From NCBI GenBank assembly GCA_002238605.1, contig MPMR01000003.1, positions 186,001 through 250,000 on the forward strand: a stretch of 64,000 bases of DNA, in the 5' to 3' direction. Each line of letters opens with the position of its first letter. Within the stretch, counting starts at the first letter, position 1. The stretch is from BD2-11 clade cluster bacterium bin43 (GTDB lineage: Bacteria > Gemmatimonadota > Gemmatimonadetes > Longimicrobiales > Gaopeijiaceae). Shown piece by piece: positions 1 through 64,000 of this stretch. Position numbers and translations under genes: made by a program. The notes beneath the pieces are model-generated. The model saw nothing but the letters and a program-made list of their open reading frames with translations. It was not told the origin of the DNA and searched no databases.

Positions 1-500
1 GCGTGATAGTCCCGCAAGTCGATGAGGTCGAAACGCGGGACGGGCGTACGTGTGACATCGGGTTTCCGCGGCTCGCGATAGATGGTTCTGGCCCTGCCTT
101 CTTCGAGATCCCGCAGGAACCGGGGGAAGGTGTCCTCCGCTTCGTCCAGAACGAAGTAGTCGACGCCCGCGATGTCCTGATGGAACGATGTCGGATAGGG
201 CCCTCCCGCGACCACGGGAATGCCGGCGTGATTGCAACGCTCGATCACCTTCCGCAACGACTCCCTCTGCACGATCATGGTTGACGTAAACACCATGTCG
301 GCCCAATCCAGATCGGAGTCATCCAGGCGCGAGACGTTCATGTCCACAACCCGAAGATCGTATTCCGGAGGGAACATCGACGCGACCGTGAGGAGCCCGA
401 GCGGCGGAAAAGCCGCCTTCACGCCCAGCATCTCCAGAGCGTGGTTGATACCCCAGTAGGAGGGCGGATAGTCCGGGTAGACCAGCAGAGCATTACGCAT
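1..500 (-). CDS. B12-binding-domain radical SAM protein (partial, N-terminal part only)
   Basis: The gene begins at ATG 500 and runs off the left edge, leaving 166 codons. The visible protein opens MRNALLVYPDYPPSYWG and continues with KAAFPPLGLLTVASMFP, the signature of the N-terminal cobalamin-binding domain of B12-dependent radical SAM enzymes (the group containing the hopanoid C-2 methylase HpnP and related proteins). A VVAGGPYPTS segment follows, typical of the Rossmann-like B12 fold. The radical SAM core with its CxxxCxxC cluster lies outside the window, so the reaction cannot be named; methylation or another radical modification of a lipid or polyketide product is the family expectation. 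Only 2 nt separate its start from the stop of the reductase-sulfotransferase gene, so it is the third gene of the PKS operon. Family is confident, substrate unknown. Confidence 0.82.
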   Translation of the reverse strand, partial: MRNALLVYPDYPPSYWGINHALEMLGVKAAFPPLGLLTVASMFPPEYDLRVVDMNVSRLDDSDLDWADMVFTSTMIVQRESLRKVIERCNHAGIPVVAGGPYPTSFHQDIAGVDYFVLDEAEDTFPRFLRDLEEGRARTIYREPRKPDVTRTPVPRFDLIDLRDYH

Positions 501-502
501 GG

Positions 503-3022
503 CTAAAGCCCCGACTCCCGGAGCCCTCTCTCAGAGACGAACGCACGATACCGGGCGAATGCGGCGTCGACCATCTCGCGCGTCAAGCCATAGTCCGCGA
601 TGTCGTACCGATGGCGCTTCTCGCTACGGCGCCGCTCCGCCTGCTCCGCCAGCCAGGCGTCCATCGCGGTGACGGCTGCGGACTCCAGAGACCAGCCGAA
701 GTGGTCGTAGATGCGGCCCACGACCGCCAACGGGTCCTGGACCAGATCGTAGTAGCTGACGTCGATCCAGCGATGTTCCAGCTCGGGGTGTGCGTTCCGG
801 AAGTCCACGGCCCGATGAAGAAGGCGGCTCATCCCCCGCAGTTGTTCGGCGCCCAGCACCTCCGATGGGCGGGGCTCGGCGATCTTCGCTCGGATCTGCT
901 CGACCAGGCTGCACCATGACCCCATGAACTGAACGGGTTCGCGGTGCGTCTGGATGAAGAGCGCGTCGGGATACGTGTCGAACAGAGCTTCGAGTTCCCT
1001 GAGATGGGTCGGCATCTTGAAGAGCCACTGACCTTGCACGCCGGGATGACTTTGCGTCCGCTGGTAATTGTAGTGCTGCATGACACGGCGGTGGTGCCGG
1101 TAGGCCTCCCGCGAGCGGCTCTCCTCCAGCCAGCTTTCGTACTGCGGGATGTGATATCGGGCGCCGAACACCCCGGCCTTGAACGACAGCCGAAGGATCG
1201 GGATGTCCTCCTCCGGCTCGTCGATGTCGATCTGGTGGACTCCGGCGAAGGAGTCGATGATGCCCGAGGCCTCGAACACGTCGGCCGCCAACGGACGGCG
1301 CGGATCCGCCGGAGTGCCCGCTATGCCCGCGTAGTCGCCGCCCGGGATCACCGGTTCCACGTACTCAAACGCCCGTAGCACCCAGAACCGGCTGTCCCGG
1401 GTCATGAGGCGGTGGAGGTACGTTGTCCCGGTGCGGTTGATTCCCACAATGAAAACAGGTTGAGCGACTTTCTGTCGGTCGATCTCCGGGTATCGCCGGC
1501 GTTCGGCGGCCAGTTCGGCGTTGTTGCGCAGCATACGGCAGAAATCGAACGAGACGTGACCGATCCGGGTATCGAGCATCCCCGCTTCCGGCGACGTGAT
1601 CGCCTCGACCAGCCGCCGCAGTCCGTCGAGCATCCACTCCGGGTAGGTCGAATCGAAGCACAGGCCGTGATCGTCCGCGTAGCGCCTCGCCTGCCTGAGC
1701 AAGTGCTCGAGCTTCAGGCGCCGGCGGGGAACCGGGTGCGGCCATTCGTCTCGATGTTCCCGGATCCATCGGTTGTAACGCACGTACCTCGTAAGGGGAC
1801 CGGGCCACTCGATCTTGACCGGACAGTCCTCACGAATCGCGCGGTCGCTGACGGGGAGAGAGGTCGCCGAGTCGTTGCCCCGCAGCCAGTAGGGGGCGAC
1901 GTGATCCAGCAGCGCCCAGTACCGGGCGAGGGGCGAGGCGTCACCCCGGGCTTGGCAAGCCCGCTTGAAGGCCTGGTAGGAAACCTCCGGATAGTCCAGA
2001 CCGAGTTCTTCAACGCGAACCGTCGTGTACGACGGCGTTGGGTTGCAGCAGTTGTAGATCGTGAAACGACGTTCGGGGTTGAACGAGATCTCGGTGCAGA
2101 TACGGCTGAGCGTGTCGACGGGGTCGTTGTTGGACTGCAACGTGAATCCCCGTGGAATCATCCCCGCATCCACCACCGCCGAGAAGAGGCGCTGGGTGAT
2201 GTTGGCCGGCTGCGTGTACCCGGTGGAGGCCATGCTGGTCTGGCTCAGGCGAAAGATCGCTGCGGGCAGCCCGACGACATTGGCAAAAAGGATCGCCTGT
2301 TCAGCTACGACTTTGCTCCACGGATACCCGAGAAGCCCAAGTGGGAATGTCCGCTTCATGCTGGGCAGGTCCGGCTGAATCTGGTCGTCGATGCGGCTCT
2401 CCCGGTACTCGCGCGCAAAGGAGCAGAAGTACTCGGGGAAGATCCCCATCGTCGAAGCATAGAAAAGATGCTTGTAGCGTGTATGCAGACACAGATCCAG
2501 CACGTTGCGGATGCTGAACGAGTTGACGCGGCGAATGGCACGGTAGGACGACGAAAGGCTCAGGGTGGCTGCGAGATGGTAGACGGCATCGATCTCTTCG
2601 CAGAGAACGCCAAAACGGGAATCCGACAGCCCGAAGCGCGGTTCGGCAATGTCTCCGGCGTACACGCGAATACGGGGTGCGAAGGCATCGTCCCAGACTT
2701 CCGCGTGTTCCATGTTCGCCTTCAGCCGCTCGAAGCCGTGCTCGGGGGTGTCGGCCCGTACGATGCAGTGCACCGTCAGGCGGGATTCCCGGGTGAGCAG
2801 ATCACGCATCAGGAAACGGCCGAGGAAGCCCGTGGCGCCGGTGACGAGGACGTGGCGGAAGGCGGTGGGGGAGACGGCCTCGGCGGGCGTTGCCCGGGTC
2901 AGAACGTCGCGGACGAAGCCGCGCAACGTGTTGAGATCACGCTGGCAGTGGGGAGGCAGGCTACCCGTCAACGGCGGAACGCGCCGGCGGGTTGCCGATG
3001 AGAGAAGGCCGGCCTGGTTCAA
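503..3022 (-). CDS. Thioester reductase-sulfotransferase fusion protein
   Basis: About 839 residues in two halves. Residues about 50-430 form an extended-SDR thioester reductase (NAD-binding TGATGFLG near 61-68, catalytic YPWSK) of the kind that releases carrier-protein-bound acyl chains as aldehyde or alcohol with NADPH. Residues about 520-830 form a PAPS-dependent sulfotransferase (5'-phosphosulfate loop NRTGTTYLHRLM; 3'-phosphate motif THREPVQFMGS), Sulfotransfer_3 type. Reductive release followed by sulfation of the new alcohol would be a logical combined activity, but that is inference. The chosen start is TTG 3022, whose TTGA overlaps the PKS stop; there is no ideal ribosome site, so a start further in, or a frameshift joining it to the PKS, remains possible. 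The radical SAM gene follows 2 nt after its stop. Confidence 0.78.
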   Translation of the reverse strand: MNQAGLLSSATRRRVPPLTGSLPPHCQRDLNTLRGFVRDVLTRATPAEAVSPTAFRHVLVTGATGFLGRFLMRDLLTRESRLTVHCIVRADTPEHGFERLKANMEHAEVWDDAFAPRIRVYAGDIAEPRFGLSDSRFGVLCEEIDAVYHLAATLSLSSSYRAIRRVNSFSIRNVLDLCLHTRYKHLFYASTMGIFPEYFCSFAREYRESRIDDQIQPDLPSMKRTFPLGLLGYPWSKVVAEQAILFANVVGLPAAIFRLSQTSMASTGYTQPANITQRLFSAVVDAGMIPRGFTLQSNNDPVDTLSRICTEISFNPERRFTIYNCCNPTPSYTTVRVEELGLDYPEVSYQAFKRACQARGDASPLARYWALLDHVAPYWLRGNDSATSLPVSDRAIREDCPVKIEWPGPLTRYVRYNRWIREHRDEWPHPVPRRRLKLEHLLRQARRYADDHGLCFDSTYPEWMLDGLRRLVEAITSPEAGMLDTRIGHVSFDFCRMLRNNAELAAERRRYPEIDRQKVAQPVFIVGINRTGTTYLHRLMTRDSRFWVLRAFEYVEPVIPGGDYAGIAGTPADPRRPLAADVFEASGIIDSFAGVHQIDIDEPEEDIPILRLSFKAGVFGARYHIPQYESWLEESRSREAYRHHRRVMQHYNYQRTQSHPGVQGQWLFKMPTHLRELEALFDTYPDALFIQTHREPVQFMGSWCSLVEQIRAKIAEPRPSEVLGAEQLRGMSRLLHRAVDFRNAHPELEHRWIDVSYYDLVQDPLAVVGRIYDHFGWSLESAAVTAMDAWLAEQAERRRSEKRHRYDIADYGLTREMVDAAFARYRAFVSERGLRESGL

Positions 3023-6000
3023 TGGATCTTCGCGGACGAGACTCCTGCCGCGCCGGCCCCATGTGAACCTCCTTGCCCGCCGGCTGACGGCACTTCGGGA
3101 CCGGCCATCTCGCCGCCGCAGGTCGTTGCGCGGTCCCCGTTGCGGAAATGATCCTCGGGCGCGTTCGCGAAGGGTGATCGGCGCCTGCGCACCCGCTGCT
3201 GGAACTCTTCGCCGACGCCCGCCCTTCCATCCGTCTCGCCAGCGATCTCCTCCTCGGCGTCGGAGTCGGTTCCGTGCACGATGGCCTGCGCCAGCGAAAG
3301 GGCGGAGGCCGTGGTCATCAGCTCGAGCGCACTGACCTGGTGGTGGAACTGCGTCTGGACGAAGGCGCCCAGTTCTGCGACCGAGATCGACGTGAGTCCG
3401 AAGCTTGAGAGCGGCTCCGAAACATCGCCCTCGTCGTGTCCGCACAATTCGGCGACCTTGGCGGAGATCTGGGCGACGACACTTTCCACGGTCAGCTCGC
3501 CGCCCGCATCCACCTCGAACGCCGTCTGATTGTTCAGCAGGCGCCCGTTGCGCATGTAGTCGGGGGAATCGACGGTCCACGGAGGGGACGCGAACAGCGC
3601 GGTGACGAGATGGTCGTGGTCCGCCATGGTGCGCATGGCGTAGTCGAGGTTGGCGATCGCGAAGTTGGCGCTGACGGTGGTCATTCCGGCCGCTCGCATC
3701 ATGCGCATGACGTGGAGGCTCCGGGCCGCCATCCCGACCTCTGTGACAGGGCCCAGGTTGTAAGAGAAACCCGGGAGACCGCGCTGGCGTCGCCATGCGG
3801 CCAGTCCGTCCAGAAAGCTGCTGGCGGCGCTGTAGTTGATCTGTCCCAGGTTGCCGAAAGTGGAGGCGATCGAGGAGAACAGCACGAAGTAGTCCAGATC
3901 GCAGTCGATTGTGGCGTGGTGGAGGTTGAGCGCGCCCTGGGCCTTGGGCCCGAACACCCTTGCCAGTGAATCGGGTGACGTGTCCAGGAAGGACCGGTCT
4001 TCCAGCGTCCCGGCGAGGTGGAACACGCCCTTGAGTGGCCGCTCCAGGCCCGCGATACAGCCGCGAACATCGGCCTCGTTCCTCACGTCTCCTGATACGA
4101 TGTCGATTTCGTAGTCGCGCGTCATCTTGGAGAGCGTGGTGATCTGGCGGATCCACTCGACGTCGCGACCCCGCGCGGGATCACGGTCCATCAGGGTCAG
4201 ATGGCGGGCACCGGCCGCGATCAGGTACGGCACGAAGCGGAGGCCGAACCCACCCAGGCCGCCGGTGACCAGATAGGTGGCGTCCGGATCCAGGAAGGCA
4301 CGGGTGTCCGCGATGCCGAATCCCCGGTCCGTGGGATCGGCCGGAGCCTGGAGAACCAGCTTGCCCTGGTGCTGCCCGGTCGTCATCAGGCGAAGCGCCC
4401 TGGCATAGTCCCGATAGGGGAAGGAAGTCAATGCGGGAGGCGAGACCGCCCCCTCGTCCATGAGATCCATGCAGGCCTGGGAGAGCGTGTGCGACAATAC
4501 CGGGTCGTCGAGCATCAGGCGGTCCACATCGATCGCGGCGAAGCGCAGATTCTTGCGGAAGACCCGCATGCTGAGCGAGTTGTCGGTGTAGATGTCGACC
4601 TTCCCGATCTCGCAGTGCCAGCCGGAAGGACGCAGCGATTCGAGGCAGAGCGCGATGTGGTGGCCGGCGAGCGAATTCAGAACGACATCTACGCCCTCAC
4701 CGCCCGTGGCCTCCATGAGATCGTCATACCACTGGTGACTATGCGAATCGAACGCCCCGCGCACGCCCATCTCGAGCAACCGGGCACGTTTGCTCTCGTT
4801 TCCAGCGGTGGCGTAGATCTCCGCACCGACGTGTCCGGCCAGGGCGATGGCGGCCTGTCCGACGCCCCCCATCGCCGAATGGATGAGGACGCGCTGGCCC
4901 TTCCTCAAACGGGCGAGATGGATCAGCGAGTAGTACGCAGTCACGTAGACGGAGAGCGCCGACGCGGCCTCCTCCATGCCCAACCCGGGTGGCTTGAGGA
5001 ATGCAAGGTGCTCGTTCACCACGACCCGATTGGCGATGCAGCCGCCCACCGTGAGCGCCACCTCGTCCCCGACCTCCAGGCGCTTCACCCCGGAGCCGGC
5101 GCGCCGAACCACCCCGCTGGCCTCGATGCCGACCTCCCGCCCCAGCGCCGAGCGCTCGTAGGCCATTGCCGGCAGGAGGCCGAGCGTGACCATTACGTCG
5201 CGAAAGTTGAGAGCGGCGGCGCCGACCTCGACCTCCACATCCGACGAGCCCAGATGCGGAAGCTCGTACGTGGTCATCCGCAGCCCGCTCACCTGGCCGG
5301 GATTGTCGAGGCGAAGCCGGTACGGCGGCTCGTCGCCATCGGCCACGAGCGGCGCGCGCTGCCGCACGCTGACGATGCGCGGGACCCAGGGCCGTCGCTC
5401 TCTTATCGCCAGTTCGCGCTCGCGCAGATCGAACCGGGTGAGACGGGCCAGAACCTCCAGGTCGCCCTCCGAGCCGATGTCCACAAGCCGAAAGTCGATC
5501 CGCGTGTCCTCGGCGAGGAGTTCCAGGGCGATACTGCGCACCGCTCCCCAGAGCGCGCTGCCGCGGGGATCGTCGACGCCGCAAACCGCGCCGCGCGTCA
5601 CCACCGTCAAACGGCAGTCTCGGGTTGCGCTCTCGAGCCGGAACGGTGCCAGGGCCTGAAGAAACGCCACGATGCGCCACACGGCCCGCTCGCCCGTGGG
5701 ATCTTCCGGATCCGTGCCGACAAAGAGGTCGATCGCCTCCAGATCGGCGGCTCCCGGCGCTTCGTCCAGCCAGTTGGAGTGTTCCGCCTCGAAAGTCGAC
5801 CACGGGAGGTGGTGCACGCCCGGTGAGTCGAGGAGGTCGACCCAATCCGCCGCCAGGCTGCCCGGTTCACCGGTCACCCAATGGGAGCCCGGATTGGCGG
5901 CCGCCCACCTGGCCTCGGGCCCGTCCGCAGTCTCACTCCCGCCGCCGACACCGGTCCGTTCCGTCAGGTCGACAAGGTCGCGGGGGGCCTGCAGCAACGT

Positions 6001-9000
6001 AGTGCGCGACCCCGCGTGAATCGTTGACCAGTCGGCGCCAGCCTCGATTACATCCCCCTCGCCATGGAAGACGAGCGCAAGACCGCCGGCAACCAGAAAC
6101 TGACGAACGCGCGTCCATTGCTCGGGCCCATATCCGCAGGCTTCCCGGTGTAGAAGCGCAAGCTCCGCGGCGGCGGGCCGCAACAGACCCGAATCCATTT
6201 CGAGTTCGCGGACCTCCTCCGAGCACGGATCGAGCGAGTCGAACCGAATCGCGGCGTCGTGGTGGTTGAACGCGTCGTAGAGCGCGCGCGTGTGCTCCTC
6301 GTCCGCGCCGAGGAGCCAGTACTCGGTCTGAGCGTCCTGGTCTGACAGGCGTTCCAGACACCGGCTCAGGATCGCCTCGGCGGGCTCATGCAGGCCTGCG
6401 ATCTCGATCACGTGGCAGGCGTACCGGTGTCCGAAGGCCCCTTCCTCGAGGGCCGCGATCAAGGCGGCGGGAGCGACCTCTCCGCCCCGGAGTGCGTCTC
6501 CGATGGGAGGCCGCGCCGGAAGGAACTTGGGCTGCCAGCGGATGAGGTGCTTGCTGTCCGGAACGTCGCTCCATCGGGGGTTGCTGTTGAAGGAGTGGTA
6601 TTCGCCGATGTGAGCGATCAGTTGCCCGGTGGCATGATCGTAGAAGCTGAGGCGGCCGATGTAGAGTTCGCCGAGCGGCTTGTTGTACTGGCCGCGCTCA
6701 TCCACGTCGAACCAGTCGCCGGTGTCGACCAGGAAGCAGCTGATGCGCGGCCCCGTCGGTGGGCGCAGGAAGGTGATGTCGCACGCCCGTTGCGGCATGG
6801 AAAAGAAGTCCGGCAGGCGCATCAGGTAGCGCAGAAAGATCTGAAGCCCGCCGTCGGTCAGCGGAGGGTACAGGACATAGCCCTCTTCCCGACCGGACGC
6901 CCACAGCTCCTCGTCGACCTCGATCTCCAGCAGCAAATCCGTGGAAGCCGTGTCCATCTCGATCTGGCGGATGCTGCGGAAATGCGGCCCGAACTCGAAG
7001 GCGTCCCCCACGACCGCTTCGATCTGGTCGTAGAAATCCTCCCCCGTCGCGAGGGGCGACGGATCGAAATCGGAGGCCAGGACATCCTCCAGCGTCCGGA
7101 GGGTGTCGACGGCGTGGTCTTCGCCCACCCGGCGAACTCTGCCGCGGCAGTGGAGCGTGCCCTCGTCGTCGTTCTCGAAGGAACGGGTGGAGATGGTGAA
7201 GGTGAACTGGTCCGGGGCGTTCGGGACCGGAAAAAGAGCCGTCTGCAGCCTCACCGGGGTTTTGCCGACGGGTGTGTGCTGCAGGAACTCCATTTCCTCG
7301 ATATGCACCGGACTGCCGGAGAACGCCTGCAGAATCAACTCGATGTACCCGGCGGCCGGGATGATGGGCGCCCGATGCACCCGGTGGTCGGTCAGCCACG
7401 GAAAATCCCGCTCGGAGAGCCGCGCCTCGAAGAGTATGTGGTCGCAGGCGACCCTGTGACCGACCAGCGGGCCGTGGGAGTACTCGCCGCGGTGGACGAA
7501 CATCTCGTCGTCGACCAGGTCGTCGTGCGTTGTCGTTTGTTCCTGCGGATGCCCGGGGAGAAGATGGGGGATCGGTCTCGGACGCGGATACTGAGACGCG
7601 AAATCGAGTGAGACGCCCGCCTTGTAGAGCGCCCCGAGCGCCTCCTGGAAGCCCATGCAGACATCCTGGTCCTTCATCAGCGTCGGGATGCAGGCCGGGA
7701 CCGAAGCGCCCCCTTCCAGACACTGCCAAATCAGCGGCTGCAGGGCGCCGTGCGGCGCGATCTCCAGAACCACGTCGGGGCGATAGTCCCCGCGAATCGT
7801 CTCCATCGCGGCAGCGAAGCGGACCGGCTCCCGGATGTCGGACCACCAGTATGCTGCGTCCAGGCGCTCGGGCGTCCCGCCGGTGACGGAGGACACAAGG
7901 GGAACGTCGGAATCGAAGGCGCACTCGTTGAGGAAGGCGAGCGACGCCATGACATCGTCGTGGAGGGGATCCATCGCCGGGGAGTGAAAGGCGATGTTGC
8001 CGGGGATCAGCCGATTCTGCAGACCGCGGCGGTCGAGCTCGCCCATGACGGGCTCGAGCGCGGGCTCCTTCCCGCAGATGACGGTGTTGGCGGGCGAGTT
8101 TTCGCAGGCGATCTCAACCTGGGCGGGTCGGTGGTTTCCGGAACCAAACGAAACGCTGATCTCGTCCAGAAGATCCTCTACGCCCCGCCGGTCGAGTCCG
8201 ATCGCCAGCATCCGGCCGGAGCCGGCCACCCGCTGCTGCAGGGTGGCGCGGTGGTAGACCAGATGCGTGGCTTCGGCAAGGGAAAGCGCCCCACTGGCGT
8301 AGGCGGCGGCCACTTCTCCCGAGCTGTGCCCGACGACACAGTCCGGCTGTACGCCCCACGTCGACAGTAGCTCCACGAGGGCGCATTGGAGCATGAAGAT
8401 CGCGGGCTGCGCCAGCCGGACTTCGTCCAATTCCTCCTGGCTTGCGAAGAAACAGGCATCGCGCAGGGAAGTGGTGGAGTGCTTCTGCCACTCTTCTTCG
8501 ATGGCGTCGACCACGCGGCGGAAGACGGGGTCGGCGTGGTAGAGGCCGCGCCCGCACCCCGCCCACTGGGTGCCCTGCCCCGAGAAGACCATGGCCACCC
8601 GGCGTTCACCGTCTTCCACGGTGGAGCCAGGAGACGGGTCCTCTGCAAAGGCCTTCAACGCCTCCGCCAGTTGATCGAGGTCGCGAACCGAGAACGCCGT
8701 ACGCGCGGCCAACCGGCTCCGGCGTCGCGCGAGGTTTCCTGCCAGCGTGTAGAGATCGATTCCCGGCCTGTCGAGAACCTCCCGCAAGCTACGTGCGGTC
8801 TCCCCGAGGGCATGGGTCGTACGTGCGGACAGGGGGATCATGTAGCCCGCGTCCGGAGCCAGGGGTACCGACCACACAGCAAGCGGCGTCCGCCGGTATT
8901 CCTTCACCACACAGTGTCCGTTGGCGCCCCCGAAGCCGAAGGAATTGATCCCGACGACGACCGGACGATCCGGGAATGGCTCGCATGCCGTCTGCACCTG

Positions 9001-10218
9001 CATCGGGCAGCTGTCGAAGTCGATCTCCAGATTCGGCGCCAGGAAGTTCCGCGAAATGGGCGCAAAGGTGCGTCGCTGCATCATCAGGACGACCTTCAAC
9101 AACGCACAGCTGAATGCCGCCGCCTCAAGGTGCCCCACGTTGCTCTTCACGCTGGCGACACGCAGCGGGACCTCGCGCTCAACACCGCCGAACGCCTCGG
9201 CGATGGCGTTCCCTTCGATGCGGTCGCCCACCACGGTGCCGGTGGCATGCGCCTCGATATAGTCGAAGTCCTCCGGGCCCAGCCCCGCCCGCTCACACGC
9301 CGTGCGCATCAACTCGACCTGCGAGTGGCGGGTCGGCGCGGTGATATAGCGGCCCTGGGCCAGGCCTACCGCGTCGTCTGCGGTCCCGGCGGTGTTGACG
9401 GCGGTGGCTTCAATCACCGCGAAGACGTGGTCCCCGTCCCGCTCGGCCGCTTCCAACGGCTTGATGGCGAACACGAACGCTCCCTCTGCGCGCATGTAGC
9501 CGTTGGCATCGGCATCGAAGGAATGACACCTGCCGTCGGGGCTGATCACGCCAAGTGCGTTGAAGGAGGCGCTGCAGCGGGCCGACCCCAGGTAGGTCGC
9601 GGCTCCCACCAGAGCCCGGTCACAGTCGCCCTGGCGAAGCGCGTTCATCGCCGTGTGGAGCGCGGTCAGGGACGCCGAGCAGGCCGTGGAGCACGCGATC
9701 GACGGCCCCATGAGGTTGAGGTGGTAGGAGATGCGGTTCGCCAGCATCGACGCGTCTATGCTCAGAATGGAGAACTCGTTGGTCCCGTACAGCGCCCGCC
9801 AGTTGGCCGTCGACGCGACCTGCGCCCCGATGAACACTCCCGTGGGGCTGTTGCGCAGTGCGTTCAGGTCCCATCCGGCATGCTCGCAACTCTCCCATGA
9901 GCAGCCGAGCAACATTCGGATCTGCGGATCCATGTACGCCATCTCGTTGCGCGACACCCCGAAGAGGCTGCCATCCATCCGCTGCTCCCCCTGGTCGCGA
10001 ATCAGCCCTTCGTAAGCGCTGCCGAAACGGCCCGGACCTGAGAAGCCGCCGATGGGCTGGTAGCCCTTTCCGTAGCGGTCGGTGACCGGCTCGCGGACGA
10101 TCTCGCGCTGGCTGAGCAGGCGCCAGAAGTCGTCATCGGTGCGGATGCCGCCCGGCATTCGGTAGGCGTATCCGACGATGGCGACGGGTTCCTTCGACCT
10201 TTCTCTTCCGGTAGTCAT
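3019..10218 (-). CDS. Highly reducing type I polyketide synthase (KS-AT-DH-ER-KR-ACP)
   Basis: A single-module PKS of 2399 residues, with no loading or FAAL domain. KS: Cys180 (STACSAS), His324 (EAHATGT), His363 (NVGH). AT: Ser632 in VVGHSSG and an AFHSP motif suggesting malonyl-CoA. DH begins near 910, with His945 in LTDHRVHRAPIIP (Arg sits where the consensus has Gly) and a later LTDGGLQ. After a degenerate structural-KR region come ER (SAMGGVGQAA near 1780), KR (LVTGGLGGFG near 1980; YSAAS) and ACP (GLTSIS, pantetheine Ser near 2275). This set predicts a fully reduced or partly reduced alkyl chain, possibly made iteratively. Start is ATG 10218, with AGGAGGT 10 nt upstream; the in-frame GTG at 10245 has no ribosome site. 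No thioesterase is present; release is presumably by the downstream reductase. The last 70 residues after the ACP are Arg/Gly-rich and unlike a domain. Confidence 0.9.
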   Translation of the reverse strand: MTTGRERSKEPVAIVGYAYRMPGGIRTDDDFWRLLSQREIVREPVTDRYGKGYQPIGGFSGPGRFGSAYEGLIRDQGEQRMDGSLFGVSRNEMAYMDPQIRMLLGCSWESCEHAGWDLNALRNSPTGVFIGAQVASTANWRALYGTNEFSILSIDASMLANRISYHLNLMGPSIACSTACSASLTALHTAMNALRQGDCDRALVGAATYLGSARCSASFNALGVISPDGRCHSFDADANGYMRAEGAFVFAIKPLEAAERDGDHVFAVIEATAVNTAGTADDAVGLAQGRYITAPTRHSQVELMRTACERAGLGPEDFDYIEAHATGTVVGDRIEGNAIAEAFGGVEREVPLRVASVKSNVGHLEAAAFSCALLKVVLMMQRRTFAPISRNFLAPNLEIDFDSCPMQVQTACEPFPDRPVVVGINSFGFGGANGHCVVKEYRRTPLAVWSVPLAPDAGYMIPLSARTTHALGETARSLREVLDRPGIDLYTLAGNLARRRSRLAARTAFSVRDLDQLAEALKAFAEDPSPGSTVEDGERRVAMVFSGQGTQWAGCGRGLYHADPVFRRVVDAIEEEWQKHSTTSLRDACFFASQEELDEVRLAQPAIFMLQCALVELLSTWGVQPDCVVGHSSGEVAAAYASGALSLAEATHLVYHRATLQQRVAGSGRMLAIGLDRRGVEDLLDEISVSFGSGNHRPAQVEIACENSPANTVICGKEPALEPVMGELDRRGLQNRLIPGNIAFHSPAMDPLHDDVMASLAFLNECAFDSDVPLVSSVTGGTPERLDAAYWWSDIREPVRFAAAMETIRGDYRPDVVLEIAPHGALQPLIWQCLEGGASVPACIPTLMKDQDVCMGFQEALGALYKAGVSLDFASQYPRPRPIPHLLPGHPQEQTTTHDDLVDDEMFVHRGEYSHGPLVGHRVACDHILFEARLSERDFPWLTDHRVHRAPIIPAAGYIELILQAFSGSPVHIEEMEFLQHTPVGKTPVRLQTALFPVPNAPDQFTFTISTRSFENDDEGTLHCRGRVRRVGEDHAVDTLRTLEDVLASDFDPSPLATGEDFYDQIEAVVGDAFEFGPHFRSIRQIEMDTASTDLLLEIEVDEELWASGREEGYVLYPPLTDGGLQIFLRYLMRLPDFFSMPQRACDITFLRPPTGPRISCFLVDTGDWFDVDERGQYNKPLGELYIGRLSFYDHATGQLIAHIGEYHSFNSNPRWSDVPDSKHLIRWQPKFLPARPPIGDALRGGEVAPAALIAALEEGAFGHRYACHVIEIAGLHEPAEAILSRCLERLSDQDAQTEYWLLGADEEHTRALYDAFNHHDAAIRFDSLDPCSEEVRELEMDSGLLRPAAAELALLHREACGYGPEQWTRVRQFLVAGGLALVFHGEGDVIEAGADWSTIHAGSRTTLLQAPRDLVDLTERTGVGGGSETADGPEARWAAANPGSHWVTGEPGSLAADWVDLLDSPGVHHLPWSTFEAEHSNWLDEAPGAADLEAIDLFVGTDPEDPTGERAVWRIVAFLQALAPFRLESATRDCRLTVVTRGAVCGVDDPRGSALWGAVRSIALELLAEDTRIDFRLVDIGSEGDLEVLARLTRFDLRERELAIRERRPWVPRIVSVRQRAPLVADGDEPPYRLRLDNPGQVSGLRMTTYELPHLGSSDVEVEVGAAALNFRDVMVTLGLLPAMAYERSALGREVGIEASGVVRRAGSGVKRLEVGDEVALTVGGCIANRVVVNEHLAFLKPPGLGMEEAASALSVYVTAYYSLIHLARLRKGQRVLIHSAMGGVGQAAIALAGHVGAEIYATAGNESKRARLLEMGVRGAFDSHSHQWYDDLMEATGGEGVDVVLNSLAGHHIALCLESLRPSGWHCEIGKVDIYTDNSLSMRVFRKNLRFAAIDVDRLMLDDPVLSHTLSQACMDLMDEGAVSPPALTSFPYRDYARALRLMTTGQHQGKLVLQAPADPTDRGFGIADTRAFLDPDATYLVTGGLGGFGLRFVPYLIAAGARHLTLMDRDPARGRDVEWIRQITTLSKMTRDYEIDIVSGDVRNEADVRGCIAGLERPLKGVFHLAGTLEDRSFLDTSPDSLARVFGPKAQGALNLHHATIDCDLDYFVLFSSIASTFGNLGQINYSAASSFLDGLAAWRRQRGLPGFSYNLGPVTEVGMAARSLHVMRMMRAAGMTTVSANFAIANLDYAMRTMADHDHLVTALFASPPWTVDSPDYMRNGRLLNNQTAFEVDAGGELTVESVVAQISAKVAELCGHDEGDVSEPLSSFGLTSISVAELGAFVQTQFHHQVSALELMTTASALSLAQAIVHGTDSDAEEEIAGETDGRAGVGEEFQQRVRRRRSPFANAPEDHFRNGDRATTCGGEMAGPEVPSAGGQGGSHGAGAAGVSSAKIH

Positions 10219-10321
10219 TGGGGCTTCCACCTCCTCAACACTCACCTTCCCGCTCGCCTGGGGCGGCCCTCCCGGGGATCACCCGCCCCGGGCGGCCACG
10301 AGATCGACAAGACTCGTGCGG

Positions 10322-10351
10322 AATGTCGCAAGATATCAGGATAATGTCGCA
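10322..10351. promoter_or_regulatory. Paired AATGTCGCA direct repeats, 21 bp apart
   Basis: AATGTCGCA occurs at 10322-10330 and again at 10343-10351, exactly two helical turns apart, in the 222-bp gap between the divergent PKS operon and the SDR gene. The core GTCGCA pair recurs with the same 21-bp spacing before the STAS gene at 12275-12301. Spacing and placement suggest an operator for a regulator binding one face of the helix. The regulator is not identified, and no convincing -35/-10 pair for the PKS could be placed beside it. Confidence 0.4.
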
Positions 10352-10428
10352 CCCTTGGCCCACGAACGATAAGCGAGCGGGCTCCCCGCTCGCAACCAAT
10401 TACCGCTCCCCAACAGGCTCCGGTTCCG

Positions 10429-10434
10429 TATCTT
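10429..10434 (+). promoter_or_regulatory. Candidate -10 box for a leaderless transcript
   Basis: TATCTT lies 6 nt before the ATG of the SDR gene, which has no Shine-Dalgarno sequence. Transcription would start at or beside the start codon. No clear -35 element is visible. Confidence 0.4.
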
Positions 10435-10440
10435 CCCGGT

Positions 10441-11547
10441 ATGTCTACCAACATGACTACTCAGCCTCCTGGTCCGGTACTCGTCACTGGCGGAAACGGC
10501 TACATCGCGTCCTGGCTGGTCAAGAGACTGCTCGACCGCGGCTTCGACGTCCACGCGACGGTGCGCGACACGAGGGATCCCACCAGGACCGACCATCTGA
10601 GAGCGGTCGCGCGTGGTGGTCCCGGTAGTCTGTCCCTGTTCGACGCGGATCTCCTGGAGGCCGCCGGATTCGACCGCGCCATGGCGGGGTGTCACATCGT
10701 GTTCCACACCGCCTCGCCGCTGATCGTGCGGGACGTGGCCGATCCGGTCCGTGACCTCGTGCAGCCGGCTACCCGGGGCACGCGCCATGTCCTGGAAGCC
10801 GTGAACCGGACTCCCTCCGTCCGGCGCGTGGTGCTCACCTCGAGCATCGTGGCCATCTACGGTGACGCCGCGGATCTCCAGGAGATCGAGGCGGACCGGT
10901 TCGACGAGAGTCATTGGAATTCAACCAGCCATGCGCACCACCAGCCCTATTCCTACTCGAAGACGCTGGCAGAGCGGCTGGCCTGGGAGTTGGCGGCCGG
11001 ACAGGACCGGTGGGATCTCGTGGCCGTGAACCCCGGCCTCGTTCTCGGACCGGGTCTGAGCCGCCACACGAGCGCCGAGGGCGTCCTGGTGATGCGCGAC
11101 TTCGGGAATGGCTACTATCGTTTCGGTGCCCCGGAGCTGGAATTCGCCATCGTCGATGTGCGCGATGTCGCCGAGGGTCACCTGCGGGCGGGGTTGCTTC
11201 CGAGGGTCAGAGGACGCCACATCCTGGTCAGTGAGACCCTGAGCCTGATCGAAATCGCATCGATTCTGCGGAACCGCTTCGGCGACGGATATCCGTTCCC
11301 GCGCCAAACCGTGTCCAGAGTGGCTGCGCTCATGCTCGCGCCCCGGCGGCGAATCCCGCAGGCGGTGGCGAGGCGCAACATCGGCTATCCACTCAGGTTC
11401 CACAACCGATACGCGAGAGAGGCTCTCGGAATGACCTTCCGGCCGGCTGCGGAGTCGATCGTCGACCACTTCCGGCAACTGGTCGACGACGGCCTGGTGT
11501 CGCGGGTGAGGCGGAACTTCGAAGACGCGCGTCCCGGCTCGCGCTAG
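10441..11547 (+). CDS. NAD-dependent epimerase/dihydroflavonol-reductase-like extended SDR
   Basis: A 368-residue extended short-chain dehydrogenase. The N-terminus carries GGNGYIASWLVKRLL (nucleotide-binding glycine motif near residues 17-22), and a YSYSK motif supplies the catalytic Tyr and Lys. The layout and the VRDTRDP segment after the second strand match the cinnamoyl-CoA/dihydroflavonol-4-reductase branch, which usually uses NADPH to reduce a carbonyl. It is transcribed away from the PKS from a shared intergenic region, so it may act on a polyketide intermediate, but no direct evidence links them. The stop codon abuts that of the convergent 90-residue gene. Start chosen at ATG 10441, with a TATCTT box 6 nt upstream and no ribosome site. 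Confidence 0.8.
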   Translation: MSTNMTTQPPGPVLVTGGNGYIASWLVKRLLDRGFDVHATVRDTRDPTRTDHLRAVARGGPGSLSLFDADLLEAAGFDRAMAGCHIVFHTASPLIVRDVADPVRDLVQPATRGTRHVLEAVNRTPSVRRVVLTSSIVAIYGDAADLQEIEADRFDESHWNSTSHAHHQPYSYSKTLAERLAWELAAGQDRWDLVAVNPGLVLGPGLSRHTSAEGVLVMRDFGNGYYRFGAPELEFAIVDVRDVAEGHLRAGLLPRVRGRHILVSETLSLIEIASILRNRFGDGYPFPRQTVSRVAALMLAPRRRIPQAVARRNIGYPLRFHNRYAREALGMTFRPAAESIVDHFRQLVDDGLVSRVRRNFEDARPGSR

Positions 11548-11820
11548 TTAACCGCCCTCCACAACCCGTTTCGCGGTTTCGTCGGCCAACTCGAACATGC
11601 CGGTCAGAATCTGTTTGCGCTTGAGCTTCAGTTCCTCGACGCGGCCCCAAAGAGCCTCGCGGATCGCCGCAGTCGCGGCCTCGCGCACCTCGGGGGCCAG
11701 AGTGGCGTCGTTCCGGAATTCGTATTTCTCGACGGCGAAATCCGCGATGTCCAGAATGTTCTCGCCCACGATGTTGAAGTCGACGGAGCGCTTGATGCTG
11801 ATCGCCCTTTTCTCGCTCAT
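11548..11820 (-). CDS. Small conserved-looking protein beside the STAS gene, function unknown
   Basis: A 90-residue, highly charged and probably helical protein (MSEKRAISIKRSVDFN at the start; KLKRKQ near the end). There is no signal peptide, membrane segment or recognised motif. It starts at ATG 11820 with GGGAGA 9 nt upstream, and lies 56 nt downstream of the STAS gene on the same strand, so the two are probably co-transcribed. The pairing suggests a regulatory partner of the STAS protein, but this is only position-based. No function is assigned. Confidence 0.6.
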   Translation of the reverse strand: MSEKRAISIKRSVDFNIVGENILDIADFAVEKYEFRNDATLAPEVREAATAAIREALWGRVEELKLKRKQILTGMFELADETAKRVVEGG

Positions 11821-11876
11821 TGCTTGGTTCTCCCTGGAACGTGAAATACATCCATCGGGTTGTTTCAGACCCCTTC

Positions 11877-12218
11877 TCAGGACCTGCCGATTGCCTCGAC
11901 GGCAGCGGCCTGGGTCGTGTGTACGGCAATCAGCTGGTCGAATCCACTCACAGCCACAATCTCCCGATTCAACTCGGTAAGCGAGCAGAGGGCGAATCTC
12001 CTTGCGCCGAATCGCCTGGCCAGGATCAGACACACCCGTAGCCCGGCGCTGCTCATGAACGCGACCTTCTCCATGTCCAGGATGAGGGTATCGTCGTCCG
12101 CCCCCAAACCGCCTTCCACAAGGCCCTGGAAATCGGGCGCGCTCGCGTTGTCGATGCGTCCCAGCACCGAAGCGATCGCGATGTCTCCCTCGCGTCGCCA
12201 CTTCACGTCGACTGTCAT
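11877..12218 (-). CDS. STAS-domain protein (anti-sigma factor antagonist-like)
   Basis: A 113-residue single STAS domain. It has the expected order: N-terminal strand, GRIDNASAPDF segment, LILDMEKV strand, then MSSAGLRV, where the second Ser corresponds to the residue phosphorylated in SpoIIAA/RsbV proteins. Such proteins bind anti-sigma kinases and release a sigma factor when dephosphorylated. No anti-sigma kinase or sigma factor lies in this window, so its partner is elsewhere or is the 90-residue neighbour. Start ATG 12218 is well supported by GGAGG 6 nt upstream. Confidence 0.85.
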   Translation of the reverse strand: MTVDVKWRREGDIAIASVLGRIDNASAPDFQGLVEGGLGADDDTLILDMEKVAFMSSAGLRVCLILARRFGARRFALCSLTELNREIVAVSGFDQLIAVHTTQAAAVEAIGRS

Positions 12219-12274
12219 CCTGTCCCTCCGGTTTAGGGGAAACCCGTCATTCGCATGATCTCAGCTGACACACT

Positions 12275-12301
12275 GTCGCACGTTGCACACGAAAAGTCGC
12301 A
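12275..12301. promoter_or_regulatory. Second pair of GTCGCA repeats, 21 bp apart
   Basis: GTCGCA occurs at 12275-12280 and 12296-12301, about 57 bp upstream of the STAS start. Spacing and core match the pair before the PKS operon. A shared transcription factor for the two minus-strand operons is a reasonable inference. The rest of the STAS-molybdoenzyme intergenic region shows nothing clear. Confidence 0.35.
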
Positions 12302-12391
12302 ACGCGCGGCACAAGATCGCGCCCCGAGCGCAACGGGACAACCACGAGCCATGCGCCCGCCCGACTGCTCCGCCGGGCAGACGTCAGGGGC

Positions 12392-13105
12392 TCATGCCCC
12401 CCGCGTCGGCACCTCCCTGAACGGAAGCGACGGCGAACCGAAAGTGATCTCCTGCACCGCCTTCACGCTGCGGCCGCCGTACCGGAAGGGGATCACGAGA
12501 CGGAACGGGGCGCCGTTCACGGGAGGAAGCGGCTCGTCGTTGAGCATCCACACGAGCATCGTCTGCTGATGACGCATGGTGGGGACTTCCTCGTCCGTGT
12601 AGTAGCCGTCGTGGGAGACGATGCGGCAGTAGTGCGCGGTGGGCGCGAGACCGATCATGTCCAACACGTCGTTGAAGCGGACGCCGGTCCACTTGACGAT
12701 GCCGGTGGGCCGGGGCGCGCCGCACTGGAGCAGGGTCACCATGGAGTGCCTGGGCAGGTCAGCCAGGTCCTCGTAGCGCAGGGTGCCGTGCAGGCGGGAC
12801 AGCCTGCTCGCGGCGATGCGGATGCTCGCGGTGCGGTAGTCGAGGTCGATGTCGGGAGCCTCGCCCCCGGTGTAGCGGTAGATGACGCCGTCGATGGAGC
12901 CGGCGGATCCCGGGGAATGCTCGGGCGCCGAGCCGTCGGCGTTCAGCGGCAGATCGGCGCGGGTCCGGATCTCGCCCTCCACCAGCCGGTCCGGGAACTC
13001 CTGGGCTTCCTGCGCCAGTACCCGGTCGGGCTTCACCACCCCCATGGAAAGGCCGGCGACGGCCGTCCCCGATACCTTGATCGCGTCGCGTCGTGTGAGC
13101 TTCAT
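12392..13105 (-). CDS. Tat-exported molybdopterin oxidoreductase (sulfite oxidase/MsrP-like)
   Basis: A 237-residue protein with a twin-arginine signal (TRRDAIKVSG) followed by a hydrophobic stretch ending near VLAQ, so it folds with its cofactor in the cytoplasm and is exported. The body matches the sulfite-oxidase molybdenum-cofactor domain: LLQCGAP carries the cysteine that ligates molybdenum, followed by KWTGVRFNDVLDM and, near the C-terminus, PFRLVIPFRYGGRSVKAVQEI. It lacks the dimerisation domain of full sulfite oxidases and is shorter than MsrP (about 300 residues), so the electron donor and substrate are uncertain. The start has GGGAGG 7 nt upstream. A molybdate transporter operon lies 26 kb away in the same window. 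Confidence 0.82.
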   Translation of the reverse strand: MKLTRRDAIKVSGTAVAGLSMGVVKPDRVLAQEAQEFPDRLVEGEIRTRADLPLNADGSAPEHSPGSAGSIDGVIYRYTGGEAPDIDLDYRTASIRIAASRLSRLHGTLRYEDLADLPRHSMVTLLQCGAPRPTGIVKWTGVRFNDVLDMIGLAPTAHYCRIVSHDGYYTDEEVPTMRHQQTMLVWMLNDEPLPPVNGAPFRLVIPFRYGGRSVKAVQEITFGSPSLPFREVPTRGA

Positions 13106-13283
13106 TGCGTGCCTCCCGGGCGTGGTGTCAAGAGCCTGTCAACGCGGTCAAGGTAGGAGGCGCGGGAGTGGCCCACAAGCGGCGTTCGCTGAACCCGCGC
13201 GCGCCGAGGACCAACGCCGGATAGCGGGCTGCCGGGGACGAATCGGCAGTGTATTGGAGGAGCGAGCCGGAGCCCCCGCCAAG

Positions 13284-14648
13284 TCAGAACGACACAGTCG
13301 TCTGTGCGTAGAAGTAGGTCGGGTCCGCCTTGGACGCGCTTGCCGGCAATTCCCCCGCAAACAGGTGCGCTCCACCCGCCTGGAGCCGGAGGCGGCCGGG
13401 CCGCACATCCCAGCGAACCCGGACCTCCACCTGGTTGCCGATGTGGCGCTCCGCCTGCGCCGCGGGGCTTGAGATGTCTGCGACCAGCCAGGCGTCGTTC
13501 ACAGTGGCCAGCCAGTAGGCGCGGAATGCCACGAACGTGCTCACGCCAGCGCCGGGCTCCATGCTCAGGTGCGCGCCGGGTGAGCTGATGTTGGTCCGGG
13601 GCACGAGGCCGTAGATGCCGCTGGGCCCGAAGTCACCGCTGCGGGAGCCGAACATGCCGTTGAAGCGATTGTTCTGACCGTCCGTCGGATCCTTGTCGCC
13701 GCTGGCGTAGTCGTACTGCAACTTCAGCCGGGGCGAACCAGGCGCGGCGAAGGTATAGCCCGTTTCTACATGGTAGTACCGGGCGCGATGGTCCAGGTCC
13801 GTGGTCGCGGACTTGGACATGCGCGACTGGCCCATTTGGAATATGGACTCGAACTGATAGTCGAAGCTCGCTTCTGCCGCGGGACGATAAAGCCGCACGC
13901 CGAGCGTATGAAAGTCGCGATCGGCGGTGCTTCGTCCGGGGCTATCGCTCTCGTCCAGGCCGAAGTAGTAGAACTCCCCCTGATCGCCCCAGGGAAGGCT
14001 GGAGGGAGAATAATGCACGCCCCAGAAACGGACGTTGCCGGATTCCGTGTCGAACTTGGGGCGATTCTCCAGAATGTCTCCCGACACCTGGCGCTGCACC
14101 GGGAACGTAAAGAATGTGCGCAGCCTGCTGTCGTCCGGACCGGTCCACTGCCAGTCGACGCCGGTGAAGGCGTACGAGACGTTGGTGAAGTTGTCGCGCG
14201 CGATCAGGCGGCGGCTGCCGATGTCCATCGTGACCCGCCCGCCCCGCAGTACGCTGCTGCTCCCTTCCGCGAGGAGGTTGTCGACGGGGACCTCAACGTA
14301 GGCCTGTAGCAGGTCCACCGGGTTGACGATGCTGGTCGACAGCGGCGTCTCCGAGTCCGCCAGCTCGGTGCGCGCATCCTGGAACTCGGTGTTGAGTCGG
14401 AAGCGCGGGGTGCCCAGTTCCACCTTCGCCAGGGTGCGGAAGACGAGCAGCCGGTCGTCGCCGTTGCGGCCGGCCCGGAACTGGTTGTTCAGGTGCTCGT
14501 AGCGGGTTCGGTGCTCCACCGAGAACGCCACGGCGGGCGTCCATCCCGACGGATCCTGTTCGCTGGAGGGAGCCTCCGGAGGCTCCCCGTTGGCTGTGTT
14601 TCCGGGTGTGCCCTGGAAGGCGATGGCCAGTACCGCGATCAGGGGCAT
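13284..14648 (-). CDS. Alginate-export-family outer-membrane porin
   Basis: A 454-residue protein with an N-terminal signal peptide (MPLIAVLAIAFQG). The mature part has alternating hydrophobic/polar strands with many aromatic residues and ends in TTVSF with a terminal Phe, typical of an outer-membrane beta barrel. Patterns such as RTRYEHLNNQFR, FRLNTEFQDAR and a Gly/Asp-rich C-terminal half resemble the alginate-export/porin family (PF13372), whose members are passive channels; the substrate here is unknown. Start ATG 14648 has GGAGGT about 11 nt upstream. The open frame extends upstream to 14855 but that part has no signal character. The 226-bp region upstream carries no other gene. Confidence 0.75.
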   Translation of the reverse strand: MPLIAVLAIAFQGTPGNTANGEPPEAPSSEQDPSGWTPAVAFSVEHRTRYEHLNNQFRAGRNGDDRLLVFRTLAKVELGTPRFRLNTEFQDARTELADSETPLSTSIVNPVDLLQAYVEVPVDNLLAEGSSSVLRGGRVTMDIGSRRLIARDNFTNVSYAFTGVDWQWTGPDDSRLRTFFTFPVQRQVSGDILENRPKFDTESGNVRFWGVHYSPSSLPWGDQGEFYYFGLDESDSPGRSTADRDFHTLGVRLYRPAAEASFDYQFESIFQMGQSRMSKSATTDLDHRARYYHVETGYTFAAPGSPRLKLQYDYASGDKDPTDGQNNRFNGMFGSRSGDFGPSGIYGLVPRTNISSPGAHLSMEPGAGVSTFVAFRAYWLATVNDAWLVADISSPAAQAERHIGNQVEVRVRWDVRPGRLRLQAGGAHLFAGELPASASKADPTYFYAQTTVSF

Positions 14649-14874
14649 CAACGTCTTCCACCTCCAGAACGAGATTCTGCAAAAAGCGCATATCGTCAAG
14701 TGCCCGTTGGCGTTAGACCTCCCTGACCACGCTGGCCTCAGGTCGCCGATGGGTCGGATGGTCCGATGGGCAAGAAAAAGATCGTCCCGGGATCTGGCCC
14801 CGAGCAATGGCGGGAAGCGCGCCTGTTGTAACGATTCGGCGATCTTTTCTGTCACAATGATGTCACGACTTCCA

Positions 14875-16233
14875 TCATGGCGGGATCTGCGAACGCCGGG
14901 AGGCGTCGGACCTCACCAGCGGAGCGATGGCGCCGGCAGCCCGATGCAGGTCAGGATCGGCTGCCAGCGACCGGGCCTGCGCGAGCCGGCCCGCCAGCCC
15001 CGGGCGGCTCTCCCAGTTCGCGGCCAGGTGGATTCCCGTCGGCAGGCGGAGCCCCTCGAGCGCCGACCAGGACCGGTCCCAGGCCGGCATCGACTGACGC
15101 GCGACTGCGACCGGCTGGGCTTCGAACCCGGTGCATCGGTGGAATTCGGCGGCAGCGAGTTCGCCCAGCGAGTGATCGTCGCTTCCCACGGCACGGCCGT
15201 GAGTCGAGCCGCCCAGGTAGGCGGCATACAAGCCGGTGCGGTCGGCACGCCCCCGCCCGCGGGGCGTCGTCCCGCCTGCACCAAACAGGCTGTGGTTGAA
15301 GGTGACGCCCCGCAGGGGCCGGGATTCCGCGAGCGACATCTGGAAGCCCAACCCCCGGAGAGACGTCTCGGAGCGCAGACCCACGACCGCGAGGGGATTG
15401 TAGCGCAGGCTGGCGATGCGTGACGCGGCCTCGGGGGCGACCTGGCCGAGGAGCGTGGCGGCGGCGCGGGCCGGCACGGTCACGACGACGTGCTCGGCAG
15501 CCAGCGATTCACTGTCCAGCACCACGTTCCAGCCACCTCTCCCGGGCTCGATCGCCCGCACCGGGGTGCTCAGCCGGATGCGGTCGCCCAGGGTTCCGGC
15601 CAGGGCGAACGGCAAGGTCTGCATCCCGTCCGCAAAGGAGCAGGCCGGGGGCGGACGCAGCCGTCCGCCGCGGGACAGGAACGGGCGCAGGAGGCTCCGC
15701 CGGGTTCCCATCGCGCGCAGCAGACGCCCGAGAGACAGTCCCACCACCATGTCCTTCGGATCGGAGCCGTAGAGCCCGCCGTAGAGGGGCCCGACGACAT
15801 GCTCATACACCTCCCGGCCGAGCTTGCGGGTGAAGAACCCCGCCACGCTCTCGTCGTCGCGAGGGCCGGCGGTGAACGGCTCGAGCAGCGTTCTCAGCCT
15901 GCCCCGCCAGCTCACGGCGTCCGATGCGAGAAAGCCGCCGAGCGAGAGCGGCACCCGCCGGAGGCGGGCGTCCCGGCAGATGAAGAAGTCGAGGTCCGGC
16001 GGGGCGAGAAGAAGCTGGTCACCAAGGCCCAGATCGTGTGTCAGGCCCCCGAAGAGGTCGCTGAGGCGTGCCCGCTGCGGTCCCCAATCCAGCAGCAACC
16101 CATCCTTGCGCTCGCTGCGGATCACTCCCCCCGGCTCATCCGCGGCTTCCAGCACCACGAACTCGCGGTTCCGCAACGCCAGCTCACGGCCCAGGGCGAG
16201 ACCGGTGATGCCACCTCCGACGATCGCGATCAA
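14875..16233 (-). CDS. cgoX: Coproporphyrinogen III oxidase (HemY/HemG type FAD enzyme)
   Basis: A 452-residue FAD enzyme beginning with the dinucleotide motif IAIVGGGITGLALG and EAADEPGG, the start of the HemY protoporphyrinogen/coproporphyrinogen oxidase family. It removes six electrons from the porphyrinogen using oxygen. Because the same operon carries a coproheme decarboxylase (chdC) and a ferrochelatase, the likely substrate is coproporphyrinogen III (CgoX), not protoporphyrinogen. The start is TTG 16233, whose TTGA overlaps the ferrochelatase stop, implying translational coupling; an upstream in-frame ATG at 16395 would add a Pro/Arg-rich tail with no family match. It is the last gene of the heme operon. 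Confidence 0.87.
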   Translation of the reverse strand: MIAIVGGGITGLALGRELALRNREFVVLEAADEPGGVIRSERKDGLLLDWGPQRARLSDLFGGLTHDLGLGDQLLLAPPDLDFFICRDARLRRVPLSLGGFLASDAVSWRGRLRTLLEPFTAGPRDDESVAGFFTRKLGREVYEHVVGPLYGGLYGSDPKDMVVGLSLGRLLRAMGTRRSLLRPFLSRGGRLRPPPACSFADGMQTLPFALAGTLGDRIRLSTPVRAIEPGRGGWNVVLDSESLAAEHVVVTVPARAAATLLGQVAPEAASRIASLRYNPLAVVGLRSETSLRGLGFQMSLAESRPLRGVTFNHSLFGAGGTTPRGRGRADRTGLYAAYLGGSTHGRAVGSDDHSLGELAAAEFHRCTGFEAQPVAVARQSMPAWDRSWSALEGLRLPTGIHLAANWESRPGLAGRLAQARSLAADPDLHRAAGAIAPLVRSDASRRSQIPP

Positions 16234-17387
16234 GGGGGGAGTTCGGGGCTCGGGCTGGAGGACCGGCTCGGGCTGGAGGCGGGACCCGGCCTGGACGCGG
16301 GGCTCGATTCGGGGTCGGGGTGCGGCCCGATGTACGGGCTTGGAGGGAGATCGCGCGCGCCGTTGGTGCACCAGGTGCCGGGAACCGGCCGGCATCGGCA
16401 GGACGCCAGCGGCACCTCCTCCACCCAGGACTGGCCAAGAGCCTGGCCCACCAGGTCGACCAGCACACCGGCGAAGCGGGGATCGCCGTGCGGGACCGGG
16501 ACCCGGTACATCTCCTTGCCCAGCTCCTCGACCTCCGCCCGCAGCTCGCGGTCAAGTTCGTCGAGGGTCTCCGACTGCTCGTGGATGAAGCTGACGGCAT
16601 CCACCACCAGGCGCCGCTCCGCGAGCGTCCGGATGCGCTCTTCATTGTCCGGTCGGGTCCAGGCGATGCGCCGGTTGGTGTGGTTCTGGAAACCGACGGC
16701 GAACCGGTCGCCGACCCCCAGGGCAGTGGCGATGTCCCGGCAGTGCTCTTCCACGTAGCGGTCGTAGCGGTTGCCCTCCGTGATGTACTTCACGGGCGTG
16801 CCGTGGGCGGAGAAATAGAGGATCGTCCCGGGGTCCCGGAGATCGAGCTCCTGCTCGCGGACGAACGAACGGATGTGCTCCGCGCGCATCGCCAGATAGG
16901 CCGGATGCCGATGCCAGCCGGCGACTGCGATGAAGGGCACCGCCCAGTCCAGCTCTTCGAGGGCGTCCCGAACCGAGTCCAGGGCGGCGACCGTCGTCGA
17001 CTGGCCACACATCGGGTAGACGGGCAGTCCAACCAGAACATCCGCGCGCTGGTCACGCGCCCGCGCCACGCCTTCGTCGATGAAGGGAGGCGTGAACTGG
17101 AAGACGGCGTGGACCTGCGCGTCCACGTCGCGAGCCACGAACTCCTCGTCCAGCGCCTCTGCCTGGGCGCGGGCCTGTTCTTCCAGGGGAGACCCGCCGA
17201 TCGCCTGGTACGCTTCCACCAGCTGAGGCGCGCGGTCGGCTGCCAGCTGGGCAGCGCGCGCCCCGGCGGCCCGGTCGGCTTCAAGGTCGGCGTTCTGGAG
17301 GAAGATGCGCTCCAGGAAGGGCGTGACCTGCTCCAGCACGGGCTCTGCCGGTTCGCCGAAGTTGATCAGGAGGACGGCGATTCTCAC
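16230..17387 (-). CDS. cpfC: Ferrochelatase (coproporphyrin type) with unusual C-terminal tail
   Basis: A 385-residue ferrochelatase starting VLLINFGEPAEPV and containing FSAHGTPVKYITEGNRY and VGFQNHTNRR, core segments of the metal-insertion fold. It inserts Fe(II) into the porphyrin product of CgoX. The family usually ends at 320-345 residues; here about 45 further residues rich in Pro/Ser follow. Before that tail are Cys330, Cys332 and Cys340, and an internal Cys lies in YPMCGQSTT, the loop that also supplies an internal ligand in known [2Fe-2S] ferrochelatases; an iron-sulfur cluster is therefore possible. Start is GTG 17387 with a near-perfect AGGAGGTGAT 3-7 nt upstream. The 105-bp gap to hemE contains only this ribosome site. 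Confidence 0.88.
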   Translation of the reverse strand: MRIAVLLINFGEPAEPVLEQVTPFLERIFLQNADLEADRAAGARAAQLAADRAPQLVEAYQAIGGSPLEEQARAQAEALDEEFVARDVDAQVHAVFQFTPPFIDEGVARARDQRADVLVGLPVYPMCGQSTTVAALDSVRDALEELDWAVPFIAVAGWHRHPAYLAMRAEHIRSFVREQELDLRDPGTILYFSAHGTPVKYITEGNRYDRYVEEHCRDIATALGVGDRFAVGFQNHTNRRIAWTRPDNEERIRTLAERRLVVDAVSFIHEQSETLDELDRELRAEVEELGKEMYRVPVPHGDPRFAGVLVDLVGQALGQSWVEEVPLASCRCRPVPGTWCTNGARDLPPSPYIGPHPDPESSPASRPGPASSPSRSSSPSPELPP

Positions 17388-17492
17388 GACATCACCTCCT
17401 GTGGCATCTCCGAGCGGCCGTGCGAACCCCGCGGGGCGCCGGGAGGCTCGAGTGGGATGCGCCGTCGGAGGATGGCCGGGTTGCCATCGGCT

Positions 17493-18538
17493 CTAGCCCG
17501 GGCCCGCGCGGGTGCGCTCGTGCACATGGTCGACAAGGCGCGCCACCTGGCCGGGGTCGGTGCGGCGGTCGATGCCATGCCCCAGACTGAAGATGTGGCC
17601 CGCCAACCCCTCGGCGTCCGCCAATACGGCATCGGCGGCGGCCAGCAGCGCCTCCGGCGGCCCGAAGAGTTCGGCCGGATCGAGGTTGCCCTGCAGGGCT
17701 CGCCCGCCGCCCAGCCGCGCATCGGCACGGTGCAGCGGCAGCGTCCAGTCGACGGCGAAAACGTCCATGTCGAGGTCCCGCATGCTGCTGAGCAGCGCCC
17801 CTCCCCGGTTGGGAAAGTAGATGACCGGACAGTCGGTTCCGGCGCGCACCGTGGCAAAGGCCTCCTTCAGGACCGGATGGACGAAACGCCGGTAGCTCTC
17901 CGGACCGAGCATGCCGACCCAGGAGTCGAATAGCATGACGGCGTCGGCGCCGGCTCCCGCCTGGGCCACCAGATAGCGGGCCATCGACCGCCCCAGCGTC
18001 CTGAGCAGCGCCTGCGATGCTTCCGGTTCCCGGCGCAGGAAGCTGCGCGCGGTCATGAAGTCCTTGGAGCCACCGCCTTCGACCAGATAGCAGAAGAGCG
18101 TGAAGGGTGCGCCGGCGAAGCCGATGAGCGCAGCCTCCGGGCGGAGTTCCGACCGAACGGCGCGAATGGCTTCCAGCACGAAGGGCACGTCTGCCTCGGG
18201 CACCAGCTCCCGGACCGCGCGCGCCCTCTCCGGAGTGCGCACCGGCTCGGGGAGGACGGGGCCGGGCTTGAAGTCCACGCTGACGCCCATGGGGTCCAGC
18301 GGGGTCATGATGTCGCTGAAGAGGATCGAGGCGTCCATCTCGAAGCGCTGCATCGGCTGCAGCGTGATGCGGGCCGCGATCTCGGGGGTCCGGGTAGCCG
18401 TGACGAAGTCGACCGTTCGCCGCAGCTTGCGGTATTCCGGGAGGTAGCGTCCGGCCTGGCGCATGATCCACACGGGCGTGTGCGGCACGGGCAGACCGCG
18501 CGCGGCGCGCTCGAAGACGGTGGAGGTGTCGGATGCGT

Positions 18539-18542
<4 letters not shown>
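17493..18542 (-). CDS. hemE: Uroporphyrinogen decarboxylase
   Basis: A 349-residue protein with the hallmark N-terminal motif PVWIMRQAGRYLPEYR, whose Arg residues bind the substrate carboxylates, and FSDIMTPLDPMG. It decarboxylates the four acetate side chains of uroporphyrinogen III to give coproporphyrinogen III in the cytoplasm, the substrate for the downstream cgoX product. Length is typical. Start ATG 18542 overlaps the hemL stop as ATGA. Confidence 0.95.
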
Positions 18543-19881
<1,339 letters not shown>

Positions 19882-19885
<4 letters not shown>

Positions 19886-20772
19886 GGGCAAGCTCCCGAA
19901 TGGCGTGCGGTGATGCGCCCGGGGCCGGGGCTGTCGAACAGCTCCACCAGCGCCTCGACCACGCCCTCCAGCGTGGCGGCAGCCGCCACCCGGACATCCG
20001 CCACTCCCCGCCGCTCCAGCGCCGCGGCGGTGGTGGGGCCGATGCACGCCACGGCGATCCCGGTCAGCGCCCGGGCGAGCTCACCGGCCTGCGCGGGGTG
20101 GGCTGGCCCACGCGGCGCGGGATCCCCACCCAGCGCGCGGTCGACCGCTTCCACCGCCGAAGGGCTCGCGAAGGTCACCGCGTCCACCCCGGCGGCCAGG
20201 TCGGCGCGCACCCGCTCGGCGGGGGGCGGCGTCACCACCGTGCGGTAGGCCTCCACCCGGGTGACGCGGGCTCCCAGCGCGGTGAACTCCTCCTCCAGGG
20301 TGGGGCCAGCCCCCGAGGCGGCCGGAAAGAGCACGCGCGCGCCCGCAACCGGGAAGGTCGCGGCAACCCGGGCGGCCAGGCCGCGCGCGCCCGGCCCGCG
20401 CCCCTCCACCGCGACCGTCCAACCCGCCTCGGTGGCGGCGCGGGCGGTGGCGGGACCCACCGCGGCGACCCGGGGGGTGGGGGGGCCACCAGCAGCCGGC
20501 GCCATGGTCGCCCGCCCCTCCCCAACCGCCGCCACCGCGCGCGCGCTCGTAAATACCACCCAGTCGAACCGGTCGAGGCGCGCGAGCGCGGCTTCCAGGG
20601 GGGAGGGATCGCGGGGCGGGGGGTATTCGGAGGTGGGCCACGCCAGCACGCGCGCCCCCGCCATCTCGAGCAGAGCGCGCAGCCGGTCTTCTCCGGACGC
20701 GCTGCGCGTCGTCACCACCCGCACGCCCGCGAGCGGCGGCGCGACCGGAACCGAGTCTCCCATGCGCCCCAT
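19882..20772 (-). CDS. hemD: Uroporphyrinogen-III synthase
   Basis: A 296-residue, Ala/Arg-rich protein. Although HemD is poorly conserved, the characteristic pieces are present: VRVVTTRS near the N-terminus, FDWVVFTSARAV, VAAVGPATA, VLFPAA, and near the end VDAVTFASPSAVEA and ACIGPTTAAAL. It closes and inverts ring D of hydroxymethylbilane. Its place between chdC and hemL confirms the call. Start ATG 20772 is tentative; a second ATG at 20763 is equally possible, and both have weak ribosome sites. Confidence 0.88.
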
Positions 20773-20799
20773 CGCCCTGTCCCCAGGTGTCGAGTCACC

Positions 20800-21507
20800 C
20801 TATCCCAGCGTGTCCAGCCACTCTTCGGGGCTCGTGAGGATCCCCGTGTGCAGCGGCGCGTCGCTCGCGGTGTAGCGCCTGCCCTCGGTGCCCCGCAACT
20901 CGTGCACGAGCCGGGAGAAGAGCCGCAGATCGTCCATCTCGTACACGACCACGAACTCCTGATCCTGGAGCCCGAACGAATACAGGAGCAGCTGCTGGAT
21001 GCGCCGGAACTGCTTCCCGATGCGGATGTGCTCGTTCATCATCCCCTGGCGCGTCTCCCGCCCGAAGAGATACCAGTCCGCCGTCTTGGTGAACGGGTAG
21101 ACGACCAGGTACTGCCTGCGCTCCTCGGCGAAGGAATCGACCTCCTGGGCCGAGCGCGCCTTGCTGTACTCGGAGGGCCGCGTGTAGCCCCAGAGCGTGT
21201 TCACGGGCTCGACGATGTCCCGGTGCCGGCTCTCCGCCGCTGCCCGGCGCATGAAGTAGCGAGCCCCCGCCTCATCCTCCTCCGCGCGCACGGAACTCCA
21301 CACCAGCACGTCGGCTCCCGCCTCGAGCCCCTGCAGCAGATAGGGATGGGCCAGGTCCGCAGCGGCGCGCACATCCTCGAACCACGCGCGCGCTCGCGCG
21401 CGCCTGCGGGCGCCTTCCATCTCCCAGAACCGCGCTGTGAAACGGTAGTTGGCGAAGTGCCCGAGCACGGTCGGACGCATCTTGCCGGTTCCCTCGCTGT
21501 CGCTCAC
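20800..21507 (-). CDS. chdC: Coproheme decarboxylase (HemQ, chlorite dismutase family)
   Basis: A 235-residue member of the chlorite dismutase superfamily. YLVVYPFTKTADWY contains the catalytic Tyr position, and GMMNEHIRIGKQ contains the proximal heme His, as in Firmicute/Actinobacterial HemQ; the C-terminal FGLQDQEFVVVYEMDD strand is also typical. It removes two propionate carboxyls from coproheme, with peroxide, to give heme b, the last step of the coproporphyrin-dependent pathway. It is the first gene of the heme operon. Start GTG 21507 is preceded by GAGGAAGAGGA. Confidence 0.92.
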   Translation of the reverse strand: MSDSEGTGKMRPTVLGHFANYRFTARFWEMEGARRRARARAWFEDVRAAADLAHPYLLQGLEAGADVLVWSSVRAEEDEAGARYFMRRAAAESRHRDIVEPVNTLWGYTRPSEYSKARSAQEVDSFAEERRQYLVVYPFTKTADWYLFGRETRQGMMNEHIRIGKQFRRIQQLLLYSFGLQDQEFVVVYEMDDLRLFSRLVHELRGTEGRRYTASDAPLHTGILTSPEEWLDTLG

Positions 21508-21561
21508 TCCTCTTCCTCGCTGATGCCGATGTCGGATCCCGCGCCGACGAACTGATGTCTC

Positions 21562-21580
21562 ATGACAATAATACTGTCAT
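21562..21580. promoter_or_regulatory. Perfect dyad ATGACA-N7-TGTCAT before the heme operon
   Basis: A 19-bp inverted repeat lies 55 bp upstream of the chdC start, in an AT-rich pocket of an otherwise GC-rich region. On the coding (minus) strand it encloses TATTAT, a good -10 hexamer, so a protein bound here would block the promoter. An iron- or heme-responsive repressor is the obvious candidate but the binding protein is not known. Confidence 0.5.
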
Positions 21581-21606
21581 CTACTGATAACTTACTCCGT
21601 TCGCGC

Positions 21607-22755
21607 CTACGACTTTGGAATCTGCTTGCCAGGGTCCACGAAGGGCCTCCGCACGACCGTGGCGTCCCGTTCACCGTCAGGGGTGGAAACGCGGAGGTGC
21701 GTGCCCAGCTCTCCGGAGGCCGTCGGCACCATTGCGTAACCGATGTTGCGGCCAAGGCGTGGCGAATGCACCGCCGACGTCACGAAGCCGATTTCCCGTC
21801 CGTCCCGCTGCACGGGCCAGCGCGTCATGTTGAGGTCGAGCGGGGCGCCCGAAATCTCGACTCCGGCAAGCAGCCGCGCCGGGCCCTCCGCGGCGATGCG
21901 GGCCAGCGCCTCGCGGCCGATGAAGTCGCCCTCCTGGCCGTGGTCCACCTGCCATCCGAGCCCGACCTCGTAGGGGTTGTTCTCCAGCGTCATGTCGATG
22001 CCGTAGTTGAGGATGCCGGCCTCGATGCGGCGGATGTCCGAGGGCCCGGTGGGGGAAATCCCGAGATCGCGTCCTGCTTCCATCACGCGGTCCCAGAGTT
22101 CCATCCCCCGGCTGCCGTCCCGCAGGTAGATTTCATAGCCGACCTCGCCGCTCCACCCGGTGCGCGTCACAATCACCGGAATCCCGTCCAGGTCGGTGTC
22201 GGCGAACCAATAGTAACGCAACCCGCTCACCTCGTCCCCGAAGAGCCTGCGGATGACTTCCTTCGACTTCGGACCCTGCACCTGCATGGGCGACACATCC
22301 GGCTCGCAGAGCTCGACATCGAGCCCGGAGTTGAGGGCGACTCCCTTCGCCCACAGCAGGACGTCGCTGTCCGCCAGCGCCAGCCAGAAGTGGTTCTCGC
22401 CCAGGCGCAGGAGCACCGGGTCGTTCACGATGCCGCCGTCCTCCGCGGTGATCAGGACGTACTTGCCCTGGCCGACGGCGCACCTGGAGAGGTCGCGCGG
22501 CGTGAGCAGGTTGGTGAACTCGAAGGCGTCCGGGCCGGTGATTTCGACCTGCCGCTCCACGCTCACGTCCCACACCGTGACCCCGGTGAGCAGCTTCTCG
22601 TACTCCGCGTGCAGGTCGTCGTACCGGGTGGGGAGGAACATGTGGTTGTAGACCGTATAGCTCCGGCACCCCGCGCGCAGGGTGGACTCGAAATAGGGCG
22701 ATCTGCGCAGCCGGGCGCCGCGCTGGATCAGGGCCATGTCGAAGGTCGGGGACAT
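21607..22755 (-). CDS. DmdA-like/GcvT-fold methyltransferase
   Basis: A 382-residue GcvT-fold protein whose N-terminal half closely follows the dimethylsulfoniopropionate demethylase pattern: YTVYNHMFLP, VWDVSVERQVEI, LTPRDLSRC, GGIVNDPVLLRLGENHFW and PMQVQGPKS, with a GWSGEVGYEIY segment and a C-terminal barrel domain. Such enzymes transfer a methyl group from an osmolyte or N-methyl amine to tetrahydrofolate. DMSP is one possible substrate, but relatives act on sarcosine and dimethylglycine, and sequence alone does not decide. It is the last gene of a four-gene operon with two FAD oxidoreductases and a second GcvT-fold protein. Start ATG 22755 has GAGGAG 9 nt upstream. Confidence 0.8.
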   Translation of the reverse strand: MSPTFDMALIQRGARLRRSPYFESTLRAGCRSYTVYNHMFLPTRYDDLHAEYEKLLTGVTVWDVSVERQVEITGPDAFEFTNLLTPRDLSRCAVGQGKYVLITAEDGGIVNDPVLLRLGENHFWLALADSDVLLWAKGVALNSGLDVELCEPDVSPMQVQGPKSKEVIRRLFGDEVSGLRYYWFADTDLDGIPVIVTRTGWSGEVGYEIYLRDGSRGMELWDRVMEAGRDLGISPTGPSDIRRIEAGILNYGIDMTLENNPYEVGLGWQVDHGQEGDFIGREALARIAAEGPARLLAGVEISGAPLDLNMTRWPVQRDGREIGFVTSAVHSPRLGRNIGYAMVPTASGELGTHLRVSTPDGERDATVVRRPFVDPGKQIPKS

Positions 22756-22816
22756 GAAGTTGGCTCCTCGGGCAGGTTTCAGTTCAGGGGTGGGCGACTC
22801 GGGCGGGCTGCGCCGT

Positions 22817-24427
22817 TCACGTCTGGTCCCGCCCGCCCAAACGCGCGCCCAGCTTCCGGTCGCGCAAGATCTCGCGTGCGGCAAGCCGGCCCGCGCCGCC
22901 CGTGACTCCGCCTCCCGGATGGGTGCCCGAACCGCACAGGAACAGGCGTTCCACCGGTGTCCGGTACCGGCCCCATCCGGGGACCGGGCGCATGAACAGA
23001 AGCTGGTCGAGGCCCATCTGTCCGTGGTATTCGTCGCCGCCCGTAAGGCCGAGTTCGGTCTCGAAGTCGACCGGGGTGAGCAGGCGGTGGTCGACGATCC
23101 GTGCGCGCAGGCCGGGAAGGAACTCCTCGAGCACGTCGAGCGCGGAAGAGCGCAGCGCGTCGCGGATCGCGCCGTCCTCCCAGCTGCCGGAGCGCAGCCG
23201 CCAGGGGGCGTAGCGGATCTGGATGGAGGCCAGGTGGCGGCCTTCGGGCGCAAGGGTGGGATCGTGCAGCGTCGGAACCACCATGTCGAGATGCGGGCGC
23301 GCGGAGCAGCGACCGTACTTGGCGTCGTCGCCGGCCCGCTCCAGGTACTCGAGGTCCGGGGCCACCAGCGTGTGACCGGACAGCCGTTCCGCGGCGTCCG
23401 GGAGGGGCGGAAGCCCGTCGAGCAGCAAGTGTAGCGAGGCGGTGGTTCCGCTCAGCCGGATGTTCGTCACCTTGCGGTTGAACTCGGGGCCCAGCCGGGG
23501 CGCACCCACCAGCCCGAAGAAGGTGCGGCGCGGATCGACGCCCGAGACCACGCAGCTGGCCCGAATCTCCTCTCCGCCGGCCAGCAGCACGCCGGTAGCG
23601 ACGCCGTCCTCCATGAGGATGCTCTCCACTTCGGCGTCGGTGCGAACCTCCGCTCCATGGCTGCGCGCGGCCGCCTCCAGCGCCTCGGAGAGCACGCCCA
23701 CGCCGCCCTTGACGAAGACCGAGGAGCGAAAACCGCAGGCTTCGGTCCCGGTTGCGTGGTAGACCATGCGGAAGGCGCCGCCCATGGCGCTCGGACCCTG
23801 GCGCGCACCCAGCAGGCCGGTCGTGCCCAGCATCCCCTTGAGTGCCTCGCCCGCGAACCAGTCGTCGAGGAGGTCGCGCGCCGACATCGGAAGCACGCGC
23901 AGCAGCTCCACGACCGTGCGTTTGCCGACCCGGCCGGCGCGCAGGAGGGGACGGAGCAGGCGCAGGCGGCCCCGGGCGGACGCGTCCTGAAGAACCGGGG
24001 GCGCGTGGTCCAGCGCGACCCGCAGCACCCGCGCCATCGAGCGCAGGTAGTCGGCCCAGTCGGGAAAGCGCGCCGCGTCCGCCGGGCCGTGGTGCGCGAT
24101 CTCGTCGCGTGTGCGTCCGGGATTGCGCCAGAGCGTCAGCGCGTCTCCGCCACCGGTGAGCGACGTCGCCACCGCGGGGGGATGCACCCACTCGAGCCCG
24201 CGGGCCTCGAGACCGAGGTCGGCGACGATCTCGCGCCGAAAGAGGCCCGCGTCCTGTGCGGCCAGGTTGACCCGGCAGCCCGGGAAGACTTCCTCGGTGG
24301 CCGCCGCGCCCCCGACGACGCCGCGGCGCTCGAGCACCAGCACCTCCCACCCCTCGCGGGCGAGCAGCGCGGCGGCCACCAGGGCGTTGTGCCCCGCGCC
24401 CACAACGACCGCGTCGTAGGCGCTCAC
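22817..24427 (-). CDS. CrtI/PYROXD2-type FAD-dependent oxidoreductase (second copy)
   Basis: A 536-residue flavoprotein with the N-terminal motif DAVVVGAGHNALVAAALLA, the FAD/NAD signature, and the C-terminal FAD motif around LFLCGSGTHPGGGVTGGAG. The overall pattern is the phytoene desaturase/PYROXD2 family. No carotenoid genes are nearby, so carotenoid desaturation is unlikely; oxidation of an amine or another substrate of the neighbouring demethylases is a better guess, unproven. Start GTG 24427 overlaps the stop of the preceding paralogue as GTGA and has a GGAGGAGG ribosome site. The 61-bp gap before the DmdA-like gene contains only the latter's ribosome site. Confidence 0.82.
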   Translation of the reverse strand: MSAYDAVVVGAGHNALVAAALLAREGWEVLVLERRGVVGGAAATEEVFPGCRVNLAAQDAGLFRREIVADLGLEARGLEWVHPPAVATSLTGGGDALTLWRNPGRTRDEIAHHGPADAARFPDWADYLRSMARVLRVALDHAPPVLQDASARGRLRLLRPLLRAGRVGKRTVVELLRVLPMSARDLLDDWFAGEALKGMLGTTGLLGARQGPSAMGGAFRMVYHATGTEACGFRSSVFVKGGVGVLSEALEAAARSHGAEVRTDAEVESILMEDGVATGVLLAGGEEIRASCVVSGVDPRRTFFGLVGAPRLGPEFNRKVTNIRLSGTTASLHLLLDGLPPLPDAAERLSGHTLVAPDLEYLERAGDDAKYGRCSARPHLDMVVPTLHDPTLAPEGRHLASIQIRYAPWRLRSGSWEDGAIRDALRSSALDVLEEFLPGLRARIVDHRLLTPVDFETELGLTGGDEYHGQMGLDQLLFMRPVPGWGRYRTPVERLFLCGSGTHPGGGVTGGAGRLAAREILRDRKLGARLGGRDQT

Positions 24428-26028
24428 CGTCCCCTCCTCCGCCGTCCCCTCCCCAGGTCGGCGAGCACGGTGCCGGCCGCAAGCTTGCCCGGGGCACCCA
24501 TGATGCCGCCGCCGGGGTGGGTCCCCGAGCCGCACTGGTAGTAGCCCCGCACCGGCGTGCGGTACTTCGCGTACCCTGCGGCCGGCCGCAGGAAGAAGAG
24601 CTGCGACGGGCTCAGCTCACCCTGGAAGATGTTGCCCTGCGAAAGCCCCGTGGTGCGCTCGATGTCCAGCGGCGTGAGCACCTGACGGTGCAGGATGATG
24701 TCCTTCAGGTTCGGGATGTAGCGGGCCAGCGTGTCGACCACGGTGTCGCCGAAGGCCTCGCGCCTGTCGTCCCAGTTCCCCTCGCGCAACTCGTAGGGCG
24801 CGTACTGGACGAAGCACGACATGACGTGCTTGCCGGGAGGGGCCATTCCGGGATCGATCGCCGAGGGGATGACGACGTCGATGTAGGGCTCCTTCGAGAA
24901 GTCCCCGTACTTCGCGTCGTCGTACGCGCGCTCCAGGTAGTCGAGGGAGGGGCTGATGGAGACGGCGCCGCGCAGATGGGGGCCGTGGCCGGGCATGCAG
25001 GAGAAGTCGGGGGCGGCGTCGAGCGCCAGGTTGACCTTGCCGGACGAGCCACGGAAGCGGAAGGCGCGCACGGCGCGGAGGAGCTCGCCGGGGAGTTCGT
25101 GCTCTTCGACCAGGTCGAGGAAGGTGCGGCGGGGGTCGAGGCTGGAGGAGACGACCTTCCCGTACACCTCGTCCCCGCTGGCGAGCGCCACGCCGGTGAC
25201 GCGTCCGTTCCGGACGAGCACCCGGGCGACCGGCGCGTCGGTGCGGATTTCGGCGCCGGCCTCGCGCGCGGCCGAGGCGATCGCCTCCGCCACCGCTCCG
25301 GTCCCGCCCCTGGCGAAGCCCCACGCGCGGAAGTGCCCGTCGATCTCCCCCATGTAGTGGTGGAGCAGCACGTAGGCGGTGCCCGGCGAGCGGGGGCCCA
25401 GGAAGGTCCCGATGATGCCGCTCGCCGAGAGGGTAGCCTTGAGCACGTCGGTCTCGAACCACTCGTCGAGGAAATCCGCCGCGCTCATGGTCATCAGCTT
25501 CACCAGCAGGTGCAGCTGTTCGGGATCCAGCCCCAGGAAGTGCCGGGCCAGCCCGATCAGGCCGGAGATGTCGCGAGGGCCGAGGCGCGCGGGGTCGGGC
25601 GGTACGATGTCGAGCAGGTACTTTACCGCGCGCGCCATGAAGAAGAGCGACCGACCGTAGTCGTCGTAGGCCTCGGCGTCGCGCACGGAGAAGCGCGCGA
25701 TCTCGCGCCAGCTGCGGTAGTGATCGCCGTCGCGGTAGAGGCGGTCGCCGTCCGGGAGCGGGGTGAGCGTGCTCTCGAGCGGCAGAATGGTGAGCCCGTG
25801 GCGGGGCAGATCCAGCTCGCGGATGATCTCCGGGCGCATGAGGCTGACCACGTACGAGAAGACGCTGTAGCGGAAGCCGGGGAAGATCTCCTCGGTGACG
25901 GTGGCGCCCCCCACCATCGGCCGCGCCTCGAGCACGCACACGTCCAGCCCGGCGCGCGCCAGGTAGGCCGCGTGCACCAGGCCGTTGTGCCCGCCACCGA
26001 TCACGATCGCGTCGTAGCTGCGCGCCAT
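24424..26028 (-). CDS. CrtI/PYROXD2-type FAD-dependent oxidoreductase (first copy)
   Basis: A 534-residue paralogue of the downstream flavoprotein: N-terminal YDAIVIGGGHNGLVHAAYLA, EARPMVGGATVTEE, mid-protein FARGGTGAVAEAI and C-terminal YYQCGSGTHPGGGIMGAPG. Both copies also share the DAKYG-centred segment, so they probably arose by duplication. Reaction unknown; an FAD-linked dehydrogenation is expected. The start is 5 nt after the stop of the GcvT-fold gene, so the two are co-translated. The C-terminus is short and Arg-rich (GRGRRRRGR). Confidence 0.82.
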   Translation of the reverse strand: MARSYDAIVIGGGHNGLVHAAYLARAGLDVCVLEARPMVGGATVTEEIFPGFRYSVFSYVVSLMRPEIIRELDLPRHGLTILPLESTLTPLPDGDRLYRDGDHYRSWREIARFSVRDAEAYDDYGRSLFFMARAVKYLLDIVPPDPARLGPRDISGLIGLARHFLGLDPEQLHLLVKLMTMSAADFLDEWFETDVLKATLSASGIIGTFLGPRSPGTAYVLLHHYMGEIDGHFRAWGFARGGTGAVAEAIASAAREAGAEIRTDAPVARVLVRNGRVTGVALASGDEVYGKVVSSSLDPRRTFLDLVEEHELPGELLRAVRAFRFRGSSGKVNLALDAAPDFSCMPGHGPHLRGAVSISPSLDYLERAYDDAKYGDFSKEPYIDVVIPSAIDPGMAPPGKHVMSCFVQYAPYELREGNWDDRREAFGDTVVDTLARYIPNLKDIILHRQVLTPLDIERTTGLSQGNIFQGELSPSQLFFLRPAAGYAKYRTPVRGYYQCGSGTHPGGGIMGAPGKLAAGTVLADLGRGRRRRGR

Positions 26029-26033
26029 CGGCC

Positions 26034-27227
26034 TCAGTTGCGCTTGCGCGCCGGGTCGAAGAAGGGGGTCTTCACCACCGTGGCCGGCACTTCGTGGCGC
26101 ACGAACTCCACGGTGAGTTCGAAGTCCACCCGGTCGCCGGGCCGGGCGAAGTCGCGCTGCAGGGTCGCGAGGGCGATGTACTTCTTGAGGATGGGCGAGA
26201 AGGTGGAGCTGGTGACGAAGCCGACCTGGGTTCCGGCGGCGAAGATCGGCACCGGCTCGCGCGAGGCCCGGCCCGCCACCAGCGGGGGCAGCCCGACGGA
26301 GGCGAAGCGCCGCTCGATGCGCGGCCAGTCGACCTCGAGCCCCGCGAAGGCCCATTTCGAGGGCTGGGCGGCTTCCCCCTCGAGCGCCTTCCCGCCTACG
26401 AAATCGCGCCCGGGCCGCGGCTGCACCGCCCACCCCAGGCCGGCCTCGTAGGGCGAGGACTTGCGCGACTCGATGAGCGCCGTCCACGCCGACACGTAGT
26501 CCACTTCCTTGAGCAGGAGCCCGGCCTCGATGCGGGCCACGTCGAGGGCGTCGAGGCCGGCCGGGGCGATGCCGTACCCCCGGCCCGCCTCCATGAGCGC
26601 GTCCCAGAGGGCGAGCGCGTGCTCGGGGCGCACCCAGATCTCGTATCCGAGATCACCGGTGTAGCCGGTCCGCGTGATCGTGACCGGAACCGATCCCACG
26701 TTGCCCTCGGCCAACCCGAAGTACGGGACCGAGGCGATGTCCGCGCCGGTCACCAGCCCGGCCAGAATGTCGCGCGAGGTGGGCCCCTGGAGGGCGAGCG
26801 CGGCCAGCTCCAGCGAGACGTCGCGCACGCGCGCGTCCATCCCCAGCGCGCAGTCCTGGAACCAGCGCAGGCTCGGATCCGCGGCCGTGATGCGGAAGGC
26901 GTCCGCGCCCAGGCGCTGCACGGTGCCGTCGTCGATCAGCTTGCCCGCCTCGTCGCACCAGGGGCTGTAGAGCACGCGCCCCTCCGGGCAGTCGGCCGCG
27001 TGGCGCGTGACGATGCGGTCGACCAGCGCGGCCGCGTCGGGCCCGGTGATCTCGTATTTGCGCAGGGGCGAGATGTCGAAGAGCGCCGCCGCGCTGCGCA
27101 CCGCGTAGTACTCGTACTCGTGGCTCGGCTCGTAGCTGAGGGCGGCGGCGTACCCGGACCAGTTGCGCCAGCGGCGGTGGTGACAGAGCGCGCCGGTGCG
27201 CCGGTGGAAGGGGGTTTCGAGGAGCAT
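26034..27227 (-). CDS. GcvT-fold aminomethyltransferase/demethylase-like protein
   Basis: A 397-residue GcvT-family protein: YYAVRSAAALFDISPLRKYEITGPDA (fold signature near the N-terminus), LALQGPTSRDIL, TRTGYTGDLGYEIW and the C-terminal barrel with GFVTSSTFSPILKKYIALA. The family moves one-carbon units from amines to tetrahydrofolate. It is distinct from the DmdA-like protein four genes downstream. No glycine-cleavage H or P protein is present, so a role in glycine cleavage is unlikely; demethylation of an N- or S-methyl compound is more likely. Start ATG 27227 was chosen because the family alignment begins there; the ribosome site is weak. Confidence 0.8.
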   Translation of the reverse strand: MLLETPFHRRTGALCHHRRWRNWSGYAAALSYEPSHEYEYYAVRSAAALFDISPLRKYEITGPDAAALVDRIVTRHAADCPEGRVLYSPWCDEAGKLIDDGTVQRLGADAFRITAADPSLRWFQDCALGMDARVRDVSLELAALALQGPTSRDILAGLVTGADIASVPYFGLAEGNVGSVPVTITRTGYTGDLGYEIWVRPEHALALWDALMEAGRGYGIAPAGLDALDVARIEAGLLLKEVDYVSAWTALIESRKSSPYEAGLGWAVQPRPGRDFVGGKALEGEAAQPSKWAFAGLEVDWPRIERRFASVGLPPLVAGRASREPVPIFAAGTQVGFVTSSTFSPILKKYIALATLQRDFARPGDRVDFELTVEFVRHEVPATVVKTPFFDPARKRN

Positions 27228-27246
27228 GCGGCAAGCTGGCTGCGAT

Positions 27247-27810
27247 TCAGAAGCGCAGCAAGGTGGTGACCGCGGGTTGGCCCGGCTGGATGACGATGAG
27301 GTAGAGCCGGTCGTACTCCATGTGGTCGATGGGACCGTGAGGCTCGCCACCGAGCGCCTCCACCAGGCTCGGGGTCGTGTTGCTGTGGCCCGAGACCAGA
27401 TGACGCCCGGGCGTCGCGCGGATGGTCTCCGCGAGCTCCACCAGCTCTCCAGGGCTGTAGAGGGCGAGCTCCACGCCGTCGTCGGCGGCGATGGGACGGG
27501 CGGTATCGAGCGTCCGGGTCAGGTTGGTGGAGTGGACGTGAGTGAAATCCACGTCCGCCAGAAGGGTTCGCAGCCTCTCGACCCGCGCCCTTCCAACGTC
27601 GTTCAAGGGCGAGTTGGGACTGTCGTCGAGCCGTTCCGCATGCCGCACCAGGATGACGGTCACGGCCCCGTCCGCGTCCGGCGCGAAGACCTGCGCACCG
27701 AGGCGGAATGGCGACGCGACCGCCGCCAGGCAGGCTGCGAAGGCAACCAGTGTGCTTGCGTGTACGCACGCGCGGCATCGTGGAATTCGCGATCGAGTCA
27801 TGGCACCCAC
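27247..27810 (-). CDS. Exported histidine-phosphatase superfamily protein
   Basis: A 187-residue protein with an N-terminal signal sequence (hydrophobic stretch to about residue 40, ending LGAQ). The catalytic RHG-like motif is VRHAERLDD, the second His lies in SGHSNTTP, and NDVGRARVERL is the usual helix after the active site. It is probably a periplasmic phosphatase or phosphohydrolase; substrate unknown. Start GTG 27810 overlaps the cupin stop by one base; ATG 27801 is an alternative. Confidence 0.78.
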   Translation of the reverse strand: MGAMTRSRIPRCRACVHASTLVAFAACLAAVASPFRLGAQVFAPDADGAVTVILVRHAERLDDSPNSPLNDVGRARVERLRTLLADVDFTHVHSTNLTRTLDTARPIAADDGVELALYSPGELVELAETIRATPGRHLVSGHSNTTPSLVEALGGEPHGPIDHMEYDRLYLIVIQPGQPAVTTLLRF

Positions 27811-28325
27811 TACTTGAGCTCGACCAACTGATCGGGGTCGACCCGGACCACGATGTAGGTGATCGCCTCGGTGATCTCGCTGAAACCGTGCGGCGAGTTG
27901 GTCGGGATGATCACCATGTCGCCCGGCCCGATTTCTCGGCTCTGTCCGCCCGCGATGCCGCCCAGCGCACTCGGGCCGGTCAGCGTGCGGACGATATTGC
28001 CCTCCGGATCGAGGGGGCTCGCGCCGGTGAGCTCGCCACCGGTCACCAGCGTGCCGCGCCCCTGCACAACGTAGTAGACCTCGGTCTGGTTGTGGTGCTG
28101 GATGGCCCCCAGCGAGGTGGTGGGCGGCCGGTGCACCAACCCGACCCCGACGTTGTGGCCGCCCGCGTCGATGTGCCGGATCTGCTGGTCGCTCACCCGG
28201 TCCTCGGGGGCGTTGGCGATCGTCGCGAGAATGTCGTCCGCGGTGATGTGGGTGGCGGCCGGATTGTCCTGGGCCGCAGCCCAGAGCACCCCGGCGGCCA
28301 GCGCGGCGACGAGCAGCTTCGACAT
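27810..28325 (-). CDS. Exported cupin-domain protein
   Basis: A 171-residue protein with a signal peptide (MSKLLVAALAAGVLWAAAQ) and one cupin domain: HHNQTEVYYVVQGRGTLVTGG is motif 1 with metal-binding His and Glu, and GDMVIIPTNSPHGFSE is motif 2 with the last His. Periplasmic cupins of this type are common in Gemmatimonadota-like genomes but few have known substrates. It is tightly linked to the downstream histidine phosphatase. Start ATG 28325 has GGAGA 6 nt upstream. The roughly 195-bp region to the beta-lactamase-like gene shows nothing clear. Confidence 0.8.
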   Translation of the reverse strand: MSKLLVAALAAGVLWAAAQDNPAATHITADDILATIANAPEDRVSDQQIRHIDAGGHNVGVGLVHRPPTTSLGAIQHHNQTEVYYVVQGRGTLVTGGELTGASPLDPEGNIVRTLTGPSALGGIAGGQSREIGPGDMVIIPTNSPHGFSEITEAITYIVVRVDPDQLVELK

Positions 28326-28520
28326 GGCGGTCTCCGTCAACGTTGGGGTTCAGGGCCCTGCACGGGAGAAGCCAATATTAACAGGCCCTGAATGAATCCG
28401 CGCGTGCACCGAGAGAATCGGCCTTGCCCTCGGCGCGGGCAAACGGCGCCACATCGTGGGCCGCGACCCTCACGGCGTCTCTCCCGAGGACCGGTTCAGA
28501 ACTGGCTTGTCAAACGAGGC

Positions 28521-29483
28521 TCACCCCCCCGGCCTTCCAACCCGCCGCTTGATCTCCGGGTCGACCCGCGTTCCGTACATGGTGATGCCGGACAGGCGCG
28601 AGAAGTAGTCGTAGGCCACGGCCGACACCGCCTCCACCACGGCCCCGCCGTTGCCCCCGTAGCTGGACATCACCGAGATCACGTAGGGGCGGTCGGGCAC
28701 GTCGACCAGCCCCCATACGGTGGCAACGCCGGTGATTCCACCGGGCTTGAACGCGATCGGCACCTCGCGGGGCACCGGGGTGCGAATGGGCCCACCCTTG
28801 AAGATCTCCAGGATCTCGCGCACCCGCGCGCACCCGGCCTCCCCCATCGGCAGGTCGCAGCTCGCGATCCGTTCCATGATCAGCGCGGCGTCCCGGGGCG
28901 TGGACAGGTTCTCGTTGCCGCGCGCGGACTCCTCCGGCCGGATCATCTTGCGCTGCAGAAGGGTGTGCTCCGCCCCGAGCGAGGCCGAAAGCGCGTTCAC
29001 CTCGTCCATTCCCATCTCGTCGATGAGCACGTTCGTGGCGGTGTTGTCGGAATAGACGATCATGTAGATCGCGTAGTCCTCGAGGGACAGCGACGCGCCG
29101 CCGTCGGTCAGGTGGAGCAGCACGCCGCTCCCGCCGGTGCGCACCTCGTCGGTCATGTCGATGCGGCGGCGCAGCAGCCCGGATTCCGACTCGGCCCGCC
29201 GGAAGAGCTCCAGGAGGATGGGGATCTTGATGGCGCTCGCCTGCGGGAAGACCAGCTCGTCGTTCACGCTGAAGCGGTCGCCCGAGGTGAGGTCGATGAG
29301 ATGCACGCCCGCGACGCCCTCGTAGCCATCGACGATGCCCTCCAGTTCCGCCTGCAGCTTGCCGCGCAGGAGCGCCAGATGCTCCTCCTGGGCGGAGAGC
29401 GGGGAGGCGGGGAAGAACGCGGAGACGGCAAGGCCGAGGACCAGGCCGCAGGTAAGGATTCGGTGCGGCGGCAAGGGCGTCAT
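28521..29483 (-). CDS. Class A beta-lactamase-fold serine hydrolase
   Basis: A 320-residue exported protein (signal peptide to about residue 32, LSAQ). It has all three serine beta-lactamase motifs: SxxK as S83-AI-K86, SDN at 145-147 and KPGG at 246-249 in place of KTG. The Glu166 position of true class A enzymes is not clear, only E184/E185 in the expected region. Divergent members of this fold include peptidases and esterases as well as beta-lactamases, so antibiotic resistance should not be assumed. Start ATG 29483 has AGGAGGG close upstream. Confidence 0.82.
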   Translation of the reverse strand: MTPLPPHRILTCGLVLGLAVSAFFPASPLSAQEEHLALLRGKLQAELEGIVDGYEGVAGVHLIDLTSGDRFSVNDELVFPQASAIKIPILLELFRRAESESGLLRRRIDMTDEVRTGGSGVLLHLTDGGASLSLEDYAIYMIVYSDNTATNVLIDEMGMDEVNALSASLGAEHTLLQRKMIRPEESARGNENLSTPRDAALIMERIASCDLPMGEAGCARVREILEIFKGGPIRTPVPREVPIAFKPGGITGVATVWGLVDVPDRPYVISVMSSYGGNGGAVVEAVSAVAYDYFSRLSGITMYGTRVDPEIKRRVGRPGG

Positions 29484-29580
29484 GGTCCCTCCTGATGATG
29501 TGTTTCCGTCTGATGAAGACGCGGCGATGACGGCCCCCGGGGCGCATCGTGTTGACGACCAGGGCCCGGCCGGACCTGCC

Positions 29581-30732
29581 TCAGATCCGCATCGCCGAGA
29601 AAACCGCCCGGTGCGCCGCCACGATGCGTTCCAGCGCCTCCTGGTTGGGTTCGAGCGACCACTCTCCGCGCTCGGAGGTTCCGCCAAGCACGATGCCGTC
29701 GCTGCGCGGCTGCATATGGATGCCGAGGCCGCCTTGCGGGGTTGCAGGGGCGCCGCCGAAGGTGCCGTAGTTCACTTCGGGCTGCGGCACCAGCACCGTG
29801 AGCTGTCCCTTGAGGGGCACCATCGTGCGGTCGCCGAACAGGTCGCGCGCGCCCAGCCCGGTGCAGTTGACCACGATCGATTCGTCCAGTTCCACCAGCT
29901 CCCGCGGCTCCGTGAACTTGCGGATGACGATGCGCCCGCCGAAGTCGACGAAGTCCCGCACCAGGGCGTCGAGATAGATGGAGGGCTCGATGCGCATCTG
30001 GGTGCGCTGATTGGCGTAGCGGGTCGAGAACGGATGTTCGCCGGGGCCGAGGAGCCTTGTCCCCGTGCGCAGGTGCGCGGGGAGCAGCGGCTCGGCGTCC
30101 CCTCCCCCGCCTCCCCGCGGGCGTGGCTCGTTGTCGCCGAGCGCGTAGCTGTGGATCCAGGACACGCCGTATCCCCGCCCGACCAGCAATTGCAGCTGCC
30201 GGTAGCCGATCTCCGCGGCCTCCCGGAACTGGGCGTCCCAGGCAGGCGTCCGCAGGTCGTCGTCGACGAGCCCCGACGTGGGCGTGAATCCCGCAAAGGA
30301 CATGTTGGACGTGGTGTTCGGGGGCACGTCCATCGTGTAGATGGTGACGTCGAACCCCCGCCGCTGCAACTGGCGCGCGGCGGTGAGCCCGGCAGCCCCA
30401 CACCCGATCACCGCCGCCGTGCGGCTGTCGTGCTCCAGGGCCATCTCCGCGGCCATGGCCCCCGTGCCCCACGAGAGCGACATCCCCGCTCCGCCGTGCC
30501 CGTAGTTGTGGATCACCGTAGTCTCGTCGAGCCGCTCGGCGCGCAGCAGGAACCCCGCCGGGCGATGGGGCCGGAGGCCCACGGTGGTGCGGATGATGCG
30601 GTCCGGATCCACGCGCACTCGCGCAAGCCGCAGCGGCGGCTGGCCCATGGGTGTCGAGCGCACTCCGCACGCACTCAGCCCGCTCCCGAGCAACCCGATG
30701 CCGCCGATTCTCAGCAGCGTTCGTCGGTCCAT
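29581..30732 (-). CDS. D-amino-acid-oxidase-like FAD protein, Tat lipoprotein
   Basis: A 383-residue flavoprotein. The N-terminus DRRTLLRIGGIGLLGSGLSAC combines a twin-arginine signal with a lipobox (LSAC), so it is probably folded with FAD, exported by Tat and lipid-anchored. The FAD motif AAVIGCGAAGLTAARQLQRRG begins near residue 107, after an unusually long N-terminal part, and a C-terminal VVNCTGLGARDL and GIVLGGTSERGEW match the DAO family. Substrate could be D-amino acids or another amine. ATG 30732 is preferred over 30735 because of GGAG spacing. Confidence 0.78.
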   Translation of the reverse strand: MDRRTLLRIGGIGLLGSGLSACGVRSTPMGQPPLRLARVRVDPDRIIRTTVGLRPHRPAGFLLRAERLDETTVIHNYGHGGAGMSLSWGTGAMAAEMALEHDSRTAAVIGCGAAGLTAARQLQRRGFDVTIYTMDVPPNTTSNMSFAGFTPTSGLVDDDLRTPAWDAQFREAAEIGYRQLQLLVGRGYGVSWIHSYALGDNEPRPRGGGGGDAEPLLPAHLRTGTRLLGPGEHPFSTRYANQRTQMRIEPSIYLDALVRDFVDFGGRIVIRKFTEPRELVELDESIVVNCTGLGARDLFGDRTMVPLKGQLTVLVPQPEVNYGTFGGAPATPQGGLGIHMQPRSDGIVLGGTSERGEWSLEPNQEALERIVAAHRAVFSAMRI

Positions 30733-30972
30733 CATCGTCTCCGGCCCATTCTGCGATGGCAGGCGTCTTCGCCGAGGTCCCATCTTGGATTGCGCACCCA
30801 CGCCGGGCAACTATTGACCAGTCGCGGACGGCGGGAGACCAGACCCATGCCTATGACAAACCCGCCCATCCGAAACGCAACATCAAGTTCAACGGCCTGG
30901 GCGAAGACCGGATTAGCCTTGACCTCGCTTTGTTGCCGGTGGCCAGCGAGGACCCTCCAACGCCAATGGCGG
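30733..30972. other. Intergenic region without a recognised gene
   Basis: About 240 bp separate the DAO-like start and the end of the first beta-propeller gene. Several short open frames occur on both strands but none has a start site, domain or composition that supports a gene. No terminator or operator was recognised. Confidence 0.5.
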
Positions 30973-32136
30973 TCAGTGACGACTCGAAGCTCCGGCTTCG
31001 CTTGCGGGGTGGAACCGCACCCGCACGACGCGCTGGACATCGAGAGAGTCGCGTGTCGTGCCATACAGAAGCGACTCGGTGACCCAGGGGACGCCACCCA
31101 CCCGAACGCCTGCCGGCCAGCGATAGCGAGCAACCAGCTCGGCGCCCTCATAGACATCGGCTTCGCGCAATTCGTCACCGTCCGCTGGCGTTTTCTCTAC
31201 CCACAGTCGATCCGAGCGATCAAAGAAGAGGTCCGCGAGTGCCGGCTTACGCTCGGGAATGCCGAACGGATGATTCGAAAGGTCCAGCCGCCGAAGGTCT
31301 CGATCGACAAGGGCCGCCGCGCGCGCGCGCTCGTCCCGGCTGAGCGGCGGCCCGCGAAGCTGCGAACGCTCGATCCGGAGCATGGTCCCATCCGGCCGGT
31401 GAACATCGACCGAGTACTCCGAGGTGATGGCTTCGGCCCAGGCACCGCCGGAGCCGTGGCCGTGCACCCACCGCGGGCCGAAAGGCTGCCGGACGAAAAA
31501 GCTCATCTGCATGTCCCGGAACGTCCGTGACACCGCCGTGGAGCCGGTCGCCTGCCTGTCAGGATCCGCCATGGCGACTGTGTCGACTGATCCGTCGGAT
31601 TCCCTGTGAAAGCGCGCAGTTACGGCCTCGCCCTCCGGGCTGGTCAGTGTCCCGACGTCGACAAGGCGACCCTCGGCGTCGAAGGTGACCGGCGCAACCA
31701 TACCGACGCCGCCGTGCGCAATCCTCAGCCCGCGGTCGTATCGGGCGCCCGCGGCATCGATTTGGAACGCACTGTAGCGGGTACTCTCGCGCACCCACAG
31801 CACGCCGTCCGGCCCGAACGCCAGGCAGCAGGGACCGGTCAGTTCGCCCGGGCCCTCTCCCTCTCCCCCGAAGCGGAAAAGGAACCGGCCCTGTGAATCG
31901 AAGACGCGCACCTCGTGCGATTGCATGTCGGCGACGAGGATCCGCCCGGTCGGATCCTCAACAATCGACTCGACACGAGTGAACAGATAGGGCTCGTCCC
32001 CCTCGGTTTCGCCGAACTCGAGGTCGACAATGCCCGCGAAGGTGGGGACTCCGCCTGGCAACAAGTCACTGTCCGCACCGGTACAGCCGACTCCCTGCAG
32101 GAGAAGCAGTGCGGACGCGAGTAACAGCCGAGCCAT
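30973..32136 (-). CDS. 6-bladed beta-propeller lipoprotein
   Basis: A 387-residue lipoprotein (hydrophobic signal ending in GVGC, the lipobox). The body carries repeating beta-propeller patterns: GRILVADMQSHEVRVFDSQGRFLFRFGGEGEGPGEL is the classic NHL/6-bladed signature with a Gly-rich RxGxGPGE turn. These proteins are abundant in Gemmatimonadota and Bacteroidota and are thought to bind ligands or cell-envelope partners; none has a known substrate here. Start ATG 32136 is taken because the signal peptide begins there; upstream ATGs at 32172/32163 lack ribosome sites. Confidence 0.75.
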   Translation of the reverse strand: MARLLLASALLLLQGVGCTGADSDLLPGGVPTFAGIVDLEFGETEGDEPYLFTRVESIVEDPTGRILVADMQSHEVRVFDSQGRFLFRFGGEGEGPGELTGPCCLAFGPDGVLWVRESTRYSAFQIDAAGARYDRGLRIAHGGVGMVAPVTFDAEGRLVDVGTLTSPEGEAVTARFHRESDGSVDTVAMADPDRQATGSTAVSRTFRDMQMSFFVRQPFGPRWVHGHGSGGAWAEAITSEYSVDVHRPDGTMLRIERSQLRGPPLSRDERARAAALVDRDLRRLDLSNHPFGIPERKPALADLFFDRSDRLWVEKTPADGDELREADVYEGAELVARYRWPAGVRVGGVPWVTESLLYGTTRDSLDVQRVVRVRFHPASEAGASSRH

Positions 32137-32282
32137 CCCGGCCTGACGGGTGACGATGCACATGGCGAACAACCGGACCAGGCCTGGCGTAGATGGAGCC
32201 GACGACTACAGACGCTTGCGGGGCAACGATATCACACAGGTGTTGAAAAATCAAACATAGCGAGCTGCGGGAATCGCAAAGC

Positions 32283-32885
32283 TCATCGTACCACGACGAA
32301 CCCCACCGCCCGGTCCACGTCCCGGATGTCGACCACCGCCCCGTCGGTGAAGTCGAGCACGATGCGCCACGGCCGGGTTCCATCCTCGGCCGCGATCGGT
32401 TCCAGCCACGCCCGCTCGATCCAGCCCACTCGCAACAGGGCATCTTCCAGGGCCGCGAGCTGAAGGTCGGTCTCGGGTCCCGCGTCGATGTAGTAGTTGA
32501 TCGTCTCCACATCGAAGGGGTGGTTGATGCGCCAGCGGTTGAGCGCCTGGTTGATCGTCACCCAATCCGCGCCCGTGTCGATGAGGTGCTGCGCGTGGAA
32601 GCGGAGCAGCATGTCGTTGTGCTTGGGATTGCGGGCCAGCGCCTCCTCCAGGAAGCGCTCGTACTCCACTACATCCCCTGACGCCAGCGACTGCATTCCC
32701 TGGATGAACTCCGTATCCGCTTCATCCGGAGTCACCCGCACCAGCACCTCCGCCAGCGCGCGCCCCTCCTCCGAGAACCAGCCCGGAGGCTCGGAAGCGC
32801 GCGAGAGCCACCACTCGCGCCCGCCCACGATCAGGCACAGCCCGTAGATCACCAACAGCAGACGGTATTTCTGATGCCACGGCAT
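32283..32885 (-). CDS. Membrane-anchored protein with TPR-like helices, unknown
   Basis: A 200-residue protein. Residues about 8-24 (LLLVIYGLCLIVGG) form one membrane segment, leaving a periplasmic body. QSLASGDVVEYERFLEEALARNPKHN resembles a tetratricopeptide helix pair; the C-terminal half mixes beta strands (WRIVLDFTDGAVVDI). No catalytic motif is seen. The gene lies between a propeller lipoprotein and a His-rich membrane protein on the same strand; no function is assigned. Confidence 0.6.
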   Translation of the reverse strand: MPWHQKYRLLLVIYGLCLIVGGREWWLSRASEPPGWFSEEGRALAEVLVRVTPDEADTEFIQGMQSLASGDVVEYERFLEEALARNPKHNDMLLRFHAQHLIDTGADWVTINQALNRWRINHPFDVETINYYIDAGPETDLQLAALEDALLRVGWIERAWLEPIAAEDGTRPWRIVLDFTDGAVVDIRDVDRAVGFVVVR

Positions 32886-32944
32886 GCTACAGCCTCACCT
32901 CCCGCGCTCGATCCCTCACTGCCTGTGCTCCACCACGGCCCCTC

Positions 32945-33013
32945 GTCTCCGTCCCACAGCCCCGGGTCTCCGTCCCACAGCCCCGGGTCTCCATCCCACG
33001 GCCCCGGGTCTCC
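32945..33013. repeat. 21-bp tandem repeat, about 3.3 copies
   Basis: The unit gtctccgtcccacagccccgg is repeated exactly at 32945 and 32966, with two changes at 32987, and partially at 33008. It lies between two minus-strand genes. The period equals 7 codons, but no credible reading frame uses it. Confidence 0.8.
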
Positions 33014-33037
33014 AGGCTGGAGCCCGCGATTTCCATC

Positions 33038-34153
33038 CTACAACCCCTTTTGCACGCTCTTGTCGCGCACCTTCCAGATGAAGGAATCCACGTAGTAGTG
33101 GGTTAACGCATACGCCGCGATCAGGGTCTCGGCGAAGAGTGCATAGCTCGCCGCGTAGTCGAGCCCGGCAATGTTGAAGTTCTGGATCGCAGCGTAGGGC
33201 GCGAAGTTGACCACCCCGAACCCGAACTCGTCGAGCGGCCGGTTGATCATCAGCTGCACCACGATCGCGTAGGCGCCCCCGCCCACCAGGAACCACTTCA
33301 GCTTGCCCTTGCCGGCCAGGCGGCTCCAGAAGCCCGGCCTCGAGACCTTCAGATCGGCCTTGCGCCTCATGAATACGTAGACCATCACCATGTACTGGAC
33401 CCCGTGCATGATGCGGTGGGCCACATTGTAGATGAGGATGGAGTTGGTGTGCCAGGCCGCGAAGTACCACAGGAAATAGCTCGCGGCGATGAAGACGTAC
33501 TTGATGGGGTTGATGCGCCCGCCGTTCTGTACCAGGCGCCACAGGTGCACGGTGTAGCACGCCAGGTAGATGCCCAGGGCAAGCCAGGCGATCTGCTGCA
33601 GCGTCTCGACGAAGCCCGCCGAGACGGGAATCTGCATGCGGTGCAGCTCGCGGATCCACAGGTGCCTGAACATGGGGGCCTGGATGAACATGTTCAGGTA
33701 CAACGTCCAGTGCAGCGCCAGGTCCCAGCGGCCCGTGGAGGGCGTGCCCGCGCCCGCCTTGAAGTCGTAGATGCGGCTGAAGCCGTGCTGCTGCATGATG
33801 CTGTGCTGATGGTCCCAGGCCGTGACCATCAACAGCAGTGTGATCGGGGCCCAGGTGAGTCCCGCGGCGGTGAGCCCGAAGATGACGATGGGCCCGAGGA
33901 CGAGCCGGTCCTTGAAGCGCGCCCACTCCTCCGGCATGCCGTAGCTGCGCACCCAGCCCGCGTAGTGGTGCGGCACCGTGATCCAGAGGTTGACGGAGGC
34001 CACCACTACGTAGGGAAGCCACATCTGGAAGCCCAGCGCGATCGCCACCGCCAGGAAGGGCAGTCCCAGGAACCACACCAGGTCGAGGCGCGGGTTCAGA
34101 ATGTAGCCGGTGCGGAAGGGAGATTCGCCCGGTCGATTGCCTTGTGTGGTCAT
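33038..34153 (-). CDS. His-rich polytopic membrane protein, unknown
   Basis: A 371-residue integral membrane protein with about seven to eight hydrophobic segments. Conserved-looking histidine clusters occur at segment edges: VPHHYAGW, AWDHQHSIMQQHGF, AAWHTNSIL, NVAHRIMHG and, near the end, THYYVDSFIWK. Such spacing resembles membrane-bound di-iron enzymes (desaturase or oxygenase type), but the classic HxxxH/HxxHH spacing is not obvious, so this is only a hypothesis. The protein has no signal peptide, and its C-terminus ends VRDKSVQKGL. Divergent from the small barrel gene; the 196-bp gap between them shows no clear element. Confidence 0.6.
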   Translation of the reverse strand: MTTQGNRPGESPFRTGYILNPRLDLVWFLGLPFLAVAIALGFQMWLPYVVVASVNLWITVPHHYAGWVRSYGMPEEWARFKDRLVLGPIVIFGLTAAGLTWAPITLLLMVTAWDHQHSIMQQHGFSRIYDFKAGAGTPSTGRWDLALHWTLYLNMFIQAPMFRHLWIRELHRMQIPVSAGFVETLQQIAWLALGIYLACYTVHLWRLVQNGGRINPIKYVFIAASYFLWYFAAWHTNSILIYNVAHRIMHGVQYMVMVYVFMRRKADLKVSRPGFWSRLAGKGKLKWFLVGGGAYAIVVQLMINRPLDEFGFGVVNFAPYAAIQNFNIAGLDYAASYALFAETLIAAYALTHYYVDSFIWKVRDKSVQKGL

Positions 34154-34349
34154 ACCTGATCCGTCCGGCGAGTGTCCGGGGGAGACGAGGCGGCCGTCCC
34201 CACCTGCCAGCCGACCTCACCGGCTGAAAATCGCCAGCCTGCGGGACGGAGGTCAAGTCGCCTCCGGGGGCGTAGTACGAAGTCCTCCTTCATGCGCTCC
34301 TGATGCAGGAACCCGTCGTCTCCTTCATCCACCCATGAGGAGGTTTCCA

Positions 34350-35033
34350 ATGCAGAGGCCATCGCTCGTTCTCCTCGTCATGCTGTTCGTTCTCGCCTCC
34401 AGCTCCCCCGCCTCGGCCCAGGCCACGTTGTCGTTGACCGGCGGTGTCAACCTGTCGACGCTCGCCGCCGACGCTCCTTCCGCCCGGGACGTGTGGCACT
34501 CCGAGTCGCTCGCAAGAATGTCCATCGGGTTGGCGGCGACCGTCCCGGCTTCGAAGTACCTGGGGATCCAGGCTGGCATCGCCTATGCGCAGAAGGGCGG
34601 TCGGCTGAGCGCGTTGGACAACCGCCAACTGGTCACCGTCGACATGGCTCTCGACTACTTCGAGTTCACGCTGCTGGCCGTGCCGACGTTGCCCTTGTCG
34701 TCGTGGGAACGCTCCTCGGTTCGCTTCTTCGTCGGTCCCACGCTGGCCAGCCGGGTGTCTTGCGATTTCGACGCATCGGGCTGGCTCGGAGCCGAGCACC
34801 TCGCCGCCGCCGGCAGTTGCGACGCGGGACCGGACGAAATCGAGGCGGCGATGGACCTCGGGGTCACCCTGGGCGGAGGAGTGGTGGTTGGGGTGACGGA
34901 CCGCACCGATGTGAGCGTCGATCTGCTCTATTCGCTCGGGCTCATCCCCGTCGGAGGGGGAGACTCGTACTGGAGCGGGCCAAGACACCGTGTTCTGAGT
35001 CTCCGGGCCGGCGTAGCCCTGCCGGTCGGCTAG
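34350..35033 (+). CDS. Small outer-membrane beta-barrel protein (PorT/OmpW-like size)
   Basis: A 227-residue protein with a clear signal peptide (hydrophobic stretch to ASAQA). The mature part has alternating strands (GGVNLSTLAADA, IGLAATVPASKYLGIQAGIAYAQKG, FVGPTLASRVSC, LGVTLGGGVVVGVTDRTDVSVDLLYSLG) typical of an 8-stranded barrel such as the Outer_membrane_beta-barrel family. A Cys pair (SCDFD, GSCDAG) might form a disulfide. Role unknown. Start ATG 34350 is strongly supported by AGGAGG 6 nt upstream. Confidence 0.7.
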   Translation: MQRPSLVLLVMLFVLASSSPASAQATLSLTGGVNLSTLAADAPSARDVWHSESLARMSIGLAATVPASKYLGIQAGIAYAQKGGRLSALDNRQLVTVDMALDYFEFTLLAVPTLPLSSWERSSVRFFVGPTLASRVSCDFDASGWLGAEHLAAAGSCDAGPDEIEAAMDLGVTLGGGVVVGVTDRTDVSVDLLYSLGLIPVGGGDSYWSGPRHRVLSLRAGVALPVG

Positions 35034-35258
35034 GGGTTCGAGCAGCGCTGGCGCGCGGCTGAGGGTCGGTGCGGACCTTCCCGACTGCACCGGCGGGAAC
35101 GAACTCCACATGCCCAGGTCTCATTACTAAGGGATTAGTTGACAGGCCGGCTTTCGCTCTCCATCGTGGTGTTGGTGTCCTTCGTCGGGGCGCGCACGAC
35201 GACGCACCCACGGCTGACAACCGCGGTGCTCCGAGAACGCACTTGGAGGAGGGGGAAC

Positions 35259-36635
35259 ATGGGTCGGGCGTTGGTAGTGTTCCTCCTGGCACTTGCGATC
35301 GGCGGATGCGACGAGGGAACGTCCGGCTCGGTACCGCTGAGTTCAACGCAGCAGCTGGGTGACACGACGTTCGTGTTCTCATCGGTGCCGCTTCGGGGCA
35401 CGGCCACCCTCCGCGAAGTATCGCGGATCGGCATGATCGAGGGTCCACCGGAGTACCTGCTGGGCGCGTCGCCGACGTTCACGGTCGGCCCGGACGGGAG
35501 CCTCTTCATCGCCGACCGAGGTACGCTTCGACACTACGACGCGGACGGCACATACGTCCGGACGATCGCGCGCCGGGGCGAAGGGCCAGGCGAGATGACG
35601 TCCGTGGGCGGCATCGACGTTTCTGCTGACGGGCTGGTGGCCGCCCTGGACAGGGGTAATCGCCGCGTCAACGTCTTTTCGTCCGATGGCGCCCTCGTCC
35701 GCGAGATCAGACTGGGGACAAGCCAGTCGGCGGGAGTAGCCCCATACGGACGGGATGCCCTGCGATGGGACGACCGAGGTGATCTCTGGCTCGCGCTCAA
35801 TCCGCCCCGAAGGGGGTCGGATACACTGCGTGCGAGGCAACAGAGACCGCTGTTCGGTCGCCTGATCGACCACGAGGAAGTCGCGGACACAGTGTTCCTC
35901 CCAACTCGAGCCTGGGAGGGCTGCGAGCGCCGACTCCCGGCATACTCCGGAGGGTTCATGGAGGACAACCGCCTCCGCAACATGCCCTTCGCGCAATGGT
36001 CGCGGACTCGAATGGGTGTGTTGGTCTTCGGGTGCTCGGCCAGTTTCTCGATCGATGTCGCTCGGCCGGATGGTGGCGTGATGCGGGCCTCAAGAGAATG
36101 GGAGCCACCGGTCAGGACGGAGGAGGAGCACGACTTCTGGTCCGCGACGGATCGTCTCGGGGTGGCGGAGCGCCGCAGTTTCAACCAGGCCCTGGTGAGC
36201 CTGGGACGCGCGGCGGAGGTCATGCCGATTCCTGAGCCTCCGATCAATCCGAGGGAGCGACCCGCGTTCCTTCGACTCTGGCTGGCGGACGACGGACGAG
36301 TCTGGGCCTGGCGAGGAGCTCCCGGCCGAAGCCGTAGCTGGACCGAAGAGGAAAGGAGCCTGCAACTGCAACGGCTCCAGCAACTGGGGGTGTCCGGGCG
36401 TGAGCTACAGCCGCGATCGTGGGAGTACTGGAATCCGACGGACGGGTTCGATGTCTTCGACGCGGACGGGCGATGGATCGGTCACGTGAGCACACCCGAA
36501 ACCTGGGCCGCAGCTCCGTACCCCGGGCAAACGGACCCGTACTTCAGGGGCGACACGGTCTGGGCCGTGGTCGAGGAAGAGTTCGACGTCCGCTACGTTG
36601 TTCGGTTCGGGATTGATTGGTCCTCGCCGGAATAG
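35259..36635 (+). CDS. 6-bladed beta-propeller lipoprotein
   Basis: A 458-residue lipoprotein with signal MGRALVVFLLALAIGGC (lipobox IGGC). The RRGEGPGEMTSVGGIDVS segment is the propeller turn motif, as in the neighbouring homologues. A second part (about residues 200-380) is less repetitive, and a C-terminal DGFDVFDADGRWIGHV continues the propeller. It is the first of two adjacent plus-strand propellers, probably paralogues. Start ATG 35259 has GGAGG about 10 nt upstream. The 225-bp region before it contains TTAGTTGACAGG but no clear -10. Confidence 0.72.
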   Translation: MGRALVVFLLALAIGGCDEGTSGSVPLSSTQQLGDTTFVFSSVPLRGTATLREVSRIGMIEGPPEYLLGASPTFTVGPDGSLFIADRGTLRHYDADGTYVRTIARRGEGPGEMTSVGGIDVSADGLVAALDRGNRRVNVFSSDGALVREIRLGTSQSAGVAPYGRDALRWDDRGDLWLALNPPRRGSDTLRARQQRPLFGRLIDHEEVADTVFLPTRAWEGCERRLPAYSGGFMEDNRLRNMPFAQWSRTRMGVLVFGCSASFSIDVARPDGGVMRASREWEPPVRTEEEHDFWSATDRLGVAERRSFNQALVSLGRAAEVMPIPEPPINPRERPAFLRLWLADDGRVWAWRGAPGRSRSWTEEERSLQLQRLQQLGVSGRELQPRSWEYWNPTDGFDVFDADGRWIGHVSTPETWAAAPYPGQTDPYFRGDTVWAVVEEEFDVRYVVRFGIDWSSPE

Positions 36636-36749
36636 TACGAGCCCGCACATGTTGGGGGGTAGGTGCCGCTACCTCGACCTCAGAGGGTCCGCGATGAGGA
36701 GTGCGGATGTCGGGCTGTTGAAACCGGATGCCCATCATTGGAGGCTCGC

Positions 36750-37994
36750 ATGCGTCTGCTGATTCCCATGATCGCCTTGTGGCTTTGCGTTCCGGGGGTG
36801 ACACGCGCCCAGACCGTGTGCCCGACGCCATGGCCGCTGGAAGAGGTCCTGCGGATCGGCTCTGCGGAGACCACGGACCTCGTTGCCGGCGTCCGCGATC
36901 TGGCGATCGGACCTGACAGCGCCCTGTACGTCGCTCAGGCGCAGGTACCCGCAGTCAACGTGTTCTCCCTCGATGGCCAGTTGCTTCGCCAGATCGGGCG
37001 CGCGGGCCGGGGGCCGGGCGATATCGAGTGGTCGGCCTTCGGTCTGGGTTGGATCGGAGACACGCTCTGGGTAGCCGACCTGAACCGGATCCAGCTGTTC
37101 ACCACGGATGAGCGCGTGCCCGACGCAGTCATCCAGTTCTACCTGAGCATCCCCGAGGAAGGAACGCAGCTGACCCCGGGCCGAATGCTGGCGGATGGAA
37201 CGTTCGTCGGTGCGCGCCAACTCAGCGACATGAGGGCCTGGTCGTCCCGCGGGGACGACCCCGGGCTCGCACTGCGCCGGATCTCACGATCGGGGGAAAT
37301 CCTGGACACGATTGCCATCATCGATTGGCCGGACAACGCCGTGGCAAACGAGAGGAACCCCGCTGGGTGGCCACGCGTCCACCCGCTCAGGGAAGCGGCC
37401 CTTCCGGGACTCCAGGAATACCTGACGGCGCTCAAGCCCGACGGATCCGCGGTCGTACAGATCGGGCAAGTGCATGAAGATGCCACGCCGCCCACCTTCG
37501 ACCTTCTGGTGGTCTCAATCCGTGGAGACACGCTCCTGCATCGCGCGATCGACTACGAACCGCGCGAGGTCACCCGCGCGATGGAACGACGCCTGGCGGA
37601 CGAATACGCCGGCTGGGCGGTCGGAGACTATACCTCCCGCCGGATGCAGCTGCTTGAGACGACTCTCGAGCGCCAGCGCAGTGCCTACCGCCGCGTATTC
37701 TGGGTTCCGGAGAACCATCCTCCGGTCAGAAAGGTGGTGGCTGGAACGGACGGAACGATCTGGTTGCTGCGAGAGCTGCGTGAGGACCGCGTCGATGTGT
37801 GGGAGATCTACGACTCGGAAGGAATGCTGGAGGGCAGTATCGAGATCGGACAGGGTCGCGCGTCGACCAAACCCTGGTATCCTCGCCTGGCAATCCTCGT
37901 CGCGAGCCGTGACGAGGTTTGGGGAGCAACGCGCGGCGAGTTGGACCAGCCCTACCTGCACCGGTACCGCGTCGATCGGACCTGCGCGCTGTAA
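36750..37994 (+). CDS. Exported 6-bladed beta-propeller protein
   Basis: A 414-residue protein with a cleavable signal (MRLLIPMIALWLCVPGVTRAQ) and propeller motifs: LYVAQAQVPAVNVFSLDGQLLRQIGRAGRGPGDIEW, followed by WIGDTLWVADLNRIQLFT. Unlike the two lipoprotein homologues it has no lipobox, so it would be periplasmic. 115 bp separate it from the previous gene. Start ATG 36750 has GGAGG 5 nt upstream. Confidence 0.72.
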   Translation: MRLLIPMIALWLCVPGVTRAQTVCPTPWPLEEVLRIGSAETTDLVAGVRDLAIGPDSALYVAQAQVPAVNVFSLDGQLLRQIGRAGRGPGDIEWSAFGLGWIGDTLWVADLNRIQLFTTDERVPDAVIQFYLSIPEEGTQLTPGRMLADGTFVGARQLSDMRAWSSRGDDPGLALRRISRSGEILDTIAIIDWPDNAVANERNPAGWPRVHPLREAALPGLQEYLTALKPDGSAVVQIGQVHEDATPPTFDLLVVSIRGDTLLHRAIDYEPREVTRAMERRLADEYAGWAVGDYTSRRMQLLETTLERQRSAYRRVFWVPENHPPVRKVVAGTDGTIWLLRELREDRVDVWEIYDSEGMLEGSIEIGQGRASTKPWYPRLAILVASRDEVWGATRGELDQPYLHRYRVDRTCAL

Positions 37995-38151
37995 GTGGGA
38001 CGCACGGTTGTCAGGACTGTGCTGGCGTCATGATCGTGGAGCACCAGCGACCGGCAACCGGCCCGGCTAGATGCCCGTGCTGGGACAAGGTGGGCTGGCC
38101 AATCCTGGTAGCTACGGCACCACGCTGGCAGGGCTTGTCGCGACCTTCGAC

Positions 38152-38206
38152 ATGTAAGGTATACATTACTACGATGTAGCTTGCGCATTACATCCTGATG
38201 GATGTA
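38152..38206. promoter_or_regulatory. Operator cluster with dyads before the molybdate operon
   Basis: Two inverted repeats lie in the 295-bp gap: ATGTA-N5-TACAT (38152-38166), overlapping a TATACA -10-like box at 38160, and TACATCC-TGAT-GGATGTA (38189-38206), a perfect dyad. A further GATGTA at 38173 pairs with TACATC at 38189. They stand about 85-140 bp upstream of the regulator gene and are good candidates for autoregulation by it. No other feature was seen in the gap. Confidence 0.55.
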
Positions 38207-38289
38207 TCGTGCTCTTCTGCGGGATCCATCGGCCGTCGCCGTGGTCGATGACGACGAGGACGAGCCTGCTGCCCGATCGGGAGATGCGC

Positions 38290-39413
38290 ATGACCGAAAC
38301 GCGACTCCACAACAGCGTCCGGCGCCACCGCCGGGATCTGCGCCTGTCGCAGGAGGCCCTCGGCGACCAGGTGGGGGTGAGCCGACACGCCATCATGGCG
38401 ATCGAGTCCGGCCGCCAGGTGCCGTCCACGACGCTGGCGCTCCGGCTGGCGGCAACCTTCGGCTGCGCGGTCAAGGACCTCTTCCGGCTGGAGCCCGCGC
38501 CGGAGCTGGAGGTCCACCTCCCTCCCCCCCGCCCCGCCTCGGCCGCCGTCCCGCCCGCCCCCGGCTCCCGGGTGGCCGTCGGCCGCGTCGGTGGCCGGTG
38601 GGCGGCCCATCCCCTCCCCGGGCACGCGACCGGCGCGGCCGACGCGATCGTTCAGGAGGGGGGAGCCCGCGTGCGCCCGGTGCGCGGCATGCGGCAGCTC
38701 GAGCGCAACGTCCTGGTGGCCGGGTGCGCCCCCCTGCTCGCCAACCTGGCGCATCGGGTCGGGGAAGGCTCCGTCGACGCGCGCGCGACCTGGATCCCGG
38801 CCAGCAGCCACCGCGCCCTGGACCTGCTGGCCGCAGGGATGGTGCACATAGCCGGGCTGCACCTGTCGGGCGGCGTGTCCAGCCACGCCAACGTGGAAGC
38901 GGTGCGGCGCCGCTTCCCGGGCAAGCGCATGCTGGTGGTCAACCTGACCCGCTGGCGCCAGGGCTTTGTGGTGGCCGCGCGCAACCCGCTGGACATCCGG
39001 GACGCCGGCGACCTGCTCCGTCCGGGCGTGCGGGTGGTGGGGCGCGAACCCGGCACCGGCGCCGACGAGCTGTTCGCACGCCTGCTCGCCGACGAGCCCG
39101 GCGGGCGCCCCGACTTCTCCGGTCCGGTGGCGGAGGGCCACCTCGACGTGGCCCGGCGGGTCCACTGCGGCGCGGCGGACGCGGGCGTCGCCATCGAGAG
39201 CGCCGCGCTCGCCTGGGGGCTGGGGTTCGTGCCCCTGGTGGAGGAGCGCTTCGACCTGGTCATTCCGGCGTCCATCGCCGAAACGCCTCCGGTTTCCCGC
39301 TTCCTCGACACGCTGGACGACCCCGGCTTCCGTGCCGAAGCCGCCTGCCTGCCGGGATACGACACCTCCATCAGCGGGCACGCGAGCACGCTCGAGGCCC
39401 GGAGCGCGGGGTC

Positions 39414-39417
<4 letters not shown>
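38290..39417 (+). CDS. XRE-family regulator with a periplasmic-binding-like sensor domain
   Basis: A 375-residue protein. Residues 1-60 are an XRE helix-turn-helix (RRHRRDLRLSQEALGDQVGVSRHAIMAIESGRQVP), followed by a Pro/Ala linker (LPPPRPASAAVPPAPG). Residues about 100-370 resemble the substrate-binding fold found in molybdate/tungstate-responsive regulators (PBP-like, with SSHRALDLLAAGMVHIAGLHL). It precedes modA, modB and modC, so molybdate or tungstate sensing is likely. Start ATG 38290 has GGGAG 6 nt upstream; ATG 38284 is an alternative. Its stop overlaps the modA start as ATGA. Confidence 0.82.
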
Positions 39418-40190
<773 letters not shown>

Positions 40191-40196
40191 CTTCGG

Positions 40197-41042
40197 GTGA
40201 ACCGGCAGGCGAACCTGCCCGATGCCCTGGGCGCCGGACGCTGGCCGTCGCTGGCGGCGGCGCTGCCGATGCTGGTGCTGCTCGCCCTTCCCGTAGTCGC
40301 ACTGGCGCTGGCCTCCTCGCCGGCGGAACTGGCCGCGGGTGCGCGCCACCCGCTCTTTCTTCCGGCGCTCGGGCTGACGGCGCGCACCACGGTGGTGAGC
40401 CTCGTGGTGGTGGTGGCGGCGGGCACCCCGCTGGCGTGGTGGCTCGCGGCGTCCTCCGGCCGCTGGGCACGGGGCGTCGAGCAGCTGGTGGATCTGCCCA
40501 TCGTGCTGCCGCCCGCGGTGCTCGGCATCGCGCTGCTCCAGACCTTCGGCCGCAACGGCCTGCTGGGCGGTCCGCTTGAGGCGCTCGGCCTGCAGGTCCC
40601 CTTCACCACGGCCGCCGTGGTGCTCACCCAGGTGGTGGTCGCCTCGCCGTTCTACGTGCAGTCGGCCGCGGCCGCCTTCCGGCGGGTCGACCGGGACCTG
40701 CTCATCGTCGCGCGCACCCTGGGACGGTCGCCGGCGGGGGCTTTCTTCGGGGTGGCGGTGCCGGTGGCGCTTCCCGGGCTGGTCAGCGGAGTCGCGCTGG
40801 CGTGGGCGCGCGCGATCGGGGAGTTCGGGGCGACCCTGCTCTTTGCGGGCAACCTGCCGGGACGAACGCAGACCGCCCCGCTGGCCATCTACACGGCACT
40901 CGAGTCGGACGTCCAGGCCGCGGTCGCGCTTTCCCTGGTGCTCGCCGCGGTCGCGGTGCTCCTGCTGCTCGGGCTGCGCGCGCTTCCGGGCGGCCGCCTG
41001 GGCCGGGTGGTGGCGGCGGCCGCGGGGGCGGGGCGGCGGTGA
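40197..41042 (+). CDS. modB: Molybdate ABC transporter, permease
   Basis: A 281-residue permease with five to six membrane segments and the cytoplasmic EAA-type loop [23 protein letters not shown], which docks to the ATPase. It starts at GTG 40197, with GGAG provided by the end of modA. Its stop overlaps the modC start as GTGA. Confidence 0.93.
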
Positions 41043-41827
41043 CCCGGAAGGCGGGCATGAACTCGACCTGGCACGCCGAGGTCCGCATGCGGGTCGGCGC
41101 GCTCCAACTGGAGGTGCGCGTGGATGGCGGCGTGCGGCCGGTCGCCCTGGTGGGCCCCAACGGCTCGGGCAAGACCACCCTGCTGCGCACCATAGCGGGA
41201 GCCTACCGGCCATCCGCCGGCGTAATCGCGGTCGGGGACCGCGTCCTTTTCGACTCCGCGCGCGGCATCGACCTTCCCCCGGAAGAACGAGGGGTGGGCT
41301 ACGTGCCCCAGGGGTACGGGCTGTTCCCGCACCTGCGCGTGCTCGACAACGTGGGGTTCGGGCTGGCGGGCTCCTCCCGGCGCGACAACGGTGCGCGCGC
41401 CTCCGCCCTGGCCGTGCTCGAACAACTCGATGCCGGTCATCTCGCCGAGCGTTGGCCGGACACGCTTTCGGGCGGAGAGCGCCAGCGGGTCGCGCTGGCT
41501 CGCGCGCTGGTCACCGAGCCCCACATCCTGCTCCTGGACGAGCCGCTCGCCGCACTGGACGCGGCCGCGCGCCGAGCCATGCGCCGTCGGCTTGCGGTCC
41601 GGCTCGCGGAGAGCGCCGTCCCGGCCCTGGTGATCACCCACGATGTGCACGACATCGTGGCGCTGAACGCCCACGTGCACGTCATGGAGGAGGGGAGGAT
41701 CGTCCAGCGGGGCTCCGCCGACGCGCTGGCCACGCACCCCGCCACCGAGTTCGTGGCGGAGGTCTTCGGGTCACCGCTCGCTACGCGCGGAAACCATCCT
41801 CCGAACAAGCAGCCCGGCGCGCGCTAA
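41039..41827 (+). CDS. modC: Molybdate ABC transporter, ATP-binding protein
   Basis: A 262-residue ABC ATPase: Walker [11 protein letters not shown]-loop [12 protein letters not shown], signature [15 protein letters not shown], Walker [13 protein letters not shown] and switch His ITHDVHD. It lacks the C-terminal molybdate-binding MOP domain of many ModC proteins, which end near residue 350, so sensing is probably left to the regulator upstream. Start is GTG 41039 (GTGA overlap); ATG 41057 with GGAAGG just upstream is an equally good alternative. It overlaps the convergent FHA gene by 4 bp. Confidence 0.9.
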
Positions 41828-42189
41828 CCACCCTCCTGCGGCTCGGCTCCAGGCTCGACGTCGGACCGGCCCGAACCCGGCTGTTCGTCCGTAGCCGATT
41901 CGGAAGCGGACGAATCGGCCCGGACGCAGAGCGCGCCCAACTCCCCCGCGGTAATCGTGCACGCGCCGAAACGCAGTACGTCCGCAGGATCGAGCAGGGC
42001 CTGACGGATCGGGTGCCACTCGTCCCCCCGGCGAACGAAGGTGCCGCTCCCCGTCGCGCGATCGGCGACGTGGATCCGGCCCTCCGGCAGGCACACGACC
42101 TCGGCGTGGCACCGCGACACGCTGCCATCGCGCAGCACCACATCGCACGTGCCCTTGCGGCCTACGGTCCGAGCAACGATACGGGACAT
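41824..42189 (-). CDS. Stand-alone FHA-domain protein
   Basis: A 121-residue protein consisting of an FHA domain (RTVGRKGTCDVVLRDGSVSRCHAEVV, with SRxH phosphothreonine-binding residues) and an acidic C-terminal tail. FHA domains bind phosphothreonine and usually act in Ser/Thr kinase signalling; no kinase lies in the window. It is transcribed together with the protease-FHA gene 12 nt upstream, suggesting shared signalling. Start ATG 42189 has AGAGGA about 8 nt upstream. Confidence 0.83.
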   Translation of the reverse strand: MSRIVARTVGRKGTCDVVLRDGSVSRCHAEVVCLPEGRIHVADRATGSGTFVRRGDEWHPIRQALLDPADVLRFGACTITAGELGALCVRADSSASESATDEQPGSGRSDVEPGAEPQEGG

Positions 42190-42201
42190 TTCCGGTTCCT
42201 C

Positions 42202-43728
42202 TCAGTTCTCGGGTTTGCCTGCAGCTCCGGACTGGAGGGCGAGAGCCGGCCCGTCGCCGAACCGGACCACGGCGCCGGGACCGAGTTTCCGGGGCGTGAA
42301 GGGAACCAGTCTCTCGCCGTCGACCCAGGTACCCTCGCGCGAGTTCAAGTCCTCGATGAGGAAACGCCCGCCCTTGCGGATCACGCGCGCGTGACGCATG
42401 GAGACGGTCGGGTCGTGGATGACCTCGTCGACCAGCGTCGGCTGACGGCCGATGACGAGCCCGCCTTCGGCACGCCGGAGCCTGTGGCCCCCGAACCGGA
42501 TGTCGATGGGTGGGTCGCCGTAGTTCGAGGCATCGGCGACGAACCGAAGATCCGGGAGGGCGCCTTCCTGCGGTGCGCCGCCCCCGGCTGTGGGTCGGCG
42601 AGCACGTCCCGCGAGCAGTCCGCGACCGGGCCGGAAGTATCTGAACGGCAGATAGAGCCCGGAACCGCGGGGAAGCCCGGGGTCGCGCCCCCCCGCCGAC
42701 CCCTGCTCGACGACCCGGACAACTTCCCGGCGCGGCGCGCGCACGGTCAGGAACATCAAGGTCGGAAACATGACCGCGGCCATCCCGAGCGTGATCCACA
42801 GACCCAGGGCTACCCGGTCCTCGGTCGCCTCCATGCGTTGCTCGGTCGCCTCCACCGCCGACCCCACGGCCTCCGCGGCCGCGCTCGCCGCCGCTTCCGC
42901 CGCTTCGTTCGCCGCGCTGGCCGCCGCCTGCACGGCCTGTTCCGCCGCTCTGGCTGCCGCTTCCGCAGCCTCTCTCGCGGCGCTGGCTTCATCATCGGTG
43001 CAACGGGCGTCGCTCGTGCTGACGGCGATACCGAGCGTCCGCAGTTCGCGCACCGCCTCGGTGATCCGCGAAGCCACGAATACGCCCTGCGATGCGAGGG
43101 CGCTTCTGGTGTTCACGCCAACCACCATTCCGCAGTCGGAGATCAGAGGCCCTCCGCTGTTGCCCGGATTGATCGCGGCATCGTGCTGAATCAGGTCCAG
43201 CGCCCTTCCTCCGCCCCTGATATCCCAGGGCGCGCGGTACAGTCGGCTGATCACGCCCCGCGTCAATGTCGTTTGAAGCGACATGTTCCCGGTGATCGCG
43301 TCCGCGATGCCGGGGAACCCCACGGCCCATACGGCTTCGCCCGTCTGCAGCGGCATGGTCCCGAGCAGAACCTCCGGCAACGCCAGCGTGTCGACCTCGA
43401 GCACCGCCAGGTCCAGTTCGGGGGATTCCCAGCGTACGCGGGCCCGTTGCATGCCGCCGGTGTGCGCCGAGATCACCTGATGCGTCGCGCCGCCGTCCAC
43501 GACGTGATGGTTGGTCAGGACGATGCCGGGAGCCACCACCGCCCCGCTGCCGGTGCCGAAGCCAGTGGGAAGGAGCGTGATGACCCGCACGACGCTGCGA
43601 TCGGCCTCCCGGATTCGATCAACCGCGGTCCTCGACTGGCCGGCCAACGCATCCGGGCGCACGACGAGAACGGACCAGAGGGTCAATGCCGCGACCATCC
43701 CAACGCCTGCGATGCCTCGCCTGGACAT
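42202..43728 (-). CDS. Membrane trypsin-like protease with C-terminal FHA domain
   Basis: A 508-residue protein with an N-terminal signal or anchor (VAALTLWSVLVV). The trypsin-like domain has His in LTNHHVVDGG, Asp in LDLAVLEV and Ser in INPGNSGGP, the S1C/HtrA catalytic triad. Next comes a long Ala/Glu-rich segment (AREAAEAAARAAEQAVQ) that should form a helix or coiled coil, then a transmembrane segment (LWITLGMAAVMFPTLMFL), and finally an FHA domain (VIGRQPTLVDEVIHDPTVSMRHARV). The predicted topology puts the protease in the periplasm and FHA in the cytoplasm, an uncommon combination. No PDZ domain is visible. Start ATG 43728 has AGGAG about 10 nt upstream. Confidence 0.82.
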   Translation of the reverse strand: MSRRGIAGVGMVAALTLWSVLVVRPDALAGQSRTAVDRIREADRSVVRVITLLPTGFGTGSGAVVAPGIVLTNHHVVDGGATHQVISAHTGGMQRARVRWESPELDLAVLEVDTLALPEVLLGTMPLQTGEAVWAVGFPGIADAITGNMSLQTTLTRGVISRLYRAPWDIRGGGRALDLIQHDAAINPGNSGGPLISDCGMVVGVNTRSALASQGVFVASRITEAVRELRTLGIAVSTSDARCTDDEASAAREAAEAAARAAEQAVQAAASAANEAAEAAASAAAEAVGSAVEATEQRMEATEDRVALGLWITLGMAAVMFPTLMFLTVRAPRREVVRVVEQGSAGGRDPGLPRGSGLYLPFRYFRPGRGLLAGRARRPTAGGGAPQEGALPDLRFVADASNYGDPPIDIRFGGHRLRRAEGGLVIGRQPTLVDEVIHDPTVSMRHARVIRKGGRFLIEDLNSREGTWVDGERLVPFTPRKLGPGAVVRFGDGPALALQSGAAGKPEN

Positions 43729-43887
43729 CGACTCTCTTCTCCTTCCGATGGGCGAGCCTGTGTCTGGTACACCCCGCCGTGAAGGAGGTACCGGCGCGCC
43801 CGGCCCGGTCGGGTCGTCGGACTCGAAGTATGGGCTCGCGAACGTAACCTGGCCCCGTGGGCCGGGGTACATCACCCGATCACCATC

Positions 43888-43903
43888 TTGGCATGTATTT
43901 TGC
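43888..43903 (+). promoter_or_regulatory. Sigma-54-like promoter
   Basis: TTGGCATGTATTTTGC matches TGGCAC-N5-TTGC closely: GG and GC are 10 bp apart, and one base (the C at position -21) is T. It is 72 bp upstream of the lipoprotein gene, at a suitable distance. Candidate only; no enhancer-binding protein is in the window. Confidence 0.35.
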
Positions 43904-43974
43904 GGCCAGGGCGTGGCGATCCGGCTCGTCGCTCGGGCCCTCGCACCTCCACCCACCGGAAGGGGATGACACCC

Positions 43975-44472
43975 ATGAAGAAGAGCATCCTGTTCGCTGC
44001 CGCGGCGATGTCCGCTTGTTCCTCCGCCCCGATCTCCTACTACGGCGTGGCGCCACCCGGCAGAGAGACGGCCTATCAGTGCGCCGTCGCTCAACTGAAC
44101 ATTCTGGGCTACACGATCGAGGACGGAAACAGCGATGCCGGCTTTGTCCGGGGCCGCAAGCAGACGTCGGGTCTGGGGACCCAGATATTCACCGGCAACA
44201 CGTACCACGACGTGCTCACCGCGACCGCCTTCGACAACCCCGCCACCGGAGAGACCAACCTGAGGGTCGTGGCGACCCGGATCGCGGAACAGGACACCGG
44301 CCTGCTCGGGGCCATCAGCGACGAGCCCGAGCAGGGAGAGGACGTCATCGCGCCCTCGGACAGCGGAAAGGGCGACGCCCGGGTGCTGCTGGCCAGCTGT
44401 GGGGTCTCCAGCGTGACCACTTCCGGGGGGCCCGATGCCTATCTGCTGCAGGGAGCGGCGGACCCGCGCTGA
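43975..44472 (+). CDS. Putative small lipoprotein, unknown
   Basis: A 165-residue protein with a signal-like N-terminus (MKKSILFAAAAMSACSS) ending in a Cys that could be lipidated, although the lipobox AMSAC is atypical. No domain is recognised; two further Cys (YQCAV, LASCG) could form a disulfide. The gene lies alone, with an upstream sigma-54-like box. Start ATG 43975 has AAGGGGAT about 9 nt upstream. Confidence 0.6.
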   Translation: MKKSILFAAAAMSACSSAPISYYGVAPPGRETAYQCAVAQLNILGYTIEDGNSDAGFVRGRKQTSGLGTQIFTGNTYHDVLTATAFDNPATGETNLRVVATRIAEQDTGLLGAISDEPEQGEDVIAPSDSGKGDARVLLASCGVSSVTTSGGPDAYLLQGAADPR

Positions 44473-44509
44473 CTCGCAACACCTCCCCCGTCAGGGGTGT
44501 CCGCCGCCC

Positions 44510-46177
44510 TCAGCGGCTCAACGGAGGCGTGAACGGGGGCGGACGGCGGTGCTGCGTGGCCTGCTCGTAGGCGTAGCTGATGCGGATCAGGGTCGGCTCG
44601 TCGAAGGGCCGCCCCAGCAACTGCAACCCGGCGGGTAGGCGACCGAAGGAATATCCCATCGGCACGTTGAAGGCCGGAAAGCCGGTGGGGGGCGAGAGGA
44701 TGGAGCTGTTCGCCCCGTACGTGGTGTTCTCGTCGCCGATCAGCCGGGCCGGGTAGTTGTAGGTCGGATAGACCAGAACGTCGAGTTCGTGCTCCTCGAA
44801 GACGGCGAGCACGGCGTCCCGCAGCCGCTCCTGCGTCTCCAGGTATTGAGGGTAGTCCTCGTGCTCCTCGGGCGCGTAGTCCACTTCCCGGTTGCGCTCC
44901 AGGCTGGCGCGCAGGAAGGGATGATAGTCGCCCGACTCCACCACGTCGTCGAGCGTCTTGAACTTCAGTTCCGGACGCGTGGCCAGGTAATTCTCGAAGT
45001 CGTACTTCAGCCGGCTGATGCTCGGGAAGTCGCCGCGGATGTCGTCCAGGTCCGGGATCTCGACGGCATCCACGACGACCGCGCCGGCCGCGCGCATGTC
45101 CGCGAGCGCCTGTTCCATCACCCGCAACACCTCGGGATGGATGGTGGTGGGCTCGTCCTCTTCCTGTTGCTCTTCGTCCCGGCCTTGCCCCTCAGGCGCG
45201 CCGGACTCCTGGTCCGGGTCCTCTGACGGCATCTCCTCGCCCGGGGCGAGGACCCCGCTTCCGAGCGAGCGCGGATCGTCGTAGTCGCGCGCCTCCTCGA
45301 ACAGCTGGCGAAGCACGCCGATGCGGGCACCCTGGAGTCCGTCCGCATCGAGGAACTGGCGGTAGTTGTCGGGAACCCGCCCTTCGCTCTCGAGCGTGAC
45401 CGGGTCCGCCGGATCCTGGCCCACGATCACCTCCAGCACCGCGACCGCGTCGGCCACGGTGCGGGCCATGGGACCGCCCACGTCGCGGGCGGCGCTCAGC
45501 GGGGCGATGCCGTCGCGGCTGGTGAGCCCCATGGTGGTGCGGAACCCCACAAGCGCCTGGTGGGAGGAGGGGCCGCGAATGGAGCTGCCGGTGTCCGAGC
45601 CGAGACCCACGGCGCCGAAGTTGGCGGCGACCGCGGCTCCCGTGCCTCCGCTCGATCCGGCCGTCACCCGGGTGGGGTCGTAGGGGTTGCGCGAGTAGCC
45701 GGGCAGTACCGAACTGAGCGTGAACGCGCCGCTGGACGCGAACTCGGCCAGGTTGGACTTGGCCAGGATGATCGCGCCCGCCTCGCGCAGCTTGCGCACC
45801 TGGTAGGCGTCGTCGGGCGGAATCGCCCCGCGGAAGGCGAGGGTCCCGTTGGTGGTGGGCAGGTCGTAGGTGTCGTAGTTGTCCTTCACGATCACCGGGA
45901 TGCCGTGCAGCGGGCCGGTGAAGCCGGTCGCCCGGAAGGCGTCGTCGAGCTCGCGCGCCCGCTCCAGCGCGTGCTCGCTTACGGTGATGATGGAGTTCAG
46001 GTAGGGCCCCTGCCGATCGTACGCCTCGATGCGGTCGAGGTAGCTCTGCACCAGCTCCTCCGCGCTGAGCCGGCCCTCCTCCATCGCCTGGTGGATGTCG
46101 GCGATGGTCGCCTCCTCGACCTGGAAGGCGGGCGCGCACGCGGCGGCGAGCAGGAGAAGGGGCAGGACGCGCATCAT
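44510..46177 (-). CDS. Amidase-signature lipoprotein
   Basis: A 555-residue amidase with a lipobox (LLLLAAAC) near the N-terminus. Catalytic Lys lies in VIVKDNYDT (near residue 97), and the Ser pair in TAGSSGGTGAA and SDTGSSIRGP (near 173 and 196), giving the Ser-cisSer-Lys triad. A Glu-rich insertion (EEMPSEDPDQESGAPEGQGRDEE) is unusual. It hydrolyses an amide outside the inner membrane; substrate unknown. Stop is 33 bp from the convergent lipoprotein gene; ATG 46174 is an alternative start. Confidence 0.83.
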   Translation of the reverse strand: MMRVLPLLLLAAACAPAFQVEEATIADIHQAMEEGRLSAEELVQSYLDRIEAYDRQGPYLNSIITVSEHALERARELDDAFRATGFTGPLHGIPVIVKDNYDTYDLPTTNGTLAFRGAIPPDDAYQVRKLREAGAIILAKSNLAEFASSGAFTLSSVLPGYSRNPYDPTRVTAGSSGGTGAAVAANFGAVGLGSDTGSSIRGPSSHQALVGFRTTMGLTSRDGIAPLSAARDVGGPMARTVADAVAVLEVIVGQDPADPVTLESEGRVPDNYRQFLDADGLQGARIGVLRQLFEEARDYDDPRSLGSGVLAPGEEMPSEDPDQESGAPEGQGRDEEQQEEDEPTTIHPEVLRVMEQALADMRAAGAVVVDAVEIPDLDDIRGDFPSISRLKYDFENYLATRPELKFKTLDDVVESGDYHPFLRASLERNREVDYAPEEHEDYPQYLETQERLRDAVLAVFEEHELDVLVYPTYNYPARLIGDENTTYGANSSILSPPTGFPAFNVPMGYSFGRLPAGLQLLGRPFDEPTLIRISYAYEQATQHRRPPPFTPPLSR

Positions 46178-46182
46178 CTACC

Positions 46183-48030
46183 TCAGAACAGATCGGAGGG
46201 ATCGGGCTCCGCGCCCCGGTCCTCGTAGCGATTGGGAATGTGGTCCCCGGTGACCATGTCCTGGTAGGAAAGTCCCGGCCCGACCATCGGATACACGTGC
46301 GCCTCCGGGTCGATGACGACTTCCAGGAAGGCGGGGCCGGGGAACTCGATGAACTCCTTGACGACCCGCGGGACGTCCTCCTTGCGGTCCAGGCGCTCGG
46401 CGTACTCGAAACCGTCCGCCTTCGCCGCCAGCACGAAATCCTTCTTGCGCAGCGACTTGTCGCTCGCGGACAGGCGGCCCTTGAAGAAGAGGCGCTGCCA
46501 CTGCATGACCATGCCGTCGCCGAAGTTGTTCAGCACCATGATCTTGACGGGCAGATCGTAGGAGCTGGCAGTCTCGAACTCTCCCAGGTTCATGCGGATG
46601 CTGGCGTCGCCGTCCACATCGATGACCAGCTTGTCCGGGCGCGCGAACTGGGCGCCGATGGCTGCCGGCAGCCCGAATCCCATCGTGCCCATGCTCCCGG
46701 AGGTCAGCCAGAGCCGCGGCTCGCCGAAGTCGCAGTACTGGGCGGCCCACATCTGGTGCTGTCCCACGCCGGTCGAGATGATCGCCTCGCCGCGGGTGAT
46801 GCGGTTCATGACCTCCATGACGTAGTACGGCTGGATGAGCGAACTCTCGCGGTCGTAGTCGAGGGCGTAGTCGCGCTTGAGCGCCGCGACCTCGGCGTGC
46901 CATTCGGAGAAGTCGGTGCTGAATCCGATCGAGTGCCCGTACGCCACCAGGGCGTCGAGGGCCTCGGGGAGCATCCCGGTGTAGTGCCAGTCCGCCGGCT
47001 TGACCTTGTGGATCTCCGAGGGATCGATGTCGAAGTGAATCACGCGGCGGGCCTTGGCCGCGAACTTCGACGGCACCCCGGCCACGCGATCGTCGAAGCG
47101 CGCGCCGACCGCAATGAGCAGGTCGCAGTCGTCCACCGCATAGTTGGCGAACGCCGTGCCGTGCATCCCCAGCATGTGCAGGCAGAGGGGCGCGGTGGTG
47201 TCGAAGCTGCCCAGCCCCATGAGGGTGGTCACGCCCGGGATGCCGAAGTCGTTGGCCAGCCGGCGCAGGGGCTCGGAGGCGTTCGCGTTCACCACGCCTC
47301 CCCCGGCGTAGATGAGCGGGCGGCGGCTCTCCCCCAGCATGTCGAAGAATTCACCGCACCGTTCCGGGCTCAACCTGCGGGCCTGCAGTGCCTGGAGGCG
47401 CCGCCGGTACCCCGTGATGGGCAGGCGTCCCTCCCCCCGGAAAGCCCCGGTCCAGTTCTGTACGTCCTTGGGCACGTCCACCACCACCGGACCGGGCCGG
47501 CCGGTGCGCGCGATCTCGAAGGCCGTGCGCATGGTGGCCTCGAGCTGCTCCGGCTTCGTTACCAGGAAGACGTGCTTGGCCACCGGGCCCATCACCGCGG
47601 TGACCGGGGCCTCCTGGAAGGCGTCGGTGCCGATGGCGGCGGTGGGCACCTGGCCGCAGATGACCACGATGGGCACCGAGTCGGCCATGCAGTCGCGCAC
47701 CGGGGTCACACAGTTGGTGGCGCCGGGCCCGGAGGTCACCAGCACGCACCCCACCTTGCCGCTGGCGCGCGCGTAACCGGCCGCCATGAAGCCGGCCCCC
47801 TGCTCGTTGGCGGGCACGATCAGCGGCATCGGCTCCACGCCGTCGTCCGCGTTCTCCTGGTTGTAGCGGAAGACGGCGTCGTAGGTGGGGAGGATCGCTC
47901 CGCCGCTGTAGCCGAAGATGGTGTCGATTCCCTCGTCGGCCAGGACCTGAACGATCATCTCGGCTCCGCTCATGACCCGGCCCGCGAGCGGGTGCGCGGG
48001 GGGTTCGCGGAGCGCCGTGCTGGTTGTCAT
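46183..48030 (-). CDS. ilvB: Acetolactate synthase large subunit
   Basis: A 615-residue ThDP enzyme: catalytic Glu in VPANEQGAGFMAAGYARASG, FAD/ThDP region GVGQHQMWAAQY, and the ThDP metal motif GDASIRMNLGEFETA with NFGDGMVMQWQRLFF. It condenses pyruvate to acetolactate (or with 2-ketobutyrate) for branched-chain amino acid synthesis. Length and motifs are typical. It is immediately followed by the amidase gene (5 bp). Start ATG 48030 has GGGAGG 8 nt upstream. Confidence 0.93.
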   Translation of the reverse strand: MTTSTALREPPAHPLAGRVMSGAEMIVQVLADEGIDTIFGYSGGAILPTYDAVFRYNQENADDGVEPMPLIVPANEQGAGFMAAGYARASGKVGCVLVTSGPGATNCVTPVRDCMADSVPIVVICGQVPTAAIGTDAFQEAPVTAVMGPVAKHVFLVTKPEQLEATMRTAFEIARTGRPGPVVVDVPKDVQNWTGAFRGEGRLPITGYRRRLQALQARRLSPERCGEFFDMLGESRRPLIYAGGGVVNANASEPLRRLANDFGIPGVTTLMGLGSFDTTAPLCLHMLGMHGTAFANYAVDDCDLLIAVGARFDDRVAGVPSKFAAKARRVIHFDIDPSEIHKVKPADWHYTGMLPEALDALVAYGHSIGFSTDFSEWHAEVAALKRDYALDYDRESSLIQPYYVMEVMNRITRGEAIISTGVGQHQMWAAQYCDFGEPRLWLTSGSMGTMGFGLPAAIGAQFARPDKLVIDVDGDASIRMNLGEFETASSYDLPVKIMVLNNFGDGMVMQWQRLFFKGRLSASDKSLRKKDFVLAAKADGFEYAERLDRKEDVPRVVKEFIEFPGPAFLEVVIDPEAHVYPMVGPGLSYQDMVTGDHIPNRYEDRGAEPDPSDLF

Positions 48031-48169
48031 GGAAACGCCTCCCGTGGCGGGCACGGAAAAGGATTGGGTGCCGTGGTGAATAGTCGGACAAAGGGAGTCG
48101 AATGGCAAAGCCCGCATGAGCCGCTGCATATCTTGCGATGCCCGCGCCATCCCGCAAGCTTAGACCGCC

Positions 48170-48667
48170 ATGCGACACACCCTGTCCGTCCTGCTTCAGA
48201 ACGAGGCCGGCGCGCTTTCCCGCGTCACCGACCTGTTTTCGACCCGTGGCTTCAACATCGAAAGCCTCAACGTCGCGCCGACGAAGGACTACGCGGTTTC
48301 GCGCCTGACGCTGGTCACCAACGGCTCGGACGAGACCCTCGCGCAGATCATGAAGCAGCTGAGCAAGCTGGTGGACGTCGTGGACCTGAGAAACATGACC
48401 GGCCGCGACCACATCATCCGCGAACTCGCGCTCTTCAAGCTGCGCCTGACGACGGGCACCCGGGCTCAGCTGGACGAAATGGTCGCGGAGTTCGGCGGTT
48501 CAATCCTCGCCGAGCACGAAGGTCACTTCACGATCGAGATCACCAGCAGCGGCCCCAGGATCGACGGCTTCCTCGAGAGCGCCGGGAAGATCGCGGAAAC
48601 GGATGCGCTGGTGCGCAGCGGGGCCATGGCGGTCTCGCGCGGCGCGCCCATCGGCTGGCGCGGCTAG
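48170..48667 (+). CDS. ilvN: Acetolactate synthase small (regulatory) subunit
   Basis: A 165-residue protein with an N-terminal ACT domain (HTLSVLLQNEAGALSRVTDLFSTRGFNIESL) and the usual C-terminal domain. It binds valine and regulates the large subunit. It is divergent from ilvB with a 139-bp gap, instead of directly downstream. No clear Shine-Dalgarno precedes ATG 48170. Its stop is followed by a 101-bp convergent gap to the S9 peptidase gene with GC-rich dyads but no clear U-tract. Confidence 0.92.
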   Translation: MRHTLSVLLQNEAGALSRVTDLFSTRGFNIESLNVAPTKDYAVSRLTLVTNGSDETLAQIMKQLSKLVDVVDLRNMTGRDHIIRELALFKLRLTTGTRAQLDEMVAEFGGSILAEHEGHFTIEITSSGPRIDGFLESAGKIAETDALVRSGAMAVSRGAPIGWRG

Positions 48668-48768
48668 GCGCCGGGCTTCCCGCCGAGCGTCCGCCGCCCG
48701 GCCCTGTCGCGCACGCGGGCCGCGGATCGAGCGACGTGCGCGGCAGCTTGCGGAGCTGACGCCCGGGG

Positions 48769-51630
48769 TTACCGGCCCGGCTCCTCCTCCGAGATCGTCC
48801 GCACGCGGGTGAGCTCCAGCCCCAGCGTCCTGCCCTTCATGATCGCCGGCACCCCTTCCTCCATCCACACCGGAGCGGGCGCGCCCTTCAGGTAGTGGTC
48901 GAAGAACTGCTGCATGCGGATCGCCCAGTCCTTCTGGTTGTGCCGCTGCCTGAGGCCGTGGGCTTCGCCGTTGTAGTTCAGCATCCACACGGGCTTGCCC
49001 AGGCGGCGCAGCGCCACGAACAACTCGATGCCCTGGTACCACGGCACGGCCCCGTCCTCGTCGTTGTGCAGCATGAGGATGGGCGTGTTGATCTTGTCGG
49101 CGGTGAAGATGGGCGAGTTCTCGATGAAGCGCAGCGGATACTCCCAGAGCGAGCCCCCGATGCGGCTCTGCCCGCGTTCGTACTGAACGGCGCGGCTCCG
49201 TCCGGACTGCCAGCGGATGCCCCCGTAGGCGCTGATCATGTTGGAGACCGGGGCACCCGCCTCGGCGGCCGCGAACAGGTCGGTGCGCGTCACCATGTAC
49301 GCGATCTGGTAGCCGCCCCAGGAGTGCCCCTGCACGCCGATGCGGCCGGGGTCCACGAAGCCTTCCTCCACCAGCTCGAGGACGCCCGGGACCACGGCGT
49401 CGAGCGCGCTCTCGCCCGGGTAGCCCTCGCGGTAGGGGATGTCCGGCACGAAGAGCAGATAGCCGCGGCTGACGTAGAAGCTGCGGTTGATGGAGGAGCT
49501 CCCCGGCGCGGGCGCGGCGTAGCCGTGCAGGCCGTCGGAGGAGCGCTCGTAGAAGTACACCATCATGGGATGCTGCTCCGACGGGTCGAAGCCTTCCGGC
49601 TTGTAGAGGATGCCCTGGAGAGGGGTGCCGTCCATGGAGGTCCACTCCACGACTTCGGCGGTGCCCCACAGGTAGTCGGACTGCTGCGGGTTGGCGTCGG
49701 TGACCTTGCGCCCGTCGTCGAGGGCCGGGCCCGCCACCCACAGGTCCGGGAATTCCTCGAAGGTGGAGCGGGTGTAGGCGAAGACCTCCGCGTCCTGCGC
49801 CCGGAACAGGCCGGCGTAGCGGGCATCGCCGGCGATGAGCTGCTCCGGGACGGCGCCCTCGCCGAAGTCGCCGCGCCACAGGCCCGAAGACTTGTCGTAC
49901 AGGTGGAAGGAGGAGAGGTACACCTCGCCGGAGGGCACCACCGGGTCGGTGTTGTCGAGGTCGACGAAGCGGAAGCGGGTATCGGACGCGCGCCCGGCGC
50001 CGCGGGTGAGGTTGCGGGGAGCGGCGCGGCCGGTGGGGTCGACCGCCCAGATGTCGTAGCGGTCGTAGACCAGGAAGGCGGCATCGTCCGCCGTCCATCC
50101 CGCCGTCCCGTAGGAACGAGAGAGATCCGGCCGGTCGTCCAGCACGTTGTAGAAGCCCACGTCGATGGCGCCGGTCAGGTCGATCTCCTCCCCGCTGCCG
50201 GTGTCGACGGCGACCCAGATGCGGCGGACGCCGTCCCACCGGGTGATATAGCCGCCGCCGGGAGAGAGCGTCCCCTGTCCCCGCACCCGCTCGGCCACCT
50301 GCCGACGCGAGCCGTCCGCCACGTCGATGGTGTAGAGGTCCACGTAGCTGGCGTCCCACGACACCAGTTGCCGGTAGGGGAGGTCGCTCCTGCCCATCGC
50401 AATCGCGCCGTCGCCGGCAAGCGTCACGTCGGGCACTTCGCTGGTGGCAAGCTGCACCACGCGGCCGCTCCCGAGGTCGAGGACCGCCTGGTAGCTGCGC
50501 TCCATTTCGTCCTCCAGCTGCACCAGCTGCATGGGCTGCAGCAGAGGGTCCTTCCAGTTCCAGATGTCGACTTGGACGCGCTCGTCCCCGGGGGTCTCGT
50601 CCTCGGGATCCGGAAGGGGCCGGGGCGCCGAGTGGAAGAGGACGCGCGCGCCCGAAGCGGAGAACGACACCTCGCCGTGCTCGCTGGGAGCCCAGTCGTC
50701 GGGGAGGGCTTCCGCGCCCGGGGCCACCCGGGCGGTGGCGGCTCCCTCGCGCGCGGCGTACAGCGCGAAGGCGGGCGCCCCGGCCCCGCGGTCGTCGCGG
50801 TCGGTGAGGAAGGCGACCGCGCCGTCGTCGGCGACGGCGAGCCGCAGGTAGCGCCCTTCCCCGCCGGCGACCGTGTCCGCCCCGCCGGCCGTCCCCACGC
50901 GGAAGACGCCGTCGGCGGCGCCGTCCTGCCCGGACGCCGTGTAGTAGAGCGCGCCGCCGTTACCCGAGAAGGCGTAGCTCACCGCGTGGTCGAAGCGGCG
51001 CTCCTGCCCGGTGGCCAGGTCGCGCACCACCAGCTCGGTCCCGTCGTCCAGCCGGGGCGGCCCATCGTCGTCATCGCCCTCTCCCCGCTGGGCGCGCCCC
51101 TCCGCCTCCTCTACCTCCTCCGACCCGCCGGCCTCACCTGTCCGCTCCTCCTGTCCATCGCCGGCGGCCTCCTCCATGAGGTACGCCATCCAGGTGCCGC
51201 CGTCCCCGGGCAGCCGGAAGGACCGGACCCCCGCGACGCGCGTCTCCGACAGGTCGGACAGGCTGAGGATCAGCAGTGAGTCGCCGGGCATGTCGCGCGA
51301 ACCCTCGGCACGCGCAGCGTCCACCGCCGCCTCCGCGGGCTCGACCAGCGCGACCAGGAAGCGGCTGTCGGCGGTAAAGCCCGGATCGGCGCCCCGCGAA
51401 ACCGTCACGCGGCGCCCGTCCTCCAGGTGTTCCACCACCAGCGTGGCGTCGCCGTCCCCGGGCACGAGCCGGTAGGCGAGCCAGCGGCCATCCCTGGAAA
51501 AATCCTCGTCCTGGATCTGCTTCCAGATCGCGTAGCTGTCGTGGTCGAGAGACACCTTCTGCTGCGCGGAGAGCGCGAGCGGAGCGGTGACCAGGATCGA
51601 GAGCGCCAATGTCCATCGGATCATCTTCAT
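48769..51630 (-). CDS. Exported S9 family (prolyl oligopeptidase/DPP-like) peptidase
   Basis: A 953-residue protein with a signal peptide (MKMIRWTLALSILVTAPLALSAQ). An N-terminal seven-bladed beta-propeller region is followed by the alpha/beta hydrolase domain: Ser in VQGHSWGGYQ (about residue 769), Asp in LHNDEDGAVPW (about 856) and His in NGEAHGLRQRHN (about 890). Such enzymes cleave short peptides, often after proline. A Glu/Gly-rich stretch near residue 170-190 is unusual. Start ATG 51630 has AGGTGA 4 nt upstream; the in-frame ATG two codons on is an alternative. Confidence 0.87.
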   Translation of the reverse strand: MKMIRWTLALSILVTAPLALSAQQKVSLDHDSYAIWKQIQDEDFSRDGRWLAYRLVPGDGDATLVVEHLEDGRRVTVSRGADPGFTADSRFLVALVEPAEAAVDAARAEGSRDMPGDSLLILSLSDLSETRVAGVRSFRLPGDGGTWMAYLMEEAAGDGQEERTGEAGGSEEVEEAEGRAQRGEGDDDDGPPRLDDGTELVVRDLATGQERRFDHAVSYAFSGNGGALYYTASGQDGAADGVFRVGTAGGADTVAGGEGRYLRLAVADDGAVAFLTDRDDRGAGAPAFALYAAREGAATARVAPGAEALPDDWAPSEHGEVSFSASGARVLFHSAPRPLPDPEDETPGDERVQVDIWNWKDPLLQPMQLVQLEDEMERSYQAVLDLGSGRVVQLATSEVPDVTLAGDGAIAMGRSDLPYRQLVSWDASYVDLYTIDVADGSRRQVAERVRGQGTLSPGGGYITRWDGVRRIWVAVDTGSGEEIDLTGAIDVGFYNVLDDRPDLSRSYGTAGWTADDAAFLVYDRYDIWAVDPTGRAAPRNLTRGAGRASDTRFRFVDLDNTDPVVPSGEVYLSSFHLYDKSSGLWRGDFGEGAVPEQLIAGDARYAGLFRAQDAEVFAYTRSTFEEFPDLWVAGPALDDGRKVTDANPQQSDYLWGTAEVVEWTSMDGTPLQGILYKPEGFDPSEQHPMMVYFYERSSDGLHGYAAPAPGSSSINRSFYVSRGYLLFVPDIPYREGYPGESALDAVVPGVLELVEEGFVDPGRIGVQGHSWGGYQIAYMVTRTDLFAAAEAGAPVSNMISAYGGIRWQSGRSRAVQYERGQSRIGGSLWEYPLRFIENSPIFTADKINTPILMLHNDEDGAVPWYQGIELFVALRRLGKPVWMLNYNGEAHGLRQRHNQKDWAIRMQQFFDHYLKGAPAPVWMEEGVPAIMKGRTLGLELTRVRTISEEEPGR

Positions 51631-51803
51631 GACTCACCTGCTGCGCGGGAGATGTGTGCGAGGGGAGAAACGCGCGGACGGGAACGGTAGACGACCGCGC
51701 GGGGCCCGGCAACGCCGCCGGGAGCCTGCTCCGTTGCGGATGCGGCCGGGCGCTCTTTCCGGACACGGTCGACCCGCGCCCCTGGCCGCCCGAAGAGACC
51801 CGA

Positions 51804-51832
51804 TTGACAGAGTCCCCGGACTGGCGTAAGTG
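51804..51832 (+). promoter_or_regulatory. Candidate sigma-70 promoter for the FAH-family gene
   Basis: TTGACA (51804-51809), 17 bp, then TAAGTG (51827-51832). It would start transcription about 100 bp before the FAH-family gene at 51939. It lies in the 308-bp divergent gap 51631-51938, which contains no gene and no other clear element. Confidence 0.5.
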
Positions 51833-51938
51833 TGCAGTCTGGCCGCCGGTGCGGGACCGAGCCGCCCGACCGCCGCGAAGAACGCCCCAGCCGCCGCAAA
51901 GCCGGAGTTCGTCCGACAGACAACCCGGGGAGGACAGC

Positions 51939-53096
51939 ATGCGCGATTTTCGTATCCTTGCCACACTTCTTCTGTTGGTGATTCCGCTACCGACGTCCGC
52001 CCAGGGCGTCCCGGACATCGCCGAGCCCTTCAAGGTCGGCACCTTCGAGATCGAGGGCACGCCCACCGTGTCGCTGGTTCTGCGCGACCAGCTCATCGTC
52101 GAGATCGACGCCGCCAACACCGCCCTGCAGCGCGATCCCTACTACGCCCGCGTCCAGGCCCCGGGGGACATGCTGGAGCTGATCGAGCGCTACGAGTATG
52201 GCCTCAAGCGGCGCCTCTACGAGGTCGTCAACCACTTGGTGGCAAACGACATGCTGGGCGCGAACCGCCCGTCCTGGGTACACGATCTCGACGACGTGCG
52301 CACCCTCCCGCCCATCCTGTACCCGGGCAAGATCCTCAACGCCGCGGTCAACTTCTACAGTCACGTCAACGAGACCGGCACCGAGGAGGAGCGGGCCGAT
52401 GCGCGGCGGCAGAGACGGGAGAATCGGGGCGTGCCCTATCTCTTCCTGAAGCCGAGCAAGGGCGCGGTCATCGGCGACGGCGGCGAGGTGGTGCTTCCCT
52501 ACGGACGCGACCGCATCGACTGGGAGGTCGAGCTGGGCGCGGTCATCGGCCGGTCCGCGAAGTACGTTTCCGCGAACGACGCGGAGGCCTTTGTGTTCGG
52601 CTACCTGGTCTCGCTCGACATCTCCGACCGCGGCGGGCGTCCGCCGGGCGGCAACCCGATGACCTCCGACTGGTTCGTCGGCAAGGGCCACGACACCTTC
52701 GCGCCGCAGGGGCCGTGGATCGTGCCGAAGGAGTTCTACGGAAACCCGATGGAGATCCTGCGCCAGACGCTCGACGTCGGCGACGAGCGCATGCAGGAGG
52801 CGACCGCCGGCGACATGATCCACTCCCTCTGGGAGCTGATCGAGTACGGCTCCTCCATCATCACCCTTTTCCCCGGGGACGTCGTCAACAACGGCACCTC
52901 CGGAGGCGTCGGCATGGGCACGGCGGTTCGGGGAGCGCAGCGCTTCCTGCAGCCGGGGGAACAGATCTCCGCCTCCATCGACGGGATCGGCACGCTCAAC
53001 CTGTCGGTGGTGAGCGAACCCGAGCCGCAGGGGCTGACGGGCGCGCACCTGCCTCCCGTGCGCACCTACCGGGGACCGCCTCCGGGAGGGGACTGA
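51939..53096 (+). CDS. Exported fumarylacetoacetate-hydrolase-family protein
   Basis: A 385-residue protein with a cleavable signal (ATLLLLVIPLPTSAQG). The FAH fold is seen in ILNAAVNFYSHVNETG, IDWEVELGAVIGRSAKYV (metal-binding Glu region), YLVSLDISDRGG, and VNNGTSGGVGMG. FAH proteins are usually cytoplasmic; export is unusual. It may hydrolyse or decarboxylate a 2,4-diketo acid. Start ATG 51939 has GGAGG 5 nt upstream. It ends 1 nt from the convergent DUF885-like gene. Confidence 0.83.
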   Translation: MRDFRILATLLLLVIPLPTSAQGVPDIAEPFKVGTFEIEGTPTVSLVLRDQLIVEIDAANTALQRDPYYARVQAPGDMLELIERYEYGLKRRLYEVVNHLVANDMLGANRPSWVHDLDDVRTLPPILYPGKILNAAVNFYSHVNETGTEEERADARRQRRENRGVPYLFLKPSKGAVIGDGGEVVLPYGRDRIDWEVELGAVIGRSAKYVSANDAEAFVFGYLVSLDISDRGGRPPGGNPMTSDWFVGKGHDTFAPQGPWIVPKEFYGNPMEILRQTLDVGDERMQEATAGDMIHSLWELIEYGSSIITLFPGDVVNNGTSGGVGMGTAVRGAQRFLQPGEQISASIDGIGTLNLSVVSEPEPQGLTGAHLPPVRTYRGPPPGGD

Positions 53097-53097
53097 C

Positions 53098-54777
53098 TCA
53101 GTTCACATCCAGGATCGGGTCCTTCTCGCCCGTCATCTCCCAGCGCGTGAGCACAATGGGGATCACGCCGGCGCCGTAGAAGGCGTCGAAGAAGCGCTTG
53201 ACGGTGAAGTCGTCGCCCTCCTGGATGGCGTATTCGGAGAGCAGTTCCTCGATCTGGATCTTGCCGGTGACGTAGCTGGTGCCGTAGCCCGGCTGCCGCA
53301 GGTAGAGGCTCTGCTCCCCGCGCACCAGGTCGCCTTCCGTCAGCCATCCGCGCGGCGTCCAGGTCATGGCGTGCTCGACCGCCTCCTCCATTTCGAAGAC
53401 GTCGCCGTGCAGGTTAAGGCCGCTGAGGGCGCGCGCCGCCCGCTGCGCCAGCATGATCCACACGAGTTCGCGGGCCCGGGGCGAATTGTCGTCCAGGAGC
53501 CCCAGGTGCATGAACATCTCCTCGACGCCGGTCGCCAGCCCCTCGGAGCGTGAGTCGAAGATGTTGTAGAGCGAAGGCGTGGCCCGGATGGGGCTCGAGT
53601 GCGGGTCCTCGCGCATGCGCGCCAGTTCGATCCAGTGGTGCATGTGCGGGCGGAAGGCGTCCGGATCGCGGTAGATGACTTCCTGGAAGAAGTTGCGCAG
53701 CTCGCCCGGCTCCACGGGGCTGAAGCTCCCGTTCACCGCCCTGAGCGCGGGATCCATGTAGTCTGCGAGCGTCTCGACTTCCTCTTCTTCGAGGAAACGC
53801 ATGTAAAGGTCCACGGACTCGTTCAGACGCCGGTCGTACTCCTCAGCGGAGGCGATGCGCTCGAGTTCGGGCAGATCTCGGTTGCGGTTCTCCTCCAGCC
53901 GCATCGAGGAATGGGAGCGCGCCAGTTCGCGGCGCATGAGGGTCACCTGCTCCTCCCACGAATACGGGACCAGGTGGACGTTCTGCATGTACCAGGTGTA
54001 GTTGTCGGCCCCGACCCCGGACGGCCCGGTGCGGGAAGAGGCGCCCTCCTCCAGCCAGCCACGGAAGGCGTCGGAGGCGGCGCGCGCGTCGGCGATGGCC
54101 TGGTCGAGTTCGGCGCTCGTCCCGGCGACCTGCCCGGCGTAGGTGTCGAGGTCGCGGGCCTGGGCGGCGAAGTCACGGATGCCGGCCAGCCAGAGGTCGC
54201 GCGCGTTGGAGTCGGCGAGGTTCACGCGGGCCTGTTCCAGCAGCGCCGGGATCGCGCCGATGCGGGCCGTGAGTTCCGCCGCATCTTCGTCCGACAGCGG
54301 ATAGTCGTAGGTCCAGGTATCGACCCAGCCGTGGATCACGGAGCCTTCATGGGCCGGGACATCGCTCTCGGCCAGGAACATGATGACGTAGAAGGCCGGA
54401 TCGCGCGCCCAGGGACGGCGCACGCGGTGGTCGAAGTCGAGCCCGTTCATCTCCGCGCGCACCAGGTGCCAGTCGATCTGCTCCTCGACCGGCCAGTTTT
54501 CGGGCGCGAGCGCGTTCAGGCGCGCCTGCCACTGTGGAAGCTCGGCCTGCTGGCCCGCCATCGCCGCGGCGGAGTAGTCGGGGACGCCGTCGACAAAGTC
54601 GGGCATTTCGAAGGCGCGCCACTCCTCGAAGAGCTGGACCAGGTCCGCGTGGGATCCGGGCCCGGCGGCGACGACGGAGTCCGTGGGATCCGCCGTGCAT
54701 CGCACGAAGAGGAATCCGACCACGATGAGCGTGATCCCGGTGACGAGGACGGACGGGCGAGCTTTGCTGCGGGGCAT
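53098..54777 (-). CDS. DUF885-like lipoprotein
   Basis: A 559-residue protein with a possible lipobox (LFVRC). It is mostly helical, acidic, and shows DUF885-type segments: ARVNLADSNARDLW, YTWYMQNVHLVPYSWEEQ and LYLRQPGYGTSYVTGKIQIEEL. The usual metal motif position reads GVEEMFMHLG instead of an HExxH-like motif. The family is peptidase-like. Start ATG 54777 has GGAGG 5 nt upstream. The gap to the next gene contains a repeated gcggccgcgcct. Confidence 0.72.
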   Translation of the reverse strand: MPRSKARPSVLVTGITLIVVGFLFVRCTADPTDSVVAAGPGSHADLVQLFEEWRAFEMPDFVDGVPDYSAAAMAGQQAELPQWQARLNALAPENWPVEEQIDWHLVRAEMNGLDFDHRVRRPWARDPAFYVIMFLAESDVPAHEGSVIHGWVDTWTYDYPLSDEDAAELTARIGAIPALLEQARVNLADSNARDLWLAGIRDFAAQARDLDTYAGQVAGTSAELDQAIADARAASDAFRGWLEEGASSRTGPSGVGADNYTWYMQNVHLVPYSWEEQVTLMRRELARSHSSMRLEENRNRDLPELERIASAEEYDRRLNESVDLYMRFLEEEEVETLADYMDPALRAVNGSFSPVEPGELRNFFQEVIYRDPDAFRPHMHHWIELARMREDPHSSPIRATPSLYNIFDSRSEGLATGVEEMFMHLGLLDDNSPRARELVWIMLAQRAARALSGLNLHGDVFEMEEAVEHAMTWTPRGWLTEGDLVRGEQSLYLRQPGYGTSYVTGKIQIEELLSEYAIQEGDDFTVKRFFDAFYGAGVIPIVLTRWEMTGEKDPILDVN

Positions 54778-54939
54778 GGCGGCCTCCGGGATCTCGGGTC
54801 TACTCGATGTGCAGCCTGCGTTCGGTACGACTGCAATCGATGTGCGGGTCCCCCCACATTTCAGTCTACGCGATGTGCGGCCGGCCCGCCTCCCTGCCGG
54901 TGCGGCCGCGCCTCTCCCATGCGGCCGCGCCTGTCTCCG

Positions 54940-56811
54940 TCAGGACGCGCCGGAGCCTCCGCCCAGCGCCCGCGCCAACGCCGCGCGCCCTCCCACGACG
55001 GGCAGGTCGAGGGCGGTTGCGGCCAGGTCGACGGTGAGCCGGGTCCCCGGCTCGGGGTGGAGGGTGAAGTCGGCGTCGCTGGAGAAAACCATGAGCCCGA
55101 TGCGCTGTCCGGCGGGGATGATCTGGTCGTCGGGCTGCAGGTCGAAGGCGACATCGACGAACTCGCCCGGGACCAGCGGCGCGCTCTCGCTGAGCGATGC
55201 CGCGTTCTGCGGGTCGGCCCAGCCGCGCGTGATCAGGTTGTCGTTGATGGGGGCGCCCTCGGTCCAGGGGAGCGACACCAGCCATACCGAGAGGTTGGCG
55301 GCGGCGCGGTCGGCCGCGAGGCGGAGCGAGACGCGGGCGAGGCCGGACAGATGCACTTCTTCGGCGAGTTCGGGGGTCGCGAACAGCAACCGGTGCTCCG
55401 AGGCCTCCGCCCCGGCCAGGTCGGCGCCGGAGAAGCTCACGTCGTCGGTGAACGACTGCTGCGCGGCGGCGGGATCGGCCTCGAGCGAGAGCATCCCCTG
55501 TCTCCCCCCGTCGCCGGAGGGGACCACGCGCACGGACTCCGCGTCGGGGTTGGGATAGGAAGGATAGGGCGTGGGGCTCAGGCGGTCGTCGCCCTCTCGC
55601 ACGATCCACGCGCCCGGATCGCTCTCCACCCCGTTCTCGACTCCGTACAGGTACCGGGAGAGCCAGCGGTTCATGAGGCTGAGCGGCGGCTCGCCCCCGT
55701 GGCCCCCCTGATGGTAGTACGCCTGCACCGGCACGCCGCGGTCGCGCAGCGCGGCCACGATCCGGTAGCTGTGCTCGGGCATCACGTTCCAGTCGTTGAA
55801 GCCGTGCGCCATGAGCGTCGGGGCGCGCACGCCGTCGACATGGTTGAGGTAGTCGCGGCCCGCCCAGAAGTCGTTGTAGTCCCCGGAGGCGCGGTCGAAG
55901 CGCGCCTGCATGAGGTCGCTTCGCACGGTCTGGTTGCAGTAGTCGCGGCGCTCCATCGGGCCGCTGTTGATGAAATCGTAGAGGACGTCGATGTCCTCGC
56001 CGGGGTAGCCGCCCGGTGACCGCACCAGCCCATGCGACCGGTAGTAGTGGTAGTACGACGTGTTGGGCGCCACCGGGATGATGGCCTCAAGCCCCTCCAC
56101 GCCCGTCGTTGCGGCGGCGAGCGGCAGGGTGCCGTTGTAGGAGGTCCCGATCATGCCCACGCTGCCGGTCGACCAGTAGGCGCTCACCTCCTCCCCGCCC
56201 TCCACGGCGGTGAAGCCGCGCGCTCGCCCGTTCAGCCAGTCGATCACCGCCTTGGGCGCGAGGGACTCGTTCTCGCCGCCGACGGTGGGGCAGCCCTGGG
56301 ACTGTCCCGTCCCGGGCGACTGCGAGTGCACAACCGCGAACCCGCGCGGCACCCAGGTGCCGATGTGGGAGTTCGAGATGACCGGCTGCTCCTCGATGTG
56401 CTCCATCGCGGGCATCACGGTGCGGGGAGGCGGGGGCGCGCCCACCTCCTGGCGGATGTCCCAGAAGTAGTCGAAGTCGAGGCCGCCGGTACCGGAATAG
56501 TACGGGCTGGTCTCGTAGATCACGGCGACCTCAAGCCCGGATTCGGTCGCGGCGGGGCGGGTCACGTCCACATGCACCCGGTCGGACGCGCCGTCCCCGT
56601 CGGAATCAAAGCCGGTCTCGACCCAGAGTTCGTGCCGCACCCAGGTGGCCGAATCGGCGAACTCCGGAACGACCTGCGCCTCCCCGTTCTCGAAGACGGG
56701 CCTGGGGCCGTCGTAGCAGGCCGCGGCGAGCAGGGGCAGAGAGGCGCCGAGTACGCATGTCCGCGCGAGGGAGAGCGGACTCGGGCGGCGGATGGGAAGG
56801 ATCTTCTTCAT
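54940..56811 (-). CDS. CocE/NonD (X-Pro dipeptidyl-peptidase S15-like) hydrolase lipoprotein
   Basis: A 623-residue protein with a lipobox (LLAAAC). Catalytic Ser is in GTSYNGTLP (near residue 222), Asp in HGFNDWNVMPEHS (near 341) and His in HQGGHGGEPP (near 370). A C-terminal beta domain (VSLRLAADRAAANLSVWLV) is the family's jelly-roll. These enzymes hydrolyse X-Pro peptides or esters such as cocaine; the substrate here is unknown. Confidence 0.85.
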   Translation of the reverse strand: MKKILPIRRPSPLSLARTCVLGASLPLLAAACYDGPRPVFENGEAQVVPEFADSATWVRHELWVETGFDSDGDGASDRVHVDVTRPAATESGLEVAVIYETSPYYSGTGGLDFDYFWDIRQEVGAPPPPRTVMPAMEHIEEQPVISNSHIGTWVPRGFAVVHSQSPGTGQSQGCPTVGGENESLAPKAVIDWLNGRARGFTAVEGGEEVSAYWSTGSVGMIGTSYNGTLPLAAATTGVEGLEAIIPVAPNTSYYHYYRSHGLVRSPGGYPGEDIDVLYDFINSGPMERRDYCNQTVRSDLMQARFDRASGDYNDFWAGRDYLNHVDGVRAPTLMAHGFNDWNVMPEHSYRIVAALRDRGVPVQAYYHQGGHGGEPPLSLMNRWLSRYLYGVENGVESDPGAWIVREGDDRLSPTPYPSYPNPDAESVRVVPSGDGGRQGMLSLEADPAAAQQSFTDDVSFSGADLAGAEASEHRLLFATPELAEEVHLSGLARVSLRLAADRAAANLSVWLVSLPWTEGAPINDNLITRGWADPQNAASLSESAPLVPGEFVDVAFDLQPDDQIIPAGQRIGLMVFSSDADFTLHPEPGTRLTVDLAATALDLPVVGGRAALARALGGGSGAS

Positions 56812-56862
56812 GGGCTCGGATCACCGGGTTGAGGCGGACCAGACGGGCCGGTGGGCGCGAAG

Positions 56863-56904
56863 AATGGAGCCAGCCGGAATCGAACCGGCGACCTCCTGCT
56901 TGCA
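56863..56904 (-). repeat. Detached 3' part of tRNA-Ala; putative distal attachment site
   Basis: These 42 bp are identical to 57646-57687 in the same orientation. They correspond to the tRNA from its anticodon to the discriminator base plus 2 bp, without any 5' half. The match ends abruptly on both sides, as expected for an integrative-element attachment site, not a second tRNA gene. Confidence 0.82.
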
Positions 56905-57035
56905 GAAGCTCGTGACCGACGGGACGGGAACACCACCGGTGGCCAAAGTTACTCGGCACATCGTGGGGAAACAACGCGGATGTAGCCTCGGCAGCGGCAG
57001 GCCCTCCGACCGGCACGGTGCGCAGGGAGGGTCCC

Positions 57036-57062
57036 TTGACAGCCCCTTTTTTGTAGTAACAT
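57036..57062 (+). promoter_or_regulatory. Promoter of brnTA (leaderless type)
   Basis: TTGACA (57036-57041), 15 bp, then TAACAT (57057-57062). The ATG follows 6 nt later, so the mRNA would start at the start codon. The region is AT-rich compared with its surroundings. BrnA may autoregulate here, as in known systems. Confidence 0.45.
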
Positions 57063-57068
57063 TAATTC

Positions 57069-57338
57069 ATGCGGATCGAGTTCGACGACGCGAAACGCGC
57101 CGAGACGATCAAGGCCCGAGCACTGGATATGGCCCGGGCCGCAGACGTGTTCGCCGGCTCGACGCTGACCACTGAGGATGACCGACGGGACTACGGCGAG
57201 ATTCGCTACATCACCATCGGTTTTCTTGACGAGACGATGGTGGTACTCGTCTGGACGCCCCGCGATCGCGCACACAGGATCATCAGCATGAGGAGGGCCA
57301 ATGAACGAGAACGACGGCTCTACGGCCCGAGGTTTTGA
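57069..57338 (+). CDS. brnT: BrnT-family ribonuclease toxin
   Basis: An 89-residue protein with the BrnT pattern: an N-terminal FDDAKR, then DDRRDYGEIRYITIGFLD, VVLVWTPRD and the C-terminal RIISMRRANERERRLY. BrnT is a RelE-fold ribonuclease that stops growth unless bound by BrnA. It lies upstream of brnA, with a 38-nt overlap, the normal order. It is inside the tRNA-bounded island. Confidence 0.88.
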   Translation: MRIEFDDAKRAETIKARALDMARAADVFAGSTLTTEDDRRDYGEIRYITIGFLDETMVVLVWTPRDRAHRIISMRRANERERRLYGPRF

Positions 57339-57558
57339 CCCCGAGACCGCACCCGACCTCTCAAAGGACGGCTGGCCGGAGAAGTTCGCCAAGGCGCCCG
57401 TACGCCGGGGACGTCCTCGGAAGGCGCGGCCGAAAATATCGACCACCATCCGGCTGTCCCAGGAGGTCATCGACCACTTTCGCGCCGGAGGGCGCGGTTG
57501 GCAGACACGGATCGACCACGCACTGCGCGACTGGATCAAGCGGCACGACGTTGCCTGA
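57301..57558 (+). CDS. brnA: BrnA-family antitoxin
   Basis: An 85-residue protein. The basic middle part (RRGRPRKARPKIS) leads to a ribbon-helix-helix-like DNA-binding region (TTIRLSQEVIDHFRAGG) and the C-terminal WQTRIDHALRDWIKRH, matching BrnA. It neutralises BrnT and represses the pair. Start ATG 57301 lies within brnT. Confidence 0.85.
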   Translation: MNENDGSTARGFDPETAPDLSKDGWPEKFAKAPVRRGRPRKARPKISTTIRLSQEVIDHFRAGGRGWQTRIDHALRDWIKRHDVA

Positions 57559-57645
57559 GGCGAAACTCCCGCGAGGTCGTTGAGTCGAGCGAACCCGAAG
57601 GGGCGCGCCATTGACCCGCGCACGGCTGGCCAACTTCGCCACCTC

Positions 57646-57687
57646 AATGGAGCCAGCCGGAATCGAACCGGCGACCTCCTGCTTGCA
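57646..57687 (-). repeat. Proximal copy of the 42-bp repeat, inside tRNA-Ala
   Basis: This copy contains the 3' 40 nt of the tRNA-Ala gene and 2 bp beyond it. It is identical to 56863-56904 and marks the likely proximal attachment site of the island. Confidence 0.82.
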
Positions 57688-57720
57688 AAGCAGGCGCTCT
57701 CCCGACTGAGCTATGGCCCC
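57648..57720 (-). tRNA. tRNA-Ala (anticodon TGC)
   Basis: A complete 73-nt cloverleaf beginning GGGGCCATAGCTC. The anticodon stem CCTGC/GCAGG carries the loop TTTGCAA with anticodon TGC; the T arm contains GGTTCGAATCC and the acceptor ends GGCTCC plus discriminator A. CCA is not encoded. Its 3' part is copied at 56863-56904. Confidence 0.96.
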
Positions 57721-57912
57721 TTGACCGAGCTGTGACCCCGCGTGCGCGGGACCGCGATGATCTTCTGTCCCGGCAGATCCGCGCGTGACCGGCGGGCAGG
57801 CGGGAATCTAGGAGCGCGCGCCGATCCGTTCCAGTCTCGGGCCCGGGCGCCGGATCCGCGGCCCGGGCGCGTCGCGTCTCCGCCGGGGCTGCCCACCGTG
57901 TCGCCGCCACGG

Positions 57913-57918
57913 TATACT
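57913..57918 (+). promoter_or_regulatory. Candidate -10 box for the gmhB-like gene
   Basis: TATACT lies 8 nt before the gmhB ATG, which has no Shine-Dalgarno. A leaderless or near-leaderless transcript is expected. No convincing -35 was found. Confidence 0.45.
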
Positions 57919-57926
57919 TTCGCACC

Positions 57927-58523
57927 ATGTCCGCCGCCCGAACATCCCTCCCGGGAGCCGTCTTCCTCGACCTCTACGGCACGGTCGCGCGCGAGGTGGG
58001 CTACATCAATCATCCCGACCGCTTCCGCCTGCACGACTTCTCGGGCGAGGCCATACACCTGCTCAACCAGGCCGGCTACCGGGTGTTCGTGGCCACCAAC
58101 CAGTCGGGGATCGCGCGCGGATACTTCACCGAGGACGTGCTGAACGAGGTGCACCGCCGCCTGGTCGACGGGCTGGCGCGCGACGGAGCACGCGTGGAGG
58201 CCGTGTACCACTGCCCGCATCTCCCTCCCGAGGGAAGGCCTGCGGTGTGCGACTGCCGCAAGCCCCTTCCGGGGATGCTGCACAGGGCGGCGCGCGAGTA
58301 CGGGGTGGACCTGGCCTCGTCCTGGATGGCCGGGGACATGATTACGGACGTGGAGACCGGACATGCCGCGGGGGCGCGCGGGATTCTGCTGCGCACCGGC
58401 TACGGGCGTGGCCAGATCGAGTATCAGCGCCATCGCTGGCGCGTCGAGCCCGACCTGATCTGCGACGATCTGCTCGCGGCCGCACACGCGATCGCGGCCG
58501 CGCCGCCGAAGGACCCCCGGTGA
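57927..58523 (+). CDS. gmhB: GmhB-like HAD phosphatase with altered catalytic motif
   Basis: A 198-residue HAD-IIIA protein. ATNQSGIARGYF and the zinc loop YHCPHLPPEGRPAVCDCRKP identify the D-glycero-D-manno-heptose-1,7-bisphosphate 7-phosphatase family, which supplies ADP-heptose for LPS. The nucleophile motif is DLYGT (Asp15, Tyr17) instead of DxDGT, so the acid/base aspartate is missing; a GAC-to-TAC change at codon 57975-57977 would explain it. The kinase gene for the preceding step follows directly. Confidence 0.85.
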   Translation: MSAARTSLPGAVFLDLYGTVAREVGYINHPDRFRLHDFSGEAIHLLNQAGYRVFVATNQSGIARGYFTEDVLNEVHRRLVDGLARDGARVEAVYHCPHLPPEGRPAVCDCRKPLPGMLHRAAREYGVDLASSWMAGDMITDVETGHAAGARGILLRTGYGRGQIEYQRHRWRVEPDLICDDLLAAAHAIAAAPPKDPR

Positions 58524-58534
58524 GGAGGGAGGAG

Positions 58535-59545
58535 ATGGACTCCGACGGCCAGTTGAAGCGCGCGCGTAACGGAGCGTTGAAGGTTCTCGACGCACTCGCC
58601 GGCCGCCGCGTCCTGGTGGCGGGCGACTTTCTGCTCGACCGCTATCTCGTCGGCAAGACGACACGCCTCTCCCGGGAGGCTCCCGTGGTCATCATCGAGC
58701 ACGAGAGCGACGGTGTGAACCTGGGGGGCGCGGGCAACGCCGCCCGCAATGTGCGCGCGCTGGGCGGGGAGCCGATCCCGCTGGGGCTGGTGGGACAGGA
58801 CCGCGAGGGAGACCAGGTGGTCGAACTGCTCCGCGCCGCCGGCGTCGATACGGGCGGAATCCTGCGTGATCCGGAGCGCCGAACCGTCACCAAGACCCGG
58901 ATCCTCGCAGGAGCGGCCAATACGGCCAGGCAGCAGGTGTTGCGGATCGACCAGGGTGGGGAATACGGAGCCAGCCGGATCGACCGCCTCGTCCGGCGTG
59001 CGCGGGAACTGCTCCCCGAGGTGGACGCAGTACTGCTCTCGGATTACGGGTATGCGACCCTGGCGCCGCCGGTGCGTTCATGTCTGATCCAGGCGGCACG
59101 CACGCGCGGTCTCCCCTCATGCGCAGATTCGCGCTATCGGTTGTACGAGTTCCAGGGCGTTACGGTGGCCACCCCGAACGAGGAGGAGCTGGCGGGCGTT
59201 TCGGGCCGCGTTTTGCGGAGCGATGCGGATGTCGTGATGGCGGGGAGAGAGCTCCTGAGCCGCCTGAACGCCCGCGCCATCGTGGTTACGCGCGGAAGCC
59301 GGGGCATGAGCGTTCTTGAAGGAACCGGGTATTGCCGGAACATTCCGCCCGCGCGCCAGGGAGAGGTGGCGGACGTGACCGGCGCAGGCGACACGGTGGC
59401 CAGTGCGCTGGTGCTGGGGCTCGCGGTCGGCTGCGAAGTCCTGAGCGCGGCGGTGCTGGCAAACGCGGCCGCTTCGGTCGTGGTGGCGCGGCGCGGCGCG
59501 GCGACCGCTACCGCCGCCGAGGTGGCCCGTGCGCTGCGGGGGTGA
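58535..59545 (+). CDS. rfaE1: D-glycero-beta-D-manno-heptose-7-phosphate kinase (RfaE1-like)
   Basis: A 336-residue PfkB-family kinase: VLVAGDFLLDRYLVGKTTRLSREAPV and VNLGGAGNAARNVRALGG are the N-terminal HldE kinase signature, and VADVTGAGDTVASALVLGLA contains the catalytic Asp. It phosphorylates heptose-7-phosphate at C1. There is no adenylyltransferase domain, so the pathway's last step is elsewhere. Start ATG 58535 has AGGAGG 6 nt upstream; a GTG at 58520 overlapping the gmhB stop is possible. Confidence 0.88.
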   Translation: MDSDGQLKRARNGALKVLDALAGRRVLVAGDFLLDRYLVGKTTRLSREAPVVIIEHESDGVNLGGAGNAARNVRALGGEPIPLGLVGQDREGDQVVELLRAAGVDTGGILRDPERRTVTKTRILAGAANTARQQVLRIDQGGEYGASRIDRLVRRARELLPEVDAVLLSDYGYATLAPPVRSCLIQAARTRGLPSCADSRYRLYEFQGVTVATPNEEELAGVSGRVLRSDADVVMAGRELLSRLNARAIVVTRGSRGMSVLEGTGYCRNIPPARQGEVADVTGAGDTVASALVLGLAVGCEVLSAAVLANAAASVVVARRGAATATAAEVARALRG

Positions 59546-59561
59546 TTGCGGGACCCGGGAT

Positions 59562-59978
59562 TCAGAGCACGACGACGACGACGAGCGCCTCCCACAGGGG
59601 CGTGCGCGGAGACTGTACGACTCCATCCAGGTGGTCCCGGTGCCACCTGAAGCCGCAGGGAAAGAAGGATCCTTCGACCGGATCGATGCTTGTGTAGGGG
59701 CTTTCCGCGTTCTCCCGGACGAAGCAGCCGATCCACAGCCAGCGCACTCGGTCCATGTCCCCGGCCTCCGGAGGAAGATGGGCCACGCCGACCCCGGTCG
59801 CGGTCAGCTGTCCCCTGAAGCCGAAGGTGTAGCCGCTGGAATCCTCCGGCCCATCGTATCCCGGCGGCGGTTGGGCAGCATCGAGCTGGCCGGGGATCCG
59901 CGGGATGTCCGCGGGGCCGGAAGAGTCTTCGCCACAGGCCCCGGCCAGCAGCAGGACGAGCGTCCACGCCCTCCTCAC
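59562..59978 (-). CDS. Small lipoprotein, unknown
   Basis: A 138-residue protein with signal RRAWTLVLLLAGAC (lipobox LAGAC). Mature part has three further Cys-containing or aromatic clusters (WIGCFVRENAESPY, FFPCGFRWHRDH) and no known domain. Start GTG 59978 overlaps the amidase stop as GTGA, so it is the last gene of the prodh-amidase group. Confidence 0.65.
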   Translation of the reverse strand: MRRAWTLVLLLAGACGEDSSGPADIPRIPGQLDAAQPPPGYDGPEDSSGYTFGFRGQLTATGVGVAHLPPEAGDMDRVRWLWIGCFVRENAESPYTSIDPVEGSFFPCGFRWHRDHLDGVVQSPRTPLWEALVVVVVL

Positions 59979-61714
59979 GCCTCCACCGCCCGGGCCGCGC
60001 GCAGGAGCGTGGCCTCGTCCCAGGGCTTCGCCACGAGCTGCACCGCGAGCGGCAGATCGTGCTCCCCGTTGCCGCAGGGAACGCTGATCGCGGGCCAGCC
60101 GAGCGCGTTGAAGAGATTGGTGAGGTCCGTCGAGGCGGGCATATCCAACAGAGGAGCCACTCCGGGCTGGCAGGGCAAGCTCAGCAGGTTCACCCGGTGG
60201 CACGCGGCATCCCACCGCCCGCGGATCCAGTGCCGGAGCCGCTGCGCCCCGAGGAAGTCCTGCGCCGAGAAGGTGAAGGCGGCCACCAGGCGACCACGAC
60301 AGAACTCGCCGTAGTCGTCGTAGTGGGTTCGCAGCATGGGTGCGTGATGCGCGGCGGCCTCCACGCCCAGCGTGAGCAGGGCAACCTGGCGCAGCATGTG
60401 GATCTCGTCGAGGTCGACTTCGACCAGGGTTGCGCCCGCATGCTCCAGCGCACGGTTGGCGCGCGCCCATGAACGCAGGGCGGCGTCCTGGAGGGGCGCG
60501 CCGAGGTGCAAGTCCGCGGGCACGCCCACGCGCAGACCCGACAGACCGGCCCGCGAACGGCGCTCGCCTTCCACCGGGTCTCGCGGCGGGCCGGGAATCG
60601 CGAAGGGCGGGGCCGGCCGGGTGCGCGCGTCGCGAGGGTCGGGTCCCGCGATGGCGGCCAGCACGAGCGCGGCATCGTCGACGCTGCGCGCAAGCGGACC
60701 CACATGGTCGAGGGACCAGGCCAGCGTCGCGCAACCGTGCAGGCTCGCGTGCCCGAAGGTGGGCTTGAGGCCCACCACCCCGCAGAGCGCCGCCGGGATG
60801 CGGATCGAACCCCCCGTGTCCGTGCCCAGAGCCGCGTACACCATGCCGCGCGCGACCGCCGCCGCCGACCCGCTGCTCGACCCGCCCGCGTCGCGGGTGG
60901 GGTCGCGGGGGTTGGGGGTGGGGCCGTAGTGGGGGTTGGTCGACCCCGGCCAGTACGCGAATTCCGACAGCCGGGTCTTGCCCACGACGACCGCCCCCGC
61001 CGCGCGCAGGCGCTCCACCGAGGCCGCGTCGCGGTCGGTCACGTGATCCGCAAGGATTCTCGATCCGGCGGTGGTGACCGTGTCCTTCATGGCCAGGAGA
61101 TCCTTGACCGCGACGGGAATCCCGTGCAGCGGCCCGCGCCACCTGCCGCCCGTCACTTCATCCTCCGCGCGACGCGCCGCCGCCCGCGCCTCTTCCGCCA
61201 GGACCAGCTGAAAGGCGTTGGCCCGGCCCCCGTCCTCTTCAATCCGGGTCAGCGCCTGCTCGGTCAGCTCGACCGGAGAAACCGCACCGGCGCGCACCAG
61301 CGGCGCCAGCTCGGCGATCGTCGAAGGCCAGGCCATCCGGTCGTCGCACCGCGGCGGCGTAGTCTGCCGATGCGATTCGGCGTCCCTCCCGGCGTCGTCA
61401 CGCGCGCGATCCGGTCCGGCGCGAGAAGATGCAGGGGGCGTCCCGGCGGGCGAGCCCGAAGCCGCTTCCGCCGCGCCGTCCCCTTCCCCACCCGGCTCCA
61501 GCCCCGCGAGCGACCATCCCGACAGGTTGTCCGGAATGCAGTCGTCCCCCGTGGCCGCAAGCAACGCGCGCAGGAACGCCGCCCGCTCCGGGATGCCCTC
61601 AGCCATCACCCGCTCGATGTCCTCTTCCCGGGCCGGAATACCCGCCGAGCGCAGGTTGGCCCGAAGACTCTCGACGGCGAGGGCCCTATCGCGTGAAGAC
61701 ACTGCGGACGACAA
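59975..61714 (-). CDS. Amidase with GatC/AtzG-like N-terminal extension
   Basis: A 579-residue protein. Residues 1-45 are helical (ESLRANLRSAGIPAREEDIERVMAEG) and resemble the small AtzG/GatC-type subunit; a Ala/Gly/Pro/Arg linker runs to about 120, then comes a full amidase-signature domain: Lys in VAVKDLLAMKD, Ser in AGGSSSGSAA and GTDTGGSIRIPAAL. It is cytoplasmic, since no signal is seen. Function could be amide or allophanate-type hydrolysis. The start is uncertain: TTG 61714, overlapping prodh, or GTG 61702. Confidence 0.8.
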   Translation of the reverse strand: MSSAVSSRDRALAVESLRANLRSAGIPAREEDIERVMAEGIPERAAFLRALLAATGDDCIPDNLSGWSLAGLEPGGEGDGAAEAASGSPAGTPPASSRAGPDRARDDAGRDAESHRQTTPPRCDDRMAWPSTIAELAPLVRAGAVSPVELTEQALTRIEEDGGRANAFQLVLAEEARAAARRAEDEVTGGRWRGPLHGIPVAVKDLLAMKDTVTTAGSRILADHVTDRDAASVERLRAAGAVVVGKTRLSEFAYWPGSTNPHYGPTPNPRDPTRDAGGSSSGSAAAVARGMVYAALGTDTGGSIRIPAALCGVVGLKPTFGHASLHGCATLAWSLDHVGPLARSVDDAALVLAAIAGPDPRDARTRPAPPFAIPGPPRDPVEGERRSRAGLSGLRVGVPADLHLGAPLQDAALRSWARANRALEHAGATLVEVDLDEIHMLRQVALLTLGVEAAAHHAPMLRTHYDDYGEFCRGRLVAAFTFSAQDFLGAQRLRHWIRGRWDAACHRVNLLSLPCQPGVAPLLDMPASTDLTNLFNALGWPAISVPCGNGEHDLPLAVQLVAKPWDEATLLRAARAVEA

Positions 61715-62606
61715 ATCCCAGGTTGGCGGGCCGCTCCGCCAGGCGGCGCATGTACCACGGATACCAGTGTGGGCCGTAGCTGATGAGCACCCGCACCGGG
61801 ATCCCGCGTCGCCTCAGCGCCAGCTGTTCGCGCGCCCGAATCCCGTAGAGCATCTGCACTTCGAACGCGTCCCGGGGCAGGCCCATCTCCCGAGCTTCGT
61901 CCAGGATGCGGCCGAGCAGGACGGTGTCGTGGGTAGCGAGTCCGTGGGGCGCGGCCGGATTCGCGTTCTCGAGCATGAGCCGGGTCAGGACCATGAAGTT
62001 CTCGTCCACATCCGGCTTGCGCGGCCAGGCGATGTCGGCCGGTTCCTGATAGGCTCCCTTCACCAGCCGCAGGCGGGCGCCCACCGCGAGCAGCCGCTCG
62101 ACGTCCGCGGCCGTGCGGTACAGGTACGCCTGCACGCAGAGGCCGAGGTTGGGATGCCGGGCCAGGGTGGTGGTGAAGATGTCCAGCGTCTCGTCGAGGT
62201 AGGGCGACGCCTCCATGTCGACCCACACGACGTTCCCATGCTCCGCTGCCGCCACCGCCAACCGTTCCAGATTGGCCTGCGCCACCTCCTGCCCCAGGTC
62301 CTGGCCGAGCTGGGTCAGCTTGATGGAGATCTGGCTGTTCAGCTCCATTCCGGCGATCCGACCCGGCAGTCCCAGGTAGTGCTGCACGACCTTCTCGATC
62401 TCGTCGCGGTCGTCGAGGGCTTCGCCGAGCTTTGTGAACACCGTCGAGATGTCGTGTTCACCGAGTCTTCGGGCGGCCTCAAGCGCCGCGCCGGCGGTCT
62501 CGCCGGGCATGAAGCGCGAGACCGCCCGGCGTGCGAACCCGCGATGTCGCATCTGGCGCTCGAGCCACGCGTTCTCGGAGGCCCAGAGCAGAACCTGGCG
62601 CAGCAT
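61686..62606 (-). CDS. Proline dehydrogenase
   Basis: A 306-residue protein with the monofunctional proline dehydrogenase barrel: QISIKLTQLGQD, LRLVKGAYQEP, FEVQMLYGIR and YGPHWYPWYMRRLAERPAN near the C-terminus, where the Arg residues bind proline. It oxidises proline to pyrroline-5-carboxylate with FAD. The dehydrogenase for the next step is not in the window. Start ATG 62606 has GGAGG about 10 nt upstream. Confidence 0.9.
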   Translation of the reverse strand: MLRQVLLWASENAWLERQMRHRGFARRAVSRFMPGETAGAALEAARRLGEHDISTVFTKLGEALDDRDEIEKVVQHYLGLPGRIAGMELNSQISIKLTQLGQDLGQEVAQANLERLAVAAAEHGNVVWVDMEASPYLDETLDIFTTTLARHPNLGLCVQAYLYRTAADVERLLAVGARLRLVKGAYQEPADIAWPRKPDVDENFMVLTRLMLENANPAAPHGLATHDTVLLGRILDEAREMGLPRDAFEVQMLYGIRAREQLALRRRGIPVRVLISYGPHWYPWYMRRLAERPANLGFVVRSVFTR

Positions 62607-62832
62607 GCCTAGTGCTCCTCCGGGGCGCGCGCGCAGCAAGGTCGCGGGTCGGGATCGACTTCGTCGGGCATCCTGGTTCCCCCTGATGTAGCGCGAAGTG
62701 AGGCAGTATACGCCGGCCCGGTCAGGTCGGCCAAGCCAGCGACCGCGGCCTCATAACCTCTCCAGCATCACTTGTGCCAACTCCGCGCCTCACGCCCCCT
62801 GCCTTCAACTGGAGCCACGACCCGCCTCCGCA

Positions 62833-62838
62833 TAGGTT
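62833..62838 (+). promoter_or_regulatory. Candidate -10 box for the creatininase-family gene
   Basis: TAGGTT lies 6 nt before ATG 62845, which has no ribosome site. It fits the same leaderless pattern as the SDR and brnT genes. The rest of the 238-bp gap after prodh shows no other element. Confidence 0.4.
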
Positions 62839-62844
62839 GGGTCC

Positions 62845-63609
62845 ATGCTCAAGACGCTGCTTCTCGAAGAGATGACCTGGCCGGAGGTGGAGGCGGCGCT
62901 GGCCGAAGGTTTTACGTCGGTCGTGGTGGCCGTGGGCGCGATCGAACAGCATGGAAGGCACCTGCCGCTGCTGGTGGATGCGGCGCGCGGCGACCGGCTG
63001 GCTCTTGAAGTGGCGCGCCGTCTGGGGCGCAGCCTCGTGGGTCCCACGATCCGCGTGGGATGCTCCGAGCACCACATGGGCTTCGCGGGCACGATATCGC
63101 TCAGAGGAAACACCCTCAAGGCGGTCTGCCTGGACTACGTGACCAGCCTCGCGCGCCACGGCTTCCGCACCGTGTACCTGGTGCCGTCCCACGGAGGCAA
63201 CTTCGCGCCCCTCGCGGCCATGCTGGACGAACTCCGGGCCGCCGGGGCACCCGATTGCGAAGTCCACGCCTACACCGATCTGCTGGAGTTCGTGGGGTTG
63301 TGGGAGGGCGCGGTGCGGGAGGTGGCGCGCGAACTCACCTCGCGCGTGGGGGGGCACGCCGACATCGCGGAGAGTTCGGAGATGCTGTGCATCCGCCCCG
63401 ATCTGGTGCGGGAGGAACTGGCCGAGGCGGGGTACGTCGGCGGCTTCGACGCGGCGCTGGCGGAGCGGATCTTCGGGGAGGGGCTGCGCGCGGTCACGCC
63501 CAACGGCGTGCTGGGCGACCCCCGCGGGATGAGTCGCGAGATCGGGGAGCGGTGCATCGCCCGCGCGGCCGATGGCGTCGCGGCGGCGCTCCAGGCAGTC
63601 CGCGGATGA
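62845..63609 (+). CDS. Creatininase-family amidohydrolase
   Basis: A 254-residue protein with the creatininase metal sites: AIEQHGRHLPL (Glu and His), VDAARGD (Asp), SEHHMGF, PSHGGN, and HADIAESS. Members hydrolyse creatinine, formamides or mycofactocin-like precursors; there is no evidence for one substrate here. It is followed closely by the dehydratase gene. Confidence 0.87.
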   Translation: MLKTLLLEEMTWPEVEAALAEGFTSVVVAVGAIEQHGRHLPLLVDAARGDRLALEVARRLGRSLVGPTIRVGCSEHHMGFAGTISLRGNTLKAVCLDYVTSLARHGFRTVYLVPSHGGNFAPLAAMLDELRAAGAPDCEVHAYTDLLEFVGLWEGAVREVARELTSRVGGHADIAESSEMLCIRPDLVREELAEAGYVGGFDAALAERIFGEGLRAVTPNGVLGDPRGMSREIGERCIARAADGVAAALQAVRG

Positions 63610-63658
63610 AGCCGCCCGGACGCCGCGAGAGGCGAGTGCATCCGCGGGCTTCCGCAGG

Positions 63659-64000
63659 ATGAATCCGGCCGGGCCCATCGACCTGGCCGACATACGGGCC
63701 GCGCGCGAGCGTATCGCCGGGGCCGCCATCCGCACGCCGCTGGTACGCCTGGAGGCGCCCGGGGCGAACGCCGAGGTTTGGCTCAAGCTCGAGTGCCTGC
63801 AACCCATCGGGTCGTTCAAGATCCGGGGCGCCGCCAACGCCATGGCGCTCGCCCATCCCGCGCTTCTCGCGCGCGGCGTCTACACCGGAAGCGCGGGCAA
63901 CATGGCCCAGGGCGTCGCGTACGAGGCCCGCCGGCGCGGAATTCCCTGCCGGGTGATCGTCCCGGACACCGCGCCCGCGGCCAAGCTGGACGCCATCGCC
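63659..64000 (+). CDS. Threonine/serine dehydratase-like PLP enzyme (partial)
   Basis: The first 114 residues, cut off by the window end. IRTPLVRLEAPG and WLKLECLQPIGSFKIRGAANAM contain the PLP lysine (SFKIRG) of fold-type II dehydratases, and GVYTGSAGNMAQGVAYEA is the phosphate-binding loop. Members deaminate threonine or serine, or act on 3-hydroxyaspartate. Start ATG 63659 is preceded by GCAGG. Confidence 0.85.
   Translation, partial: MNPAGPIDLADIRAARERIAGAAIRTPLVRLEAPGANAEVWLKLECLQPIGSFKIRGAANAMALAHPALLARGVYTGSAGNMAQGVAYEARRRGIPCRVIVPDTAPAAKLDAIA

Follow-up and report, generated by a model that had tools for sequence, protein, structure and literature searches.

Positions 56863-57720 of the analysed DNA (the window, i.e. 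the whole stretch of 64,000 nucleotides, on contig G000:C37 of the 4.47-Mb draft genome G000 of a marine Gemmatimonadota bacterium) hold a brnTA toxin-antitoxin pair enclosed between a tRNA-Ala(TGC) gene and a displaced copy of its 3' part. This feature is likely to be a stripped remnant of a tyrosine-recombinase island, inserted into the 3' end of the tRNA gene before the genus diversified. The integration layout, the empty site of a relative, and the missing recombinase and P' arm were observed directly. Related islands keep a recombinase tail and a tRNA-side (P') arm, and because the island in the window has neither, it is regarded as stripped. Of the options put forward in an earlier note on this DNA, a stripped remnant gives the best fit.

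Layout of the interval and its toxin-antitoxin pair

The earlier note described a 42-bp copy of the tRNA-Ala 3' part and the intact gene bracketing only brnTA in 0.8 kb, and this description proved exact (Table 1). The two copies of the direct repeat are 100% identical and spaced 783 bp. A perfect match of 42 bp inside 6 kb is far above chance; the other same-length direct-repeat pair there has an identity of 71%. Copy 2 covers the last 40 nt of tRNA-Ala(TGC), beginning in the anticodon loop, and 2 additional nt. Copy 1 is a fragment only, and no second tRNA gene was called at that place. The neighbours outside the repeats are an S15 peptidase gene on the left (54940-56811, minus) and a gene for a gmhB-like HAD phosphatase on the right (57927-58523, plus).

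Table 1. Features of the tRNA-Ala island in the window.
Feature	Position	Strand	Evidence
Outer attachment-site half, attR-like (displaced tRNA-Ala 3' fragment)	56863..56904	+	42/42 identical to 57646-57687
Conserved ~85-bp inner arm beside the fragment	56905..56989	+	88-94% identical in G002, G004, G007, G009
Putative brnTA promoter/operator-like stretch (TTGACA ... GTAGTAACATTAAT)	57037..57064	+	Conserved upstream of compared brnTA copies
brnT, 89-aa type II toxin, predicted ribonuclease of the RelE/BECR type	57069..57338	+	PF04365, E 3e-21
brnA, antitoxin, 85 aa	57301..57558	+	PF14384, E 4e-19
Right spacer	57559..57645	+	Recombinase tail and tRNA-side (P') arm here in related islands; neither in the window
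Inner attachment-site half, attL-like, second 42-bp copy, within the intact tRNA	57646..57687	+	Repeat match
Intact tRNA-Ala(TGC), integration target	57648..57720	-	ARAGORN; Rfam RF00005, 73.8 bits

As in tRNA-integrated genomic islands, an intact tRNA gene stands at one end and a direct-repeat 3' fragment at the other; a site-specific recombinase of its own, also characteristic of such islands, is lacking. The interval examined between the repeats contains only brnT and brnA and no recombinase gene, not even its tail, in agreement with the earlier statement that no integrase is present. The right spacer matches neither the P' arm nor the recombinase. No other strong match to it was found in the 11 genus genomes, among which it is confined to the window genome. 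The arm beside the displaced fragment (the outer arm in the following) is probably an arm-binding region of the recombinase.

BrnT and BrnA are encoded in one operon with the toxin first, as in BrnT/BrnA type II toxin-antitoxin systems, and the reading frames overlap by 38 bp. Both proteins score above the Pfam cut-offs (75.9 bits against 34.5 for BrnT, 69.1 against 26.1 for BrnA). PADLOC and NCBIfam gave no match for either of them; in a PDB sequence search BrnA had no match and BrnT a single weak one (7vd7, E 0.006). The dN/dS values, which average across mobile and resident history, are 0.16-0.39 for brnT (against 12 homologues) and 0.05-0.13 for brnA (against 14 homologues). Both genes are under purifying selection and have therefore been maintained. 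The closest relationship is with the copy at the same tRNA-Ala in G007, to which the window brnTA is sister (support 0.89). The two share the BrnA residues RPR and KIS, and brnT in G007 has lost its start codon (ATA).

Among named records, BrnA matches were found in Candidatus Palauibacter and other Gemmatimonadota MAGs, and on this ground the genus is taken to be Palauibacter-like. In addition, BrnA sequences 67-95% identical (L130-L175) occur in MAGs labelled Gemmatimonadetes, Acidobacteria, Latescibacterota, Caldilineaceae, Rhodobacteraceae and Gammaproteobacteria. Their spread across these labels would point to extensive horizontal transfer, provided that it does not stem from a large number of mis-binned or mislabelled contigs; the cross-phylum labels among the 62 BrnA loci may include mis-binned contigs. 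Among close brnTA copies, about half have brnT partly deleted or broken, with an intact promoter and brnA (L133, L135, L141, L150, L152, L153, L157 and L158 among them); this count is biased, because BrnA was the query of the collection search. Where copies without the toxin were tested, BrnA dN/dS is still low. The converse, a close full-length brnT that lacks brnA, was not seen in the genus.

The tRNA-Ala site in sister genomes

Comparison with the genomes of the genus, which are drafts and most or all of them MAGs, revealed a hot spot for islands between the S15 peptidase gene and the gmhB-like gene (11 genomes). The tRNA-Ala adjoins the gmhB-like gene in all 11, and the peptidase gene lies on the other side in each of the 10 with sequence there; the two sides are on separate contigs in G004. 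An empty site with a single repeat copy in a close relative, the check asked for by the earlier note, is present and precise: in G005 a single tRNA copy is located 50 bp from the peptidase start (G005, L067).

Elsewhere the site is occupied by different cargo. The distance from fragment to intact tRNA is 1387 bp in G007, with brnTA and an unknown ORF; 1107 bp in G002, with a nucleotidyltransferase and a truncated HepT-like gene (a degenerate HepT/MntA pair); and 3766 bp in G009, with a GmrSD restriction enzyme. The ends of the G004 island, which carries beta-propeller-like genes, are on different contigs. In G003, G010, G001 and G008 a hicAB-like sequence is found at the site, and HicA of G003 matches Pfam. 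The 42-bp fragment occurs at the same place in G002, G004, G007 and G009, and in a degraded form in the four genomes with hicAB-like sequence (P 0.004-0.01 in G001, G003 and G008, the three tested). Remnants of brnT or brnA were detected at the same tRNA in G003, G010 and G006, and a short stretch in G001. Sister species have the site empty or occupied by other defence genes.

The anticodon loop of the tRNA-Ala reads TTGCA in G000, G004 and G005 and GTGCA elsewhere (L067, L068 and L073 compared). Another gmhB-rfaE locus of the window genome (L045, on the 5.5-kb contig G000:C63) is divergent, and includes a hicAB-like sequence and a tRNA-Ala that has lost one anticodon-loop base. This locus is a duplicate, an acquired locus or contamination.

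The outer arm is common to five genomes at this locus (G000, G002, G004, G007 and G009), and was found only at the tRNA-Ala locus in the 11 genus and 121 family genomes searched. Genomes that are more alike in the flanking genes are also more alike in this arm (Mantel r 0.87, exact P 0.03), in a test of five taxa and with an unrooted species tree of two flanking genes. Since the divergence of the arm follows the species tree, the insertion appears to be old and inherited. In the flanking-gene tree G005, with its empty site, groups among the arm-bearing genomes, although the internal nodes have weak support (0.6-0.85). Taken together, arm divergence and the position of G005 suggest that the insertion is most likely ancestral in the genus, and that the empty site of G005 is probably a later, precise loss. 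Vertical inheritance of the insertion is supported, short of proof.

Separate integrations that recurred with the same arm and different cargo, in place of one old island remodelled where it stands, are considered unlikely. Cargo does differ in most species, the fragment is unusually fresh, and the tRNA of G004 departs from its fragment at an anticodon-loop base, which would follow from the arrival of a new element with a core of its own. The agreement between arm divergence and species tree argues against recurrence, however, as do the restriction of the arm to one locus and the sister relationship of the window and G007 operons at the tRNA-Ala site. As for the freshness of the fragment, it is conserved at 40-42 of 42 positions, more than the arm (78-93%) and more than the outer flank, an excess over its neighbours that would not be expected from neutral decay alone. 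The excess is most simply explained by gene conversion from the intact tRNA; constraint may be the cause instead.

Related islands at tRNA-Pro and their recombinases

The genes for tRNA-Pro(TGG) and tRNA-Ala have the core CCGGAWTCGAACCGGCGACCTCCTGC in common, up to one base. In the fetched DNA, a gene or fragment of one of these tRNAs lies near 14 of the 62 BrnA loci, in uniform orientation to brnTA, the events not being independent. Tandem structures occur: in L142 the order is fragment, brnTA and intact tRNA-Pro, the last at 4 kb from the fragment, and L242/L243 show two fragments followed by the intact gene. A related recombinase gene is at L243:2982-4385. The larger tRNA-Pro islands include brnTA and, besides conserved attachment arms, a complete tyrosine recombinase (PF00589, E 7e-17). 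One conserved arm follows the fragment and another, P', precedes the intact tRNA; in G067, G003, G007 and others, about 45-50 bp separate the end of the recombinase from tRNA-Pro.

The tRNA-Ala island of G004 ends with a P' arm of the tRNA-Pro type (91% over 64 bp), preceded by the tail of the same recombinase. This is direct evidence that a single recombinase family uses tRNA-Ala as well as tRNA-Pro, genes that have their 3' core in common. The layout had been read in the earlier note as that left by site-specific integration, a reading upheld by the empty site in G005, by the arm and recombinase tail in G004, and by integrase-bearing brnTA islands at the similar tRNA-Pro. Simple tandem duplication, also raised there, fares badly. 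It would mean a duplicated tRNA 3' end with a chance insertion of brnTA, and no site-specific recombination. A partial tRNA repeat by itself could come from duplication, but this repeat starts in the anticodon loop and stops where the tRNA does at its 3' end, the pattern of tRNA-integrating elements, and with the G004 arm and tail at the same tRNA and the precise empty site in G005 such an origin is extremely improbable.

In G034, L159 and L173, brnA is followed by a bare recombinase tail and tRNA-Pro, so reduction of an island to its brnTA side seems to have occurred more than once. An intermediate that would show the lost recombinase was not found at tRNA-Ala in the window species. Homology of Ala-type and Pro-type outer arms was rejected, their similarity not being significant (P 0.09-0.89); the founding recombinase at tRNA-Ala may therefore have been a different relative.

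The recombinase family is greatly expanded: searches of the genomes gave about 30 matches to it in the window genome and, in G010, 40, most of them with identities of 65-76%. Of the loci fetched (L265-L282), one pair in G000 converges on tRNA-Ile, and one gene is beside tRNA-Val. The rest are without a neighbouring tRNA, and several of them form pairs. At G000:C32:25106 and 67649, an intact tRNA-Val with an adjacent recombinase and a tRNA-like fragment are 42 kb apart, and may bound a large island. A viral origin was also considered and rejected, as neither BrnA nor the recombinase was found to have a relative in viral contigs.

These paralogues are relevant for the other option of the earlier note, a small element whose movement depends on a helper. 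A non-autonomous mini-element could still be moving if one of the ~30 related recombinases acted in trans on both tRNA-derived sites. The perfect 42-bp sites, the paralogues themselves (two beside tRNA-Ile, one beside tRNA-Val) and the precise loss in G005 agree with this. Nevertheless, we find it quite unlikely: the left arm, searched in 121 family genomes besides the 11 of the genus, and the right spacer, searched in those 11, occur at the tRNA-Ala locus only, on which ground a small mobile cassette was rejected; the right spacer is confined to the window genome; the tRNA-side arm of related integrase-bearing islands is missing; arm and operon look vertically inherited; and homologous recombination between the repeats explains the G005 loss equally well. 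It is highly unlikely, too, that bare brnTA is a mobile unit, moved in trans between tRNA-Ala and tRNA-Pro of sponge-associated bacteria by the expanded tyrosine-recombinase family (about 30-40 paralogues in some genomes).

Proposed origin of the island and comparison with known systems

For the preferred origin as a stripped remnant, the following course is proposed. A recombinase-bearing island would have entered the 3' end of tRNA-Ala(TGC) in the ancestor of the genus, pushing aside the 3' part that the tRNA had before (today at 56863-56904), and the attachment site of the island would have rebuilt the gene. Island cargo would then have turned over between lineages. In the window lineage, later deletion presumably removed the recombinase, the tRNA-side arm and all other cargo, and left brnTA and the outer arm; we infer these steps from a larger integrase-bearing island to the present form. 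The operon is presumably still expressed, with the BrnT ribonuclease held by BrnA. The toxicity of BrnT may have helped to keep the pair, and retention by addiction is plausible, although addiction did not prevent loss or decay of brnTA in sister lineages. The two genomes that keep brnTA at the tRNA-Ala site are without another full-length close brnA, and five genomes that lost it have one; this pattern of protection is not significant (Fisher about 0.27) and therefore a hint only. Full island, reduced island, bare toxin-antitoxin pair and precise loss form a comparative series at tRNA genes of sister species, which makes the question whether toxin-antitoxin genes hold decaying islands directly testable.

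Tycheposons are marine and tRNA-targeted and have variable cargo, as has the window island. Unlike them, the island has no phage packaging or replication gene, and its brnA and the recombinase are without relatives in viral contigs. Tycheposons are listed among marine satellite families (PMC11389934).

CIMEs are cis-mobilizable elements, i.e. decayed ICEs or IMEs that kept attL and attR and lost the genes for integration and transfer (PMC5704250). The island resembles them in being bounded, at the 3' end of a tRNA, by an attachment-site half on either side, in having no recombinase and no transfer genes, and in its integrase-bearing relatives. It differs in its size of only 783 bp, in its single operon, and in the loss of the tRNA-side arm. 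Of the two attachment sites kept in CIMEs, the core repeats and the outer arm are present here and the tRNA-side arm is not detectable; because of this loss its mobilisability is doubtful. Conjugation or phage genes were not identified, and the parent may have been an ICE, an IME or a phage satellite.

The operon is similar to brnTA of Brucella abortus (PMC5086665, PMC11980606) in its toxin-antitoxin order, both Pfam families and overlapping genes. Asp6 and Lys9, residues named in Brucella BrnT (PMC5086665), are at the same positions in the window protein, whereas residue 7 is Glu in Brucella and Asp in the window. The Brucella structure 3U97 was not retrieved by sequence search with the window proteins. 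Finally, a composite island of 48 kb with hipAB at tRNA-Trp of Shewanella putrefaciens excises with its integrase (PMC8978831). Both there and in the window, a toxin-antitoxin operon is placed inside an island at a tRNA gene, where it is proposed to hinder loss; in the window, in contrast to the 48-kb island, the pair is all that remains, and its stabilising role is putative.
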